From the IMG/VR virus record IMGVR_UViG_3300017963_000068, positions 1 to 52,419 of that record: DNA of 52,419 nucleotides; one strand, 5' to 3'. The position numbers and the translations under genes are program-made. The notes below the pieces were generated by a model. It was given only the letters and a program-made list of their open reading frames with translations. It was not told the DNA's origin and did no database searches. The stretch's first letter is position 1, and each line of letters opens with the position of its first letter. Positions 1 to 52,419 of this stretch are shown piece by piece. This stretch comes from a virus.

Positions 1-123
1 ATGGGAGGACTCGCCCTCCGGCACGGCCACCACGCCCACGGCCGCCCACAGCTTGCGCGGCCCGGACGCCTCGAGGGCGCGGACCAGGGGGGCGAGGTTC
101 AGGCGCTTGGTAGCGTGGCGCCG
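1..123. repeat. Terminal direct repeat, left copy (123 bp)
   Basis: Identical base for base to 52297-52419. It shows that the contig is circular or terminally redundant. A repeat this short and exact is most simply an assembly overlap of a circular or circularly permuted genome. Confidence 0.95.
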
Positions 124-147
124 GCGCTTGGGCTTGCGAATGATCAC
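1..147 (-). CDS. Baseplate assembly protein gpV-like, N-terminal part (gene crosses the joint)
   Basis: This is the 5' end of the gene that continues at 51862-52419. The start is GTG at 147-145, overlapping the stop of the hub gene in a GTGA 4-base overlap, which suggests translational coupling. Joined across the circle the protein has 193 residues. The first 36 begin MIIRKPKRRHATKRL and form a short basic leader before the gpV-type OB-fold region. Confidence in the joined gene is high because frame and neighbours agree on both sides. Confidence 0.85.
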   Translation of the reverse strand, partial: MIIRKPKRRRHATKRLNLAPLVRALEASGPRKLWAAVGVVAVPEGESSH

Positions 148-1715
148 CGCCGTGTCCCCTCGAGGTGGTTTGCGGTTTTCGCTCCGGCGATCGTGCCGTC
201 TTTCTTGCGGCGCTTCTCCTGATTCTTGCGCGGCGTTTTCGCGTTCGGATCCCGGAGGCCGTCCACCACAATGAAGTCCAGGAGGCGGCCCTCGATTGAG
301 ATCCCGGTTTCGGAGTCATACTCGTAAGTGATCTCCGAAACCCGCAAGGGCCTGGTGAGGCCGCGTAGCTCCGTGTAGTGATTCGCGATCACCTCGGCCG
401 CGGCGTGGGTGAACCCGCGCGCGAGGAGGTGAGACACCTTTTCAGGCGCGCTCACCTTGTCATCCGACAAAAGCGCGTGATCCCGTGAGAACTCGGAGAA
501 GTTGAGCCGGAGCGCGTCACCGGCGGCGAGGTCCAGGAGGTCCCGGTCCTCCAGATCCTTGAGGTCCCGCGTTCGGAATATCACCTCGCGCTCCTCACGC
601 CCGAGGCGATCATAGCGGGCCTTTGCCATTTGCCGGAGGACGGCGCGATCGGTCACGCCGTACACTGGAACGATCTCGTATTCGTTCGTTTTCTTGATCG
701 AGGTGGACTCGCCTCCGCGTTTCAGCTTGCGGCTTGACTGTTTGACCTTTTGCCACGCCCCTTTCGGGTATTCGACCGTGATCGGCGCTCGATCGCGATC
801 GGAGTAGGCTTGCACGATGATCGAGGGAACGGTTTTCTTGCCGAGGTGGCGGGACAGCTCGAGGCTTTCGAGGTTCTGGCCCCAGCTCATCTCCCTGATC
901 CGTTGCTCGGAATCGTCCGTGAGGTTTTTCGGGTGTGTGATCACCACGTCCAGGCCGCGAACAAAGGCGATGAAACCGTGCCGCCGGACGGTTTTCGAGA
1001 TCACGTCCCAATATGTCGTGTCCTGTTCCACCGGAATGCCGCGGCGCTTGCCGCGCGTTTCGTTCTGGCCCACGCGCGGAAGCGAGGAGGGCTCGAGGTT
1101 CTCCACGCTCACCGTGAGGCGATCATCCGGATCGGCCATGGCCAGGATCTCCTCCACGAACTTGTCCAGGCGCTTGCCGGTTGGGATCCTTCTGGGCTTG
1201 CCTCCGTCCGTGGGCGGCCATTGGCGCCCGTCCAGATAGGCGGTGTAATCCTGGCCGCTGATCGTCACCCACCGGCCGCCGCTGTCATAGTTCGCCGTGA
1301 GGTCATCGAACAGGCCCGCCACCGTGGGCGCGGTTCCCCAGGTAAAGCGATCCTTGCTGTTCTGGAGGCCCACCTCGAGGCCCAGCTCCTCGAGGGGAGT
1401 CCGCTTGCGCCCGGACGTTGGCGCGTCCAGCTCGGAGAATTGCCGATCCATGAGGTTGGGATCGGCGAGCCCGCTTGTTTGGAACAGGTACACCTCCGCG
1501 GCGCCGGCGCGGACGAGCTGGGGGTCGACGGGAAAATCGTCCGCGTCGAATACCAGCTCCCACGAGTCCGGATCGTCGTAAGCGTTCCGGTGTACGGTGG
1601 CGGCCTTGGGGAGGACGGGGAGGATCAGCGGTTCCGTGTCGCGCGCGTCATCGCCGAACCCGTCGAATACCACCTGGAGGATCGCCCGGCATTGCGGATA
1701 ATAGACTCGCGACAC
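144..1715 (-). CDS. Baseplate hub protein, gpD / late control protein D-like
   Basis: A 523-residue protein in the position of Mu gp44 and P2 gpD, between the LysM tail protein and gpV. In this family the protein forms the trimeric hub ring at the tip of the tail tube, to which the gpV spike attaches. The N-terminus (MSRVYYPQCRAILQVV) and the beta-rich body with a conserved hub-like region around residues 150-330 fit the family, but the call rests largely on order and size. The start is GTG at 1715, one base after the TAG of the preceding gene. The C-terminus is strongly basic (residues about 490-523). Confidence 0.7.
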   Translation of the reverse strand: MSRVYYPQCRAILQVVFDGFGDDARDTEPLILPVLPKAATVHRNAYDDPDSWELVFDADDFPVDPQLVRAGAAEVYLFQTSGLADPNLMDRQFSELDAPTSGRKRTPLEELGLEVGLQNSKDRFTWGTAPTVAGLFDDLTANYDSGGRWVTISGQDYTAYLDGRQWPPTDGGKPRRIPTGKRLDKFVEEILAMADPDDRLTVSVENLEPSSLPRVGQNETRGKRRGIPVEQDTTYWDVISKTVRRHGFIAFVRGLDVVITHPKNLTDDSEQRIREMSWGQNLESLELSRHLGKKTVPSIIVQAYSDRDRAPITVEYPKGAWQKVKQSSRKLKRGGESTSIKKTNEYEIVPVYGVTDRAVLRQMAKARYDRLGREEREVIFRTRDLKDLEDRDLLDLAAGDALRLNFSEFSRDHALLSDDKVSAPEKVSHLLARGFTHAAAEVIANHYTELRGLTRPLRVSEITYEYDSETGISIEGRLLDFIVVDGLRDPNAKTPRKNQEKRRKKDGTIAGAKTANHLEGTRR

Positions 1716-1716
1716 G

Positions 1717-2826
1717 CTAGCCCGTCCCTCGCTCCGGGATGATCAGAAGCTCGTCCCCGGTCAACGTCATGGAACTGAGGGCGTTCCGCTCGGCGATCAG
1801 GCCCCAACAATGGGGCGTTCCGTAGAAACGCCGGCTGATCTTCATTAGGGATTCGCCGCGGTGTGGCCGGTAGAGGGCGAGCGCCGAGGGCTCCGCGCGC
1901 TCCTCCACGCCGAGGGCCGCGGCCCTCGAGGTCCCCAGCGCCACGCGCGTGCGGAAGCGGATCGAGCGGGACCAGGACTCATAATCCAGGACGGACATCG
2001 CCGTGGTGTGGGCGAGGTCCAGATCGGCCCGATATGCCGTCATGGTATCGAGGATCGAAAGCGCGTCATTCGCGGCTTGGCGGAATTGTGTCGCCATGCG
2101 GGTGAACGCCTCGATCGGACGGCTTTCCGTTTTCAAAAGCTCGCGCTGATCGAGGGTGTCCCCGATCGCGTTGCGATCCGTCACGAGCGAGGCGAGGGCC
2201 GCGTCGACGTCATCCGCGGCCGTGCCGCCCAGCGCCGTGCGCGGGGCGTAGTCCTGGGCGTCCAGAATGGCCGCCACCGTGATGTCCAGCTCATCATAGG
2301 CTTGCTGGGTTGACTTGGGGGACGCCGGCGAGCGGTCCTCCAGGTTGCCCTCGCCGGCCCTGGTGTGCGGATCGAACGTGAACGTGTAGCGGATATAATT
2401 CGAGCGCCGATACTCGAAATTCCAATCCGTGATCTGGCCCTCGAACGCCTGGCCCTGAAACTGGATCCGGACAAGGTTGCCGCGCTCGCACATGGCCTCG
2501 AAGCGGCGCATTTCCGCCGAGGCATACCCGGCGAAGTTGTATCGATCATCCCAGCGCCCGGCGAACTCGCTGGCTTTCTTGCTCGGCCCGAGGACTTGAA
2601 CGCTCGGCGTTCGCGCGCCGGAGTAGTCCGTCCGAACGTGGCGAAGCGTTCCGGCGATTCCCCACGGGGCGAGCGGACACGCTCGAGCGCCGCCCTTGTT
2701 CCCGTCCATGGGCCGCCGGTCGGATGTCCACTCAAAGATCGCGGACGGTCCTCCGTCCGGGCGTCCGCCGGTTTGGCGCCCGATGCGCCCGATCTCCTGG
2801 ATCGTGAATGCCCCAGCGCTCGCCAT
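1717..2826 (-). CDS. Tail/baseplate protein with C-terminal LysM domain
   Basis: A 369-residue protein between tape measure and hub, the place of Mu gp43 (DNA circularisation-type protein) and T4 gp53-like LysM proteins. The last 54 residues (about 316-369) form a LysM-like module: a GESLMKISRRFYG motif followed by W, N and a final LLIIPE strand. LysM modules bind N-acetylglucosamine polymers or serve as structural folds inside baseplates. The N-terminal two thirds look like a beta-rich hub-proximal domain. The start ATG at 2826 follows the tape measure stop by one base. LysM is clear; the exact baseplate role is inferred from position. Confidence 0.7.
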   Translation of the reverse strand: MASAGAFTIQEIGRIGRQTGGRPDGGPSAIFEWTSDRRPMDGNKGGARACPLAPWGIAGTLRHVRTDYSGARTPSVQVLGPSKKASEFAGRWDDRYNFAGYASAEMRRFEAMCERGNLVRIQFQGQAFEGQITDWNFEYRRSNYIRYTFTFDPHTRAGEGNLEDRSPASPKSTQQAYDELDITVAAILDAQDYAPRTALGGTAADDVDAALASLVTDRNAIGDTLDQRELLKTESRPIEAFTRMATQFRQAANDALSILDTMTAYRADLDLAHTTAMSVLDYESWSRSIRFRTRVALGTSRAAALGVEERAEPSALALYRPHRGESLMKISRRFYGTPHCWGLIAERNALSSMTLTGDELLIIPERGTG

Positions 2827-2827
2827 G

Positions 2828-4738
2828 CTACGGGCCTCCCCTGTAGGAGCCCGTCCTGGCGGCCTCCTGGAACGTAGTCACCAGATCGAAAACGAATCGA
2901 TCCGGATCCTCGGACTTGGCCTCGATTCGGTGGATCGTCACGTTGATCTTGGGCGGTTTCTTGAGGCCCTCGAGCTTGGGGAGGCCCTCGCCCTTCGCCG
3001 TGAGTCCGGCGGCCTGGGCGCTTTCGATCACCGCCGGGATGAATTTGCCCTCGAGCATTCGGGCAAAGTCCGCCACGGGATCCTGGGATTGACTGAGGAC
3101 GTAATCCAGGCGCGCGAAACTGGACTCGAGCGCGGCCACCGCGTAGTCCTCACCGGCCAGGCCCTTTTTCGTGGCCACACGCGCCGCCGCGCCGGCAAGC
3201 GCCTGTTGTGTCCAGGCGCCACGGTATCCGGGGAGGAGGTTTTCCTGTTTCGCATAGGTCGCGATCTGTTTGTACATGGCGCGGAGATCGTCCGCCTTGC
3301 TCGTGAGCGCTTCTGTTAGCTCCACCTCGCGGAGGTATGCCGCGGGCTCCTCCGCGCGCCAGGCGGCCATCTTCTCCGTGTAACCCGCGGCCCCCGGCGT
3401 CACGCCCCACTTGGCGCGCTCCTCCTGTAGCTTCGCCAGTTCGTCCATGCGCGCGCCGAAATGGCCCAGTTCCTTTTTCAGCTCGGGGAGGACCACCTCG
3501 CCACGTAGCGCCATGCCTTGCTCGATCCGCTTCCGCTCCTCCGCTCGGCGCTTCTCCTCGGCGCTGTGCCACCACTTGTAAAGGCCATAGAGCGCCGTCC
3601 CGGCGAGCCCGATCGCCGGCCCGAATGAGGCGAGCCTCGCCGTCACGTTGGCGATCCCGGCGCCGAACTTCGCCACGCCCAGGCCGGTTTCATTCATTTT
3701 CGCCATGAGGAGGCCGGCGCCAGCTCGGCGCGTCATGCGTCCGGCGAACCCGCCCACGGATTCGAGCATTCCTCCGGCCATGCCTCCGATCTTCCATGCG
3801 GCCCAGCCCTTGGCCACGGTGAGGAGGAGATCGGCGTGGTTCACGAAAAACGCGGCCACGTCCCGGATCAGGCCGAACACGTCCCGGAGCGTGCCGGCGA
3901 GGTTGCGGGCCATTTCGTCCACGCGATCGGTGTTCGCGGTGATCCACGTGTTCCAGCTTTTGATCTCGCTCGTGAGCGCGCGAAACATCGGCAAGCCCAC
4001 CTTGCCGAGGAAAATCTGGAGGTTGTCCTGGAACGTGGAATAGACGCCGGAAAAGCTGGTTTCCTGGGCCTTGGCCATGTTCGTGATCGCCTCGCTCGTG
4101 AGCGCGGCTTTCAGCGCGGCGGCCCTTTGTTGCTCGCTCATTTCGTTGAACGCGGCGCGGCCCTCCTCGCCGATCACGCCCATGGGCTCGAGGAGCGAGC
4201 GGGCGAAGCGATCGACAGAACGAACGCGGCCCATGAGAACGGACTCAATATCCCGCGCCGCCACCTCGGCCTCGATCCCGAACGCGCGCGCGGCCACCAC
4301 GGAGCCCGCCGTGATGTCCTCCAGATCCTTCATGCTCAGGCCCGCTTGCATGATCGGGCGGACGATGTTCGAGGCCATGGCCACCATGTCCGCCGTGGTC
4401 CCCACCGATCGCTTTGCGCGCTCCTGGAGTTGCCCCACGAGATCCACGGACTGTTCCATGGATTGAGTCCAGCCCTGGCCGGTGGTGAGCGAGATCATAC
4501 CGGCCATCTGGACGCGCGCCTGTTCCATGTTCGCGTTGAAACCCACGAGGGCTTTCCAGCCCGCGCGCGCTCCGAAGTAGGCGCCAGCTCCGGCCGCAAC
4601 CTTGCCCCACGCGGAGGACAGGAGCCCGGAGGACTTCGAGGCTTTCTCCACGTTCTGAGTCATGGTCCGCAAGCCTTTGGAGGCTTTGTCCTCCATGAGG
4701 TAGCGGAGCCGGATATCGTACATGGTAGTTTGGGCCAC
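2828..4738 (-). CDS. Tail tape measure protein
   Basis: A 636-residue protein directly after the frameshifting tail chaperone genes, the diagnostic position of the tape measure. It starts MAQTTMYDIRLRYLMEDKASKGL, has an N-terminal coiled-coil-like region, and has a Gly/Ala-rich hydrophobic stretch around residues 300-390 of the kind that can insert into membrane during ejection. Tape measure length sets tail length at roughly 0.15 nm per residue, so a tail near 95 nm is expected (inference). It is short for a myovirus. Confidence 0.85.
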   Translation of the reverse strand: MAQTTMYDIRLRYLMEDKASKGLRTMTQNVEKASKSSGLLSSAWGKVAAGAGAYFGARAGWKALVGFNANMEQARVQMAGMISLTTGQGWTQSMEQSVDLVGQLQERAKRSVGTTADMVAMASNIVRPIMQAGLSMKDLEDITAGSVVAARAFGIEAEVAARDIESVLMGRVRSVDRFARSLLEPMGVIGEEGRAAFNEMSEQQRAAALKAALTSEAITNMAKAQETSFSGVYSTFQDNLQIFLGKVGLPMFRALTSEIKSWNTWITANTDRVDEMARNLAGTLRDVFGLIRDVAAFFVNHADLLLTVAKGWAAWKIGGMAGGMLESVGGFAGRMTRRAGAGLLMAKMNETGLGVAKFGAGIANVTARLASFGPAIGLAGTALYGLYKWWHSAEEKRRAEERKRIEQGMALRGEVVLPELKKELGHFGARMDELAKLQEERAKWGVTPGAAGYTEKMAAWRAEEPAAYLREVELTEALTSKADDLRAMYKQIATYAKQENLLPGYRGAWTQQALAGAAARVATKKGLAGEDYAVAALESSFARLDYVLSQSQDPVADFARMLEGKFIPAVIESAQAAGLTAKGEGLPKLEGLKKPPKINVTIHRIEAKSEDPDRFVFDLVTTFQEAARTGSYRGGP

Positions 4739-4745
4739 TCGTGAT

Positions 4746-4946
4746 CTACTTTCGCCAGGCTTTCGGCCTCGCCAAATGGCCCAGGCCCGCGCCGTTGTCC
4801 TCCGTGTCCGTGCGCTCGATCAGATCGTCAATCTCCGCATGTAGCGCCCAGCGTTCGTTCAGGGTGAGGCGCTGATATGCCTCCCAGCTCATGCCGTCCA
4901 CGTGCCACCCCACGCGGGTGAACTCGCGGAGGAGGCGCCGCATCAC
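4746..4946 (-). CDS. Tail assembly chaperone, frameshift extension (gpG-T / gp41'-like)
   Basis: Annotated alone this is a 66-residue reading frame with a GTG start (4946) overlapping the upstream stop. Its frame is open far upstream of that GTG, back through two in-frame slippery heptamers in the preceding gene. The likely real product is therefore a -1 frameshift fusion: 119 residues of the 140-residue chaperone (through the GGA codon at 5011-5009) followed by 87 residues of this frame, 206 in total. Such short and long chaperone pairs coat the tape measure during tail assembly in most long-tailed phages. The sequence has an EAYQRLTLNERWAL helix typical of the extension. Confidence 0.75.
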   Translation of the reverse strand: MMRRLLREFTRVGWHVDGMSWEAYQRLTLNERWALHAEIDDLIERTDTEDNGAGLGHLARPKAWRK

Positions 4947-5365
4947 CCATCGATAGGCTGATCGCCGCTTTCCACCTCCTCGCTTCGCTTGCTGGGGAGA
5001 ACCACGGTTCCCCCCGCGATCGCTTTTTTTAGATCACCCGTGTCGACGCCATTCAGATCGTTGAAAAACGCCTCCACGTAGATCAGTGTCCTGTGGCTCC
5101 ACCTGTCCATTCCCATGAACGGGACGCCGTCGACGTTCACGGGCTCGCCGTCCACCTCCACCATGCTCAGGCGGATCGACTCGCGCCGATCGGCCTGGAT
5201 CGCCGCTACGGCGCTCCCCTTGAGCGCGGAGGTTGCGTGGGCGTCCGCCCAGATCGCGGATTGGATATCGTCCGTCGCCTCCAGCTCGCGCATTACCACT
5301 TCCCGGCAATCGCAATAGTCGGGGAGGGTGTAGCGCTTTCGCAGTCGCGGTGGTGCCTTGCTCAT
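4943..5365 (-). CDS. Tail assembly chaperone (gpG / gp41-like)
   Basis: A 140-residue acidic, helical protein between tail tube and tape measure, beginning MSKAPPRLRKRYTLPDYCDC. This position and the overlapping downstream frame identify it as the short tail assembly chaperone that binds the tape measure protein. The ATG at 5365 lies 9 nt after the GACACAGGA start-associated sequence (5375-5383). Two -1 slippery heptamers, A_AAA_AAA at 5030-5024 and G_GGG_GGA at 5015-5009, are both in the correct phase near the 3' end. Confidence 0.75.
   Translation of the reverse strand: MSKAPPRLRKRYTLPDYCDCREVVMRELEATDDIQSAIWADAHATSALKGSAVAAIQADRRESIRLSMVEVDGEPVNVDGVPFMGMDRWSHRTLIYVEAFFNDLNGVDTGDLKKAIAGGTVVLPSKRSEEVESGDQPIDG
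5009..5030 (-). other. Programmed -1 frameshift site with two slippery heptamers
   Basis: On the minus strand the chaperone reads CTA AAA AAA GCG ATC GCG GGG GGA ACC. Both A_AAA_AAA (5030-5024) and G_GGG_GGA (5015-5009) match the X_XXY_YYZ rule in the zero frame. The -1 frame is open from there to the stop at 4746. G6A-type heptamers are known from tail chaperones of other phages; having two in one gene is unusual. Confidence 0.8.
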
Positions 5366-5374
5366 GGTTCGTTC

Positions 5375-5383
5375 TCCTGTGTC
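5375..5383 (-). repeat. Start-associated sequence GACACAGGA, copy before 5365
   Basis: Minus-strand GACACAGGAG lies 9 nt upstream of the chaperone ATG and contains its Shine-Dalgarno core. One of 11 exact copies in the genome. Confidence 0.8.
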
Positions 5384-5393
5384 GGTTGTGGGT

Positions 5394-5412
5394 GGGCCGG
5401 ACTACCCGGCCC
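5394..5412 (-). promoter_or_regulatory. Hairpin between tail tube and chaperone genes
   Basis: A perfect 7-bp inverted repeat, GGGCCGG-ACTAC-CCGGCCC, in the gap between the tube stop (5435) and the chaperone start, about 10 nt before the start-associated sequence. There is no T-run, so it is not a canonical terminator. It may stabilise or process the message. Confidence 0.6.
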
Positions 5413-5434
5413 GGGCTCGAACTGGTGGCGAGCG

Positions 5435-5878
5435 CTAGGCGCTCATCACCAGGACTTTCTTGCATTTGCCCTCGAACGGCGCGGACACGTATTCCTTGCG
5501 GCCCCCGAAACTGATCTCCGTGGGACGTAGGAACACCTCCTGGAGGACGTGGATCGCCGCGGTTTCGCCGCGCTCGCGGAACGCATAGATCACGGTGATC
5601 GTGATGTTCGGGTGGGCCGTGTGGGCGGCCTCGCGCGCCGTGATCGTTTGCAGGAAATCGATCACCTTGCGGTCCTGGATCTGGACGGTGAACGCCAGAT
5701 CATAGCCGTGGTGTTGATAGTCCAGGTCGGACTCCACCTCCCCAAGGAAATCCTCCTCGAGGAGATCGCCGCGCTCCGTGAGCGTGAACTCGGAGGCTTT
5801 GAAAAAGCTCCCCTCCTGGATCTGGCCGTCCACGGCCACCCGCATGGTGACTTCCTGGCCCCTGATTCGTAGCGACAT
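5435..5878 (-). CDS. Tail tube protein
   Basis: A 147-residue protein immediately downstream of the sheath gene and upstream of the chaperones, which is the position and size of the myovirus tail tube monomer. It begins MSLRIRGQEVTMRVAVDGQ, is beta-rich, and carries a central LDYQHHGYDLAFTVQ strand pair typical of XkdM / Mu gpM-like tubes. Tube rings polymerise around the tape measure and form the channel for DNA. Confidence 0.75.
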   Translation of the reverse strand: MSLRIRGQEVTMRVAVDGQIQEGSFFKASEFTLTERGDLLEEDFLGEVESDLDYQHHGYDLAFTVQIQDRKVIDFLQTITAREAAHTAHPNITITVIYAFRERGETAAIHVLQEVFLRPTEISFGGRKEYVSAPFEGKCKKVLVMSA

Positions 5879-5924
5879 GGTGTGCTCCTATGGTGGTCGG
5901 TTCTGGGTTTCGCCGTGGTGGCTT

Positions 5925-7478
5925 CTATTGCTCCTCGATCGTGACGGTGGTTCCGATCACCGTTTCGAGGATCAGGTGGAGCATGTGGCCGATCAGGCGC
6001 ACGTCCCACCGGATCTTTTCGATTCCCTGGCCGCGGCTTTGCTCCGTGTTCATGGACTGATCGATCGCGAAGTCCGCCACGATCCGCCCGGCATCCTTGA
6101 GGGCGTTCGAGAACGCCACCAGCTCGCCGGCCATCTGGGCGCGGTTCTCGAGGGTGTTTTTCGCCTTGACGTAGAACCGGAGCCGATCGGCCGCGGAAAG
6201 CTGGAGGTAGTCCGCGCAACGCCGGCGGGCGATCTCGGTTTTGCCCGAGGTGAGAAGCGTCACCACCGCCGAACGAAACGAGAAAGCGCCGTCCGGTAGC
6301 TTCTCCAGGGTGGAGATTCCGGCGGCCCGGAGCGCCACCAGATCGCCGCGCGTCATGGTTTCGTTCGCGAGGCGCCGGATCCCGGATAGGTAGTCCGAAT
6401 TCGGACGCGCGCCCGGGTGGACGTCGACATCCGTTTGACTCCAGATCGAGGCCATGAACTCGTGGGGCGGGACTTGGATCTCCAGGCCCGTGTCCGGATC
6501 CAGGGTCCAGGCCGAATTGAAACACCACACGATCCGATCCGAACGGGTTGTGATATCCGTGCCCGCGTTCGTGATCTCGGTGGCCACCGCCTGGGCGTGG
6601 GTGCCGGCCCAGGTCAAGAAAACCTTGTCCGCGAGGAGCGGGGCCAGCGTCACCATTTCGCCATTGAGGGCGTTCTGATCGACGGCGGCGCCGGCGAATA
6701 GGATCCCGTAGGGTCCGGGCGTGTAGGCCAGATCGTCCAGCGCCGCGATCTCCTGGGCGCTCGCGATCGTGCCGTCCGCTCCGTCCTGATCGGTCCAGGC
6801 GGCCCCCACGGCGCCGAGGGCCACCCAATTGTCCGTATCCCGCGCCGCCACGAAATCGGTTTCCGTGATCGTGGACGAATTCGCGGGCCGTCCGCTGGCC
6901 ACCTTTGTGAGATCGATCCAGCGCGCCACGTCATCGCCCACCACCTCGGCGAGGTTGTCATCCGCGGCGGTTTTGATGTTCAGGTTCTCGAACGTGACGA
7001 TCTCCCCGAGGTATTTCACCTCGAGGTTGAAATGATCGGCGTTGCCGTCCGAGGCGTCCACGATCCGCCAGTAGAGGTCACCGCCCCACGCGCCCGCGGA
7101 GCTGGCGGCGATCTTCAGGACTTCCGTTCCGGCGCCGTCCACGCCCTCCTCGGCGGTGAAAAACGCCTCATCGGCATCCGAGGCCACCACGCGCCGAACG
7201 TAGAGGGTTCCGAACGGCTTATTGAGGAGCGCGCGCCACACCTGGCCCACGAGCGGGCCGCCGGAGCCACGATCGCGTCCGCCGTACACCTCGAGGAAAC
7301 GCGAGGTCGACGTGATCATCTGGACGGTGGACGGGCCGCGGACGCACACGCCAGCGATCCCGGTCGCGCCGAGGTTGCGGCCCTGAATGAATCCGGGCGG
7401 ATCTTTCTCCACCACGTAGAGGCCCTCCACCTCCGTGAACTCGGCCGGGTTGCTCGTGAAGTAGACATCTTGCGCCAT
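5925..7478 (-). CDS. Contractile tail sheath protein
   Basis: A 517-residue sheath subunit. The N-terminus (residues 10-90) has the family's PPGFIQGRNLGATGIAGV and later VYGGR and GGPLVGQVWRAL segments that precede the handshake domain. The C-terminal 150 residues contain the conserved tail of sheath proteins (residues about 400-517, with RRRCADYLQ and IRWDVRLIGHMLHLILET), which supplies the donor strands of the contractile mesh. It is followed 46 bp later by the tube gene. This identifies the phage as a myovirus. Confidence 0.9.
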   Translation of the reverse strand: MAQDVYFTSNPAEFTEVEGLYVVEKDPPGFIQGRNLGATGIAGVCVRGPSTVQMITSTSRFLEVYGGRDRGSGGPLVGQVWRALLNKPFGTLYVRRVVASDADEAFFTAEEGVDGAGTEVLKIAASSAGAWGGDLYWRIVDASDGNADHFNLEVKYLGEIVTFENLNIKTAADDNLAEVVGDDVARWIDLTKVASGRPANSSTITETDFVAARDTDNWVALGAVGAAWTDQDGADGTIASAQEIAALDDLAYTPGPYGILFAGAAVDQNALNGEMVTLAPLLADKVFLTWAGTHAQAVATEITNAGTDITTRSDRIVWCFNSAWTLDPDTGLEIQVPPHEFMASIWSQTDVDVHPGARPNSDYLSGIRRLANETMTRGDLVALRAAGISTLEKLPDGAFSFRSAVVTLLTSGKTEIARRRCADYLQLSAADRLRFYVKAKNTLENRAQMAGELVAFSNALKDAGRIVADFAIDQSMNTEQSRGQGIEKIRWDVRLIGHMLHLILETVIGTTVTIEEQ

Positions 7479-7494
7479 CGTTTGCTCCTGTGGG

Positions 7495-8103
7495 TTACGG
7501 GGCGGGCGAGATTGTCCCGTCCTCGGCGACTATGACCACCTCCACGCTCGGCGGTCCAAAGGGTGAGGCTCCGAACTCCTCGGTGAGTCCGATCTGAAGT
7601 TGATCGATTGTCCAGGCGCCCAGGCGCGTGACTAGGGCCGGGATGATCCCGTTCACTTGGGTGATCGAATAGTAGGCTTTGTCAAAGGCCGCTTCATTCC
7701 GCCACTCGTCCTCCTGTAGCTCCCAGGAGGCGCGGAACTCGAGCGGACATGCCGCCACGTCCGTGAGGAGAATCCCCGGGTGTAGCGGCGTTGACAGGAA
7801 CAGGTCGATGATCTTTTGCTCGAGCGCGATCCGGGTGTAGATATCCGCGGCGCCGAGGCGAAACTGGACGCGCGCGGTATGCGCCCCCACTTCCATGATC
7901 ACCCGATCGGGCGCCGGTGAGTCCACCTCGCGCGCCTGGTTCGGCTCGTAGGCCCACGTCACCGGAATGATCGCCAGGTGGGGCCATCTGATCTCGCGCG
8001 AGCCCGGCGCCTGGCCGATACAGATCCGATCTTTCAGCTCGGGCACGGCGCACGCGATCTCCTTGCCCAGTTGCTTGAGCGCCTCGAGGCGGACGATCGC
8101 CAT
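7495..8103 (-). CDS. Tail terminator / gp37-like protein
   Basis: A 202-residue protein between the gp10-like connector and the sheath, the slot of Mu gp37 / tail terminator proteins. I placed the start at ATG 8103 because it overlaps the preceding TAA by one base (TAATG) and begins MAIVRLEALKQLGKEI. Longer in-frame extensions would overlap the previous gene heavily. There is no recognisable motif beyond a beta-alpha pattern, so the role is inferred from order. Confidence 0.55.
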   Translation of the reverse strand: MAIVRLEALKQLGKEIACAVPELKDRICIGQAPGSREIRWPHLAIIPVTWAYEPNQAREVDSPAPDRVIMEVGAHTARVQFRLGAADIYTRIALEQKIIDLFLSTPLHPGILLTDVAACPLEFRASWELQEDEWRNEAAFDKAYYSITQVNGIIPALVTRLGAWTIDQLQIGLTEEFGASPFGPPSVEVVIVAEDGTISPAP

Positions 8104-8735
8104 TACTTGCCCTCCGGACTTTTCGCCGTGGCGAGCTTTTTCAGGAGGCGCACGAATTCGATCGCCACGTAGTCCTGGAGGTGGGGGAGGAGCTTCTGGA
8201 CGAAATAGGTTGGCTTCTGGCCCTCCTCGCGGAGGCGCTTCACGATTCCATACGTGATCGAGGCAAGCTCCGGGTGTTGCTCCCACACCTCGCCACCGCC
8301 GCGGCCGTAGGTTTTCCACCCGCCGGCGTCGACGCGCTTTTTCTTGCCCGATTTCGTAACCATGCCGAAATAGTCACGGTGGCGGTAAACCCACCAGTAG
8401 ATCGCCTCCCAGCCCTCGCGGCTTACGGGGTGAGGGCGCGCGCCGTGTTCCACAATCCCGGCGTGTGGGGCATTGTTCTGGATCACCAGGAGGGTGGCCT
8501 CGCGATCGAACGCGGCGGACACGCCTGCGATCTTGGCGCCGGTGCGTTTCAGCTCCCAGCTCGAGCGGAGTTGCCCGAGGTCGGACGGGCTCGCTCGCCG
8601 TAGGACGCCGAGGCCGCGCGCGCCACCGCGGAGGACGGCGCGCTGGACGGCTTTCCTCGCGGCGTTGTCACGTTGCCGGAGGAGCGCCGCCAGCTTGCCC
8701 GGCGTGGTTTGGATCGCCTTGCTAGAAACGGCCAT
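8103..8735 (-). CDS. HK97 gp10-like head-tail / minor tail protein
   Basis: A 210-residue basic protein with the hallmark of the gp10-like family: an N-terminal helix rich in Arg and Lys, a LRSSWEL strand and the motif APHAGIVEHGARPHPV around residues 89-104. These proteins act at the head-tail junction or tail completion. It sits between a connector protein and the tail terminator candidate. A C-terminal basic helix closes the protein. The stop overlaps the next ATG. Confidence 0.7.
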   Translation of the reverse strand: MAVSSKAIQTTPGKLAALLRQRDNAARKAVQRAVLRGGARGLGVLRRASPSDLGQLRSSWELKRTGAKIAGVSAAFDREATLLVIQNNAPHAGIVEHGARPHPVSREGWEAIYWWVYRHRDYFGMVTKSGKKKRVDAGGWKTYGRGGGEVWEQHPELASITYGIVKRLREEGQKPTYFVQKLLPHLQDYVAIEFVRLLKKLATAKSPEGK

Positions 8736-8736
8736 C

Positions 8737-9219
8737 CTAGCCCGCCTCCGCTACAGCTCGGAGCCAAAGGATCCAGCCCATATCCTTTTCCCGGTCCACG
8801 AACGGGGGCCGGGTGTGCTGATAGTAGCGATCGCGCTGGGCCTGGCCGTGGGCCTCGCTCACGCGGATCAGCCACTCCTGGTTCGGCCGGAGGGCGCCGC
8901 CGCCGTCGATCTCCGCTTGCGTATAGGTGATCGACACCTCGGTGAGCTTGATCTCCCCGGCCTCATCTAGCCCGCATGGTTCCATGGAGTAGCGGAGGCC
9001 GTCCCACACCAGGACTCGAGGTTGCGGGCGAAGCTCGCGAACCACGTCCGTGGCCTGGCCCTGGCCGATCATCGATCCCGACCATGAACGCTCCACCGTG
9101 AACACGCGGTAAGCGCGCACGCCGAACGCCGGGTGGAGATCCTCGCGGAGGCCGTCGATCACGTCCTCCACCAGGCCGTCCACCAGGACATCGGGATCGA
9201 GTATTGCGGCGCCGCCCAT
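8737..9219 (-). CDS. Head-tail connector / stopper-like protein
   Basis: A 160-residue protein beginning MGGAAILDPDVLVDGLVEDV. There is one base between its stop and the next start, and 5 bp after the preceding stop. Its position between adaptor and gp10-like genes suggests a head-closure role. I recognise no decisive motif. Confidence 0.45.
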   Translation of the reverse strand: MGGAAILDPDVLVDGLVEDVIDGLREDLHPAFGVRAYRVFTVERSWSGSMIGQGQATDVVRELRPQPRVLVWDGLRYSMEPCGLDEAGEIKLTEVSITYTQAEIDGGGALRPNQEWLIRVSEAHGQAQRDRYYQHTRPPFVDREKDMGWILWLRAVAEAG

Positions 9220-9224
9220 GGTTT

Positions 9225-9518
9225 CTAGTCGCTATCCGCGACACCTCCCACGCGCCACTTGATCGCCCCGCTGGTGAACGCGGTAACGGCCAGGCGGGCC
9301 TTGCGGGCCGCCGGTAGCGCTATGAACTCGGGGGCCGTTTTCCCGGTCGCGAACTTGGAAAAATTCGTCCCGTCGATCGACAGCTCCACGTCATAGGTCC
9401 CCACGAACGTGCCGAACACCTGGATCCCGGAGTTGACACAAAAGCGGTGATACTCCACCGCGTCCGTGTTTCCGGTCCCGGTGGCGTCCACGCCGGCCAC
9501 GTTATCAAATACGCTCAT
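9225..9518 (-). CDS. Small beta-rich virion protein, paralogue of the 17779-18090 protein
   Basis: A 97-residue protein with the segment GTFVGTYDVELSIDGTNF, a GKTAPEF turn and RLAVTAFTSG near the end. The product of 17779-18090 shares these in the same order (GTFVATLDVEFTMDD, GKTVPF, RLNATAHTSG), so the two look like diverged copies. Small beta-sandwich proteins among head genes are often decoration or fibre proteins. The function here is unknown. The SD CAGGAG lies just downstream of a large hairpin. Confidence 0.6.
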   Translation of the reverse strand: MSVFDNVAGVDATGTGNTDAVEYHRFCVNSGIQVFGTFVGTYDVELSIDGTNFSKFATGKTAPEFIALPAARKARLAVTAFTSGAIKWRVGGVADSD

Positions 9519-9540
9519 CGGTCACGCTCCTGAATGACTC

Positions 9541-9597
9541 GGACGCCCGCCCCCATGGTCGACACTGGAGTAGTAGGCACCATAGGGACGGGCGCCC
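9541..9597 (-). promoter_or_regulatory. Long hairpin between head-tail genes
   Basis: Bases 9541-9558 and 9580-9597 form an 18-bp stem with three G-U wobbles and a 21-nt loop when read as minus-strand RNA. It fills the 116-bp gap between 9635 and 9518. There is no U-run, so a simple terminator is unlikely. A TTGACA lies just upstream on the same strand, but I see no matching -10 at normal spacing. Confidence 0.65.
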
Positions 9598-9634
9598 TTG
9601 TCAAATCGTGGTGTGTGCAACAAAGATCCATGTT

Positions 9635-10048
9635 TCAGCCCTGGGGAAAGTAGTTCCGGGCTCCGAACGCGGAGGCGCGCGAACGCCTCGAGCCCGAGGA
9701 GAACGGATCTCCCCTCACCTCCACGCCGAGGATTCCCGCCAGGCGGCCCACCAGGCGCTTGCCCTCGGAGCGGAGCTGGCGAAGCTCGGCGCGATTGAGC
9801 TGGATCGATCCCACGTTGTCCGCCTTGAGGCGGCCGTGGGCGTTCACCAGCTTGGCGTCGACATCCTTGATCGACACCAGGAGCCCGGGCGGATCGTCAC
9901 CGATCGCGTTCGTGATCAGCGATTCGTCCGCGGGGAAGGTTTCGATCGCGCTCAGGGCGCGCGTAAGCGCGTCATCCACTTGGCCGTAGCGGGGCGTCCA
10001 CCCCAGGAACATGCGGATCTCCGCTTTTTGTGCGTCCGTGAGCGCCAT
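9635..10048 (-). CDS. Head-tail adaptor-like protein (gp36-like position)
   Basis: A 137-residue protein beginning MALTDAQKAEIRMFLGW, helical in its first 60 residues and beta-like after, in the slot of Mu gp36 / gp6-type adaptors two genes after the major capsid. Adaptors bind the portal and extend the neck. The last 25 residues are Ser/Arg-rich and of low complexity. Assignment is by position and helical content. Confidence 0.5.
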   Translation of the reverse strand: MALTDAQKAEIRMFLGWTPRYGQVDDALTRALSAIETFPADESLITNAIGDDPPGLLVSIKDVDAKLVNAHGRLKADNVGSIQLNRAELRQLRSEGKRLVGRLAGILGVEVRGDPFSSGSRRSRASAFGARNYFPQG

Positions 10049-10051
10049 CGG

Positions 10052-10447
10052 TTAGTCCTCCTCGCCCTCCACGAACTCCTCCAGCTCGGGCTCCTCCTGG
10101 GCCGGTGACGGCGCCGAGGGCTTGCTGGTGGCCGCGGGCCGCGGTTTGGGCTTGCGCCCGGGCTTGGCCCGTGTGGGTTGCTTGGCCTCCCATGCCTTGT
10201 GGGCCGCGGAGCCCACGGGCACCACGGTGGCGATCGCCGGAGCGCTCCCCGAGGCCCGGCGCGCGCTCATGCGTTCGATGATTGACGGGAATAGCTCGCG
10301 CTTGGCGAGCTTGATCGGGCGGCAATAGCCGTCCGGGAACTCGCGCTCCTCGCCTGGGGGCACCACGATCACCGTGGGCTTGCTTCCCGGCATTCCCGCC
10401 AGCTCGAAACGCTGGGGCGCGCTCGAAATGTTGATCATCCTCGCCAT
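10052..10447 (-). CDS. Conserved head-region protein of unknown function
   Basis: A 131-residue protein immediately after the capsid gene and its pseudoknot. The start was set at ATG 10447 because the SD-containing sequence GACACAGGAGGAG precedes it with 9 nt spacing; a longer frame exists but lacks a site. The first 75 residues (MARMINISSAPQRFELAG) look folded and beta-rich. The rest is a Pro/Lys then acidic tail (EEPELEEFVEGEED). It could be a decoration protein; I do not recognise a family. Confidence 0.6.
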   Translation of the reverse strand: MARMINISSAPQRFELAGMPGSKPTVIVVPPGEEREFPDGYCRPIKLAKRELFPSIIERMSARRASGSAPAIATVVPVGSAAHKAWEAKQPTRAKPGRKPKPRPAATSKPSAPSPAQEEPELEEFVEGEED

Positions 10448-10456
10448 TGGTTCTCC

Positions 10457-10465
10457 TCCTGTGTC
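10457..10465 (-). repeat. Start-associated sequence GACACAGGA, copy before 10447
   Basis: Exact copy, 9 nt upstream of the ATG and 4 nt after the 3' arm of the pseudoknot-like element. Confidence 0.8.
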
Positions 10466-10469
10466 GTGC

Positions 10470-10535
10470 GGACGCGCGGCGAGGTAGATCGCGAGCGCCA
10501 CGCCACGCCGCGCGTCCTAGTTCATGGCGTGGCGC
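10470..10535 (-). ncRNA. Candidate H-type pseudoknot RNA downstream of major capsid gene
   Basis: Two perfect stems interleave. Arm A 10470-10481 pairs with 10506-10517 (12 bp) and arm B 10495-10505 pairs with 10525-10535 (11 bp). Read on the minus strand the order is B', 7-nt loop, A', 0 nt, B, 13-nt loop, A, the classic H-type pseudoknot topology with stems able to stack. It lies between the capsid stop (10549) and the next start (10447), directly before the start-associated sequence. Alternatively the two stems are mutually exclusive states of a switch. Confidence 0.7.
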
Positions 10536-10548
10536 CCGTGTCCGGTGC

Positions 10549-11598
10549 CTACAGGTTGGCGTCCAGATCGATGATTCGGCCGTGAGCGTTCGGGCGCCGG
10601 TTCTTGAGCTGGGGATAGAGGATCAGTTGGAACTTGTACTTGTCCCCGGTCCTCCCCAGCGGGTTGATCCTGGCGGTGAGGCGCGTCCGGCCCTCGCCGA
10701 ATTGATCCTCCGGCGAGCCCACGAGGGCGGCCATTGCCATGGATTGATTGACGGCGCTCAGGCCGTCCGGCATCTGGCAAACCTTGAGATATTCGCTGTT
10801 CAGGAACAGCATTTCCCCGGTGGGAACGTCGACGTCACGAACCACGGGCACGCCGTCGAATTCCAGCATGTGGAAACCGGCGTCCAGGGTGATCTTGCCA
10901 CCGCGGAGGCGAACATTGTCCACCCACCGGCGCTCCTGGCCGATCAGCTTGGAATACTTCGCATGAAGCGCCGGCGTGGTGAGGATCAGATCGAACGGCA
11001 TCCCGCACGCCTCGTAAACCTCCGTCCGGATGTCCCGCATGAGATCGAGGGTGAGGGCGCGCGGAGTCCCGCCGTTGTCGTCCACGTTCGAGGCCCATTG
11101 CGGATAGGTCGACCGATCGATCCCCGCGTAGGTGCCGGTGGTGGCCAGCGGGCCGCCGGTGGCGCACAGCCCGAACATGTTATCCGTGGTCCCGTCCCCC
11201 GTGTAGAGGGCGGTCTGGATCCCCTTGGCCAGGCGCTCGATCGCGTCCCCCAGCTCGTCCGCGAACAGGGCGGCCAGCTCGGCCGGGTTTCCGGTGACGA
11301 GGGCGCCCGCCAGGGCCTTGCCCGTCACCGCAAAGGGGGCATGGTAGGTCCCGTAATCCAAGGAGGCCGGGACTTTGGAATCCCGCTTATAGTCCCCGGC
11401 CTGAACGTCCGCGCCATCGGCGATCGACTCGCCCACGTCCGTGCCGAACCGGGCGGACCACTGGAGGTTCTTTCCCTCGCCGGGGCCTACGGGGAGGAGC
11501 TGGAGGGCGACACAGCTCCGGTTGATCTGTGAAGTGATCCGGTCCTCGAACAGGGTGGCGAGGGTTCCGGCTACGGCGGCCAGGGTGGTATCTGCCAT
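10549..11598 (-). CDS. Major capsid protein (HK97 fold)
   Basis: A 349-residue protein directly after the scaffold gene. Features fit a HK97-like capsid: an N-terminal helix without a delta domain, a spine-helix region around residues 120-180 (ERLAKGIQTALYTGDG), and a C-terminal P-domain with LEFDGVPVVRDVDVP. Because the scaffold is a separate gene and the N-terminus begins directly with the mature-like sequence, proteolytic maturation may not be needed. The SD AAGGAG lies 6 nt before ATG 11598, and an upstream segment can pair with it. Confidence 0.85.
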   Translation of the reverse strand: MADTTLAAVAGTLATLFEDRITSQINRSCVALQLLPVGPGEGKNLQWSARFGTDVGESIADGADVQAGDYKRDSKVPASLDYGTYHAPFAVTGKALAGALVTGNPAELAALFADELGDAIERLAKGIQTALYTGDGTTDNMFGLCATGGPLATTGTYAGIDRSTYPQWASNVDDNGGTPRALTLDLMRDIRTEVYEACGMPFDLILTTPALHAKYSKLIGQERRWVDNVRLRGGKITLDAGFHMLEFDGVPVVRDVDVPTGEMLFLNSEYLKVCQMPDGLSAVNQSMAMAALVGSPEDQFGEGRTRLTARINPLGRTGDKYKFQLILYPQLKNRRPNAHGRIIDLDANL

Positions 11599-11599
11599 T

Positions 11600-11748
11600 G
11601 GGATCTCCTTGCTTGCGGAGCGCTAGGGTTTAGAGCCTCGCGCTGTCCCGCCCGCGCCCGGCGTGCGTCCCGGTGGAGATCCCCCGGTCGTGGTTAGAGC
11701 CTCGCGCGAAATCTTGCGCGCGTCAACTGGTAACGGTTGCGCCGTTAC
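11600..11748 (-). promoter_or_regulatory. Structured leader of the major capsid gene
   Basis: This 146-bp gap plus its edges holds four elements. Hairpin GTAACGG-TTGCG-CCGTTAC (11730-11748) includes the scaffold stop codon. A CGCGC/GCGCG palindromic stem spans about 11703-11722. A 13-bp direct repeat, TAGAGCCTCGCGC, occurs at 11631-11643 and 11695-11707. A perfect 9-bp complement between 11600-11608 and 11675-11683 covers the capsid SD. The last could mask ribosome binding. No U-run terminator is seen. Confidence 0.6.
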
Positions 11749-12545
11749 AGTTCCACAGTGCCGGAGTTGAGGAGATCCTTTGTTTGTTCGGCGAGCTTTT
11801 CGAGCGCCTTGGTTTTCTCCTCGCGCTTTGCCGAGGCGGCATCTGGTGGAGTCGGGCCTGGGCGTGGGCCGCCCTTTTTCCCGGGGAGGTTTCCGGATCC
11901 GCTCACGTTCGCCGGCGCCAGGTGGGCCTTGCCGGTGTCCGTTTGGATCCACTCCTTGATCGCGTCCCCGAGGGGGAGATCCTCGTGGTAGCCCTGGCGC
12001 TGCATTCGCCAGGTGGGGCCGGATTCCGTCACGCTCACGTTCGATCGGATCGTCGCCACGGCGCCGTCCAGTAGCTCGGCGCGCACCCCGGCTTTTGAAA
12101 GCTCGCCGCGGAGGCTCGCCTCGAGCTGGGCCTGGGCGTGCTTATCGGCCTCCACCTTGCGCGCCTCCTTTTCATTGTTGATCTGGGCGGTGAGGGCTTT
12201 CACTTGGTTGCGAAGCTCGCCCACCTCGCCGTCCTCGGAGCCCTCGCCCGCGCCCTTGCCCTTGCCCTTGCCGCCGCCACCGCCGCCCGCCATCTTGGCG
12301 AGTTGCTCCTGGAGTGGCGCCAGGGCGATGTCCATGCCCTCCTTGATCGCCTCGGGGAGCTTGCGGCCAAGTTGCGAGGTCACGGCCGCGTTGACGGTTC
12401 GCATGATCAGATCGCGCTGGGCCTGATCGACGGTTCCGCCACCGTCGCCACCGCCGCCTCCTCCTCCGTCGCCTCCGTCATTCTCCGCGCTGCAAACGAG
12501 CGAGCTGGTGGGCTCGCGGGGCGTTGTCCAATTCCTGATCAACAT
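11745..12545 (-). CDS. Capsid scaffold protein
   Basis: A 266-residue protein immediately upstream of the major capsid gene. It has Gly-rich linkers (about residues 23-38 and 87-100), a predicted coiled coil near residues 105-150 (VGELRNQVKALTAQINNEKEAR), and a charged C-terminal helix (EEKTKALEKLAEQTKDLL). This architecture and location fit an internal scaffold that nucleates prohead assembly through its C-terminus. ATG 12545 is preceded at 7 nt by the start-associated sequence. Confidence 0.7.
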   Translation of the reverse strand: MLIRNWTTPREPTSSLVCSAENDGGDGGGGGGGDGGGTVDQAQRDLIMRTVNAAVTSQLGRKLPEAIKEGMDIALAPLQEQLAKMAGGGGGGKGKGKGAGEGSEDGEVGELRNQVKALTAQINNEKEARKVEADKHAQAQLEASLRGELSKAGVRAELLDGAVATIRSNVSVTESGPTWRMQRQGYHEDLPLGDAIKEWIQTDTGKAHLAPANVSGSGNLPGKKGGPRPGPTPPDAASAKREEKTKALEKLAEQTKDLLNSGTVEL

Positions 12546-12552
12546 TCGCTCC

Positions 12553-12561
12553 TCCTGTGTC
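12553..12561 (-). repeat. Start-associated sequence GACACAGGA, copy before 12545
   Basis: Exact copy, 7 nt upstream of the scaffold ATG and directly adjoining the stop codon of the preceding small gene. Confidence 0.8.
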
Positions 12562-12741
12562 CTATAGTTTGAATTCTGGTTTCTGGACGCGCCAGGCGCG
12601 CGCCATGCGATCGAAGTCCGCCGGATCGTCCTGGAGGAGCCGGAGTATATGCGCCTCCTCGGCGGTGATCTTGCGTCCGCGGGCCTGATAGTAGGCCGCG
12701 CACGCCTTGAGATCGTTCCGTTCTATGTCGCCAATGGTCAT
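12562..12741 (-). CDS. Small acidic/helical protein, unknown
   Basis: A 59-residue protein starting at ATG 12741 (MTIGDIERNDLKACAAYYQ), overlapping the end of the minor head gene region by zero to a few bases. An alternative TTG start at 12762 would overlap by 17 bp. The helical composition with a repeated Asp-X-X-Arg pattern suggests a small head-assembly accessory. There is no family call. Confidence 0.5.
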   Translation of the reverse strand: MTIGDIERNDLKACAAYYQARGRKITAEEAHILRLLQDDPADFDRMARAWRVQKPEFKL

Positions 12742-12745
12742 TGGT

Positions 12746-15268
12746 TCACTTGTACGGCGCAAACTTCACCCCCTCATCAATGGCCAGGGCGAGCTTGTTC
12801 ACCACGCCCGGCGAATCGCTGTTCGGGAACATGTCAATGAACTTGGAAACCACCTCGGTGGGGCCTTTGAGTGAGTCCGCCGGTAGGCGCTTGAAAGCGT
12901 CCGCGGCGTTCTCGAGGATCGTCCAGGCCCGTTTCCGGTCGACTTTGTAGGCGTCCACCACGCCGTCCAGTAGGGCGTCAATGATCCCCTCGTAAGACTT
13001 CACGCGCGGCCCCCAGGTGGCCGGCATCCCGAACCGGCGCATGAACTTTTGCGCCATGATCTCGGTGGTGGCCTCCTCGATCGCGCATCCGGCCCCGCGG
13101 TATTGCATCCGCTCGATCGGGGAGAACGTGTGGAACACCTCATGGGCGATCGTTTTCATATTGTGGGCGTTCTGGGATAGCTCGAACCCGGCGTGATCGC
13201 GCGCCGCTTTCGCGGCCACCTCGCGCTCCGCGTAGGCCGCGCGCTCCCCGGCCCTTGCGGTGTCCATTTTGGGCTTGAGCTTCGCGATCTTTGCCTTGAC
13301 GCGGGCCATTTTGCCCTCGATCTTGACGGCCGCGGACTCGAACTTTTTTCGAGCGCGAATGCTACCGGCCCCGCTCGCCGCGTCCTCGGCGGCCACGAGC
13401 TGGCGTAGTAATTCGCTGTTCTGGCGTTGCAGCTCGGCCATTTCGCCCTCGAGGCGATAGGCTTTTTTCATGGAGTCAACCCACCGTTTGTGGGGCTTGG
13501 CGATCCGCTCGGCCACGCGCTCGTAACTCGCGATCAGCTTTTCGGTTTTCGCCGGAGCTTTGATCATCGCCTGGGCGAACTTCTCCGCTCCGCTCATACA
13601 TTCGGGCGTCACCTCCATGAGGCCGTCCCAGCCCATTTGAGCGTAGGCGTCGGGGAGCTTGCGGATCTCCACGGCGCGAATCTTTCGCCCCTTCTGGTAT
13701 CCGGTGAGCTTGAATTCATGTTCCAGGGCCTCGGCGGCGCCCATGTGATCGCCCTTGGACATGGCCTCCGCAACCTCCACGAGCGGATCGACGCCAGGCG
13801 CGGAGCGTAGCTCCACGATGCGTTCCCTGGTGGCCTCCAGTTCCTTGCGCAACCGATAGGCGCGATCCATGTCCCGCTTTTTCGGTTTCACCAGGCGGGC
13901 GGCCTCGATCTCCTTGTCAAAGGCGAGGAGCTTTTTGTGGCCCGCCTCGATCGCCGGTGAGGCGCTGGGGAACTCCTCCGGGTGGGCCAGCATGTAATCG
14001 CTCCACGCCTTGCGCTTTGCCTCGATCCCGGCCACGTTGCCCGGATCGTCCACGCGCCGGCGGGCCTCGGCGAGCTTGTTCTCCAGGTCCACGCGCTTGG
14101 CGCGCTGTTTTGCAAGCTCGGCCTGGGCCTCGGGCTTTTTCCGCTTGGGCTTGGGCTTGGGCTTGGGCTTGGGCGGCGCCTCGGGCTTGGCCTTGAGCTT
14201 GGCCGTGGGCGCCTTGCCGGTGGCGTAGATCGGTTCCGCCTCCTCGGCGCGCTTCTGGGTTCCCCAGCGCTTGAGCCACGGGGAAACGATACAACGGCAA
14301 TTCGGATGCGCCGGCGGGTGATCATGCTCGCCCAGTTCGGAGTGGAATTTTTCATCGGCGCCCACCACCTGGCGATCGAGCGTTCGGCACACGTCGCAAA
14401 GGCGCTTATCCGCGCTCGCGTCCCACCGGCGCATGAACTCGGGATCGCCGGGATCGCGCGCTTCCCGGTTCAGCTCATCGATCCCATTGTTCGCGTGGAC
14501 GTTATAGGCTTGCTGCATTTCGGTTCGGACGATTCGCTCCCCCCAGTGCCGATAACGCTTGAACAGGCCCTCCGTGATCTCCTCCACGATCGCCCCGGGC
14601 TCGCCCTTGACGCCACGGAGCGCCACCAGGCCGCGAGGCCCTCCGAGGCGCCGGAGGCGGTTTGTCATTTGCGTGTACGTTTCGCCGCGGGCCACGCCCA
14701 CGCCTAGCTGTGCCCGGATGTCCTCGGTGATCCGGCGCCCATAGCGCGCGGCGGACGTGCGGAACCTGGGGATCAGCGTGTGGTCCCCGGAAACCATGAG
14801 GGCCGCGGCATCGATCTGGATCGGTCGGATCGTGTCCCGGAACACGTCCGCGAATCGCGCCAGCTCGAACTCGAGGTGGCCGGCGGCGAGGTGGGCGGCC
14901 AGGACGTTGCCCTCCTCGAGGGCGTGGCGCATGGCGGGATCGAGCTTCGCCATGGTTTTGATCGCGCCCTCGAGGCTCACCAGGGCGCGGCGGTATTGCT
15001 GGGCGGTGAATCGCTCGGCGCCGTCCACGCCCTTGAGCCAGCTCGTGAGGGCGGCGCGTAGCTCGCGCCTCGCCTCCATGAACACGGGAAGGAGCTTTTT
15101 CAGGACGCGAGGCTCGAGGGCCGTTACTTCGCCGGCCACTTGCTCGAGCATTCGCTGGACGCGCTTCTGGTTTGACTTGGCGGGAAAGATCGGGGCGTCC
15201 CGCCCGGGCGGGCGGGTGTAGCCCGGCGGAACGAACGGAGCGCCGGTGGTGTGTGGATCCGGCGCCAT
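12746..15268 (-). CDS. Minor head protein (Mu gpF / SPP1 gp7-like) fused to a HExxH metallopeptidase-like domain
   Basis: An 840-residue protein after portal. Residues about 40-330 match head-morphogenesis proteins, ending in the family signature with C291-D-V-C294 and HPNCRC (321-326), where Cys/His form a small zinc-like knot. Residues 345-640 are a long charged region with a (PK)n stretch and coiled coils. The C-terminus contains T-I-A-H709-E-V-F-H713 and then AIEEATTE (730-736), the pattern of a zincin catalytic helix plus a downstream Glu ligand. Typical gpF proteins are 300-500 residues and lack this. The domain could process scaffold or be ejected into the host. Activity is inferred. 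Confidence 0.75.
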   Translation of the reverse strand: MAPDPHTTGAPFVPPGYTRPPGRDAPIFPAKSNQKRVQRMLEQVAGEVTALEPRVLKKLLPVFMEARRELRAALTSWLKGVDGAERFTAQQYRRALVSLEGAIKTMAKLDPAMRHALEEGNVLAAHLAAGHLEFELARFADVFRDTIRPIQIDAAALMVSGDHTLIPRFRTSAARYGRRITEDIRAQLGVGVARGETYTQMTNRLRRLGGPRGLVALRGVKGEPGAIVEEITEGLFKRYRHWGERIVRTEMQQAYNVHANNGIDELNREARDPGDPEFMRRWDASADKRLCDVCRTLDRQVVGADEKFHSELGEHDHPPAHPNCRCIVSPWLKRWGTQKRAEEAEPIYATGKAPTAKLKAKPEAPPKPKPKPKPKRKKPEAQAELAKQRAKRVDLENKLAEARRRVDDPGNVAGIEAKRKAWSDYMLAHPEEFPSASPAIEAGHKKLLAFDKEIEAARLVKPKKRDMDRAYRLRKELEATRERIVELRSAPGVDPLVEVAEAMSKGDHMGAAEALEHEFKLTGYQKGRKIRAVEIRKLPDAYAQMGWDGLMEVTPECMSGAEKFAQAMIKAPAKTEKLIASYERVAERIAKPHKRWVDSMKKAYRLEGEMAELQRQNSELLRQLVAAEDAASGAGSIRARKKFESAAVKIEGKMARVKAKIAKLKPKMDTARAGERAAYAEREVAAKAARDHAGFELSQNAHNMKTIAHEVFHTFSPIERMQYRGAGCAIEEATTEIMAQKFMRRFGMPATWGPRVKSYEGIIDALLDGVVDAYKVDRKRAWTILENAADAFKRLPADSLKGPTEVVSKFIDMFPNSDSPGVVNKLALAIDEGVKFAPYK

Positions 15269-15271
15269 GGA

Positions 15272-17086
15272 CTACCGGGCCGGATAGCGGACGGGGCGGC
15301 CGTTCCGGGCTCGCCGGCGCGCGTCCTCCTCGGCGCTCGCGCCGCCGTCCTCGCCGTCCTCGCCCTCCTCCTCCTCCTGGTCCTCCTCCTGGTCCCCGCG
15401 GTCCTCGAGCGCCATGGAGTCCTCGAGGAGCGCCTCCTCGGCGCTGATCATGGACTCCAGCTCCTCGCGGATCTTGGCCAGCTCCTCCTCGGTGATCTCG
15501 CCTCCCAGGACCAGCTTGTAAAGGCGGTAGAGGTATGCGCGCTTGAACGTGGCGGACTTGATCGGGATCCCGTTCAGAAGCTCCACGCCCTCCTTGATCG
15601 CCGCGGCCACGTCGACGGAGTCGAAATGGGCGGCGCCGGAAACGCGGAACGCCTGGCCGTCACCTCTGGCGATCGCCACCAGGGACATGAGGAGCTGGGC
15701 GAGGTCGCGAACCAGGCGGCCCAGTTCCTTGAGGATCACGCCGGCCACGGCCTTGTCCTGGGCCTTGGACTCGCCGGAGCGCTTGATCGCGCTCGAGCCC
15801 ATGTCCACGGAAAGCGCCATCGAATACATGACGCGGAACATTTCCCGCATGATTTCTTGACAGGACTCACGCCCGGCAACAAACGGATCGACGGGCGGCC
15901 CCACGAACTCGGCGCGATCCTCGTGGCCGCGCTCCTGGACGTGGCCCGGGCCTCGGATCTGGTTCACGGCGCGATCGGCCTCCTCCTGGGCGGCGCTCGC
16001 CTGGCCGCTGATTCCGTCCTCGGGCGCCAGGAACTCGTAAAGCATGGCGAACAGGCTTTTGAATTCGGCCCAGCTCACGGCGGCCCGTTTGTTGAAATGC
16101 TCGCGCGCCAGGGATTCCAGCTTCCCCATGGCGTGGAGGCCCTCGGGAAGCTCGAACGGGATCAGGGGAACCTTGCCGAACGGGTGGGAGCCCTCGGCCA
16201 GGAACGGGACGGGCTGATCGGGCTTGGGCGGATCCTTCGCCTTGTATTCGATCTGCCAACTGGCCCAGCCCTCGCGGTCGTACCACGTGAACGTCTTTCG
16301 GATCGTGTCGCGCGCGGAGGTGAGGTTCTCGCGGCGCGTTTCCGAATCGCAGATCAGCGCCCACTCCAGCTCCCCGTTTGAGTCCGTTTGCCAGTCGATC
16401 ACGTATTCGGGCTCCACGCCGATCAGGTAGGGATCGAGGAGCCCGGCGCGCTCCTGATCGAGGCGCGAGGCCGGCGCCTCCTCGGCGGGTGGCGCCGAGG
16501 GGAGATCGATCAGGATCCAGGCGCGGCGCGTGATCATCGCCTCGCGGACGGCCTCGAGGAGGAGCTGGAACAAGCCCTGGCGCTTCCCCCCGCTCGGGGA
16601 CACGTCCTCGAGGAAACCGTCCTCCTGGTCCGTGTACCAAGCTGGGAGCTTGGTTTCATCCTCGCCCGCGTCCTGGCCGGTGACGCGGAGCGGATCGGCG
16701 CCGAGGCCGGAAACTAGGTTGTCGATGATCGTCCCCGGGTAGGCCAGGTAAAAGGCGCGGCGCTTGCGCTCCTCATACACGGCCGGATCCTCGGCGTTGT
16801 GGGACGGGAATAGGCGGGCCATGATGTCCGGATCGCGGAGGAGGCGCTTTCCGCCCGCGTACAGGGCGCGGCATTCGGCCCAGTAGTCCGCGTCATAGTC
16901 CGGGTGGCGGCGCTGAAAGTGTTTCCACGCCACGGCGCGCTCCTCGGCCGTGGGCGTGCCCAGGATCTCCTCGAGGACGCCCTGGGCGTTGCGGTTCCGC
17001 TGGGCGGTTAGCTCGTCCGCGTTCTCCGCGATCTTTTTCCAGCTCGAGCCCTGTAGCTCGCGGTCCACCTGTGTTTCGAGCGCCAT
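15272..17086 (-). CDS. Portal protein
   Basis: A 604-residue protein between packaging genes and the gpF-like gene. It has a typical portal layout: an N-terminal wing rich in mixed charge, a beta-rich core (residues 200-330), a long helical stem/crown (about 430-560, RELGRLVRDLAQLLMSLV), and an extremely acidic tail (about 560-590, EDQEEEEGEDGEDGG) ending in a basic segment. Portals form the dodecameric DNA channel that docks terminase. The SD AGGAGG precedes ATG 17086, downstream of three tandem hairpins. Confidence 0.8.
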   Translation of the reverse strand: MALETQVDRELQGSSWKKIAENADELTAQRNRNAQGVLEEILGTPTAEERAVAWKHFQRRHPDYDADYWAECRALYAGGKRLLRDPDIMARLFPSHNAEDPAVYEERKRRAFYLAYPGTIIDNLVSGLGADPLRVTGQDAGEDETKLPAWYTDQEDGFLEDVSPSGGKRQGLFQLLLEAVREAMITRRAWILIDLPSAPPAEEAPASRLDQERAGLLDPYLIGVEPEYVIDWQTDSNGELEWALICDSETRRENLTSARDTIRKTFTWYDREGWASWQIEYKAKDPPKPDQPVPFLAEGSHPFGKVPLIPFELPEGLHAMGKLESLAREHFNKRAAVSWAEFKSLFAMLYEFLAPEDGISGQASAAQEEADRAVNQIRGPGHVQERGHEDRAEFVGPPVDPFVAGRESCQEIMREMFRVMYSMALSVDMGSSAIKRSGESKAQDKAVAGVILKELGRLVRDLAQLLMSLVAIARGDGQAFRVSGAAHFDSVDVAAAIKEGVELLNGIPIKSATFKRAYLYRLYKLVLGGEITEEELAKIREELESMISAEEALLEDSMALEDRGDQEEDQEEEEGEDGEDGGASAEEDARRRARNGRPVRYPAR

Positions 17087-17100
17087 CGGTGCCTCCTGGT

Positions 17101-17159
17101 GAGATCCTCGGAGGATCTCGGAGATCCTCCTGGGATCTCCGTGATCGCATAGCGATCAC
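17101..17159 (-). promoter_or_regulatory. Three tandem perfect hairpins before portal
   Basis: Consecutive inverted repeats: GAGATCCTC-G-GAGGATCTC (17101-17119), GGAGATCC-TCCTG-GGATCTCC (17120-17140) and GTGATCGC-ATA-GCGATCAC (17141-17159). The first two share half-sites and can pair in alternative ways. They fill the gap between a 36-codon gene and portal; the third contains the stop codon of the small gene. Confidence 0.75.
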
Positions 17160-17266
17160 TTTCGTTTCTTGGGGGGAGCCTTGGGTGGCTTGGGAGCCTT
17201 TGGGGCCCTGGGTGGCTTGCCGCCGCCCTTGCTTGCGCGCTTTCCTCCACGTCCTCCACAGCCCAT
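17156..17266 (-). CDS. 36-residue Lys/Pro-rich basic peptide
   Basis: A small gene with a strong SD (AGGAGG, 7 nt before ATG 17266) that overlaps the end of the preceding gene. The product starts MGCGGRGGKRASKGGG, continues with repeated P-K-A-P units and ends PPKKRK, a monopartite nuclear-localisation-like cluster also typical of nucleic-acid binding tails. No fold is expected. The spacing, the site and the biased composition argue it is translated. It could bind DNA during packaging; the function is unknown. Confidence 0.6.
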   Translation of the reverse strand: MGCGGRGGKRASKGGGKPPRAPKAPKPPKAPPKKRK

Positions 17267-17275
17267 GATCGCCTC

Positions 17276-17521
17276 CTACTTGCTCCGCGGCTTTCGCTTG
17301 CGCCGTGGAGCTGGCTTTGCCGGCGCCGTTTCCTCGGGCTCCACGGGCTCCGGTGCCGGCGGCGGTGGAGCTGGGGGAGCTGGGGGAGCTGGGAGCGGTG
17401 GTGGAGTTGCAGGCGGCCCGGCCTCGGGGGGATTCGAGGCCGGCGCCCGCTTGGGTGATTGGACTCGCCGAGGTGGAGGATCAGTTAGGTTGAACACCTC
17501 GATCGGCCGCCGCTTTCCCAT
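17276..17521 (-). CDS. Proline-rich protein with basic C-terminus
   Basis: An 81-residue protein (MGKRRPIEVFNLTDPPPRR) whose centre is almost wholly Pro/Ala and whose last residues are RRKRKPRSK. It sits with the 36-residue peptide between terminase and portal. A TTG start 18 bases upstream is possible; neither has a good SD. Low complexity prevents a family call. Confidence 0.5.
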   Translation of the reverse strand: MGKRRPIEVFNLTDPPPRRVQSPKRAPASNPPEAGPPATPPPLPAPPAPPAPPPPAPEPVEPEETAPAKPAPRRKRKPRSK

Positions 17522-17708
17522 GCCGCAACCGTAACACAAGGCGGCGAATTGTGGGATCGGTGACTTTCCACGGCGCGGCGGGCGGGCCGGGGCATTGAAC
17601 GGGCACGCGGGGCGCGTTCGCCAGGAGGCGTTCGCGCTCGAGCTGGTTCAGGTACACAGCCCGGGCACGCTGGTGGGAGGCCCACCTATCGGCCAGGGGG
17701 TTGCACAT
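17481..17708 (-). CDS. Possible small protein, doubtful
   Basis: A 75-codon frame (MCNPLADRWASHQRARAVYL) directly downstream of the 17711-17753 hairpin, overlapping the next gene by 41 bp. It has no SD. The composition is Arg/Leu-rich and could be coding, as it otherwise leaves a 240-bp gap, but I would not rely on it. Confidence 0.25.
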   Translation of the reverse strand: MCNPLADRWASHQRARAVYLNQLERERLLANAPRVPVQCPGPPAAPWKVTDPTIRRLVLRLRHGKAAADRGVQPN

Positions 17709-17710
17709 TG

Positions 17711-17753
17711 CGCGGCCCGCGTCATCCCGTGGAGGATGCACACGCGGGCCGCG
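17711..17753 (-). promoter_or_regulatory. Strong hairpin between terminase and portal modules
   Basis: A perfect 12-bp inverted repeat, CGCGGCCCGCGT / ACGCGGGCCGCG (17711-17722 and 17742-17753), with an inner CATCC/GGATG stem. It lies 25 bp after the stop at 17779. No U-run follows. Confidence 0.65.
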
Positions 17754-17778
17754 GAATGCAAGCTCGAGGCGGTGGCCG

Positions 17779-18090
17779 CTAGTCCTGGTCCGGATCCTTG
17801 CCGGAGTAACTTCCCTCGGCGGTCCCGGACGTGTGCGCGGTGGCGTTCAGGCGAATCGCGCGGACGGGGAACCCGATCGTTCCATTGAACGGAACGGTTT
17901 TCCCAGTGAGGGTGGGGTGAACATGCCAGCTCGGCGTCCCCGCCAGATCGTCCATGGTGAATTCCACGTCCAGGGTGGCCACGAACGTGCCGGTGACGGC
18001 CACGTAAGCGTCCTCCAGGTTGGACACGTCGACGGGATCGCTCGCCTCCACGGCGTCGATATCGGTGAACGAACCAAATACGTTGCGCAT
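17779..18090 (-). CDS. Small beta-rich virion-type protein, paralogue of 9225-9518
   Basis: A 103-residue protein starting at ATG 18090 after GGAGGAGG. It shares an ordered set of segments (GTFVATLDVEFTMDD, GKTVPF, RLNATAHTSG) with the 97-residue protein at 9225-9518, so one probably arose by duplication. Its place directly after large terminase is unusual for a structural gene. Function unknown. Confidence 0.65.
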   Translation of the reverse strand: MRNVFGSFTDIDAVEASDPVDVSNLEDAYVAVTGTFVATLDVEFTMDDLAGTPSWHVHPTLTGKTVPFNGTIGFPVRAIRLNATAHTSGTAEGSYSGKDPDQD

Positions 18091-18101
18091 TGTGCCTCCT
18101 C

Positions 18102-19526
18102 CTATCCGAACGGGGCGTGGGTTGCTCGGCGGACTCGGCGCCGCCGCGGTTCCTTGGCCGCGAATAGTACGTTGAACCCGTGGGCGAGGCAATCCACCTG
18201 ATCGTCATGGTCATCTTTCACGCCGGTGAAGTCCTGGCATTCCGCGATCAGGACGCCACCCCATGGGCGATCGGTCGGGACCAGGATCCGGCCCTCATTC
18301 CAGGCGCTCGAGGCCGGTTGCGCCCGCGTGAACTTGTCCCCGATCGGTTTCACCTCGAGGAGCCGGAGCGCCGGATCGTGTTCGCGTAGCATCTGGGGGA
18401 TCCCCTTGAACCCGCCCACGGCCTCCACTCCGATCGGAACGCCGTACCATTGGCGCTGCAACTGGCCGAGGCGCCTCACGAGCTTGGGGACGGTGATCTG
18501 GGCGCGGAAGTGATCAAGAACCCACACGCGCATGTCCGCGCCCCAGCCCTTGGCCGCTAGCACCATGATCACGGAGTAGTCCGCGCGCGTTGATTCGGTG
18601 GCCGCCGGATCGCACACGATCACCAGGCGGTGGCCGTCCAGGGAGAACGTGTCCAGCTCGAACCGGCCCGGTTCGTAGAACAGTTGATCCCCTCGAGGCC
18701 GTGGCCGTTGCTGATACAGGCTCGCCCACCCGTAGGCCCCGAGGAGGCTCCGGATCTCCGCGAGCTTCTCCACCGGGTAGCGCCCAGGCCACAGCGCCTC
18801 GCCCACCTGGCGCCCGAGGAGGTCCCCGGGATCCTCGGCGAGCGCGGGGAGCCGGATATCCTCGAAGCGAACGCCGTCGACGCCGTCGGCCAGGAGCTTG
18901 CCGGCGAGGTCGTGAGGATGCCAGCGGGTTTGAATCACCACCACGGACGCGTCCTCCTCGAGGCGCGTCCACAGGACATCCCGGAACCAGTCCCAGATCC
19001 CCTCCCTGATCGTGGCGGACTCGGCCTCCTTGCGATTCTTGATCGGGTCATCGACTATCGCAACGCCGGTCACGCCCTGGCCGGTGAGCGGGCCGCCCAC
19101 GCCGGTGGCGAGGAAACCGCCTCCCTGAACGGTTCGCCACTCGTGGAGGTTTTGCTGATCGCGCGCGAGGCGGACTCCAGCCCCTCGAGCGAGGCGCCGC
19201 GCGATCCTGGACTTGCTCACGCTCAGGGCGTCCGCATAGGTCGCGTAACAGTGAGTCAACGCCGGATCGAGGGTGAGGCGCCAGGCTAGCCCGTGCATGG
19301 CGGTGGTGGTTTTCGCGTGCCGAGGCGGCATTGACAGGACAGCGCGCACGGGGCCGCGGCGCGTCCGCTCCCACAGGTTGATCGCGGGCTCGAGGTGGCG
19401 CGGTGGTGGCAACCTCGGCGACATGCGCCGAATGAACGGATCGAGTCCCTCCGCGTCGAATTCGAGGCGGATCAGATCGGCCAGTCGCGAATCATCCTCG
19501 GGCGTCCATGGGCCGGAGTCCGTCAC
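18102..19526 (-). CDS. terL: Large terminase subunit
   Basis: A 474-residue packaging motor. The ATPase half has Walker A SMPPRHAKTT (65-74), Walker B VAIVDDP (155-161) and the coupling motif QTRWHPHD (199-206). The RNase H-like nuclease half has its acidic residues at D306 (VCDPAATE), E368 (GVEAV) and the cluster KDDHDDQVD (437-445). It cuts concatemers and drives DNA into the prohead through portal. The length is normal for the family. The small subunit lies 1.6 kb upstream, separated by seven small genes. Confidence 0.95.
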   Translation of the reverse strand: MTDSGPWTPEDDSRLADLIRLEFDAEGLDPFIRRMSPRLPPPRHLEPAINLWERTRRGPVRAVLSMPPRHAKTTTAMHGLAWRLTLDPALTHCYATYADALSVSKSRIARRLARGAGVRLARDQQNLHEWRTVQGGGFLATGVGGPLTGQGVTGVAIVDDPIKNRKEAESATIREGIWDWFRDVLWTRLEEDASVVVIQTRWHPHDLAGKLLADGVDGVRFEDIRLPALAEDPGDLLGRQVGEALWPGRYPVEKLAEIRSLLGAYGWASLYQQRPRPRGDQLFYEPGRFELDTFSLDGHRLVIVCDPAATESTRADYSVIMVLAAKGWGADMRVWVLDHFRAQITVPKLVRRLGQLQRQWYGVPIGVEAVGGFKGIPQMLREHDPALRLLEVKPIGDKFTRAQPASSAWNEGRILVPTDRPWGGVLIAECQDFTGVKDDHDDQVDCLAHGFNVLFAAKEPRRRRVRRATHAPFG

Positions 19527-19532
19527 GCCAGC

Positions 19533-19787
19533 TCACAACGGCCACCCGTCCGGCCCCACGTTGATCGTGTGGCGCGGGACGCGCTGATCTTTCTTGATCG
19601 GCAAGCCCAGGAGGCACGGGCCGCGGCGTGAGAAAAGCTCGCATCCCGGGGCCGCCAGGACGGCGGCGAGCTTGAGGATCTCCATGTAGCCGTCCGGGTG
19701 AACGGCCACGCGCTCCGCGGTGACTCCATGGAACTCGAGCGAGGCGCGGATATGGATCACGCCCTCGAGGATGTCCTCCGTTGTCAC
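19533..19787 (-). CDS. Small protein, unknown
   Basis: An 84-residue protein, GTG start 19787 after GAGGAG, with GTGA overlap to the preceding zinc-ribbon gene. The sequence (VTTEDILEGVIHIRASLEF) has a folded-looking alpha/beta pattern and a C-terminal PRHTINVGPDGWPL. No family recognised. Confidence 0.6.
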   Translation of the reverse strand: MTTEDILEGVIHIRASLEFHGVTAERVAVHPDGYMEILKLAAVLAAPGCELFSRRGPCLLGLPIKKDQRVPRHTINVGPDGWPL

Positions 19788-19957
19788 GGGCTCCTCCTCG
19801 GCGTTGCCAGGCCCTCGCCTCGATAGCAGCGGGAACACAGCCACCACGGCCACCCGGAACGCCCCCGGATTCCCGGGGCCATCTCCAGGAGGATCGGCCC
19901 GGTTGCTCCACAGCTTGCGCACACGCGGCGCGGCCCTTTCAGCTTGCGATCTCGCAT
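19784..19957 (-). CDS. Zinc-ribbon small protein
   Basis: A 57-residue protein, ATG 19957 after GGAG, overlapping the upstream gene by 19 bp. Two Cys pairs (CASCG and CSRC) about 30 residues apart can bind one zinc. The many basic residues suggest nucleic-acid or protein binding. It is one of three consecutive overlapping zinc proteins. Confidence 0.6.
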   Translation of the reverse strand: MRDRKLKGPRRVCASCGATGPILLEMAPGIRGRSGWPWWLCSRCYRGEGLATPRRSP

Positions 19958-20130
19958 TTCTCCACCGTATTGAGGCAATCGATCCACAGCTCCCCGGCGC
20001 CCTCGCCCTCGGTGAGCTTGCACACGCGCGCGCACGATTCGCAAGCGAACAGGCGGAACGTATATTCCTCGCCGAACGCCTCATCCCACAGGAGCACCAG
20101 GGCCATGCGGGCGCCACAGCGACACGTCAC
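19939..20130 (-). CDS. Zinc-ribbon small protein
   Basis: A 63-residue protein, GTG 20130 after GAGGAG and overlapping the preceding stop. Cys pairs CRCG at the N-terminus and CESC near residue 32, plus an acidic second half (LTEGEGAGELWIDCL). A longer in-frame extension would overlap the neighbour and was rejected. Confidence 0.6.
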   Translation of the reverse strand: MTCRCGARMALVLLWDEAFGEEYTFRLFACESCARVCKLTEGEGAGELWIDCLNTVEKCEIAS

Positions 20131-20342
20131 GGAACGCTCCTCAAGTGCGGATTGTCCGGCCCGTCCCCCTCGGCCAGGAGCTTGCGCTTTGCCTCCTCCC
20201 ACCTGGCGGCGTGCATGGGCGCCGGCAACCTCGAGGGCCGCGTCCGGCATTCGTGGCCGCGGCGCGCGCCACAGTAGGGACATGGGAGCTGGAGGCCGCG
20301 CTCGAGGATGCGCCCCCCGAAGCTCGAGCGATCGAGGCTCAC
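20127..20342 (-). CDS. Phage zinc-finger protein (CPxCG...C type)
   Basis: A 71-residue protein with CPYCGARRGHECRT followed by MHAARWEEA, a pattern common in small phage zinc-finger proteins where Cys, Cys, Cys and His bind zinc. GTG start at 20342 with overlap to the preceding stop. It is probably a DNA- or RNA-binding accessory protein. Confidence 0.65.
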   Translation of the reverse strand: MSLDRSSFGGRILERGLQLPCPYCGARRGHECRTRPSRLPAPMHAARWEEAKRKLLAEGDGPDNPHLRSVP

Positions 20343-20722
20343 GCCACCACCTCGCCCTCGAGCTTCACCTCCTCGAACTGGGCGGGGAGCGTGCGGTCCA
20401 CCTTGAACCCGGCGAGGCGCTCCTCCTTGCCCAGGGTTGCCAGGTATGCGGCGCGGCGCCGTGCGCGCTTCTGGGCGCCCGTGGTGCGCCTCCGCTGGCT
20501 CGCGCGTTGACTCATGCCCTCGGCCGTTTGTAGTTCGAGCGCGCGCGTGTGGCGGTCCTCGCCCCCCCTGGTGGCCCGGCGGATCCTCCGCTCGAGCTTG
20601 CCGCCAGGATATCGCCTCTCACGCGGGTGGACGGACTTCGCCGGCGCCGCGCGCCTCGGCGTTTTTCCAGTCGGGCGCAACGTGTCGCCGGCGCCCTTTC
20701 TCCTGTGTCTCACGATCGCCAT
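20339..20722 (-). CDS. Highly basic protein, unknown
   Basis: A 127-residue protein, very rich in Arg and Lys (RRKGAGDTLRPTGKTPRR, later RASQRRRTTGAQKRARRR), which suggests nucleic-acid binding. ATG 20722 has the start-associated sequence at 7 nt. A further GACACAGGA occurs inside the gene at codons 5-7. Confidence 0.6.
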   Translation of the reverse strand: MAIVRHRRKGAGDTLRPTGKTPRRAAPAKSVHPRERRYPGGKLERRIRRATRGGEDRHTRALELQTAEGMSQRASQRRRTTGAQKRARRRAAYLATLGKEERLAGFKVDRTLPAQFEEVKLEGEVVA

Positions 20723-20729
20723 GTTCTCC

Positions 20730-20738
20730 TCCTGTGTC
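20730..20738 (-). repeat. Start-associated sequence GACACAGGA, copy before 20722
   Basis: Exact copy, 7 nt upstream of the ATG. It overlaps the stop region of the preceding membrane-protein gene. Confidence 0.8.
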
Positions 20739-20742
20739 GTGT

Positions 20743-21096
20743 TCAGTCGATCCCGGCAAGGTTCCGAATGCGATCCCAGCTCGGAGGCCAGGCCCTCCCC
20801 GGGCATGAATTCGCCACGGCCTCGAGCGATTGAGCTACGGCCGCGAGGCCCTCCTGGCAACGGCGCACGTCACCACGGAGCCCGTCAAGCTCGCGGACGT
20901 GTGCGGCCACCTGGGCGCCGCTGGCGAGGAGCGCGGAGGATGCGTCCGCCTCCACCTCGGCCAGGCGCTCCTCGAGGACGAGCTGGCGATCGGCCATCGC
21001 CGCAAGTTGGTAACGCTGGGCCACGATCGCAAGTAGGAGGGCCAGGACGGCCGCAACGCCGAGGCCCGCGGTTAATTTTTTCGCTTTCTCGCTCAA
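20743..21096 (-). CDS. Membrane-anchored coiled-coil protein (Rz-like topology)
   Basis: A 117-residue protein with one N-terminal transmembrane segment (residues about 9-28, LTAGLGVAAVLALLLAIV) and a long helical region with heptads, ending Pro/Trp-rich. The topology is that of an i-spanin, but it lies beside terminase, far from the lysis genes, and has no overlapping lipoprotein. The start is TTG at 21096 with a weak SD. It may be a second spanin-like or a superinfection protein. Confidence 0.5.
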   Translation of the reverse strand: MSEKAKKLTAGLGVAAVLALLLAIVAQRYQLAAMADRQLVLEERLAEVEADASSALLASGAQVAAHVRELDGLRGDVRRCQEGLAAVAQSLEAVANSCPGRAWPPSWDRIRNLAGID

Positions 21097-21155
21097 GTGT
21101 AGGCCCCGATCTTGACAGCTCCCAGGAGCGGGCTCGATTCTCGCGCGCGGTGTGT

Positions 21156-21668
21156 TCAGGCGCCGTGCCCGTTTCCGTTCCCTCGCCCGTTGCCGTTTCC
21201 TCGAGCCCTCGGTGGTGCGAGTAGAGGCGGCCCGGCGGCCGTCCCGTCCAGCGCCTCGGCCCGCTTGGCGATCAGGCGCTCGATCTCCTGGCGGCGCTCC
21301 GAGGGCGTGAGCGCCAGGACATCGACGTGGCCAGCCACCGCCACTTGAACCTGGGCGGGGGCCTCGAGCCCGTCAAACTTCGCCAGGACGCGCGCGAGCT
21401 GGGCGAGGGCCACGCCTTGCTTGTTCCGCCTCGCGAGCCTCCAGGCGTCCATGATCAGCGCCCGGAACTCGGCCCGGCGCTGGGGCCGTAGCTCCTCCTC
21501 CTCGCGCGTCCAGCGCTGGCGGATCTCGGAGCAATATCTGGCCACGGTCGCCTCACACACGCCCCACTTTGCCCGGCACGCTCCCACGATCTCGCGGAAC
21601 GGGACACCCTGGGCCATGGCGCGCTCCACGGCGTCCAGCATTTCGGGATTCTTGCTAGGGCCTGGCAT
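21156..21668 (-). CDS. terS: Small terminase subunit
   Basis: A 170-residue protein, start chosen at ATG 21668 (MPGPSKNPEMLDAVERAMAQ). The N-terminal 60 residues form a helix-turn-helix (GVPFREIVGACRAKWGVCEATVARY) of the kind that binds pac or cos. A central coiled coil could oligomerise it, and a Gly/Asn/Arg low-complexity tail (GNGNGRGNGNGHGA) follows. Terminase small subunits recognise phage DNA and load TerL. The separation from TerL by small genes is common. Confidence 0.7.
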   Translation of the reverse strand: MPGPSKNPEMLDAVERAMAQGVPFREIVGACRAKWGVCEATVARYCSEIRQRWTREEEELRPQRRAEFRALIMDAWRLARRNKQGVALAQLARVLAKFDGLEAPAQVQVAVAGHVDVLALTPSERRQEIERLIAKRAEALDGTAAGPPLLAPPRARGNGNGRGNGNGHGA

Positions 21669-21717
21669 GAGGTCGCAGGATCTTGCAGGTTGGAAACACG
21701 TTACCACGTTGCCGGCG

Positions 21718-22245
21718 TTACACGTCCGCCTGATTTCTCCAGGCCCTCAGTTCGCCCAGGAGGCGCGAGTGTTCGGCCCGTAGAATCAGGTCCGAATAGT
21801 CCGCGCTCGCCTTGCCGAGGACCAGGAGGGCCTCCGTTGCGATCCTGTGGGCCTCCTCGAGGAGCTGGCGCTTTGTGGAGTCCCGCTTTCGCTTGCGCGG
21901 CAACGGCAAGGGCTCCGCGCGTCCGGTCACGTCGTACAGGATCGCCCGGTTGCCGGTCACGCGGCACGTGACGATCCCCAGCTCGGCGATCAGGCCCATG
22001 TCTCGCAACTCGGTGAAGCGCGCGCGGCTTTGCGTGAGGGCGCGCTGTGGGTGCGTCCGGATGTCCTCCTCGAGGATCTCCGCGGACGTTCCCGGCCCCC
22101 GGTGCCACACCAGATCGAACACGTGCCAGCGCCCGGCGGCGAGCCCCCCGAAGTCCCGGAGCTTGTGATACGCCTGGAGGGTGGTAAGGCGTGGCGTTTC
22201 CCGGAGCGCGAGGTCCCGCGCCTCCTGGTCCTCGGTGGCGTCCAT
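21718..22245 (-). CDS. Winged-helix DNA-binding protein
   Basis: A 175-residue protein starting at ATG 22245 (TAATG overlap). Residues about 15-100 read as a winged helix: TTLQAYHKL, then a recognition helix region SAEILEEDIRTHPQRALTQSRARFTELRDMGLI, and wing strands VTCRVTGNRAILYDVT. A basic patch PLPRKRKRD links to a C-terminal helical domain. It could regulate the packaging/late genes that follow. Confidence 0.6.
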   Translation of the reverse strand: MDATEDQEARDLALRETPRLTTLQAYHKLRDFGGLAAGRWHVFDLVWHRGPGTSAEILEEDIRTHPQRALTQSRARFTELRDMGLIAELGIVTCRVTGNRAILYDVTGRAEPLPLPRKRKRDSTKRQLLEEAHRIATEALLVLGKASADYSDLILRAEHSRLLGELRAWRNQADV

Positions 22246-22868
22246 TACCGGCCCTCGAGGATGTCCGTCACCGCCTCCACGATCGTGCGCTTCTCCGGCG
22301 AGTAGGGCGCGAACTCGCGGATCTTGATCACCGCCTTGTGAATTCGGACCACCAGATCGGAGTGGCTCCGCTCGAGCGCGCGGACTCGCGAATCCGCCGC
22401 GGCCAGCGGGTTGACGCGCACGGATGATCCACACCTCGCGCACGTTGTTTCGATCGGCTCGATCGAGGGCTCCACGTCCTGGCGAAACACGGGGGACGTG
22501 ACGGCGAGGGCCTCCTCCCAGCCGAGGCTCGCCAGCTCCCCGGCCATCATGGCGTCCGCGTAGTTCCACGCGCGCTCCGCGAGGGCCTGGACGTTGTGAT
22601 CCATTTCCGGATCGGCCAGCATGGCGCCGAGGGCGTGGGCGGCGAACATGGCGCGTGTGTTCCGGCGCCCGGCGTGTTCGGCGCTCTTGCGTTCCTGGTT
22701 CTGGTTCTCCATGGGTTGCTCCTGTGTCGTGTAGCCTGGGCACGCCCTATTGTTGCCGTGCGTCGGATGGCCGTGGAACACGCAAGCGCCGTATGTCCTC
22801 GGCCCTCCGAACCGATGATCGCGCGCGAAGTGCGAACACTTGCGGCACGATTTCACCGGATGCCCCAC
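22245..22868 (-). CDS. Zinc-binding / conserved phage protein with a second internal start
   Basis: Full length 207 residues from GTG 22868 (AGGAGG 8 nt upstream, right after a TAG). The first 52 residues have CRKC, C and C motifs of a small zinc domain. An internal ATG at 22712 (MENQNQERKSAEHAG) sits 7 nt after an exact start-associated sequence, which here also encodes TTQEQ. So a 155-residue second product is likely. The shared C-terminal part has a helical AERAWNYADAM motif seen in many phage accessory proteins and a TCARCGSSVRV zinc pair. Confidence 0.6.
   Translation of the reverse strand: MGHPVKSCRKCSHFARDHRFGGPRTYGACVFHGHPTHGNNRACPGYTTQEQPMENQNQERKSAEHAGRRNTRAMFAAHALGAMLADPEMDHNVQALAERAWNYADAMMAGELASLGWEEALAVTSPVFRQDVEPSIEPIETTCARCGSSVRVNPLAAADSRVRALERSHSDLVVRIHKAVIKIREFAPYSPEKRTIVEAVTDILEGR
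22720..22728 (-). repeat. Start-associated sequence GACACAGGA, internal copy before 22712
   Basis: Exact copy inside an open frame, 7 nt before the internal ATG. It is both coding and a probable ribosome site. Confidence 0.75.
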
Positions 22869-23114
22869 CTATTCGTCCTCCTGGCCGGCGATCTCCAGGA
22901 GGATCAATTGCTGGTATAGGAAAGCGCGCTCCGCGGCGGTGGTGCCGCCGGTCCCGAACGCTTCCCAGCCACCCACGCCGTCCGGCCCGGAGCCCTCCGG
23001 GTAGGCAATGATCAGGATCGCCTCCGTGGCGCCGCGCGCGATCCCTTGATCCAGGATCGCGTGAAGCTCGGAGGGCGTTCCGGGCGCGGAACGTATGGCG
23101 CGGACTTCGCCCAT
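22869..23114 (-). CDS. Small protein, unknown
   Basis: An 81-residue protein from ATG 23114 (MGEVRAIRSAPGTPSELHAI), one base after the preceding stop. A central GATEAILIIAYPEG strand and a C-terminal helix suggest a compact alpha/beta fold. It shares the operon with the DUF2303 protein. No function known to me. Confidence 0.55.
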   Translation of the reverse strand: MGEVRAIRSAPGTPSELHAILDQGIARGATEAILIIAYPEGSGPDGVGGWEAFGTGGTTAAERAFLYQQLILLEIAGQEDE

Positions 23115-23115
23115 G

Positions 23116-24012
23116 CTAGAACGGCGGCGAATCGTCCGGATCCAGCGCCTTGCGGGATTCGGGCACGCCCCAGAACACGGGAACGTCCTCGCACGCGCCA
23201 TCGATCATCCCCACGGCCTCGGCGAAAGCGTCCAGGACGATCTCCTCCTGGCGGTGGAGGGTGAACTCGAACAGCGCGGCGCCGCTTGCGAGCCGAAAGC
23301 GGATTCGGCATTCCACCCGATAGGCCGTGCCGCCGCGGAACACGGGGATCCCAAGCGCGAACGCGCGCGGGATATTCGTGGAGTCTTGCGTGTGCTCGGT
23401 TTTGCACACCAGCTCGGACTCGCCAGTGGTGGGATTGAGCGATCGCCGGAACGTGCCTTGGGTGTGGATCCGGAGGCTCCGGGACATCTCCAGCAATTCG
23501 GTCGGGGCCGGGAATCCGTCTTTTCCGGTCCCGGTGAGATCCTCCATACGGGACTCGATCAGATCGGCGAACTCCTCCTGGCGATAGGTGCGGCCCGCGG
23601 CCTCCGTCCAGAATTTCCAAGCGTCGGACGTGGGCATGGAATAGGTGGCGCGAAAGTCCGCCCAGCCCGGCCCGCCGGCGGCGTCCCCGGCCTCGGCGCC
23701 GTGATAGTTGTAGATCGCGATCACCTCGGTTTCGTCCACGTTCGCCCACAGCGCCGAGGCCGCCGTTTTGTTGCGGTTCACGTGCGCCGTGAAGCTATCG
23801 AGCTGGTGGTGGACGGACGTTCCGCGCTTGCGGTTCGGGGCGGCGCCGCGCGCATAGATGGCGCGGAGCAAGTCCTGGGGAACCTTCGCGGCCTGATCGC
23901 CGTTCGTGAGAATGAGCGGGACGCCCTCGATCGTCACCATGCGATCGGCGAGCTTCGCCGCCTGGGCTCCGGCGATGATCGCCGCTTTCGTTTCCGTGTA
24001 GTCCTGGGGCAC
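23116..24012 (-). CDS. DUF2303 (YfdQ-like) phage protein
   Basis: A 298-residue protein with features I recognise from the DUF2303/YfdQ family of phage early genes: an LDSFTAHVNRNK segment, an AIYNYHG strand, a GWADFRATYSMPTSDAWKFW block and a terminal VFWGVPE. The family's function is unknown. It is often next to recombination or replication genes. GTG start 24012, 9 nt after the start-associated sequence. Confidence 0.7.
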   Translation of the reverse strand: MPQDYTETKAAIIAGAQAAKLADRMVTIEGVPLILTNGDQAAKVPQDLLRAIYARGAAPNRKRGTSVHHQLDSFTAHVNRNKTAASALWANVDETEVIAIYNYHGAEAGDAAGGPGWADFRATYSMPTSDAWKFWTEAAGRTYRQEEFADLIESRMEDLTGTGKDGFPAPTELLEMSRSLRIHTQGTFRRSLNPTTGESELVCKTEHTQDSTNIPRAFALGIPVFRGGTAYRVECRIRFRLASGAALFEFTLHRQEEIVLDAFAEAVGMIDGACEDVPVFWGVPESRKALDPDDSPPF

Positions 24013-24014
24013 GA

Positions 24015-24383
24015 TTACTCCTCCTGTGTCGGTTCGGGTTCTGGTTCATGCTTCCCGCCTCCGATCGCGCGGAGCGGGGCGGGTTTCGCGGGCTCGAGGT
24101 TGCGGAGGGAAAGCTGGCGCGGATCCTCGCGGTGGAGTGTTCCCTCGCCCTTTTCCCCGAAGTAGAACAGGGACGCGGGGAGCCCATGCTGGGGAACCTT
24201 CGAGGACACCTCGCCCGAAAGCAGGGCCATCCCGTTTTCCCACTTGATCGTGATCTTCACGGCCACCGATCCCGGTTTCGTGGTTTCGGCCACCGCCTCG
24301 ATCACCTTCGCCAGCTCGGAGTCCGCGCGCGCCAGGACTTTGCCCTGGCCGATGTCCTCGAGCGTTACTGTGAAATCTGCCAC
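24015..24383 (-). CDS. Partner of DUF2303 protein, unknown
   Basis: A 122-residue protein, GTG 24383 with GGAGG site. Amphipathic N-terminal half (FTVTLEDIGQGKVLARADSELAKVIEAV), a beta region with ITIKWENGM, and an acidic/Pro tail. It sits immediately upstream of the DUF2303 gene, so the two probably act together. No motif. Confidence 0.55.
   Translation of the reverse strand: MADFTVTLEDIGQGKVLARADSELAKVIEAVAETTKPGSVAVKITIKWENGMALLSGEVSSKVPQHGLPASLFYFGEKGEGTLHREDPRQLSLRNLEPAKPAPLRAIGGGKHEPEPEPTQEE
24022..24030 (-). repeat. Start-associated sequence GACACAGGA, copy before 24012
   Basis: Exact copy, 9 nt upstream of the GTG start, overlapping the last codons of the gene before it. Confidence 0.8.
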
Positions 24384-24392
24384 GTGATCCTC

Positions 24393-24713
24393 CTATTCGG
24401 TTTCTGTTTCGGCCTCGAGGAGGGCCACCTGTTCCCGCGCGGAGTCCAGATCGCCCTCCAGTTCGTCCCGTTCGGCCTCCAGCGCCTCGATCCTACGCTG
24501 GGCCTCCGTCATCCGGATCTTGACTTGGATCGCCACCAGCTCCGGCGAGGGCGTGAAGCAAGGCGGCGGCGCCGTCCCCTCCAGGGCCTCGAGGATCTGG
24601 CGGAACGCGCCCTCCTGGCGCGCGAGCTTCTCCTCCAGCTCGCGGACGGCCTCGAGGAGATCCGTTCTCTCCTGGCGGCGCTCCTCCTCATACATTGCCT
24701 GTAACTGATCCAC
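24393..24713 (-). CDS. Coiled-coil protein
   Basis: A 106-residue protein from GTG 24713 (MDQLQAMYEEERRQERTDLL), almost entirely charged heptad repeats broken by a PPPCFTPSPE segment near the middle, so two helices that could fold into a hairpin. The start-associated sequence precedes it at 7 nt. Confidence 0.6.
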   Translation of the reverse strand: MDQLQAMYEEERRQERTDLLEAVRELEEKLARQEGAFRQILEALEGTAPPPCFTPSPELVAIQVKIRMTEAQRRIEALEAERDELEGDLDSAREQVALLEAETETE

Positions 24714-24720
24714 GCTGTCC

Positions 24721-24729
24721 TCCTGTGTC
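24721..24729 (-). repeat. Start-associated sequence GACACAGGA, copy before 24713
   Basis: Exact copy, 7 nt upstream of the GTG and at the stop of the membrane-protein gene. Confidence 0.8.
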
Positions 24730-25222
24730 ACGATCCCCACGCCCCCGGGCGCTTGCCCTCGGCGAATTCGTGATCGATTCGGTATGCCTGGCGCTCCCAG
24801 CAAATGGCCGCGTAGGCTCGCCACCACAAGGGCTCCGGGTTGCCGTGTCGATCCCTCATGGGAAGGTAGTCCGGGTAATCCTCTGGCTTGGGGCGAACGA
24901 TCATCACGTTGACGGCCCAATGTAGGAGCCACGCGGGCGCGAACGCGAACGGGCTCCACAGCATTGACTGGATCACGTGGACGCGCTCATGGACGCGGAG
25001 GCGCGGCCGATCGCGCTCCTCCGGATCCGTGTAGAACATGATCAGCCCGATCGTTTGCGCCCCCGGCGATCCGATGATCCACAGGGTCCGGATCTCCAGG
25101 AGCCCGTCCGACCACCTAACGCCGATCGGCACGTAGATCAAGGCGAGGACGGCGCCGGCGAGCGTGAGCGGAAGGATCCACAGCGCGCCCAGGAGGTAGA
25201 GGATCAGCGGTGGCCGCTTCAT
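24728..25222 (-). CDS. Membrane protein with HExxH metallopeptidase-like motif
   Basis: A 164-residue protein with N-terminal hydrophobic segments (about residues 5-35 and 88-108). Residues 76-84 read R-V-H78-E-R-V-H82-V-I, an HExxH helix, and W-E143-R-Q-A146 downstream fits the ExxA third-ligand pattern of gluzincins. The motif lies between membrane segments. It could be a small membrane protease or an inactive relative. No signal for a known phage family; the start ATG 25222 overlaps the preceding stop. Confidence 0.55.
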   Translation of the reverse strand: MKRPPLILYLLGALWILPLTLAGAVLALIYVPIGVRWSDGLLEIRTLWIIGSPGAQTIGLIMFYTDPEERDRPRLRVHERVHVIQSMLWSPFAFAPAWLLHWAVNVMIVRPKPEDYPDYLPMRDRHGNPEPLWWRAYAAICWERQAYRIDHEFAEGKRPGAWGS

Positions 25223-25491
25223 GCTTTCGCCCCCTGTTCCAGCTCGCGCGCCAGGCGCTTGCGCGCGCTCACGCGATCGGCCGGTGATAGCTTCTCAAAC
25301 CACGCCACCAGCTTGCGGTGGCCGTCCGATTCGATCGCGATCTTGGCCTGGGAATCGAGCCAGTCCTTTTTCGGCCGCGGGGCGATCAGGAGGTTGGACT
25401 CCTCGGCGATTCGCTCGGCGCGCTCCACCAGGGCGCGCTCGAACATATATCGAGCGTAACGCCGGAGGAGCTTTGCATCCTTGGAATTCAT
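25219..25491 (-). CDS. Helical basic protein, unknown
   Basis: A 90-residue protein from ATG 25491 (MNSKDAKLLRRYARYMFERA) with ATGA overlap to the gene before it. Mostly charged amphipathic helices. No family recognised. Confidence 0.55.
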   Translation of the reverse strand: MNSKDAKLLRRYARYMFERALVERAERIAEESNLLIAPRPKKDWLDSQAKIAIESDGHRKLVAWFEKLSPADRVSARKRLARELEQGAKA

Positions 25492-25769
25492 GATCGGCCC
25501 CCCGGGTTCGCGTTGAACGCGGCCACGAACCAGTCCGGATCGGTCGTGGCGATCGTGAGCCACATTGTCCCCTGTGGGGGCCGTCCGGGTGTCTGGATCG
25601 CGTTCGCCTCGAACATGTTTCCCAGCTTGAACCAGTCGGGGATCTTGGACGTGTCCCCGATCGTCATCTTGCCAAGCGCGAGGATCGCCTCCGTGTCCAG
25701 GCAAACAACGCACAGCAATTTCCCGTTCCACACGCCATGGGCGCCGTTCAGGAACTTCTCCGCTTTCAT
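25488..25769 (-). CDS. Small protein, unknown
   Basis: A 93-residue protein from ATG 25769 (MKAEKFLNGAHGVWNGKLL), SD GAGGAG. It has a beta-rich core with VVCLDTEAILALG and a PPQGTMWLTIATTDPDWF segment. A longer in-frame N-terminus exists but lacks a site and overlaps the neighbour. Confidence 0.55.
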   Translation of the reverse strand: MKAEKFLNGAHGVWNGKLLCVVCLDTEAILALGKMTIGDTSKIPDWFKLGNMFEANAIQTPGRPPQGTMWLTIATTDPDWFVAAFNANPGGRS

Positions 25770-26155
25770 TTCGTTCTCCTCATTGCCTGGCCGAGGCGGT
25801 GGCCGCACGGTTTCGCGTAAACACAGCGCCCCACCTTCACGCGCGCCTCAATCGCCCGATCGCAGATCGGGCAAATGTTCGCGCGGAGCTTCGCCACGAA
25901 CTCCTCCGCGGCCTTGAGATTCGCACGATCGCGCTCCTCGGCCTCCTCGGGTGTCAATGGATCGTATTTCTCGCACGTATCCACGCGCTCGCAATACCCG
26001 ATGATCGCGAGGCACGGAAGCGCGCGAGGCGTTCCGGGCTCCGGTTCCGCCCACACGTCCGCGTAACGGACGCCGGCGGCGCATGTCGACTTCCGAATGC
26101 CGCGGAAGTGTCGACACTCCCCGCGGATCTTTTGCCCTCGCGTGGAATCGCTCAT
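25766..26155 (-). CDS. Cysteine-rich, zinc-binding-type protein
   Basis: A 129-residue protein with eight or more Cys (CRHF, CAAG, CLAI, CERVDTCEKY, CPICD, C near the C-terminus). The CPIC pair and terminal KPCGH suggest at least one zinc ribbon. The middle is an acidic helix (TPEEAEERDRANLKAAEEF). ATG 26155 overlaps the previous stop (ATGA). Confidence 0.6.
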   Translation of the reverse strand: MSDSTRGQKIRGECRHFRGIRKSTCAAGVRYADVWAEPEPGTPRALPCLAIIGYCERVDTCEKYDPLTPEEAEERDRANLKAAEEFVAKLRANICPICDRAIEARVKVGRCVYAKPCGHRLGQAMRRTK

Positions 26156-26529
26156 CGCTTGCGCTTCTCCCCTCGGTTGCTATGCGGAACGCCCGGTGGC
26201 CGGATCAGCTTTTCGCACGCGGCCAGGTGGCGCTCGAGGTTCGCATTGATCCGATCGAGCTTTTCGCACGCGGCCTCGAGGAGCTGGAGGACTCGCTCGG
26301 CGTCCCGGTGGTGCCACGCCTGGGGAATGAACAAGCGAACGCCGGCGGCCTGGGCGGCCTCCTCCGCGCGCCGAACACACCCACAGTGATACATGGGGCC
26401 TAGTGTCCGGCCGAATCCGTCCCCGGTTACGCCGGGGATCGATTGCCAGGCGGCCCACTCCTTGGCCGGCATGGGCTCGCCGCAATCCTCACAACGCGGC
26501 GGCGGCCTGGTGGTGCTTTCCTCGCTCAT
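26152..26529 (-). CDS. Zinc-ribbon protein with C-terminal coiled coil
   Basis: A 125-residue protein from ATG 26529. CEDCGEPM at residues 13-20 and CGCVRR near 50 resemble a DksA/TraR-like or generic zinc ribbon, followed by a long helix with heptads (ERVLQLLEAACEKLDRINA). Overlaps the deoxyribosyltransferase-like gene by 4 bp. Confidence 0.55.
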   Translation of the reverse strand: MSEESTTRPPPRCEDCGEPMPAKEWAAWQSIPGVTGDGFGRTLGPMYHCGCVRRAEEAAQAAGVRLFIPQAWHHRDAERVLQLLEAACEKLDRINANLERHLAACEKLIRPPGVPHSNRGEKRKR

Positions 26530-26927
26530 GGTTTGAACTCCGGATCGTCCGGTTCCTGTCCCGGCGGGACGGTTGCGAGGGGAACCAGCGGAGGCTCCGC
26601 TCCCAGCGCCGTGAGGTCCAGGACGCGGACTCCGTGGGCCTTGGCGTGTTCCGCCTCGAGCGCCATTCCGCCGGACACGCGGCCACCCACAAGCCACACG
26701 GCGTCGACGCGCTCGAGGATCGCAAGGTCGTGGGCGAGGCCCATTTGACGATCGGCCGGGTTGCTATCGTCCAGGATTTCGCAGTCCAGGATCCAGTTTG
26801 CCACCACGGCCGTGCCGGGTTTCGTCCGGTAGATCCACAGGAGCCAGCGCCGCGCGCGGGCGAGGTTCGCCTCCACGTCACCGGATACCGGGTGGGCCAT
26901 GTAGATCACGCGCTCCGAGGCTTTCAC
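26526..26927 (-). CDS. Nucleoside 2-deoxyribosyltransferase-like (DUF4406-type) protein
   Basis: A 133-residue Rossmann-like protein. It opens VIYMAHPVSGDVEANLARA, the substrate-loop pattern of the family, and has AILERVDAVWLVGGRVSGGMALEAEHA, where the Glu near EAEHA is the usual nucleophile region. Relatives cleave or transfer the base of deoxynucleosides or nucleotides, so it may shape the nucleotide pool during infection. The sequence family is diverse and activity is not certain. GTG start 26927. Confidence 0.6.
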   Translation of the reverse strand: MKASERVIYMAHPVSGDVEANLARARRWLLWIYRTKPGTAVVANWILDCEILDDSNPADRQMGLAHDLAILERVDAVWLVGGRVSGGMALEAEHAKAHGVRVLDLTALGAEPPLVPLATVPPGQEPDDPEFKP

Positions 26928-27184
26928 CGTGGCCTCCTATGCTGGGCCGCGTTCGGGCACGTGGAAAAGTGCGAAGTGTACAGGCGGCGCCCCTTGCGCT
27001 CGCCCTTGGGAACCACGCGCCCATAGTAGGCATCGGAAACCTTGCCGCGCTTGCGCTCGATCGAGCCCTCGAACGTGGGCACGGGATCGAGCGGGTGGGG
27101 CTTGCCTTGCGGGTTCCGTTCGCTCACGAGCTTGCACCACACGATCATGGCGCCACAGCTCCGGCATTTTGCCTCCTCGGCCAT
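26924..27184 (-). CDS. Zinc-ribbon-like protein
   Basis: An 86-residue protein, ATG 27184 after GAGGAG and overlapping the prior TGA. CRSCGA and a distant CPNAAQH could bind zinc; the body (PHPLDPVPTFEGS) resembles small phage proteins that present a conserved HPLD motif. Basic C-terminus. Confidence 0.55.
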   Translation of the reverse strand: MAEEAKCRSCGAMIVWCKLVSERNPQGKPHPLDPVPTFEGSIERKRGKVSDAYYGRVVPKGERKGRRLYTSHFSTCPNAAQHRRPR

Positions 27185-27465
27185 CACTTGCTCCTCACGC
27201 CGAGGAAACGGCAACGCTGGGTTGCCTTCACCTGGCGTAGAAACGGAGCGCGGAGATCGATCCGGCCTCGCTCCGGGTTCCACACGTGGGCCATGGCGTC
27301 CCCGCTTTTCAGCGGCCACGCGATCTCCAGCCACGCGAACCGTTCGCCGTCCTGGGATTCGGCGCACACGAGATCGCCGCCCAGGCAATTGGCGATCGTT
27401 CCCAGCTCGCCGGCGATCGCCTCCTTGCCCTCCGGCGCCGTGCGCTTGTGTGTCCAGTTAGCCAC
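27184..27465 (-). CDS. Small protein, unknown
   Basis: A 93-residue protein (MANWTHKRTAPEGKEAIAGE) with overlaps at both ends, beta-rich with a WLEIAWPLKSGDAMAHVW core. It is translated with RusA, so it could be linked to recombination. No family call. Confidence 0.5.
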   Translation of the reverse strand: MANWTHKRTAPEGKEAIAGELGTIANCLGGDLVCAESQDGERFAWLEIAWPLKSGDAMAHVWNPERGRIDLRAPFLRQVKATQRCRFLGVRSK

Positions 27466-27979
27466 CGGAGCCTCCGTCCCAGGACAGGATCACCACCTCC
27501 ACGCCCACGGCGATCGCGCTGGGCGTGTAGCCCTTGAGGATTCTCCGATACTCGGCCACGCGCGAATCATCGCGCCACACCTTCGCGTCCGTGATCGCAT
27601 CCTCGAGCGCGCGGACGAGCTTCGAGAGATCGGGCGGATCCTGTTTCGTCACCGGCGCCCCCTTGCGGAGCCCGCCGCGCTTTTTCAGGTGGGACGGCGG
27701 GCGCGGGAACCAGAAGCGCGCGCCGAGGATCACGGGCGCGTCGATCGGTGGCCGCCCGGCCCACACGTCCGCCGCAACCTCCGTCACCGCCTTGCGCCAC
27801 TTGCGGAGCTTCGCGTCCGCGTGTTCCACTAGGACGGTGCGCGAGCGCTTGCACACGGGACACGGCTTGCCCACGGGGAGCGCGCGCTTTGATCCCTGGG
27901 GACGCGGTGGCATGTTCACGGCGAAAGCCAATAGGACGCCACCAGGAGGACAGCGATCAGGATCCCGCGCCACACCCAC
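27458..27979 (-). CDS. RusA-like Holliday junction resolvase
   Basis: A 173-residue protein with RusA landmarks: an early FAVNMPPRPQGSKR strand-turn (residues 19-32), PPDLSKLVRALEDAIT (115-130), and VWRDDSRV (134-141). RusA uses three Asp residues. D117 and D136/D137 match, but the second Asp of the usual DLD/N motif is Ser119 here. I used GTG 27979 because AGGAGG lies 8 nt upstream; ATG 27913 would cut into the first strand. It resolves branched DNA before packaging. Confidence 0.7.
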   Translation of the reverse strand: MGVARDPDRCPPGGVLLAFAVNMPPRPQGSKRALPVGKPCPVCKRSRTVLVEHADAKLRKWRKAVTEVAADVWAGRPPIDAPVILGARFWFPRPPSHLKKRGGLRKGAPVTKQDPPDLSKLVRALEDAITDAKVWRDDSRVAEYRRILKGYTPSAIAVGVEVVILSWDGGSGG

Positions 27980-27982
27980 CGC

Positions 27983-28846
27983 CTAGTCCTCCTCCGGCGC
28001 TCGAGCTTCCCCAGCTCCTCGAGGTTCCCATCCGCGAGCTGGTGGCGCTGTGCCGATGTCAAGGGTGAGCTGATCGGCGCGCGGCGCCGGCGCCCTCGAG
28101 GGAAACAGCTCGGGCTGATAACGCGCCTCCTCGAATCGCTTTCGTGCGATCTCCGCATAGGTCGGATCCACCTCGAATCCCATGGAATGGCGGCCCAGGC
28201 GCTTCGCGGCCACGCTCGTGGTGCCGGAGCCCGCGAACGGATCGAGAATCGATTCCTCGGGATCGGTGAAGTCCCGGACTAAATTCTCGAGGAGGGCGAG
28301 CGGTTTCTGGGTTGTATGCAAGCGGGCGCCGTTGTGGCCGCGGTCCAGAACGATCGGGTGAGTCCAAACGGCGTGCCGCCCTCCACCGTTCCAGTGCAAC
28401 CGGCCCCCGTTTGGCCGCGGAGCGTGAGCGATCACGATCACCTCATGGCCTACGGCGGGACGATCGCCGGAAAATTGCGGCGTGGCGCCCAGCTTGATCC
28501 ACACGCCGAACCGGACGAACTCGGCGCCGGCGGCCTCGAGCGCTTCGCGCCATGCCTGGCCGCCCTCGTGATCGCAGAACACCAGGATCCAGCGCCGGCA
28601 CACGCGCGCCAGCTCGAGCGCCACGCGCGATCGAAGCTCGTCCGTGAGGGGAGCGAAACCTAGATCGCGGACTCGGTGAAACTGGGCTCCGGTGGCGTTC
28701 GGCCTCGAGGGCTCGCGATACCCGGTGCAACCTCGGCGCCCGGCCTCATGGACGTGGGGCGAATACGGCGGATCGGTGATCGCGTGATCAATGCAGCGAT
28801 CGCGGAGCTGGTGGAGGAGCGCCAGGCATTCTCCGCATAGGATCAT
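27983..28846 (-). CDS. DNA N4/N6 (amino) methyltransferase, beta class
   Basis: A 287-residue enzyme with the catalytic DPPY at 25-28 and the AdoMet motif DPFAGSG at 202-208. That order (DPPY first) defines the beta class. TQKPLALLENLVRDFTDP (179-196) is the family's motif X region. No endonuclease is adjacent, so it is an orphan enzyme that may protect phage DNA from host restriction or regulate it. The stop lies just before the RusA start. Confidence 0.85.
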   Translation of the reverse strand: MILCGECLALLHQLRDRCIDHAITDPPYSPHVHEAGRRGCTGYREPSRPNATGAQFHRVRDLGFAPLTDELRSRVALELARVCRRWILVFCDHEGGQAWREALEAAGAEFVRFGVWIKLGATPQFSGDRPAVGHEVIVIAHAPRPNGGRLHWNGGGRHAVWTHPIVLDRGHNGARLHTTQKPLALLENLVRDFTDPEESILDPFAGSGTTSVAAKRLGRHSMGFEVDPTYAEIARKRFEEARYQPELFPSRAPAPRADQLTLDIGTAPPARGWEPRGAGEARAPEED

Positions 28847-29487
28847 CGGCGCCTCCTCCGGTCCTCGCCTCGAATGTTTCGCCAGTTGCCGAACTTGACG
28901 ATCCTCGAGGCCACGCGCTCGCCGTAGCGTTCGCGGAACTTCGAGGCGTCCAAATTCGTGGTGATCACCAGGCCGGCGTGGCCGCCCGTGTAGAGGTCCA
29001 CCAGCTCGTCCAGGAGCGCCGCGAAGTTGCCGCGCGCGTCCGTGTATTCAACGCCCAGATCGTCCAGGACAAAGCCCGTCGACCGTTCCCATGCTTGCCT
29101 GGTGTCGTGATCGTAGCGGCCTCGCGCCTCGAACGCGCTGGCGCGCATGAAAAGCGGGCGGCGCCCGCCGTTCGCTTGTAACCACAGGACGGCCGCGATT
29201 GTTTTGCCCACGCCGATCGGCCCGGCGATCACGAGAATGTTCCGATCCTCGCTCCACGAGTCCAGCGCTTTGATCGCCGGCGCCTCGAGGTCGACGTCCG
29301 CCGCCAGGGCCTCCTCGAGGCGGCGGCCAGGAACGCCAGCCCGGATCATGTTCTCATTCCACCGGACGCGCGCCTCCGCGGCCAGCTTGCGCTCGCGCTC
29401 CTCGCGCTCCTCGGCGATCTCGCGATCGCGCTCCTCCCAGGACTTCGCCACGGCATCGAACACGGGCACGAAATCGGCCGCCGTCAT
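28843..29487 (-). CDS. DnaC-like replicative helicase loader
   Basis: A 214-residue AAA+ ATPase. Walker A GPIGVGKT (89-96), Walker B VLDDLG (140-145), sensor TTNLD (176-180) and the Arg-finger segment ERVASRIVKFG (190-200) match DnaC/IstB-type loaders. The first 50 residues form a charged helix that may bind helicase. It follows the initiator with ATGA overlap, like phage P/DnaC genes that recruit host DnaB. SD GAGGAGGG. Confidence 0.85.
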   Translation of the reverse strand: MTAADFVPVFDAVAKSWEERDREIAEEREERERKLAAEARVRWNENMIRAGVPGRRLEEALAADVDLEAPAIKALDSWSEDRNILVIAGPIGVGKTIAAVLWLQANGGRRPLFMRASAFEARGRYDHDTRQAWERSTGFVLDDLGVEYTDARGNFAALLDELVDLYTGGHAGLVITTNLDASKFRERYGERVASRIVKFGNWRNIRGEDRRRRR

Positions 29488-30464
29488 ATCTGGCCCTCCT
29501 CGGGTTCGTTCTCCCACGCCTCGCGTGGTGTGGGCTCCGCTTGGCCCACGCGAACGTCCCGCGGCTTGCCATTGTCGCCTCGGCGGGGCCGCCCGCGCTG
29601 GCCCAGCATGGTGTCCCAATTCTTGCGGAGCGCCTCGGCGCTTTGCACGTTCGCCCGCCAGAATTCGCTCCGCTGGGACCACTCGATCATGTCCTGGATC
29701 TCGCCCCACTCGTGGCCGTCGATCACGCGCATCCGGCGGATCACGTCCGCCCACGCCAGGACGCGCGCGGCGCGCTTCGCCGGCGCGAGCCTCGCGAACG
29801 TCCCCCGTGGCACGTTCTCCGCGGTCCAGTCCGCGAGGAGCTGGGCGAGGGTGTGGGCCTGTTCCGGGATCCTGTCCGGATCCGGGCCTCGCTTCCCTTT
29901 GGCCTTGCCCTTGCCGGATCCCGGACGTGCGTCCGGATCCGTAGGATCCGGACTTCTACTCTCCTCTACTCTACTCTCCTCTACTCTAGGCGTTTCACCG
30001 TTACCTGAAACGTGTAACGGTTTCACCGTTTCATGCTTGGGTAAAGTGTTTTCGCTTGCTTCCGTGGTGGCCTCGGCCTTTTTCTTGGCCCTCCAGCGCC
30101 TCACGCGCTCCGTGGAGGACTCCCCGAGGCGCCCCCACTCCTCGCTCCACCCCACGATCAGGACGCCCTCGGGCGTCACCTCGATCAGCTTGGCGAGGGC
30201 CGCGGCCCGGAGCCCCAACCGGATCAGATCGTGAGGCGGTTCGGCGAGGCCCGGGGCGTTGTCCAGGTGGCACAGCGCGGCCAGGTATTCCGGCGCCGCG
30301 TAGCCCGCCGGGATCTCGCCCTCGAGGCGGTTCTGGCGATTCACCAGGAGGAGGAGCTGGAACACGGTTCCAGCCCAGAAGCGATCCCCCGGCGCTTGCC
30401 GGAGGAGTTTCGGAGTCGACCACAGTAGCGCGTCGACCTTCGCCCAATTGCTCGCCGCGGACAT
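29484..30464 (-). CDS. Replication initiator (phage O / DnaT-like)
   Basis: A 326-residue protein upstream of the loader. The N-terminal 120 residues are a winged-helix-like domain (MSAASNWAKVDALLWSTPKLL, then GVLIVGWSEEWGR). A low-complexity linker includes VEESRVEESR, encoded by a 15-bp tandem repeat. A C-terminal domain with LLADWTAENVPRGTFARL follows. Phage initiators commonly carry the origin inside the linker, and short repeats are found there (29992-30030). Confidence 0.7.
   Translation of the reverse strand: MSAASNWAKVDALLWSTPKLLRQAPGDRFWAGTVFQLLLLVNRQNRLEGEIPAGYAAPEYLAALCHLDNAPGLAEPPHDLIRLGLRAAALAKLIEVTPEGVLIVGWSEEWGRLGESSTERVRRWRAKKKAEATTEASENTLPKHETVKPLHVSGNGETPRVEESRVEESRSPDPTDPDARPGSGKGKAKGKRGPDPDRIPEQAHTLAQLLADWTAENVPRGTFARLAPAKRAARVLAWADVIRRMRVIDGHEWGEIQDMIEWSQRSEFWRANVQSAEALRKNWDTMLGQRGRPRRGDNGKPRDVRVGQAEPTPREAWENEPEEGQI
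29992..30030. repeat. Short direct and inverted repeats in the initiator gene, possible origin
   Basis: GTTTCACCGTT occurs at 29992-30002 and 30020-30030, and ACCGTTAC (29997-30004) is inverted as GTAACGGT (30014-30021). The stretch is poorer in GC than its surroundings and follows a 15-bp tandem repeat. This is like iterons inside phage O genes. Confidence 0.4.
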
Positions 30465-30482
30465 GTCCCCCTCCTTGGCGAG

Positions 30483-30749
30483 CTAGGCGATCCAGGACTT
30501 CGCCGCTACCTCGCCGCCGGACGCCTCCTCGATTGCAAGCGCGAGTTTGAGGCCCGGCGGAAAATACCCGTTCCGGAGATTGTAGATCGTGGACGGGCTG
30601 ATCCCGAGGGTGGCGGCCAGATCGTGGATCGTGTGGCCGTCCACCTCGAGCCAGCGCGCGAGCCAGTCCGCGAACGCCGAGGAGGGTGGAGGATACTTGC
30701 GAGGCCGCCCGCCGTTGCGGGGGCCGTGGTGTCCACCTTTGCCGCCCAT
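30483..30749 (-). CDS. Cro/CI-type helix-turn-helix regulator
   Basis: An 88-residue protein from ATG 30749. Residues 40-61 (TIHDLAATLGISPSTIYNLRNG) are a standard HTH with the second helix SPSTIYNL. The N-terminus is basic (RPRKYPPP). It lies just before the replication genes and probably controls early transcription. A 13-base sequence at its start codon recurs in the 34.2-kb promoter, suggesting the protein's own operator. Confidence 0.7.
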   Translation of the reverse strand: MGGKGGHHGPRNGGRPRKYPPPSSAFADWLARWLEVDGHTIHDLAATLGISPSTIYNLRNGYFPPGLKLALAIEEASGGEVAAKSWIA

Positions 30750-30762
30750 GGTTTGCCGTGTT
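30750..30762 (-). promoter_or_regulatory. Putative operator copy at the HTH gene start
   Basis: Minus-strand AACACGGCAAACC ends at the HTH start codon; it matches 34230-34242 at 12 of 13 positions. A TTGCAA lies upstream, with TAGTAA 15 bp later, a poor promoter match. Confidence 0.4.
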
Positions 30763-30763
30763 A

Positions 30764-31270
30764 CTACAGGTCCGGATCCGGTTGCAAGTTTTCCGGATCG
30801 GAATTCGGCGCCGTCGCTGTGGACAAGTCCACAGGGTCGCGAACCACAACGCAAATCACGTCAAGGCGTTCGCCCTCGGCGCACAGCGCCCGCGTGTAGA
30901 CTCGCGCCGTGAATCCGGCCTGGCGCCAATCCTCGGCCTCGGAGTCCGCGAGCTGGCGCGGCGTGCGGTTCGGCGGTGTTCTCATGTCCGTTCGGAACGT
31001 GAGGAAAGCCCTCAAGTCCCCCTTGCGTTCGGGTGTCATCGATCCATCCAGTGTCAAGAAAGCGGCCAGGGCGTCCTCGAGCGCCACCAGCTCGGCCGCG
31101 GTGAGCTGGTGGCGCTTGTGTTCCAGGCGAACGATTGCCGGCGCCACGCGCGCGGCGATCTCGTTTCGCGCCTCGGCGATCGTGCGCTCCACGGCCGCGG
31201 CATACGTGCGCGGCATGGGGAGGCCCTCCTCGCGGTAGAAGTCCGCGCCATCCGGATCGTCACTCCTCAT
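30764..31270 (-). CDS. Unknown protein
   Basis: A 168-residue protein from ATG 31270 (MRSDDPDGADFYREEG); an internal ATG at 31216 has the better SD (GAGGAGG) and would give MPRTYAAAVERTI. The N-terminal half is helical with LEHKRHQLTAAELVALEDAL. This LTxxELxALExAL pattern also occurs in the next upstream gene, so they may be distant relatives. No function assigned. Confidence 0.5.
   Translation of the reverse strand: MRSDDPDGADFYREEGLPMPRTYAAAVERTIAEARNEIAARVAPAIVRLEHKRHQLTAAELVALEDALAAFLTLDGSMTPERKGDLRAFLTFRTDMRTPPNRTPRQLADSEAEDWRQAGFTARVYTRALCAEGERLDVICVVVRDPVDLSTATAPNSDPENLQPDPDL
30827..30844. promoter_or_regulatory. 18-bp palindrome containing a DnaA-box-like sequence
   Basis: CTGTGGAC-AA-GTCCACAG is a perfect palindrome. 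The minus strand reads TTGTCCACA, a DnaA box form common in GC-rich bacteria. It lies inside the end of the 30764-31270 gene, 80 bp before the HTH gene and 360 bp before the initiator. Confidence 0.45.
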
Positions 31271-31634
31271 CGGGCGGATCAACCTCCGGCGAACAGTCGC
31301 GGTGAACGAACAGATCGAAACCGTGCTCCTCGCAAAACTCCACGCGGAACAGGCGCGCGCCGATCACCTCGCCGCAAGCGTAGCAAAGCGAGTCCGCGGC
31401 GCGGAGGTAGAGGGGATCGCCGGTGCGATCGTCAACGTGGAACGCCTGGGGGTTGCGCGTCACCGTCGCGGTAGCGGCCTCCTCCTGGCGCCCGGAGGTG
31501 AACAGCGCGCCGAGGGCGCCCTCCAGCGCCTCGAGCTGGCCCTCCGTGAGCTTCGCCAGGTTCGGGAACGTGGGCGCGTTGTGGCGCATGAGGCGGCGCC
31601 GTAGCGCCTTGACGCGAGCTTGCTTATCCGACAC
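31260..31634 (-). CDS. Zinc-binding protein with helical N-terminus
   Basis: A 124-residue protein, GTG 31634 after GGAGG. The helical half carries LTEGQLEALEGALGALF. The C-terminal half has CYACG, CEEHG and a final HRDC, giving three Cys and two His suitable for zinc. No family recognised. Confidence 0.55.
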   Translation of the reverse strand: MSDKQARVKALRRRLMRHNAPTFPNLAKLTEGQLEALEGALGALFTSGRQEEAATATVTRNPQAFHVDDRTGDPLYLRAADSLCYACGEVIGARLFRVEFCEEHGFDLFVHRDCSPEVDPPDEE

Positions 31635-31636
31635 AG

Positions 31637-31963
31637 CTAATCCTCCTCGATCGGCTCGAACGGTGCCCCCATTGTCCACGCTCGGAGTGACACGTCCCAG
31701 ATGAGCCAATGGGAGGCGAGGTTCGGGCGGGTTTCCGCAACGCTACCGTCGACGGCGCGCGCCGTCACGATCCGCTTGCGGCCCTTGCGGGATCCGTTTC
31801 GCGTCACCTCGAACACGCGCGCGATCGGCTGATCGCCCCTCGGGGTGGCGCCGGTCAATACGGCGTCGATTTGAATGTGGCGCGCTGGGAGCCCGCCTCC
31901 GCGGCGCACGCGGAACACCTGGCCGCGCTTGACGGCGATCCGGATCGCTTCGCGGCGAGCCAT
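31637..31963 (-). CDS. Small beta-rich basic protein, unknown
   Basis: A 108-residue protein from ATG 31963 (TAATG overlap), basic in the first 75 residues (GSRKGRKRIVTARAV) with alternating beta pattern, then an acidic end. It is transcribed directly after the TGT-like gene and could be a nucleic-acid-binding partner. Confidence 0.5.
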   Translation of the reverse strand: MARREAIRIAVKRGQVFRVRRGGGLPARHIQIDAVLTGATPRGDQPIARVFEVTRNGSRKGRKRIVTARAVDGSVAETRPNLASHWLIWDVSLRAWTMGAPFEPIEED

Positions 31964-33915
31964 TAGCGCTCCCCCTCGCGACTTTCCGCGTCCTCCCAGT
32001 GAGCGGCTCCGAGGCCCACGGCTTGCTCGAGCTTGCCCAGCTCGTCCGCGAAATGGTGAGCGCAACGCGGCCCGATCGGATAGAAACCGACATCCGCCGG
32101 ATCGTTCTCCGGCCCCTCGTATCCGGCGGGCGCGAACGCGGCGCCGCCGTCGATCACGTGGAGGTAGATCGTATCCGCGCGCTCCTCCACGTTCGTGCCG
32201 CAAAAGCAACATTCCATTCCCTGGCCCTCGAACTTGCGACAACGCGGCCCGCCGGTGGCCTCATGCTGGCCGTTGAACGGAACCAGGCCCAGGCGGCCCT
32301 CCGGCGTGTATTCGCTCGCGAAGTAGATCGCCGCGGCGGCGCATTCCATGGCCTCCTTGCGCGCGCGGTTCTCGTGGCACGTGATCCCGCCGTCGCAGTC
32401 CTCGCCGTTCGGGTGGCACAGCCACTCGTGGCATTCGGTCACGGTATCCAGCGGGGATCCCTTGAGGAGGATTTCCAGGGCCTCCTCCGCGAGCTTGCGG
32501 ATCGCGTCCACGTAGAAACGAACCTGGGATCCGAGGGCGTGGCCAGGCCTGCGCGGCCCGGGCTCCGGTTCCTGGGAGCGAATCCACTCCAGGCCCTCGC
32601 GCATGGTGTCGAAGCTCCGGCCGGAGCTTGAGGCCATGCCGCGCCCTGTGGTGCCGAAAGGTCCCCACCGGCGCTCCCCCCACATGGGATTCGTTTCGGC
32701 GTTTTTTCCGAACAGGTGGCCGTGGTAGTAATAATCGGCGTCCGACACGTCATCCTCCCCGGGCGTTGCTATGCGGAGGGCGCCGTGAACCATGCGGGCC
32801 GTGTCGCCGGCGGCCACGCGCTCGCGGACGCCCTGGAGGAGCCTCGGCGGGACGTGTTCGAGGATCTGAATCACGGAGGCGCCGCGCTTGCGGGTGTCGA
32901 ATCCGTAAGCGTTGATCGCGTTCGCGATGTTCGCGCACACGCGCGGCGTGCGCGGCCCAGGGCGGCGCGTGTCCGCCTGGACGATCACGGGCTCCACCGG
33001 AGGCTCCGGCCGCTTGTGGCCGTTGTCCGCGTTCCGGAGCGCCAGGATCACGCCGGCGGCCTTGCGGGTTTGAGTGTCGCCGGCAAGCTCGCCACGCTCC
33101 ACCATGCCATTGACGATCGTTGCGGCGGCGGTGAGGTGACGGGGGCCGCCGTTCGGCCCGTTGGTTTTCCCCGCCAGGCGCGCGACCACACACGAGTCCA
33201 TTTGAACCATGGTGATAGGGCAAGCGGAGGCGATTCGGGACAGGATCTCCTTGGCTTTGCGCCCTCGAGGTCCTAGGCCCAGCAAGTGAAGCACAACGGG
33301 CTGAACGGTGGCCACGAACTCCTCGGCCTCCTTGGGTGAGGTGGCCGCGGCTTGACACGGAAGCGCCGGGATCGGCGCGAATCCCAGAACGTCGACACAG
33401 CGCTTGAAAAAGCTCGCTTGCTTGAACGCGCCACGTTGAACCGGCATGAGAACGCGCACGCCCATGGCGTCCAGCTCGCGCATGTCCTCGGCGTAGCGCT
33501 CGAGGCGCGCGAGCGTTTCCGCCTGATCGCCGATCTTGTCCGGCGCTACCACGTGGAGCTGATCGCCCAGGGCGCGGCCCAGGCGCTTGTAAAGATCGAT
33601 CACGCGGGGCCAGTCGACCGGCTTGGACTTCCCTTTCAGTTCCGCCTGGAACTCGGGAAACGCGCCGCTGTCCACGAACACCTGAACGTCAGTCCCCACA
33701 AGCTCGAGGATCTCCGCTTCGATGTCCGCGTTGACGTTCGCCGCGGTCACGCCCACGTCATGGCCGATCGCGCCGAACCCGCGGACTTCGCCGCGCTGGC
33801 ATCCGCTCGCGAAGTAGGCGATCGGATCCAGCGGAAGCTCCGGCGCCGGTTGCGCCGGGATCGGGAAGTCCACGCCCTCGAGCAATTCCACCAGCTCGTA
33901 AGCGGGGCGAGTCAT
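31963..33915 (-). CDS. TGT/DpdA-like base-exchange enzyme domain with Cys-rich C-terminal half
   Basis: A 650-residue protein. Residues 30-250 look like the TIM barrel of tRNA-guanine transglycosylase relatives such as DpdA, which swaps guanine for a 7-deazaguanine in DNA. Supporting motifs are DSGAF (82-86, cf. DSGGF of TGT), APDKIGD (124-130), MPVQRG (157-162), LHLLGLGP (209-216) and MVQMDS (237-242) with a possible nucleophilic Asp240. The C-terminal 300 residues are not recognised; they contain two Cys/His clusters (around 490-530 and 570-590). No preQ0 synthesis genes are in this genome. Start ATG 33915, ATGA overlap. Confidence 0.6.
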   Translation of the reverse strand: MTRPAYELVELLEGVDFPIPAQPAPELPLDPIAYFASGCQRGEVRGFGAIGHDVGVTAANVNADIEAEILELVGTDVQVFVDSGAFPEFQAELKGKSKPVDWPRVIDLYKRLGRALGDQLHVVAPDKIGDQAETLARLERYAEDMRELDAMGVRVLMPVQRGAFKQASFFKRCVDVLGFAPIPALPCQAAATSPKEAEEFVATVQPVVLHLLGLGPRGRKAKEILSRIASACPITMVQMDSCVVARLAGKTNGPNGGPRHLTAAATIVNGMVERGELAGDTQTRKAAGVILALRNADNGHKRPEPPVEPVIVQADTRRPGPRTPRVCANIANAINAYGFDTRKRGASVIQILEHVPPRLLQGVRERVAAGDTARMVHGALRIATPGEDDVSDADYYYHGHLFGKNAETNPMWGERRWGPFGTTGRGMASSSGRSFDTMREGLEWIRSQEPEPGPRRPGHALGSQVRFYVDAIRKLAEEALEILLKGSPLDTVTECHEWLCHPNGEDCDGGITCHENRARKEAMECAAAAIYFASEYTPEGRLGLVPFNGQHEATGGPRCRKFEGQGMECCFCGTNVEERADTIYLHVIDGGAAFAPAGYEGPENDPADVGFYPIGPRCAHHFADELGKLEQAVGLGAAHWEDAESREGER

Positions 33916-34181
33916 CGGCTCACCACCTTGAAACCGAGGGCGTGGAGAACGCGGACGGTGTGGGCGGCGCCGCCGGAGAACTCGCGCGCGCTCAGGCCGC
34001 ACGCCACGCCGAGGATCGCCTTGGACGGGTAGAGGTTCCCGCCGAACGCGAGCTGGTATCGAAGCGAGGGCCGGTAACCGTGGGCGGCCAGGAACCCGTC
34101 CTGGCCCAGTGCATCGCACATGCCGATCGCCCTGATCACGTCCTCGCGGGTTGCTTCGCTGGTTCTTTTCTTGGTTTCCAT
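33912..34181 (-). CDS. Stand-alone ScoMcrA-type N-terminal head domain protein
   Basis: An 89-residue protein that matches the pattern of the N-terminal head domain of ScoMcrA, a restriction enzyme of modified DNA: AIGMCDALGQDGFLAAHG, then YPSKAILGVACG, FSGG and VLHALGFKVV. Here the domain is alone, with no sulfur-binding, SRA or HNH part. It is the first gene of an operon with the TGT-like protein and could supply DNA recognition, or act as an anti-restriction decoy. ATG 34181, start-associated sequence at 7 nt. Confidence 0.65.
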   Translation of the reverse strand: METKKRTSEATREDVIRAIGMCDALGQDGFLAAHGYRPSLRYQLAFGGNLYPSKAILGVACGLSAREFSGGAAHTVRVLHALGFKVVSR

Positions 34182-34188
34182 TTTTGCC

Positions 34189-34197
34189 TCCTGTGTC
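34189..34197 (-). repeat. Start-associated sequence GACACAGGA, copy before 34181
   Basis: Exact copy, 7 nt upstream of the ATG, about 25 bp after the -10 box of the promoter. Confidence 0.8.
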
Positions 34198-34221
34198 GCG
34201 GTTAGATCCTGTCCGCCTATT

Positions 34222-34250
34222 ATTGTAGGAACACGGTAAACCGGAGGCAA
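34222..34250 (-). promoter_or_regulatory. Sigma70-type promoter of the ScoMcrA-head/TGT operon
   Basis: Minus strand: -35 TTGCCT (34250-34245), 17-bp spacer, -10 TACAAT (34227-34222). It lies right after a terminator and 41 bp before the first gene. The 13-base operator-like sequence fills most of the spacer. Confidence 0.7.
34230..34242 (+). promoter_or_regulatory. Putative operator within the promoter spacer
   Basis: AACACGGTAAACC lies between the -35 and -10 boxes, where a bound repressor would block RNA polymerase. It matches the sequence at the start of the HTH gene at 12 of 13 bases. Confidence 0.45.
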
Positions 34251-34274
34251 GCGAAAAAGGCCACGAGCTTGCAC

Positions 34275-34309
34275 AAAAAAACGCCCCCCGCGGTTAGCGA
34301 CGGGGGGCG
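34275..34309 (-). terminator. Rho-independent terminator after the annealing-protein gene
   Basis: On the minus strand a perfect 9-bp GC stem (34301-34309 with 34282-34290, loop 10 nt) is followed at once by seven T (34281-34275). It closes the recombination operon and separates it from the promoter at 34222-34250. The 34310-34352 stretch before it shows only weak repeats. Confidence 0.9.
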
Positions 34310-34352
34310 CCATGTGGGCGGCCCGGGTGGGACCAGAAGCCCGGATCCTAGC

Positions 34353-35783
34353 CTAGAACGCCTCGCCCTTGGGTGGCTTTTTGCCGCGTTGCGGCGGGGC
34401 CTCGGGGGCGCGCATCCATTCGGGCTCCTGGAACTCGTCCTCCTCGCCGGGCTCCTCGGCCTCGGCCTCGGCCTCCTCCTCGAACACCTCGCCGGTGTCC
34501 GGATCGTAGTCCTCGCCCTCCACCAGCTCGGCGTCCACGGCGTCCGCCGGATCCAGATCGAACTCGCCCTGGGGCTCCTCGGGCTCCTCCTCGGGCTCCT
34601 GGGCTTGCTGGGCCTCGATTGCGGCCATTCTCCGCTCATCCTCGGGGATTTCCTCCGGTGGTGGCTCCGGCGCCTTGGCGGGCGCCTGGCGGCGCCTGGG
34701 CGCCCCCTTGGCGGCCTGGGGCTTGGGCCGGCGGGCTCGAGCTGGCGGCGCGGCGGACACCTCGGGCTCCGCGGGCGGGGGCTCCTCCTCCGCGGGCTCC
34801 TGGGGCGCCGGAGCGGGCGCTGGACGGGCGCTCCGGATGGCCGCCTTGGCGGCGGCGGCGCCGCGCTTGGGCGCCTCCTGGGAGGGCTTGGGCGCCTCCT
34901 GGTCCCCGGCCTGGCCGGCGGACTTCTCCCCGCGCTGGGCGAGGCGGTGATCGAGGATGTCCGACCATGACGCCTGGCCGTCCCGGATCGTGGCGTACAC
35001 CTGGCGAAGCTCGGCCAGCTCGCCCGGACTCACCTTGCCGAGGTCGTGGCCCAGGTAGCGGGACAGCTCCGCGGGTTGGACGTTGATCGAGGCGAAAGCG
35101 TCCGCCACCTTGCGGCGCTCCGCGTCCGGATCGCGCGCGGCCTGATCTTTCTGCGTTCGGATCACCGCGCCCATGGCCTCCTCCACAAGCCACCCGGGAA
35201 TGATCCGGAGGCCGCATGTTCGGATCGCCTTGCTCACCAGGGCGGCCTCCTTGTTCAGGAGATCGTCATCCGAGGCGGACACGAGATAGACGGTATCGCC
35301 GCGCGAATTCGTGCGCGAGGCGAGGGCGGTTTGATTCTTGCGGAGGTAGCGGCGCTCCACCACCTTCGAGATCGTGATCTGTTTCCGGTGCGTCACGTTT
35401 TTCTCGAAATCGATCACGCTCACCTCCACGATCCGCTTTTCCGCGTCATCGTAGATCGTGATCGCTTGGGTGTCGCAATTGCCGAGGGCCTGGAGGGCGG
35501 CCTCCACGAACCGGATCGATGGCCCCTCCACGCCCTCGCCGATCGGTTTCAAGTAGCGCGCCACCTCGGCGAACGCGGGGCGCTTGCATTCGCGGAGGAC
35601 ATCGGCGCGAACCTGATCCATGTCGCGCGGGCATTTCATGGCGACGATCCAGCGCGCCTCGATCGCGGCTTTTGCCTGGGCGGCGATCGCGAGCGCGGCG
35701 GTTTCGCCCACGCCTTGGGTGAGGGCGCCGGCGAATTGATCCTGGCGAACGGCCAGGGCGGTATTTCCGTTTCCGTTTGTCAT
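34353..35783 (-). CDS. RecT-like single-strand annealing protein with long acidic/Pro tail
   Basis: A 476-residue protein after the exonuclease. Residues 1-250 carry the patterns EGVEGPSIRFVEAALQALGN, IYDDAEKRIVEVSVIDFEKN, VERRYLR and DDLLNKEAALVSKAIRTCGLRIIPGWLVEEA, which I associate with RecT-like annealing proteins. The rest (about 270-476) is Pro/Ala/Glu-rich and disordered, possibly contacting SSB or polymerase. With the exonuclease it forms a Red-like recombination pair. ATG 35783 has the start-associated sequence at 7 nt. Confidence 0.65.
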   Translation of the reverse strand: MTNGNGNTALAVRQDQFAGALTQGVGETAALAIAAQAKAAIEARWIVAMKCPRDMDQVRADVLRECKRPAFAEVARYLKPIGEGVEGPSIRFVEAALQALGNCDTQAITIYDDAEKRIVEVSVIDFEKNVTHRKQITISKVVERRYLRKNQTALASRTNSRGDTVYLVSASDDDLLNKEAALVSKAIRTCGLRIIPGWLVEEAMGAVIRTQKDQAARDPDAERRKVADAFASINVQPAELSRYLGHDLGKVSPGELAELRQVYATIRDGQASWSDILDHRLAQRGEKSAGQAGDQEAPKPSQEAPKRGAAAAKAAIRSARPAPAPAPQEPAEEEPPPAEPEVSAAPPARARRPKPQAAKGAPRRRQAPAKAPEPPPEEIPEDERRMAAIEAQQAQEPEEEPEEPQGEFDLDPADAVDAELVEGEDYDPDTGEVFEEEAEAEAEEPGEEDEFQEPEWMRAPEAPPQRGKKPPKGEAF

Positions 35784-35790
35784 CGGTTGC

Positions 35791-35799
35791 TCCTGTGTC
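35791..35799 (-). repeat. Start-associated sequence GACACAGGA, copy before 35783
   Basis: Exact copy at 7 nt, overlapping the stop codon of the exonuclease gene. Confidence 0.8.
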
Positions 35800-36896
35800 T
35801 AGCTGTTCCAGTTGCGCGGGACGTTGAACCTACGCGATCCGGGCTTGGGCCGCGTGTGCGTTTTGATCGCGGCGTCCAGGGCCTCCACCAGGCGCTTGCC
35901 GCTATCGGGATCGATCTGTAGCTCATCGGCCAGGATCAGGATGTCCTGGCGGTATGACGCCACCACGTCCGCCCAGGAGGTGGTGGTGGAATCCTTGCTC
36001 CGTTTCCAGGTGATCCGCTGGCGCTTTCCGCCCCCGGTGATCGCCGGAAATTCGAGGCCCGCACGATCGCCGATCGCCTCCTTGACGATCTGAACCAGGC
36101 GGCTTTCCTCGCGCTCGAGTCCGGCGATCTCGGTGCGCGTTGCATGGAGCGCCTGGACGGCCTCGAGGACTTCCCCGGCGGCCTCCACGTAGTCCTCGGA
36201 CGTGTTCCGGGGCCAGCGGTTCGCCTGGTGGTCCGTGTAGCTTTGCGTCCCGTCCGGGGCCACCGGGACGCCACCGATCACGTGCTCGTCCCAGAACGCG
36301 CGGCACGTAGCGATCAGCATTTCCTCCAGCTCGGGATCGCGCGTCACCCGGTAGTCCTGGGGAAGGTTGTCCATGAACGCCGTAAGGTCCCACACCTCGA
36401 AGTCCCCAGCGGTGAACACAGCGGAGGCGATCCACTGGTTCCAGGCGCATTGAACCAGCTCCCAGGGCGGTACCTCATCGGTCCCGGGCTCGCCGTATCG
36501 GTGCGCTTGCCAGGTGGTGTGTGTCTTGATCTCGTGGCCACCGATCGGCGCCACGTTCTCCGGGCCATGGGAGAAAAGCGATCCGTGGGTGATTCGCGTC
36601 CCGCCGGGATACAGGATCCCGTCCGGCGTGGCGGCGGCCCACTCCTCGAGCGGGTGAACCAGCGTTCCGGGAACGGCAATCTTGATTCCGCGCCGCTTCG
36701 CAAAGTCGCGCCGGATCGGATCCTCGAGAATGTTTCCCCACTTCATGCGATCGCTGTCAACGTCCGCGGCCTTGCCCTCTTTCTCGAGCTGAACGTCCAG
36801 CGGTCCTCCCCACGGATACACGCCGCACACCTTCGCGGCGTCCGTGGCGGTGATCTTGGTTCGCCGGAGCGCCAATTGTTCGGGCGTCAATGCCAT
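35799..36896 (-). CDS. YqaJ-type (lambda exo-like) recombination exonuclease
   Basis: A 365-residue nuclease. The PD-(D/E)xK core is visible as WGNILEDP (53-60), TPDG with D92, and GGHEIKTHT with E122 and K124, followed by the helix QCAWNQWIA (149-157). Such enzymes digest one strand from duplex ends to give tails for annealing. ATG 36896 has AGGAGG upstream; the first gene of the early region. A longer in-frame start was rejected for lack of a site. Confidence 0.85.
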   Translation of the reverse strand: MALTPEQLALRRTKITATDAAKVCGVYPWGGPLDVQLEKEGKAADVDSDRMKWGNILEDPIRRDFAKRRGIKIAVPGTLVHPLEEWAAATPDGILYPGGTRITHGSLFSHGPENVAPIGGHEIKTHTTWQAHRYGEPGTDEVPPWELVQCAWNQWIASAVFTAGDFEVWDLTAFMDNLPQDYRVTRDPELEEMLIATCRAFWDEHVIGGVPVAPDGTQSYTDHQANRWPRNTSEDYVEAAGEVLEAVQALHATRTEIAGLEREESRLVQIVKEAIGDRAGLEFPAITGGGKRQRITWKRSKDSTTTSWADVVASYRQDILILADELQIDPDSGKRLVEALDAAIKTHTRPKPGSRRFNVPRNWNS

Positions 36897-37060
36897 GTCT
36901 GATCCTCCTGGTGGCCTCACGTGGGGCACGCGGACGCCGAGGAGGAGAAGTCCGGCCGTCGACGTCCAGGTGGCACCCACTTGGGCCGGGTTATGAGTCC
37001 CGGCGAACCTACCACAGGAGGGTGACGGTGGCTACTGTGGCGCCACGGTAAAGGTATGGA
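36897..37060 (-). other. Gap between lysis and early regions
   Basis: This 164-bp gap must hold the end of the late transcript and the start of early transcription. It has a 6-bp hairpin GCCGGG-TTATGAGT-CCCGGC (36985-37004), a palindrome GTGGCGCCAC (37037-37046) and a partial operator match CACGGTAAA (37044-37052). I see no convincing sigma70 promoter or U-run terminator. Confidence 0.5.
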
Positions 37061-37795
37061 CTAGGCGGCCAGCTCGGCGCGGCCCTCGAGGAGGGCGGCG
37101 GACGCCAGCCAAAGGCGCGGATTCGTGGGCGCGTAGCGGTCCACCGGGCTGATCTCGAAATGGAGGTGGAGGGCGTCATGGCCTCGCGGACTATCCCCGC
37201 ACAGCCCGATCGATTGCCCCAGCTCCACCTCCTGGCCCTTGGCCACGTAAAGCTCGGCCAAGTGCATGTAACCGGAGCGCTGGCCGTTGCCGTGATCGAT
37301 CCACGCGTGGAGGCCCGTCCCGATCTTGCTGGCGTCCTGGACGATCCCGGCGTGGGCGGCCACCGCGTCCCGGGCCTGGTGGAACGCGGCGCGCGGCGGA
37401 TACCACCACCGGCGCTTTCCGTTGCGCGTAATCGCGCCACCGTCGCCCACGGGCACGTCCGGATCGTCCTCGAGCCAGCGATAGAACAAGTCGACGCCCT
37501 TGTGGGTGGGGCGCTCCGGGTTCTCCGTGTAGAACCTGGACGTGATCACCGGCGCCCGGCCGTCCGGCAATAGAACCAGCGGCCAGGCCCGCGCGTCCGG
37601 CCCGTGCCGGAGGCGCTCGAGCGTGTGAGGTCCCAGGTAGGAGTCCTCCACCAGGCCGGTGGCCGCCTGGAACGTCGCCACCGCGTCCTCGAGCGCTCCG
37701 GGTTGCGCCGTGAACCAGTCCCACAGCGACTCCAGATCGTCCGTGGTGATCTGGCCCTCGGCGACTCGGCGCCGGTTGTAATCGCCGGCGCTCAT
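37061..37795 (-). CDS. Endolysin, M23 metallopeptidase with N-terminal binding domain
   Basis: A 244-residue enzyme. Residues 15-63 resemble a small peptidoglycan-binding helix bundle (AVATFQAATGLVEDSYLGP). The M23 domain has H98-K-G-V-D102, H178 (YMHLAE) and H210-L-H212-F-E, the zinc ligands and catalytic His of LytM/lysostaphin-type peptidases, which cut peptide cross-links. There is no signal peptide, so release depends on the holin before it (ATGA overlap). Confidence 0.85.
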   Translation of the reverse strand: MSAGDYNRRRVAEGQITTDDLESLWDWFTAQPGALEDAVATFQAATGLVEDSYLGPHTLERLRHGPDARAWPLVLLPDGRAPVITSRFYTENPERPTHKGVDLFYRWLEDDPDVPVGDGGAITRNGKRRWWYPPRAAFHQARDAVAAHAGIVQDASKIGTGLHAWIDHGNGQRSGYMHLAELYVAKGQEVELGQSIGLCGDSPRGHDALHLHFEISPVDRYAPTNPRLWLASAALLEGRAELAA

Positions 37796-38295
37796 GCTGG
37801 ATCCTTTGGCCAGATCAGGCGCTTGAACCACGTAAATCCGCCGGCGGCGGTCCACGCCACGCCCACGGCGCCAAGGAACAGGCGCCAGTCCACGGCGGCG
37901 TCCGTCGCAAGCGCGGCGCTCAAGGCGCCCCCGAGGGCGAGGAGCATTACCAGGACGGCGCCTCCTCGATCGCCCTTGAACCAGCGGATCCGATCGCGCA
38001 CCTTCGCGAGCGCCAGCATTACGAACGCGAGAATCAGCGCGGCCACCATGCGCCATTCGCCGGCGCGCACGTGTCCGATCAGGCGCTCCACGGCGCCCAT
38101 TGGATCCTCCTCCACGGTCGGGGGCGCTGGCGTTTCCACGGAGGCCGTGGTGGTGGCCGTGTCCTCCGCTTCGCCCACCCAAGCGGGAACGGGGCCTGTT
38201 CCGGTTCCGGCGTCCTCGGCGCCGCTGGCGGCGCCCACGGCGGCGAGCGTGATTCCCGTTGCAAGGATCAGGCTAATCAGGATCGTTTGTCTCAT
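37792..38295 (-). CDS. Holin-like membrane protein
   Basis: A 167-residue protein with a signal-like N-terminus (residues 1-25, MRQTILISLILATGITLAAVG), a Thr/Pro-rich stretch, and two or three transmembrane segments (about 83-102, 113-130, 138-154) ending basic. Its place directly before endolysin and after Rz1 supports a holin role. SD GGAGGG before ATG 38295. Confidence 0.65.
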   Translation of the reverse strand: MRQTILISLILATGITLAAVGAASGAEDAGTGTGPVPAWVGEAEDTATTTASVETPAPPTVEEDPMGAVERLIGHVRAGEWRMVAALILAFVMLALAKVRDRIRWFKGDRGGAVLVMLLALGGALSAALATDAAVDWRLFLGAVGVAWTAAGGFTWFKRLIWPKDPA

Positions 38296-38605
38296 GGTCG
38301 GTTCCCTCCTCCGTTGGTTGCGCGCATAGGATCACGGCCTGGCGGATCCAGGCTTGGGATTGTCGGACGTATCGCTCGAGCTTGCCGGCGGCCTCGAAGT
38401 CCGCGCACAGCTCCCATTTCTCCGGGCATTCTGGATCGGTGGTGTGATCATCCGTGCCCAGTTCGTCCGGGATTTCCGGCACGGGGGGCGCATCCCGGAG
38501 GCACCCCACGTTGACGTGTTCAACCTTGAGCGTTTTTCGCTTTGGACAACAGGCGCTCAAGGCGAGCGCGGCGCATACCGCTACACTCGCAACCTTCCAG
38601 GTCAT
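38273..38605 (-). CDS. Rz1-like outer-membrane lipoprotein (o-spanin)
   Basis: A 110-residue protein with a lipoprotein signal: hydrophobic residues 4-16 and lipobox L16-S-A-C19. It is out of frame with, and overlaps by 86 bp, the Rz-like gene upstream, the usual nested Rz/Rz1 arrangement. The mature part has few prolines (PPVPEIPDE) and is longer than classic Rz1. Confidence 0.65.
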   Translation of the reverse strand: MTWKVASVAVCAALALSACCPKRKTLKVEHVNVGCLRDAPPVPEIPDELGTDDHTTDPECPEKWELCADFEAAGKLERYVRQSQAWIRQAVILCAQPTEEGTDHETNDPD

Positions 38606-38834
38606 GTTCCAGTTCTCCGATCTCGCGCCGGATCTCCTCGAGCTGGGAGGCGTGGCGCGTCCGCGCGTCCTCGAGGGCGTCCGCGGCCTCCTGGGAGGCT
38701 TTCTCCGCGGCCTCGCGCTTGTGGTCCGCGTCCTGGGCGTCCGTCCGGATTCCGCTCATGCGGAGGGCGAGGGCCACCGCCGTGCCGGCGGCGCCGGCCA
38801 GGAGGATCGCGAGGGTGACAACGGCGGCCGTCAT
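38520..38834 (-). CDS. Rz-like inner-membrane spanin (i-spanin)
   Basis: A 104-residue protein with an N-terminal transmembrane anchor (residues 3-24) and a long coiled coil (ADHKREAAEKASQEAADALE). It spans the periplasm to the lipoprotein encoded in the overlapping frame; together they fuse inner and outer membranes at lysis. It comes first in the cassette, the reverse of lambda order. Confidence 0.7.
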   Translation of the reverse strand: MTAAVVTLAILLAGAAGTAVALALRMSGIRTDAQDADHKREAAEKASQEAADALEDARTRHASQLEEIRREIGELEHDLEGCECSGMRRARLERLLSKAKNAQG

Positions 38835-39211
38835 GCCTGGTTCACCACCACGCGGAAATCGAAGTCCGAGGGCGGGATCACTTTCTTGCGCTTCCCGCTG
38901 GCGAGGAGCGTTGTCACGTCATAGCGGAGAATCCTCGAGCCCCCGGCTTGCAATGGCGCAAGGTCCGAGGGCGCCAGATCGATCAGCGCTTCGCCCTCGG
39001 TGTCACCCACCTGGGGCTCGAGCGTGATTCCGCTTCCGATCTCCAGGTGGATCAGCGCCGGATCGGAGGCGCCGTCCGCGTGCTTCACCTCCAGCTCGAG
39101 CGTGGCCCCGCCGAGGTTCACGCGGGATCCGTCCGATTCGTTGGTAACGCGGAGGCGGAACGTCCGGTGTTCGCCGTCCCAGATGATCAAGGGCTGTTCA
39201 ACGCATGGCAT
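38831..39211 (-). CDS. Beta-sandwich tail/fibre-associated protein
   Basis: A 126-residue protein from ATG 39211 (MPCVEQPLIIWDGEHRTFRL), SD GGAGG. The pattern of alternating strands (FRLRVTNESDGSRVNLGGATLEL) resembles Ig-like or BppU-N-type domains of phage receptor-binding complexes. Position is at the end of the fibre genes. Confidence 0.5.
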   Translation of the reverse strand: MPCVEQPLIIWDGEHRTFRLRVTNESDGSRVNLGGATLELEVKHADGASDPALIHLEIGSGITLEPQVGDTEGEALIDLAPSDLAPLQAGGSRILRYDVTTLLASGKRKKVIPPSDFDFRVVVNQA

Positions 39212-39213
39212 AG

Positions 39214-39666
39214 CTAACACTCCTCCAGGATCCCGATCAGGATCTCCTCATCTCCCACGGTGCCGGCGAGGGCGTCCTCCTCGGCCACCAGGCCCTCGAG
39301 GCGGTCCTCCTCGGCCACGATCGCCACCAGCTCCTCCTCGGCCTCCACCACGCCCACCAGGCGATCCTCGGCATCGTGGATCGTTGCCACCAGATCCTCG
39401 ATCACCACCTGATTCGGATCGGTCGTGGTGTCCAGGTAGAACGCGGCGATCTCATCGCCCACGCGCGGAACTAGGCCCGCGTCCGTGACGGTGATCTGTC
39501 CCGCGTTCGGATCGGTTTCCGTCCACGGATTGCCCGTTCGGTTCAGGAGGAGCTGGCCGTTAAGGTACACGGCCACGGAGCCCGGCGAGTAGGCCCTGGA
39601 CGTGTAGAAATCAGGGTTCGCCCCGTCGATCGTTCCGGTCAATAGCTCGAATTGTGGCTGGGGCAT
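39214..39666 (-). CDS. Fibre-associated protein, paralogue of 39671-39889
   Basis: A 150-residue protein. Residues 8-80 (LTGTIDGANPDFYT, VAVYLNGQLL, GDEIAAFYLD) mirror the 72-residue neighbour. The second half is an acidic repeat rich in AEEDRLEGLV-type units that looks like a trimeric coiled coil. Confidence 0.55.
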   Translation of the reverse strand: MPQPQFELLTGTIDGANPDFYTSRAYSPGSVAVYLNGQLLLNRTGNPWTETDPNAGQITVTDAGLVPRVGDEIAAFYLDTTTDPNQVVIEDLVATIHDAEDRLVGVVEAEEELVAIVAEEDRLEGLVAEEDALAGTVGDEEILIGILEEC

Positions 39667-39670
39667 TCGA

Positions 39671-39889
39671 TCACACGGCCTCGTAATAGAGGGCCACAGT
39701 ATCGCCCAGGACGGGCGCGTGTTCGAGCTGGAACGTCCGGGCGCCCGTTGCCGTTGCGCGGCCTGGGAGCGCTTGTCCGTTCACGAACGGGACGATCGCG
39801 CGGCCAGGGTGCATGTCACTGGAAACGGAGAACTCGCGATTGAGTCCGTCGATCGTCCCGGAGGCGTCCTCCTTGGTTGGCCGCCCCAT
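39671..39889 (-). CDS. Small beta-rich protein, paralogue of 39214-39666
   Basis: A 72-residue single domain: ASGTIDGLNREFSV, FVNGQAL, GDTVALYYEAV correspond to the N-terminal domain of the next gene. The same VYLNGQLL pattern appears at the C-terminus of the 525-residue fibre, so a small virion module is reused. Confidence 0.55.
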   Translation of the reverse strand: MGRPTKEDASGTIDGLNREFSVSSDMHPGRAIVPFVNGQALPGRATATGARTFQLEHAPVLGDTVALYYEAV

Positions 39890-39892
39890 GGA

Positions 39893-40228
39893 TCACGCCC
39901 GCTTGAACGCCTCGAGCCACGCCACCATTTGCTGGGAGGCGGTGTGGAGGTTCTGGCGGACGATTCGGAACCTGATCGTTCCGTTCCCGGTGAAGTCCCG
40001 ATCGATCAGGAAATCGTCCCCCTGGCCAGGCCCGGCGGTGGCGCGAACGGTTTTCCATTCGGTCCCCGCGTACACCTGAAACGCGATAATCCCGGAGTAG
40101 GCCGCGGCGCCCCCGAAGTGCATGATCCGCCACACCTGGCCGTTCGGAACCACGTTCAGAAGCTCCACGCTCGGCGAGCCCGGCGCCACGGTATCGTCCA
40201 GGTAAAGATCGATCCGTTCGCGTGCCAC
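39893..40228 (-). CDS. Small virion-type protein, tandem paralogue
   Basis: A 111-residue protein (MARERIDLYLDDTVAPGSPS). Shares with the upstream 105-residue protein a VPNGQVWRIMHFGGAAAY block versus IPDGESWTIRRFTGAGAY. Likely a jelly-roll-like decoration or fibre knob. Adjacent genes with no gap. Confidence 0.6.
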   Translation of the reverse strand: MARERIDLYLDDTVAPGSPSVELLNVVPNGQVWRIMHFGGAAAYSGIIAFQVYAGTEWKTVRATAGPGQGDDFLIDRDFTGNGTIRFRIVRQNLHTASQQMVAWLEAFKRA

Positions 40229-40546
40229 CTAGAAGCCCTCCCAGGCGCCGCCCAGGGTGTGGGCGGAGTCCGTGTCATTCGTGAGAACAAGCGCCAGGAT
40301 TTTTGATCCGTTCCCCACCAGCTCGGCGAGTAGCTCCACCTGGGCGTCCCCGTGCGTTGCCGCGAGAATCTGGGGCGAGGCCCCGCCGTAGTCCCACACC
40401 AGGGAAACGGTCGTATCGTCCAGGTAGGCGCCGGCGCCGGTGAAGCGCCGGATCGTCCAGGATTCGCCGTCCGGGATCACCGCGTCGGCGTGCTCCTCGG
40501 ACAGGGCGCCCACCTCCATGTAAAGCGATCCATTGCGAGGTCCCAC
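40229..40546 (-). CDS. Small virion-type protein, tandem paralogue
   Basis: A 105-residue protein (MGPRNGSLYMEVGALSEEHA) aligned along its length with the next gene product (see 39893-40228), including a late GNGSKILALVLTND versus GNGTIRFRIVRQN. Function unknown. Confidence 0.6.
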   Translation of the reverse strand: MGPRNGSLYMEVGALSEEHADAVIPDGESWTIRRFTGAGAYLDDTTVSLVWDYGGASPQILAATHGDAQVELLAELVGNGSKILALVLTNDTDSAHTLGGAWEGF

Positions 40547-40548
40547 GC

Positions 40549-41115
40549 CTACACCTCCAGGCCATTGAGCAGGGCGCTTTGATGAGTCAGCCCGGTGAGG
40601 TCATCCCGAATCGTCACCCGCACATAATCCGCAACGGGGTAGGTTCCGGACTTGGCGAACACAAGTCCCTCCAGTCCAAGGCTCGCGCGGCAACAGTCGG
40701 GCGTGGCCGAATAGAGCGAAAAGCCTCCTGGTAGGCAAAGCTGGAACAGCTCGCGCGTTAGCCTCACGTTGGCGAGCGTATAAATTTCGTCCTGGGCCTT
40801 GGCCTCGATCAGGACGCCATTCGCGAGGCCATCGATCCCGGCGTATTTCTCGCCAAAGTAGATCGTTGCGTCCTCGAGAATTAGGGACAGCGCCATCCCC
40901 TGGATATCGTGATCGGGGCCTGGGCTCCACGCGAAAATGACGCCGGCGCCGCCGTTGATTGCCATCTCCGCGGAGCTTCCGTTCAGGAGATAGGAGGCCA
41001 CCACGCCGGCGCCCGCGGAGGCCACACGCGCGTCCACCTGGAGGCGGTAGTCCGCCGTCACGTTCAGGGGCGTTCCGTCCAGGGCGTGGAGTATTGCGAT
41101 CGGTGCCTTGCTCAT
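40549..41115 (-). CDS. Tail/fibre-region protein, unknown
   Basis: A 188-residue protein from ATG 41115 (MSKAPIAILHALDGTPLNVT), beta-rich, with a terminal DYVRVTIRDDLTGLTHQSALLNGLEV. TAATG overlap with the gene before. No family recognised. Confidence 0.5.
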   Translation of the reverse strand: MSKAPIAILHALDGTPLNVTADYRLQVDARVASAGAGVVASYLLNGSSAEMAINGGAGVIFAWSPGPDHDIQGMALSLILEDATIYFGEKYAGIDGLANGVLIEAKAQDEIYTLANVRLTRELFQLCLPGGFSLYSATPDCCRASLGLEGLVFAKSGTYPVADYVRVTIRDDLTGLTHQSALLNGLEV

Positions 41116-41585
41116 TAGCTCACCGTGATCGTTCGTGTGCGGGTTTGCTCGAACAGGCCGGAGTAAGTGATCGCGTCCGACACCTGGCCGATCACGGTCA
41201 CGCCGTCCGTGGCGTATACGCTCCACGCCTCGGAAGTGAGGTTCGCGCCCGTCCAGCCCATGGAATGCTCCACGATCTTTTTGAGCTTCGAGGAGGACTC
41301 CCACCACACCTCAAGCGTGGGGAACGGGCCGGACCAGGAGGTTTCACAGTAGGCGCCGGAAGCGAATCCCTCCGCTGGCCCGTCATCGATAAAGTGGATC
41401 AGTTGCCGGAGAATCCTGTGTTGAGCTTCCGTGAGGCCGGCGCCCGATCGAAGGTTGAACACGCCGGATCCGTCGACGGCCTTGATGTCCGTCCCGTTCC
41501 GCCCGATCTGGCCCACCTCGGTGGGGTCCTCCCCGAGGTCGGGAAGATCGAGCGTTCCCTGGAGTGGATCAGGCGTTCTCGCCAT
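41115..41585 (-). CDS. Tail-region protein, unknown
   Basis: A 156-residue protein (MARTPDPLQGTLDLPDLGED). The middle (TEAQHRILRQLIHFIDDGPAEGF) is helical, the rest beta-rich with VWWESSSKLKKIVEHSMGW. This pattern is frequent in phage tail proteins of unknown role. Confidence 0.5.
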   Translation of the reverse strand: MARTPDPLQGTLDLPDLGEDPTEVGQIGRNGTDIKAVDGSGVFNLRSGAGLTEAQHRILRQLIHFIDDGPAEGFASGAYCETSWSGPFPTLEVWWESSSKLKKIVEHSMGWTGANLTSEAWSVYATDGVTVIGQVSDAITYSGLFEQTRTRTITVS

Positions 41586-42222
41586 TCTTGGGTTTGGCCT
41601 CCCTGGGCTTGCTGGGCGCCTTGCGCTTGCGCGTGGCGGCCTTGCGGCCCTTTCGCGCCTTGGGCTTGCCGTTGGACTTCCCGGCGTCCTGGGCGGCGCT
41701 GGCGGCCTCCTCGGCCTTGCGCTGGGCGGCGATCGACGGGCCGGGCCTCGCGCCGGACGGCGCCCCGTCCTCCTCGAGCTGGATCGCGCCCTCGGCGATC
41801 GCCCGGTTGAACGCCTCGAGCTTGGCGGCCTCGAGCGTGTGGCGCTTCTGGATCAGGGCCACCACGGACTTGAGCGCGGCCACCTCGCCCTGGGCCATGA
41901 TCTCGCGGTTCCGCTCGCTTTGCGAGGCGATGTCCAGGCCGTCCACCACGCGGGTGATCTGTAGCTTGGCATACTTCGCCACCAGGACGGGATCGAGCGG
42001 TCCCTCCCCGTCCTCGGCGCAACGCTCGGCGAGCTTCCCGGACTTCAGTTCCGCGTCGACCACCTCGGCGATCGCCTGGGCGTTTTTCGCGGCGAGCCTG
42101 AGCGCCCCGCGCGCTCCGGTGTGGCCGTTCGCGCGCTTGGTTGCCTCCTCGAGGGTATCGTCCAGATCGCACCCCAGCTCGTGGAGGATCGCCTGTTTCA
42201 GCTCGGACTTTTGCGGGTTCAT
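41569..42222 (-). CDS. Basic-tailed helical protein, unknown
   Basis: A 217-residue protein from ATG 42222, which has a start-associated-sequence variant (GACACTGGA) at 7 nt. Residues 1-150 are helical and acidic; residues 165-217 are Lys/Ala/Arg-rich like histone tails (KARKGRKAATRKRKAPSK). Such a tail suggests DNA or RNA binding, odd among fibre genes. Confidence 0.5.
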   Translation of the reverse strand: MNPQKSELKQAILHELGCDLDDTLEEATKRANGHTGARGALRLAAKNAQAIAEVVDAELKSGKLAERCAEDGEGPLDPVLVAKYAKLQITRVVDGLDIASQSERNREIMAQGEVAALKSVVALIQKRHTLEAAKLEAFNRAIAEGAIQLEEDGAPSGARPGPSIAAQRKAEEAASAAQDAGKSNGKPKARKGRKAATRKRKAPSKPREAKPKNGENA

Positions 42223-42229
42223 GCTGTTC

Positions 42230-42238
42230 TCCAGTGTC
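42230..42238 (-). repeat. Variant start-associated sequence GACACTGGA before 42222
   Basis: Differs from the consensus at one base, with the same 7-nt spacing to the ATG. Confidence 0.6.
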
Positions 42239-42246
42239 GGTTCGGC

Positions 42247-42276
42247 GCCCGGCGCCGCTTTCACACGGCGCCGGGC
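42247..42276 (-). promoter_or_regulatory. 11-bp perfect hairpin after the fibre gene
   Basis: GCCCGGCGCCG-CTTTCACA-CGGCGCCGGGC. It lies between the fibre stop (42301) and the variant start-associated sequence. No U-run follows. Confidence 0.65.
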
Positions 42277-42300
42277 ATGGTTCGGCCCACGGCCAGGCTA

Positions 42301-43878
42301 TTAGGCCCGGCTGATAACGCAGATCACGTCATTGACTCGGGCGGTGAACTCGAATTTGAGCTGGCCGTTTGGCAAGCTCGTCCCCGGATACACGTCATGG
42401 TTCGCGGCGGCGTCCGCGCCGGATCGGAGAAGTTGCCCGTTCAGGTAGACATCGTGATCCGTGATGAAATCGCCTCCGCTGAGATCGTGGATCTGGGCGT
42501 CCAGGTTCGTACCGCCTCCCACGCCTCCCACGTCCGTGTCCGCCACCGTAGTAACGGTCACGGCCGCGTAGGTTTTCGCGAAGTCCGCGCCGGAGTAGGC
42601 GGCCAGGATCGCGTCCATGAGGCCCACCTCGCCGAAAGCGGCCTCGAAGTCCGTCCAGGTTTGCGCGGAGTCCGAAAGCTGGATCCCGTCCTCGCTCCAC
42701 CCGGCTGGTTCGTACTGATCGGTGAATCGGAGATCGCCCGCGGAGCTGGCCAGTTTGAGGTTTCCGGCGGCCGTGACGGTGAGCGCGCCGGTGGTGTCGA
42801 TCTGATTCGCCGTCACGCCAATGTTGATCGTGGTGCCGGCGGCGCCGGTGTCCACCTTGATCCCGTTCAGGAAATCGGACACCACGGCGTCGACGTCGAA
42901 TTCGTCCACGTCATCCTCGATCGCCACCTTCGAGGTTCCGCCCGCGGAGCCCTCGATCACGCGGAATAGGATCGCCTCCAGATCGTCCCGGATCTGCCAC
43001 TCGAGCCCGGCCCCCTCGAGGTCCAGATAGCTCGTGGTGGTGACGTCGACCGGCGTGGTGCCCTGGTTATCGTAGGACACCTGGCGGGTGGGGGTGATCG
43101 CGCCGGCGCCCACGTCGATCACGGCGCCACTGAGGAAATCGGCCTCCGTGAGATCCTCGAGGCGGACGCGCTCGCGGGTGGAGTAGTTGATCGTGGTGGA
43201 CTCGATATCCGCCACCGGGCACGCCTCGAGGTCATCGCCGGTTGAATTGAGGCGAACGAACGAAATCTGGGCGCGGTTCGGCGTGGTTCCGGTGAGGGTT
43301 TGCCCGTCCGTGTTCGTCTCACACTGGAAAAGGCCGTACACCTTTCGGCCCGAGGACAGGATCGGATCGCGCGTCGATCCGTCCACGATCTCCATGAGGT
43401 TTTTCGGGTTGATCGCGTGCGGTCCCGTCACCCCGTCCAGGGCGTGGGTTCCGAACGTCCCGGAGTGGAACGCCACCACGGTGCCCAGCGTGGTGACGGC
43501 GCCCACGGCGGCCGTGGTGTTCGCCGGAAGCTCGCCGGATCCGAGGACCACGTAATTCTGGGAGGCCGGCACGGCCACGTCCGTGAGGTTGAACACGTCC
43601 CGGAGAACGCGCTTTTTCTCCACGGCATGGAGATCGGCGTTGAGATCGTTCACGCCCCGCTGTTCCCCAGCTTCGAGCGCGGAGGGGACGTTCAGATCGT
43701 CCCACCAGTTGCCGGCCTGATCGTTCAGGAGGTTGTGGAGCTGGGATCGGATCGCGTTGAGATCGTCCTCCAGGCTCACAGGGTTGGTTTCGTAGTTCGC
43801 CTCCGAGGGCGCCACGGCGTCCCCATAGGTTGACGATTTCCGGATCTGCGTGTCTTGACGTAGGAAAGTGCGGCCCAT
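42301..43878 (-). CDS. Tail fibre protein
   Basis: A 525-residue protein downstream of the baseplate genes. N-terminal 100 residues are helical (NAIRSQLHNLLNDQAGNWWDDLN), the type that attaches fibres to the baseplate. The rest is beta-rich with repeated ITPTRQVSYDNQG, TINIGVTANQ and LTVTAAGNLKLASSAGDL strands like trimeric fibre shafts. The C-terminus contains YLNGQLLRSG. Likely a receptor-binding or fibre shaft protein. AGGAGG before ATG 43878. Confidence 0.65.
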   Translation of the reverse strand: MGRTFLRQDTQIRKSSTYGDAVAPSEANYETNPVSLEDDLNAIRSQLHNLLNDQAGNWWDDLNVPSALEAGEQRGVNDLNADLHAVEKKRVLRDVFNLTDVAVPASQNYVVLGSGELPANTTAAVGAVTTLGTVVAFHSGTFGTHALDGVTGPHAINPKNLMEIVDGSTRDPILSSGRKVYGLFQCETNTDGQTLTGTTPNRAQISFVRLNSTGDDLEACPVADIESTTINYSTRERVRLEDLTEADFLSGAVIDVGAGAITPTRQVSYDNQGTTPVDVTTTSYLDLEGAGLEWQIRDDLEAILFRVIEGSAGGTSKVAIEDDVDEFDVDAVVSDFLNGIKVDTGAAGTTINIGVTANQIDTTGALTVTAAGNLKLASSAGDLRFTDQYEPAGWSEDGIQLSDSAQTWTDFEAAFGEVGLMDAILAAYSGADFAKTYAAVTVTTVADTDVGGVGGGTNLDAQIHDLSGGDFITDHDVYLNGQLLRSGADAAANHDVYPGTSLPNGQLKFEFTARVNDVICVISRA

Positions 43879-43897
43879 GCTTCTGTCCTCCTATTGG

Positions 43898-43955
43898 TTA
43901 GCTCGCGGCCATGGTTCCGATCTCTCCTGTGTCGGTTCCCGGGGATGCCCCCGGG
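43898..43955 (-). promoter_or_regulatory. Hairpin, start-associated sequence and four-codon mini-ORF before the fibre gene
   Basis: In minus order: hairpin CCCGGGG-ATGC-CCCCGGG (43938-43955), exact GACACAGGA (43925-43933), then ATG GCC GCG AGC TAA (43912-43898), then AGGAGG and the fibre ATG. The mini-ORF (MAAS) may act as a leader for coupled translation or be a decayed gene. Confidence 0.5.
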
Positions 43956-43964
43956 TGAAGTCTA

Positions 43965-44531
43965 TCACCGCCCCCGCTGGCGTCGTAAGACTTTCACGTC
44001 CTCGGCGATCGATTCAAGCGCCAGGGATTGTTTGCCGTCGATCCCCTCCTGGCGGATCTGGGAGTCCCGGATTGTGCGTTGCTGGACTTCGATCCCCTCG
44101 AGGCGCTTCTGGATTGGCGGGTGGGCCTCGGAGTCCCGATCGTGGTGCGCCTCGGCCTCTATAATCGCCCGGTGAACGTCCGGGCCGGTGGTTCGATTCG
44201 CCAGCTCGTCCCGAACCGTGAGCCACCAGGCCGCAAGCGCCACCGCGCCGGCGAGGATCATCGACGCGAGGAGCTTTGTCCAGCCCCCCAGCTCGAGGCC
44301 GAGGAAACGCCGGTGGCCGTTCCCGCCGCCGCCGTTGCCCACGCGCGCGGCGAGCTTCTCCGCGAGGCGGTCCAGGAACTCCTCGGGCGTGGGCGTTCCA
44401 AGTGGAGGCGTCACCGCCGAGGCGGCGCCCACCTGGCCGGCGAGGCGCGCGTGGAGGCGCGCGGAGATTCGCCCGGTGTCCTCATCGGACAGGGGGCGAT
44501 CCGGCGTTCCGTTGTCGCTTGGTACTGCCAC
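43965..44531 (-). CDS. Membrane-anchored coiled-coil protein
   Basis: A 188-residue protein, GTG 44531 after AGGAGG. One transmembrane segment near residues 85-105 (LLASMILAGAVALAAWWL) splits a Pro/Gly-rich N-terminal part from a C-terminal coiled coil (IQKRLEGIEVQQRTIRDSQ). The role among tail genes is unclear; it could be a lysis or superinfection-exclusion protein. Confidence 0.5.
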   Translation of the reverse strand: MAVPSDNGTPDRPLSDEDTGRISARLHARLAGQVGAASAVTPPLGTPTPEEFLDRLAEKLAARVGNGGGGNGHRRFLGLELGGWTKLLASMILAGAVALAAWWLTVRDELANRTTGPDVHRAIIEAEAHHDRDSEAHPPIQKRLEGIEVQQRTIRDSQIRQEGIDGKQSLALESIAEDVKVLRRQRGR

Positions 44532-44540
44532 GGCCGCCTC

Positions 44541-45698
44541 CTATCCGCACGCGAACCAGAAATCGACGGCGGCCACCTTGTCCGCGCCGGTGGCCTGGCA
44601 CGTGAGCATTGCCACCACGGAGCCCGTTTGGCCGCCACCACCGGAGCCCCACGCGGACGGCCCGCAATAGTAGCCGTTACCCCAGATCGGCGTGGTGTTG
44701 CTCCCAATGGTCTGATCATAGAGGGTGGTTTCCCCGGCGCCCGTGGGGTAGTCCTGAAACGGACCGATCGCCGCGCTGAACACCTCGGAGATCGGGTTTT
44801 GCGCCGGGTTCCAGCGCGCCGTTTCGATCTTGAGGGAATTCAGCTCCCCGGCACAGCCCACGGCCATGAGGCGCGCGTTTGCGTTGCCACCGCACGCCGG
44901 AGGATGCCAGTAGCCCACCTCCGCGCCGGAGCCCGCGTCCGCCACCCACGGAAGCGTCCCCCCGATCATCCAGCTCGATCCGGACTTCGCGAACACGTCT
45001 TTTCCGAGGGCGCGGCAATGGATCCACTGACCCATGGGGACGCGGAAATCCCGAATCTGCGTTTTCGGATCGTAGTCCGTGGACTGGCCAACGGTTGTTT
45101 GAATCGCGGCCCAGCGGACATAGCCGGAGTCCGGCGCCGGAATTGATCCGCCCTCGGCGCCCTCCTTGCGACTCCAGGTCATCTGAACTTTGCGGCGCTT
45201 GTTCGGTGTGGTGGTGGACTTGGCGCGCGTGGTGGCGTCCTCGAAGTCCCGCGTTTCCGAATCGCCGTCGACCACCTCGAGCTTGTATTGGATCAGGTCC
45301 CAGCGCGCGGAGGTGGTGGGCGCTGTGATCACCTCGGCGAACGTGTCCGCCGGGACGTAGCACGCGAGGAGCTGGGGATCCTCGCCGTCGATCGTGGAGC
45401 CAACCCACTGGGCGAACACGCCGGCCATGTTCGTGTAACCGCGGGGCGTACCGTTCTGGTAGTCCACCCACGCGCCGCCGCGGCCGGTAAACGCTGTCCC
45501 GGTCCAGTCACCGATCAGCGTGGAAATCGTGCCAGGGCGCACCGCGGCCGTGGATCGATTGTCCCGCGCGCTGAGGATCTGGAGGTCGCCCAGCATGGAG
45601 TGGACGAACGCCTGGAGGTCGTTCCAGTCCGCCGGGTTGACGCCCTCGCCGTCATTGAACAGCAAGCGCTTGGGGGAGCTTCCGATAACCGTTGCCAC
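44541..45698 (-). CDS. Tail fibre or fibre-like structural protein
   Basis: A 385-residue protein (MATVIGSSPKRLLFNDGEGVNPADWNDLQ). The N-terminus resembles those of phage fibre-like proteins that begin with a short oligomerising helix. A Gly/Ser-rich end (SAWGSGGGGQTGSVV) may be a knob. Adjacent to gpI, as tail fibres are in P2-like order. Confidence 0.5.
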   Translation of the reverse strand: MATVIGSSPKRLLFNDGEGVNPADWNDLQAFVHSMLGDLQILSARDNRSTAAVRPGTISTLIGDWTGTAFTGRGGAWVDYQNGTPRGYTNMAGVFAQWVGSTIDGEDPQLLACYVPADTFAEVITAPTTSARWDLIQYKLEVVDGDSETRDFEDATTRAKSTTTPNKRRKVQMTWSRKEGAEGGSIPAPDSGYVRWAAIQTTVGQSTDYDPKTQIRDFRVPMGQWIHCRALGKDVFAKSGSSWMIGGTLPWVADAGSGAEVGYWHPPACGGNANARLMAVGCAGELNSLKIETARWNPAQNPISEVFSAAIGPFQDYPTGAGETTLYDQTIGSNTTPIWGNGYYCGPSAWGSGGGGQTGSVVAMLTCQATGADKVAAVDFWFACG

Positions 45699-45707
45699 GT
45701 GTGCCTC

Positions 45708-46601
45708 CTATGGGGATTGACGATACTCCACCAGGACGCGGATCCCCGCGCCCTTTTTCTGGCGAAGTGCCTCCGTCACGGCCGCGGCGGTGGCCGCCGT
45801 TGGGTGAATGGCCCCGGTCCCGTAGGGAATGATCACCACGATCGTGGGATACTGTGTCCCCATTCGGTAGCCTCGGCCGTAGAACGCGCGGGCGTAGCCG
45901 TCCGCCAGGTTGAGATCCTGATCGAGCTTCTGGGCGGTCCAGCTCACGCCCGGATCGGTGGAGCTTGCGCCCGGTGTATTCACGTATGCGGCGGCGTTGC
46001 CCTCGATCCCCTTCACCTCGAACGTGCCATCATTGGCCGGATTCGAGGCCCCGGAGAACACCAGTTGCCACCCGTAGCCCGGAAAATCGATCTCGAACGG
46101 AGGGCGATCCCACGGAAGCGTGTCCGGTAGGAACGTCATCGCATGGGCGCCGGACTTTGTGAACACGCCACCCGTTCCGCTCATGCTCGTGAACGTGCCG
46201 AGGAAACCGCGATCGCGTTTCAGCTCCACCATGGCCACGCCCCCGAGGATGCCCTCGGCGTCGACCGTGGCCTGGGCCACGGCGATCAGTTCGTCCCGCG
46301 TCACCGCGTCCTCATACGATTGCAAGCGCGCGCGGAGGGCCGCGTCCGATTCCCCGGACACGCGGGACGTTCCCCGATCCCTCGCGTGCTGATCGAGCCA
46401 GTCCGGATCGCTCCCCACCGGCCCGGTGGCGTCCCCGATCAGCGTGTGGGTGAACCAATCCTCTAGCTGGGCACGCGCGGCGCCGATCATCTTGGCGAGC
46501 ATTCCCAGATCCTCGAGCTGGCGCGCGTCATCGTGAAACCACGTTGGCAACGCGGCCAGGGCGAAGTCTAGGAACTCTTGCTCCTCGGCGGTGAGCGCCA
46601 C
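45708..46601 (-). CDS. Baseplate protein gpI-like
   Basis: A 297-residue protein directly after gpJ, the position of P2 gpI and Mu gp48. The N-terminal 130 residues (FALAALPTWF, MLAKMIGAARAQLEDWF, DWLDQHARDRG) fit baseplate wedge proteins. Extra C-terminal beta domains may link to the fibre. Confidence 0.65.
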   Translation of the reverse strand: MALTAEEQEFLDFALAALPTWFHDDARQLEDLGMLAKMIGAARAQLEDWFTHTLIGDATGPVGSDPDWLDQHARDRGTSRVSGESDAALRARLQSYEDAVTRDELIAVAQATVDAEGILGGVAMVELKRDRGFLGTFTSMSGTGGVFTKSGAHAMTFLPDTLPWDRPPFEIDFPGYGWQLVFSGASNPANDGTFEVKGIEGNAAAYVNTPGASSTDPGVSWTAQKLDQDLNLADGYARAFYGRGYRMGTQYPTIVVIIPYGTGAIHPTAATAAAVTEALRQKKGAGIRVLVEYRQSP

Positions 46602-46603
46602 GG

Positions 46604-47722
46604 TTATGCCTCCACGATCGTAAGTGTACCAGCCCGGATCACCTCATCGGCCGCCGGAACGATGTCCGCGATCGACGCCGGCGAGCCCCCGACCGTGATC
46701 GCCGTGAACGTCACCTCCCAGATGTCATCCGGGTAAACGCCGATGATCGCGGCCGTGATCATGTCCAGGTAGCAGGTTTCCCCGGCCTTGAGCTTGGCCA
46801 TGCGGGCCGCCGCGGCGTCCTCCAGCTCCGTGGCGTGTGCCACCACGTCAAATCCGGCCCGGACGATCAGCTCCGCGGTGAATTCAACCTCCAGCGGATC
46901 GCCCCCGAGGACGGTAACCACCACGCCGGCACAGCGCCAGTTCTCCAGCTCCTCCTCCACGTCCGCGATCATCTCCGCGGTGGAGTTGCCGTCCTGATCC
47001 GTCACGCGCACCGTGACAAGCCCCTGGCCGTCCTCGGTGGCCGAGGCCACCCGCACGGAGTCAACCTGGAGGGCGCCATACTCGAGCGCGGCGAGGGTTC
47101 CACGCCGGAGCGTGCTCCAAAAGTCGCGCGCGCGGCGCCGTAGCTCCTCGTCCGATTCCTCATCGTTGCCGCCGCCGGCGCTCGCGGCATTCGTGACCGT
47201 GAACGTGGAATCGAAGCTCGGAACGTCAATGATCCGGATGATCGTGGCCGCGGCCACGTTGCCGTCCGTGCCGGGATCCACGGCGGTGGCCGATACCGTG
47301 AGCGGTCCCAGGACGCCGAGGCCGAAAACCAGATTCGTGTCCGTGAGAAATTGGATCTCGTTTCCCTCGGCGTCGAATTGCGTGGCAACCGTGGTCCCGG
47401 AGGGAATGGTCCCGGCGGGCTCCCCGCCCCCCTGGGAGGGCCTGGCAAAGCTCAAGGTGACTTGCGCGGGCGTTGCGGGTTGGCGCTGGATCCCCAGGTG
47501 ATCGTCCACCAGGGCCGTGAGCGCGTCCCCTCGCGCGCCGTCGATAAAGGTTTCCTTGAACGCCTGGGCGGCCATTCGGATGCAAGCGTCCGCCATGGCG
47601 GCGCCGCCGTGGAGCTGGGCCAGCGACACGTCCCCGTCATAGAACATGAGATCGGCGCGGCGCGCTTGCGCCTCGGCGAGGCCCTGGGCCAGGAGATCAT
47701 CGAAGCTCGGAGCGGTTGGCAT
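46604..47722 (-). CDS. Baseplate wedge protein gpJ
   Basis: A 372-residue baseplate J protein (P2 gpJ, Mu gp47, T4 gp6 family). The family core is clear: GIQRQPATPAQVTLSF, a linker with VDPGTDGNVAA, the ESDEELRRRARDFW helix (about residues 185-200) and GTLAALEYGAL. It forms the ring that holds hub and fibres. Tight spacing to gpI and gp25-like genes. Confidence 0.9.
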   Translation of the reverse strand: MPTAPSFDDLLAQGLAEAQARRADLMFYDGDVSLAQLHGGAAMADACIRMAAQAFKETFIDGARGDALTALVDDHLGIQRQPATPAQVTLSFARPSQGGGEPAGTIPSGTTVATQFDAEGNEIQFLTDTNLVFGLGVLGPLTVSATAVDPGTDGNVAAATIIRIIDVPSFDSTFTVTNAASAGGGNDEESDEELRRRARDFWSTLRRGTLAALEYGALQVDSVRVASATEDGQGLVTVRVTDQDGNSTAEMIADVEEELENWRCAGVVVTVLGGDPLEVEFTAELIVRAGFDVVAHATELEDAAAARMAKLKAGETCYLDMITAAIIGVYPDDIWEVTFTAITVGGSPASIADIVPAADEVIRAGTLTIVEA

Positions 47723-47724
47723 GG

Positions 47725-48204
47725 TTAGGACACCTCCACGGACGCGCGCACCATTTCAGTTTGACGCGATCGCCCCTTGGCAAGGATCCACACACTGATC
47801 GTGAGCTGATCGGGTGTGGCGTCATCGATCACAACGCCGGCCACGTCCTCCACGCGCGGATCCTGGACGAGCTGGCCGCGGATTCGCTCGATCAGTTCGT
47901 CCATGGCCGCGCGCGTGCGCCGTGCCTTCACGAATGAGCGAGCGCCCACGCCGTAGTTCGGCAACGTGGCCCACTCGCCCGGATCGGTGAGGATCCTCCG
48001 GTTGATCGCCTGGCGAAGCGCCACAGCGCCGGAGGCCAGGAGCCAGTCCCCGGAGGGCGTCACCTCGAGGTTCGCGGCACCGTCGCGCACGTCAAGCCAA
48101 ATATCTTTCCCCCAAAGGCGATCGTATTGCGAGGCCCGCTCGGCCGCCCCAATTCCTTGGGAGCCGAGGGTGACGCCTGGGAGTGTCCAGCTATATCCGC
48201 TCAT
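47725..48204 (-). CDS. Baseplate wedge protein gp25/gpW-like
   Basis: A 159-residue protein just before gpJ, like P2 gpW, Mu gp46 and T4 gp25. The conserved signature is visible: ALRQAINRRILTDPGEWATLPNYGVG (broken at PGEW), a form of the EPR-loop region that joins sheath to baseplate. Confidence 0.75.
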   Translation of the reverse strand: MSGYSWTLPGVTLGSQGIGAAERASQYDRLWGKDIWLDVRDGAANLEVTPSGDWLLASGAVALRQAINRRILTDPGEWATLPNYGVGARSFVKARRTRAAMDELIERIRGQLVQDPRVEDVAGVVIDDATPDQLTISVWILAKGRSRQTEMVRASVEVS

Positions 48205-48216
48205 GGGGTCCGCCTA

Positions 48217-49425
48217 TCAGGATGGTACGGGAAAACCGTTCTCGAGGTTGCCGTGGGCGTCCACCGCGTAACACCACAGCTCGGCGAGGTGGTTAGGCCA
48301 CCCGGTCCTGGGGAGGATCTTGAAATGCCACCCGTCCGTGATCGTGGTCCGCTCGGACTCCGTGGAATCAAACGGGTAGCGAAAATTCGCGCCATCGTGG
48401 ACAACATACACGCGATCGTCCGCGTAGTAACGGAGCGTGATGATCACGAGCTTGAGGCCCGGCCCGAGGTCCGTCACGTCGAATTCGATCGGCGTGTGGA
48501 CGGCCGTTTCCCGATCCCCGGGGATCTGTCCCGGTGTGGGCGTAAGATTCGAGATCACCGGCGGAACGTCATCTCTCGAGGCGCCGATCAGAACCACGTC
48601 ACCCGCGAACGCTCGGAACTTCGAGCCCTCGGCGGTGAACCAGTCCGCCCAGTCCTCGGCCGTGATCCGCACGTCCGAAAAGCTCGCATAGGGGGAGTGA
48701 GTCGCCGGCGACACCTGATAGTTGCCCAGATCGTATTCGTTGGCGCTCCAATCCGTCCCGTAGTCCGAGGGCGGTTCCATGGGCCAATAGGCGGCCATCC
48801 CCTCGCGGCCCCCGGCCATGGTTGCACGCCACGCCTCGAGCGAGGTGGAGGACAGCGCCTCGCCCCAAAAGTGAACGTCATCGATGTTTCCGTCGAAATT
48901 CTCCCCGGAAAATCCGTTGTCCTCGATCCCCCCCATGCGAACCTGGGCCGTGTTCGCCTGGAGGTTGTTCACGTCCGCCACGCTGATCGTGGAGCCAAGC
49001 GCGGTTCCGTCCACCAGGAGATCGATATCCCGGTTCGCCCCGTTGATCGCGAGGGTGGCGGCGATCCGATACCACGTGCCGGTCCCCGGGCTCCACGCCT
49101 GGGAGCTTTTGTGCTCCGCGCTCGTGGTGCGCCACCACAAGGATAGATAGTTCGCGCCGGAGATTCGCTCCACCACCAGGCCCCAGCTTTTCGCCGGGCC
49201 AGCGCCTCCCCAGCGCGTGAGGATCGGCCACACCTGGCCGTCCGAGGTGGGCACGCTCGCGAATCGCGCCGAGGCAATGATCGACAGATCGGCAACCGGC
49301 GCCAGGTTCGGCGCGCTGGCAATGTAGAAGTAGCTCCCCGAGGAGCGATAGAAGCGCGCGGAGCCCCGGTTCAACTCCGTGCCGCCCGGAATGGTCTGGA
49401 TCGCCTCGCCAGCATAGGCCGTCAT
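48217..49425 (-). CDS. LamG/concanavalin-like lectin-domain protein
   Basis: A 402-residue protein. Residues 25-225 have the LamG jelly-roll pattern (FYIASAPNLAP, WYRIAATLAI, GNIDDVHFWGEALS), which binds sugars. Residues 255-402 look like a second beta domain (PVISNLTPTPGQIP, then FDVTDLGPGLKLVIITLRYY). It lies in an insertion between gpV and gp25 and is a likely adhesin. Confidence 0.6.
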   Translation of the reverse strand: MTAYAGEAIQTIPGGTELNRGSARFYRSSGSYFYIASAPNLAPVADLSIIASARFASVPTSDGQVWPILTRWGGAGPAKSWGLVVERISGANYLSLWWRTTSAEHKSSQAWSPGTGTWYRIAATLAINGANRDIDLLVDGTALGSTISVADVNNLQANTAQVRMGGIEDNGFSGENFDGNIDDVHFWGEALSSTSLEAWRATMAGGREGMAAYWPMEPPSDYGTDWSANEYDLGNYQVSPATHSPYASFSDVRITAEDWADWFTAEGSKFRAFAGDVVLIGASRDDVPPVISNLTPTPGQIPGDRETAVHTPIEFDVTDLGPGLKLVIITLRYYADDRVYVVHDGANFRYPFDSTESERTTITDGWHFKILPRTGWPNHLAELWCYAVDAHGNLENGFPVPS

Positions 49426-49434
49426 CGCTCCACC

Positions 49435-50415
49435 TCACTCCGCGGTCACGAGTAGCGGGTTTCCGGTCCACGGGAAAGCGTAGTTCCCGAATACCATCCA
49501 TGTGTAGCCCGGATTCGTGGGATCCAGCTCGATACTATCCCCGGTCACGAATCCGCTGGAAACCTGATAGACATCGGGGAGGCGTCCGAACACGCCGTAA
49601 CCGCCCACGGTATTGCCGATCGCGGCGAGCGGGAACATTTGCCAGCGCCCGGAGATTTCGTTGACGGATATGGCGTTTTCCATGGCCATGTAGGAGTCCC
49701 ACACGTCACAGCCGATCACCGCTGAGAATGGGGAGTCCCCGCCGCTGGCCTTGAACCCTTGCCAGTTCTCCGTTTCCTGCCAGTTGAAACCGTAGCCATC
49801 TTCCGCGCGCGGCCATCCGTATCCGGTTCCATTGGCCGGGTTGCAGTAGCCCAGCCACGGAAGCGCCCACCCGCTCGCGGCGTCCTCGAACTTGTTAACC
49901 GCGATGCACCATTCACACTTGTTCGATCCCGTGCGGAGGGGGAGGAAAATATCGAACTTGCCATCGGTCGAATGGATCGCGTTGACGCGGCAATCCAGGC
50001 CGGAGCTACTGTTCCAGTACGAATAACCGCTATTCAAAAGCGTGGAATAGTTCGCGCCCGTGAGCGGTGGCGAGCCCACGGCGCCACCGGAGAATGATCC
50101 GTCCGGCGAAAGGTAAACAGTCGCATCGCTGGCGGCGTCGTACCAATAACAGAGCTGGACGCCGAACACGTTTTCCGCTACGAACCAGGACTCCGGATAG
50201 TCGACGTCAAGGTAGCTACTCCAGCCCGGCCCTGGCCAGCCCGCGGAGGACGTGTTCGCGCTTGCGACGATCGCCCATGGGTTGGAAGTCCAGCCCGTGA
50301 GGAGGCTATAGAGCGCGAACGCCAGGCGCTTGCGATCGGTCACGCCGGATCCGCTGGTGGGATACCATGCGTTCTCGATCCATTCGTAGGAGCGCTCCAA
50401 TTCGGGGAGTGGCAT
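49435..50415 (-). CDS. Putative receptor-binding protein, paralogue of 50425-51369
   Basis: A 326-residue beta-rich protein very rich in Trp, Tyr, Ser and Gly (MPLPELERSYEWIENAWYP). The start (MPLPELERSYEW / MALPVLEKSWEF), YLSPDGSFSGG / YFSPGGLFTGG and ending (YAFPWTGNPLL / LALPWDGVETEL) align with the neighbouring gene. Such composition is typical of tail-tip adhesins. Confidence 0.6.
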   Translation of the reverse strand: MPLPELERSYEWIENAWYPTSGSGVTDRKRLAFALYSLLTGWTSNPWAIVASANTSSAGWPGPGWSSYLDVDYPESWFVAENVFGVQLCYWYDAASDATVYLSPDGSFSGGAVGSPPLTGANYSTLLNSGYSYWNSSSGLDCRVNAIHSTDGKFDIFLPLRTGSNKCEWCIAVNKFEDAASGWALPWLGYCNPANGTGYGWPRAEDGYGFNWQETENWQGFKASGGDSPFSAVIGCDVWDSYMAMENAISVNEISGRWQMFPLAAIGNTVGGYGVFGRLPDVYQVSSGFVTGDSIELDPTNPGYTWMVFGNYAFPWTGNPLLVTAE

Positions 50416-50424
50416 CGGTTCACC

Positions 50425-51369
50425 TCAGATCGTGACTAGCTCGGTTTCCACGCCGTCCCACGGTAGGGCAAGCGCCTGGATTTGGATCCACTTGAACTCG
50501 GGATGATCCACGTCCTCCTCGAGAAAAGCACCGGTCGGATAGGCTTGATTATTCGCCCAGAACACGTCGACAAGTCGCCCATGCCACCCGCGCGCGCCGG
50601 CATCCTTCGAGGCGAGCCCGATCCGCGGGAACGGAGAACGGCCGGAGAACGAATTGACGGCCTGATTATTGTAGGCGGACACCACGGAGCGATTGATCCC
50701 CAGGCCGGTGCCGTGCGCCGTGTACCACGTTCCGCCGTAGGAGAACCGGAACGGGGAGCCCACGTTCAGCGTGCTATAGGTCAAATTGTTGTTCACGCCA
50801 TTGTAGAGATAGAAACGCCCGCCCTCCCAGTTCTCCACGGCGTTCGCCAGGCGCCCGAACATTAGGATCCCGTATTGGTTGTTTCCGAGATACGGGATCA
50901 TGATTTCGCAGTCACCATCGATCGAATGCCAGTATTGCATGACGCAATCGACGGCCCAGGTTTGCGTCCCGAAAAGATAGGTATCCCAGATCGTCCGCTG
51001 ATCGGTTGCCGTTGGCGGCGTGTTCAGGCCGCCGCCGGTGAACAGTCCGCCAGGTGAGAAGTAGAGGCGGGACACGTAGGAGGTCGTGGTCCTGGTGATC
51101 ATCACCTGGCCGCCACCGTTCAGGTTGAGAACGATCCATGGATTGTTGTTCGAGGGGAACGTGGGCGATGTCCAGTAGTCCGTCCCCCAGCCCCAGCTCG
51201 CGGAGGCGTCACTCGAGCCGGCCACCGTGGCGCCGCCAACGGTCCAGCCCTTCCACGTTTCTTTCCAGTCGTAAAGCGTTGCGTTATACATTTCGGCCGA
51301 TCCGCCCGGATAGGTGATCCGGTGGTTCAGCTCGAATTCCCAGGACTTCTCCAGTACGGGCAACGCCAT
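50425..51369 (-). CDS. Putative receptor-binding protein, paralogue of 49435-50415
   Basis: A 314-residue protein from ATG 51369 (MALPVLEKSWEFELNHRI), see its paralogue for matched segments. Its centre carries asparagine-rich loops (NGVNNNLTYSTLN). Two diverged copies suggest alternative or hetero-oligomeric adhesins. Confidence 0.6.
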   Translation of the reverse strand: MALPVLEKSWEFELNHRITYPGGSAEMYNATLYDWKETWKGWTVGGATVAGSSDASASWGWGTDYWTSPTFPSNNNPWIVLNLNGGGQVMITRTTTSYVSRLYFSPGGLFTGGGLNTPPTATDQRTIWDTYLFGTQTWAVDCVMQYWHSIDGDCEIMIPYLGNNQYGILMFGRLANAVENWEGGRFYLYNGVNNNLTYSTLNVGSPFRFSYGGTWYTAHGTGLGINRSVVSAYNNQAVNSFSGRSPFPRIGLASKDAGARGWHGRLVDVFWANNQAYPTGAFLEEDVDHPEFKWIQIQALALPWDGVETELVTI

Positions 51370-51376
51370 GGTGTCC

Positions 51377-51862
51377 TCACGTGATCGCGTAGGGTGTCGC
51401 GCCGATCGTCGCGGTCCCTTGGTTGTCGGTTGCAGGGTGGAGAACGTCCGCCAGCTCGGCCGCGGCCTCCTCGAGGGTGGCGAACGCGGCCGTGTTCGCA
51501 TCGAACGCGGCGGCCAGCGCCGTAGGGACGGCCACGAAGCTGGGGGGTGTAATCGCCGTGGCCCCGGCAAAAAAGAGCGCTGGCGCGGCAACCATGGCGC
51601 CCCAGAACGCTAGGAGCCCGGTTTTCACAACGGTGGCGCCGGCGCTCGAGCTGGCGCCCGGCGTGAACGTCATCGCCGCGGCCATTGCCGGGACGGCGAG
51701 CGCGTCCACCTGGGCGGTGACGATCAGGACGGCGCCGGCCTGGGCGCGATCTTTCATATAAGCGCCATAGGCCGCCGCCAGGGCCGCCTCGCCCTCGCCC
51801 GCCGTGAGGGTGGGCGTCATGCTTTCCAGCGCCGTGGCCAGCTTGGACTTGCTCAGGCTCAT
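51377..51862 (-). CDS. Ala-rich tail protein, unknown
   Basis: A 161-residue protein (MSLSKSKLATALESMTPTLT) with about a third Ala and two hydrophobic stretches (AAAMTFTPGASSSAG, LLAFWGAMVAAPALFFAG). Stop of gpV overlaps its ATG. No family recognised. Confidence 0.5.
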   Translation of the reverse strand: MSLSKSKLATALESMTPTLTAGEGEAALAAAYGAYMKDRAQAGAVLIVTAQVDALAVPAMAAAMTFTPGASSSAGATVVKTGLLAFWGAMVAAPALFFAGATAITPPSFVAVPTALAAAFDANTAAFATLEEAAAELADVLHPATDNQGTATIGATPYAIT

Positions 51863-52419
51863 TATTTCACCTTCACCACCTGAGAATAGCTCGAGGCCAG
51901 CGCGGCGTTATCCGCCACGGTCGACGGCCCGGTGCCGGTGCCATGCTTGTGGGCCTCGTAAGCGGACTTGAGGACCACCTGATCTGTGCCCCCGGAGCCG
52001 TCATGGATCAACACCTCCTGATCCACGATGATCGTTCGCCCGGCCGCCGGCCCCTCGCCTCCTCCGTTCGGGATGTCACCCGAGGACAGGACGGCCACGA
52101 TCGACGGCATGAACGCCAGCTCCCCGCCGGGGAGAACCACGATCACCTCGGAGCCCACCTCCGGCACGCTCCACAGCCCTCGAGCTGGTCCGCCGAATGG
52201 GGAGCCGAGGCGGCACGTCACGTCGACGCCCTCCGGTTGGAATTCCACGTCCACCAGGATGTCCACCAGCTTGCCGTCCTCCTCCACCAGCTCGTGATGG
52301 GAGGACTCGCCCTCCGGCACGGCCACCACGCCCACGGCCGCCCACAGCTTGCGCGGCCCGGACGCCTCGAGGGCGCGGACCAGGGGGGCGAGGTTCAGGC
52401 GCTTGGTAGCGTGGCGCCG
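51862..52419 (-). CDS. Baseplate assembly protein gpV-like (main part, runs across the joint)
   Basis: The C-terminal 157 residues of the 193-residue gpV-like protein; the start is at 147 on the other side of the joint. The OB-fold region reads DVEFQPEGVDVTCRLGS, GSEVIVVLPGGELAFMPSIVAVL, typical of phage gpV/gp5 spikes. A stretch LIHDGSGGTDQVVLKSAYEAHKHG follows, the kind of tip sequence that binds a metal or spike cap. The spike pierces the outer membrane. Confidence 0.8.
   Translation of the reverse strand, partial: RRHATKRLNLAPLVRALEASGPRKLWAAVGVVAVPEGESSHHELVEEDGKLVDILVDVEFQPEGVDVTCRLGSPFGGPARGLWSVPEVGSEVIVVLPGGELAFMPSIVAVLSSGDIPNGGGEGPAAGRTIIVDQEVLIHDGSGGTDQVVLKSAYEAHKHGTGTGPSTVADNAALASSYSQVVKVK
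52297..52419. repeat. Terminal direct repeat, right copy (123 bp)
   Basis: Second copy of the first 123 bases of the window. The gpV reading frame continues without interruption through the repeat when the two ends are joined. Confidence 0.95.

Follow-up and report, generated by a model that had tools for sequence, protein, structure and literature searches.

The window analysed here is the IMG/VR record IMGVR_UViG_3300017963_000068, 52,419 bases long with 66% G+C. Its minus strand carries tail sheath, portal, head morphogenesis and terminase genes, which identify it as a contig of a contractile-tailed phage; no tRNA genes were found over its entire length.

A head-domain gene and a barrel gene in one operon

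Two genes on the minus strand form the locus of interest (Table 1): the first encodes a stand-alone ScoMcrA-type head domain, and the second a TGT/DpdA-like protein. The start of gene 2 overlaps the stop of gene 1 (ATGA), and gene 1 begins at an ATG with AGGAGG upstream. An intrinsic terminator separates the pair from the upstream phrog_3657 gene, and between this terminator and gene 1 lies a sigma-70-like promoter, the one found in a search in which 0.3 were expected. Both signals recur in the single close phage relative, IMGVR_UViG_3300028840_002598 (G001, locus L002; hereafter the sister phage), where the terminator equivalent lies at the matching place and the promoter has identical hexamers with an 18-nt spacer. 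The sequence-only reading of the pair as an operon with its own terminator-separated promoter is thereby borne out. Its gene order and coordinates were also right, except that its span of 31963-34309 extended to the terminator, whereas gene 1 truly starts at 34181.

Table 1. Positions of the features discussed, in the window and in related loci
Feature	Sequence	Positions	Strand	Details
phrog_3657 gene upstream of the pair	window	ends 34353		
Intrinsic terminator of upstream gene	window	34280..34311	minus	12-bp stem, 9 GC pairs, T tail
Sigma-70-like promoter	window	34222..34250	minus	TTGCCT-17-TACAAT, 9/12 matches
Gene 1, stand-alone ScoMcrA-type head domain	window	33912..34181	minus	89 aa
Gene 2, TGT/DpdA-like protein	window	31963..33915	minus	650 aa; ATG 33915, stop 31963-31965
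Gene 2, predicted TGT/DpdA-type (beta-alpha)8 barrel	window	32998..33915	minus	residues 1-306 (barrel proper ~28-300)
Gene 2, C-terminal half	window	31966..32997	minus	residues 307-650; possible zinc modules
N4/N6 DNA methylase gene	window	27983-28846		PF01555, E = 1.5e-25
DUF7768 protein	window	26526-26927		E = 1.7e-18
Terminator equivalent	L002	5594-5624		
Promoter	L002	5645-5674		18-nt spacer
C5-cytosine DNA methylase	L002	7281-8189		PF00145, E = 2e-44
C5 methylase	L074	2793-3836		
Barrel and InPase fusion	L109	4296-6059		PF18823
Barrel and InPase fusion	L137	4350-6596		PF18823
Barrel and DUF6884 fusion	L031	1985-3682		Vibrio coralliilyticus plasmid p380
Seemingly split barrel	L028	2507-3777		Geoalkalibacter plasmid pGSUB1
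Weak head-like matches	H1-H3	~3980-4195 in two, 32232-32447 in one		Vibrio phages 10N.286.*_PE002

The product of gene 1 (METKK..VVSR) matches residues 4-90 of ScoMcrA (5ZMM) in a single-sequence search (E = 4.9e-7), and with a profile of eight phage heads this was the sole significant chain in the PDB (E = 1.8e-15). It also matches PADLOC mREase_IV (E = 5e-8), and its orthologue in the sister phage is 78% identical. A lone ScoMcrA head domain as first gene, as had been proposed, is thus what the locus contains: gene 1 ends after the head, and no SBD, SRA or HNH domain was found in gene 2. The pair shares with the ScoMcrA type IV restriction endonuclease the homologous N-terminal head domain; unlike that enzyme, it is without sulfur-binding, SRA and HNH domains, and its head is a separate protein. 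In ScoMcrA the head is a small, flexibly attached domain whose function is unknown (PMC6224610). Similar head domains borne on plasmids begin HNH endonucleases, a DUF3427 protein, a DUF3883 protein and an AAA ATPase. Three weak stand-alone head-like matches (E = 0.02-0.09) were seen in Vibrio phages.

The barrel of gene 2 and its conserved residues

As a single sequence, gene 2 gave no match in Pfam, NCBIfam, PADLOC or the PDB and a weak one to phrog_887 (E = 0.019), which on checking is DpdA of phages 9g, CAjan and 7-11. Of 74 clade members, 21 reach this family at E <= 0.001, weakly. When a profile of 85 relatives was aligned to 14 phage DpdAs with hhalign, the D82-D126 region gave a probability of 97 (E = 4.7e-11), against 0.1-0.2 for reversed and column-shuffled controls. 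A 74-row barrel profile found nothing in a sequence search of the PDB, and the claim of a TGT-type fold therefore rests on predicted structure.

Structure prediction had been named beforehand as the test that could refute a TGT/DpdA-like second gene, and it gave a TGT-type barrel. The AF2 model from a 74-sequence alignment (pLDDT 93, pTM 0.90) has eight strands (33-36, 54-57, 79-82, 120-123, 154-158, 182-186, 208-212 and 236-241) with helices between them; a model from the two closest sequences alone was discarded (pLDDT 44). Among the Foldseek matches listed from the PDB, 50 of 50 were TGT (best E = 5.2e-8). In the VIA comparison the top row was DpdA 7UI4, 'DNA preQ0 insertase' (Z = 14.9 over 235 residues), with archaeosine TGT within 1 of it (Z = 14.0) and other TGTs at ~13-13.8; an aldolase barrel reached Z = 13.5, so TIM barrels cannot be told apart by Z score alone. 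Among viral predicted structures an ART-PolyVal-like protein ranked first, and phage queuine transferases came lower in the list. We thus regard the barrel as of predicted TGT/DpdA type, barely visible by single sequence and clear by profile comparison and predicted fold.

Positions D82, S83, A85, P125, D126, H210, L212, G213 and D240 are invariant in 74 of 74 diverse members. Position 160 is Gln in 70 of the 74 and His in two, its equivalence to the DpdA active-site His resting on alignment; this His is conserved in DpdA and absent in DpdA2. The invariance of D82, D126, H210, G213 and D240, with near-invariant Q160, argues for a working enzyme. By motif order, the barrel residues appear to match the TGT acid/base Asp, the base-recognition Asp and Gln, the glycine loop and the nucleophile Asp, and D82 and D240 would be the catalytic acid/base and the nucleophile, an assignment from motif order and not from a superposed active site. 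The equivalences other than that of the nucleophile we presume from alignment. In TGT the nucleophile is Asp280 (PMC3660597). The base-recognition loop of the clade reads G/A-I/L-P-S/C-N/K, as against GG in DpdA and TGT. No conserved Cys corresponding to the three-Cys/one-His zinc site of tRNA TGT was found among 74-85 barrel members, and the gene 2 protein has no CxCxxC after strand 8.

Compared with DpdA (7UI4; phages 9g, CAjan and 7-11), gene 2 has the predicted TGT-type barrel, the phage setting and the motif order DSGAF..PD.IGD..HGxG..DS. It differs in being ~20% identical, in having Gln for the DpdA His and a different G/A-x-P loop, and in possessing a head-domain partner and a large C-terminal extension; the weak phrog_887 match places it beyond the DpdA families or on their margin. 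With tRNA TGT it shares the predicted barrel fold and, by motif order, the catalytic Asp pair and Gln, but it lacks the zinc site, has no PDB sequence match by profile and has DNA-linked partners. These features bear on whether the enzyme could instead act on tRNA, be it of the host or the phage, or on some other RNA, and so alter decoding during infection. Such a role would fit a predicted fold equally close to tRNA TGT and DpdA, and a Q160 as in tRNA TGT. However, the missing Cys zinc site, a partner domain derived from a DNA restriction enzyme, DNA recombination genes as neighbours and a window without tRNA genes all speak against it, and we consider it quite unlikely.

The C-terminal half was only partly as described by the sequence-only reading. 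A distinct C-terminal half is present (residues 306-650), but it is not Cys-rich throughout: the cysteines are confined to ~495-618, in clusters at ~495-525 and ~559-618 that are possible zinc modules. Compared with the sister phage protein, residues 306-480 are an insertion without relation to it, and in a two-sequence comparison the two C-terminal halves are nearly entirely different save for a 36-residue Cys-containing stretch (E = 6e-8). This half had no Pfam match and, by peptide patterns, no relative among IMG/VR viral contigs.

The wider barrel family and the head-barrel pairing

The barrel of the sister phage is 76% identical to that of the window. A tblastn search of the phage collection found no sequence relative, and a first genome scan with a two-row profile found nothing. 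Remote homologues were detected by tblastn on megaplasmids of Pseudomonas, Cupriavidus, Alteromonas, Vibrio and others, and a profile of these identified 30 loci in bacterial genome assemblies and retrieved 80 of 100 confirmed viral loci. The clade is broad, reaching across environmental phages (~100 viral contigs found in one scan) and bacterial megaplasmids, and has no Pfam or NCBIfam model. Its barrels occur alone (~260-300 aa), in mid-size proteins and within open frames that reach ~3,500 aa. In Cupriavidus the barrel is fused to an LPD1 protein. On Vibrio coralliilyticus plasmid p380 it is fused to a DUF6884 domain whose additional match to PF03883 (YaaA/DpdC superfamily; E = 2.5e-6) falls just short of the Pfam cut-off; no DUF6884 domain was found in the remaining family loci.

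Two further arrangements were observed. In L109 and L137 the barrel is fused to a phage-type inorganic pyrophosphatase (InPase), on opposite sides of the barrel, and on a Geoalkalibacter plasmid it is seemingly split over two adjacent ORFs, by a frameshift or a true split.

Distant members inside very long proteins, and the LPD1 and InPase fusions, recall the polyvalent proteins of phages and conjugative elements, whereas the window protein is short and two-part. No mention of TGT came up in a term search of the polyvalent-protein paper.

When all ORFs of 111 loci were searched with a head-domain HMM, matches were confined to two kinds of locus. The first is the pair of adjacent genes for head and barrel in the window and the sister phage; in the second, that of six distinct relatives represented by eight contigs (L067-L069, L070, L071, L072, L073 and L077), a single protein carries the head fused N-terminally to the barrel. 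The gene-neighbour conservation in other phages that had been proposed as a check is therefore present, in both forms. Because of the fusions the pairing is real, and chance adjacency of the two genes is ruled out. In the tree, the five rows with the fusion have a clade of their own, as do the two rows with adjacent genes, and these seven group together with support of 94/72, which is below the starred level. The pairing is probably ancestral, judging from these sequences.

The fusions also bear on the earlier suggestion that the pair neutralises a modification-dependent host nuclease. The head might serve as an anti-restriction decoy, poisoning type IV enzymes of the ScoMcrA kind and standing beside the exchanger only because both belong to counter-defence; a stand-alone head in the window and the sister phage, and plasmid heads that begin HNH endonucleases and helicase-like proteins, would be consistent with this. 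However, fusion in six distinct relatives points to a shared task and speaks for a helper or targeting function rather than a decoy. Furthermore, dimer contacts in ScoMcrA are not mediated by the head (PMC6224610), which makes it a poor interface to poison. We consider the decoy the least likely of the readings weighed here, and the suggestion of nuclease neutralisation is not upheld.

Proposed base exchange in phage DNA

In the window, the sister phage and L067 the genes stand in a common order: a YqaJ exonuclease comes first, followed by one further gene (RecT in L067, phrog_3657 in the window) and, after it, head and barrel. YqaJ and RecT of L067 and YqaJ of the window are Pfam-confirmed, and the genes of the sister phage were read from sequence. 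The context of the locus is thus phage DNA metabolism.

The absence of 7-deazaguanine synthesis genes noted by the sequence-only reading held for the types covered: profiles for QueC and QueD-type (PTPS) genes found none in 21 records, several of them fragmentary, and Rfam gave no preQ1 or other riboswitches.

We propose, with a probability of roughly 0.55, that the operon is a two-part DNA base-exchange module in which a DpdA-like enzyme and the head protect phage DNA using a host-supplied 7-deazaguanine. This proposal builds on the head homology, the predicted TGT-type fold, the invariant TGT-like residues, the head-enzyme association and the co-transcription signals. We infer that the barrel protein would act as a DpdA-like transglycosylase on guanosine in phage DNA, the conserved Asp (D240 by motif order) attacking the deoxyribose so that guanine leaves and a 7-deazaguanine of the preQ0/preQ1 class enters in its place. 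As no preQ0 synthesis genes were found, the base would be supplied by the queuosine pathway of the host or be taken up. The head protein would work with the enzyme as a partner or targeting module, most likely by binding or delivering DNA, and the phage DNA, once modified, would withstand restriction by the host.

There is precedent for this scheme: DpdA installs preQ0 in phage DNA and thereby protects it, DpdA-dependent modification blocks restriction enzymes, and the 76 phages with DpdA but without preQ0 genes were the largest group in a 2019 survey (PMC6884629), so that many phage DpdAs resemble gene 2 in this respect. Action on DNA is favoured by the DNA-metabolism context, the restriction-enzyme domain partner, the absence of the tRNA-TGT zinc site and the C5-methylase neighbours described below. 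It is further favoured by the family member fused to a PF03883-like domain, PF03883 being the family to which DpdC, the enzyme that turns dPreQ0 into dADG (PMC12839542), belongs. Against it stand the almost tied model-based fold scores of DpdA and tRNA TGTs, the Gln that most members have at the position apparently matching the His of phage 9g DpdA (by motif order that of the tRNA-TGT Q), and the occurrence of the DUF6884 fusion in one member only.

The transglycosylase might also install a base other than 7-deazaguanine or, acting in reverse, remove a modified base from DNA. The departure of the recognition loop from GG, the lack of 7-deazaguanine genes of the tested types in 21 records, and the occurrence of the head otherwise in enzymes acting on modified DNA would all suit this. 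Yet the conserved residue set keeps the TGT/DpdA order, and no alternative base-synthesis gene was identified beside the barrel gene; we regard this as unlikely.

Exchange of guanine for a host-supplied 7-deazaguanine thus remains our preferred reading. A wider and more tentative possibility, which we rate as less likely than not, is that an unrecognised TGT-superfamily clade, spanning environmental phages, megaplasmids and injected polyvalent proteins, does DNA base exchange, and that one branch recruited the restriction-enzyme head as a DNA-handling subunit, possibly installing a base new to DNA. The barrel proteins make up a family of probable base exchangers left unnamed by the main annotation libraries (Pfam, NCBIfam), and the head-barrel fusion offers the first hint of a functional partner for the ScoMcrA head domain, whose role becomes testable.

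Other genes for DNA modification were observed near the barrel or elsewhere in the phage. A C5-cytosine DNA methylase gene directly follows the barrel gene of the sister phage and is absent at the corresponding place in the window; in L074 the barrel gene and a C5 methylase are 1-2 kb apart. The window itself carries an N4/N6 DNA methylase gene, a possible second DNA-modification function of the phage, and a DUF7768 protein, which may have a nucleoside 2-deoxyribosyltransferase-like fold and could then bear on nucleotide supply.
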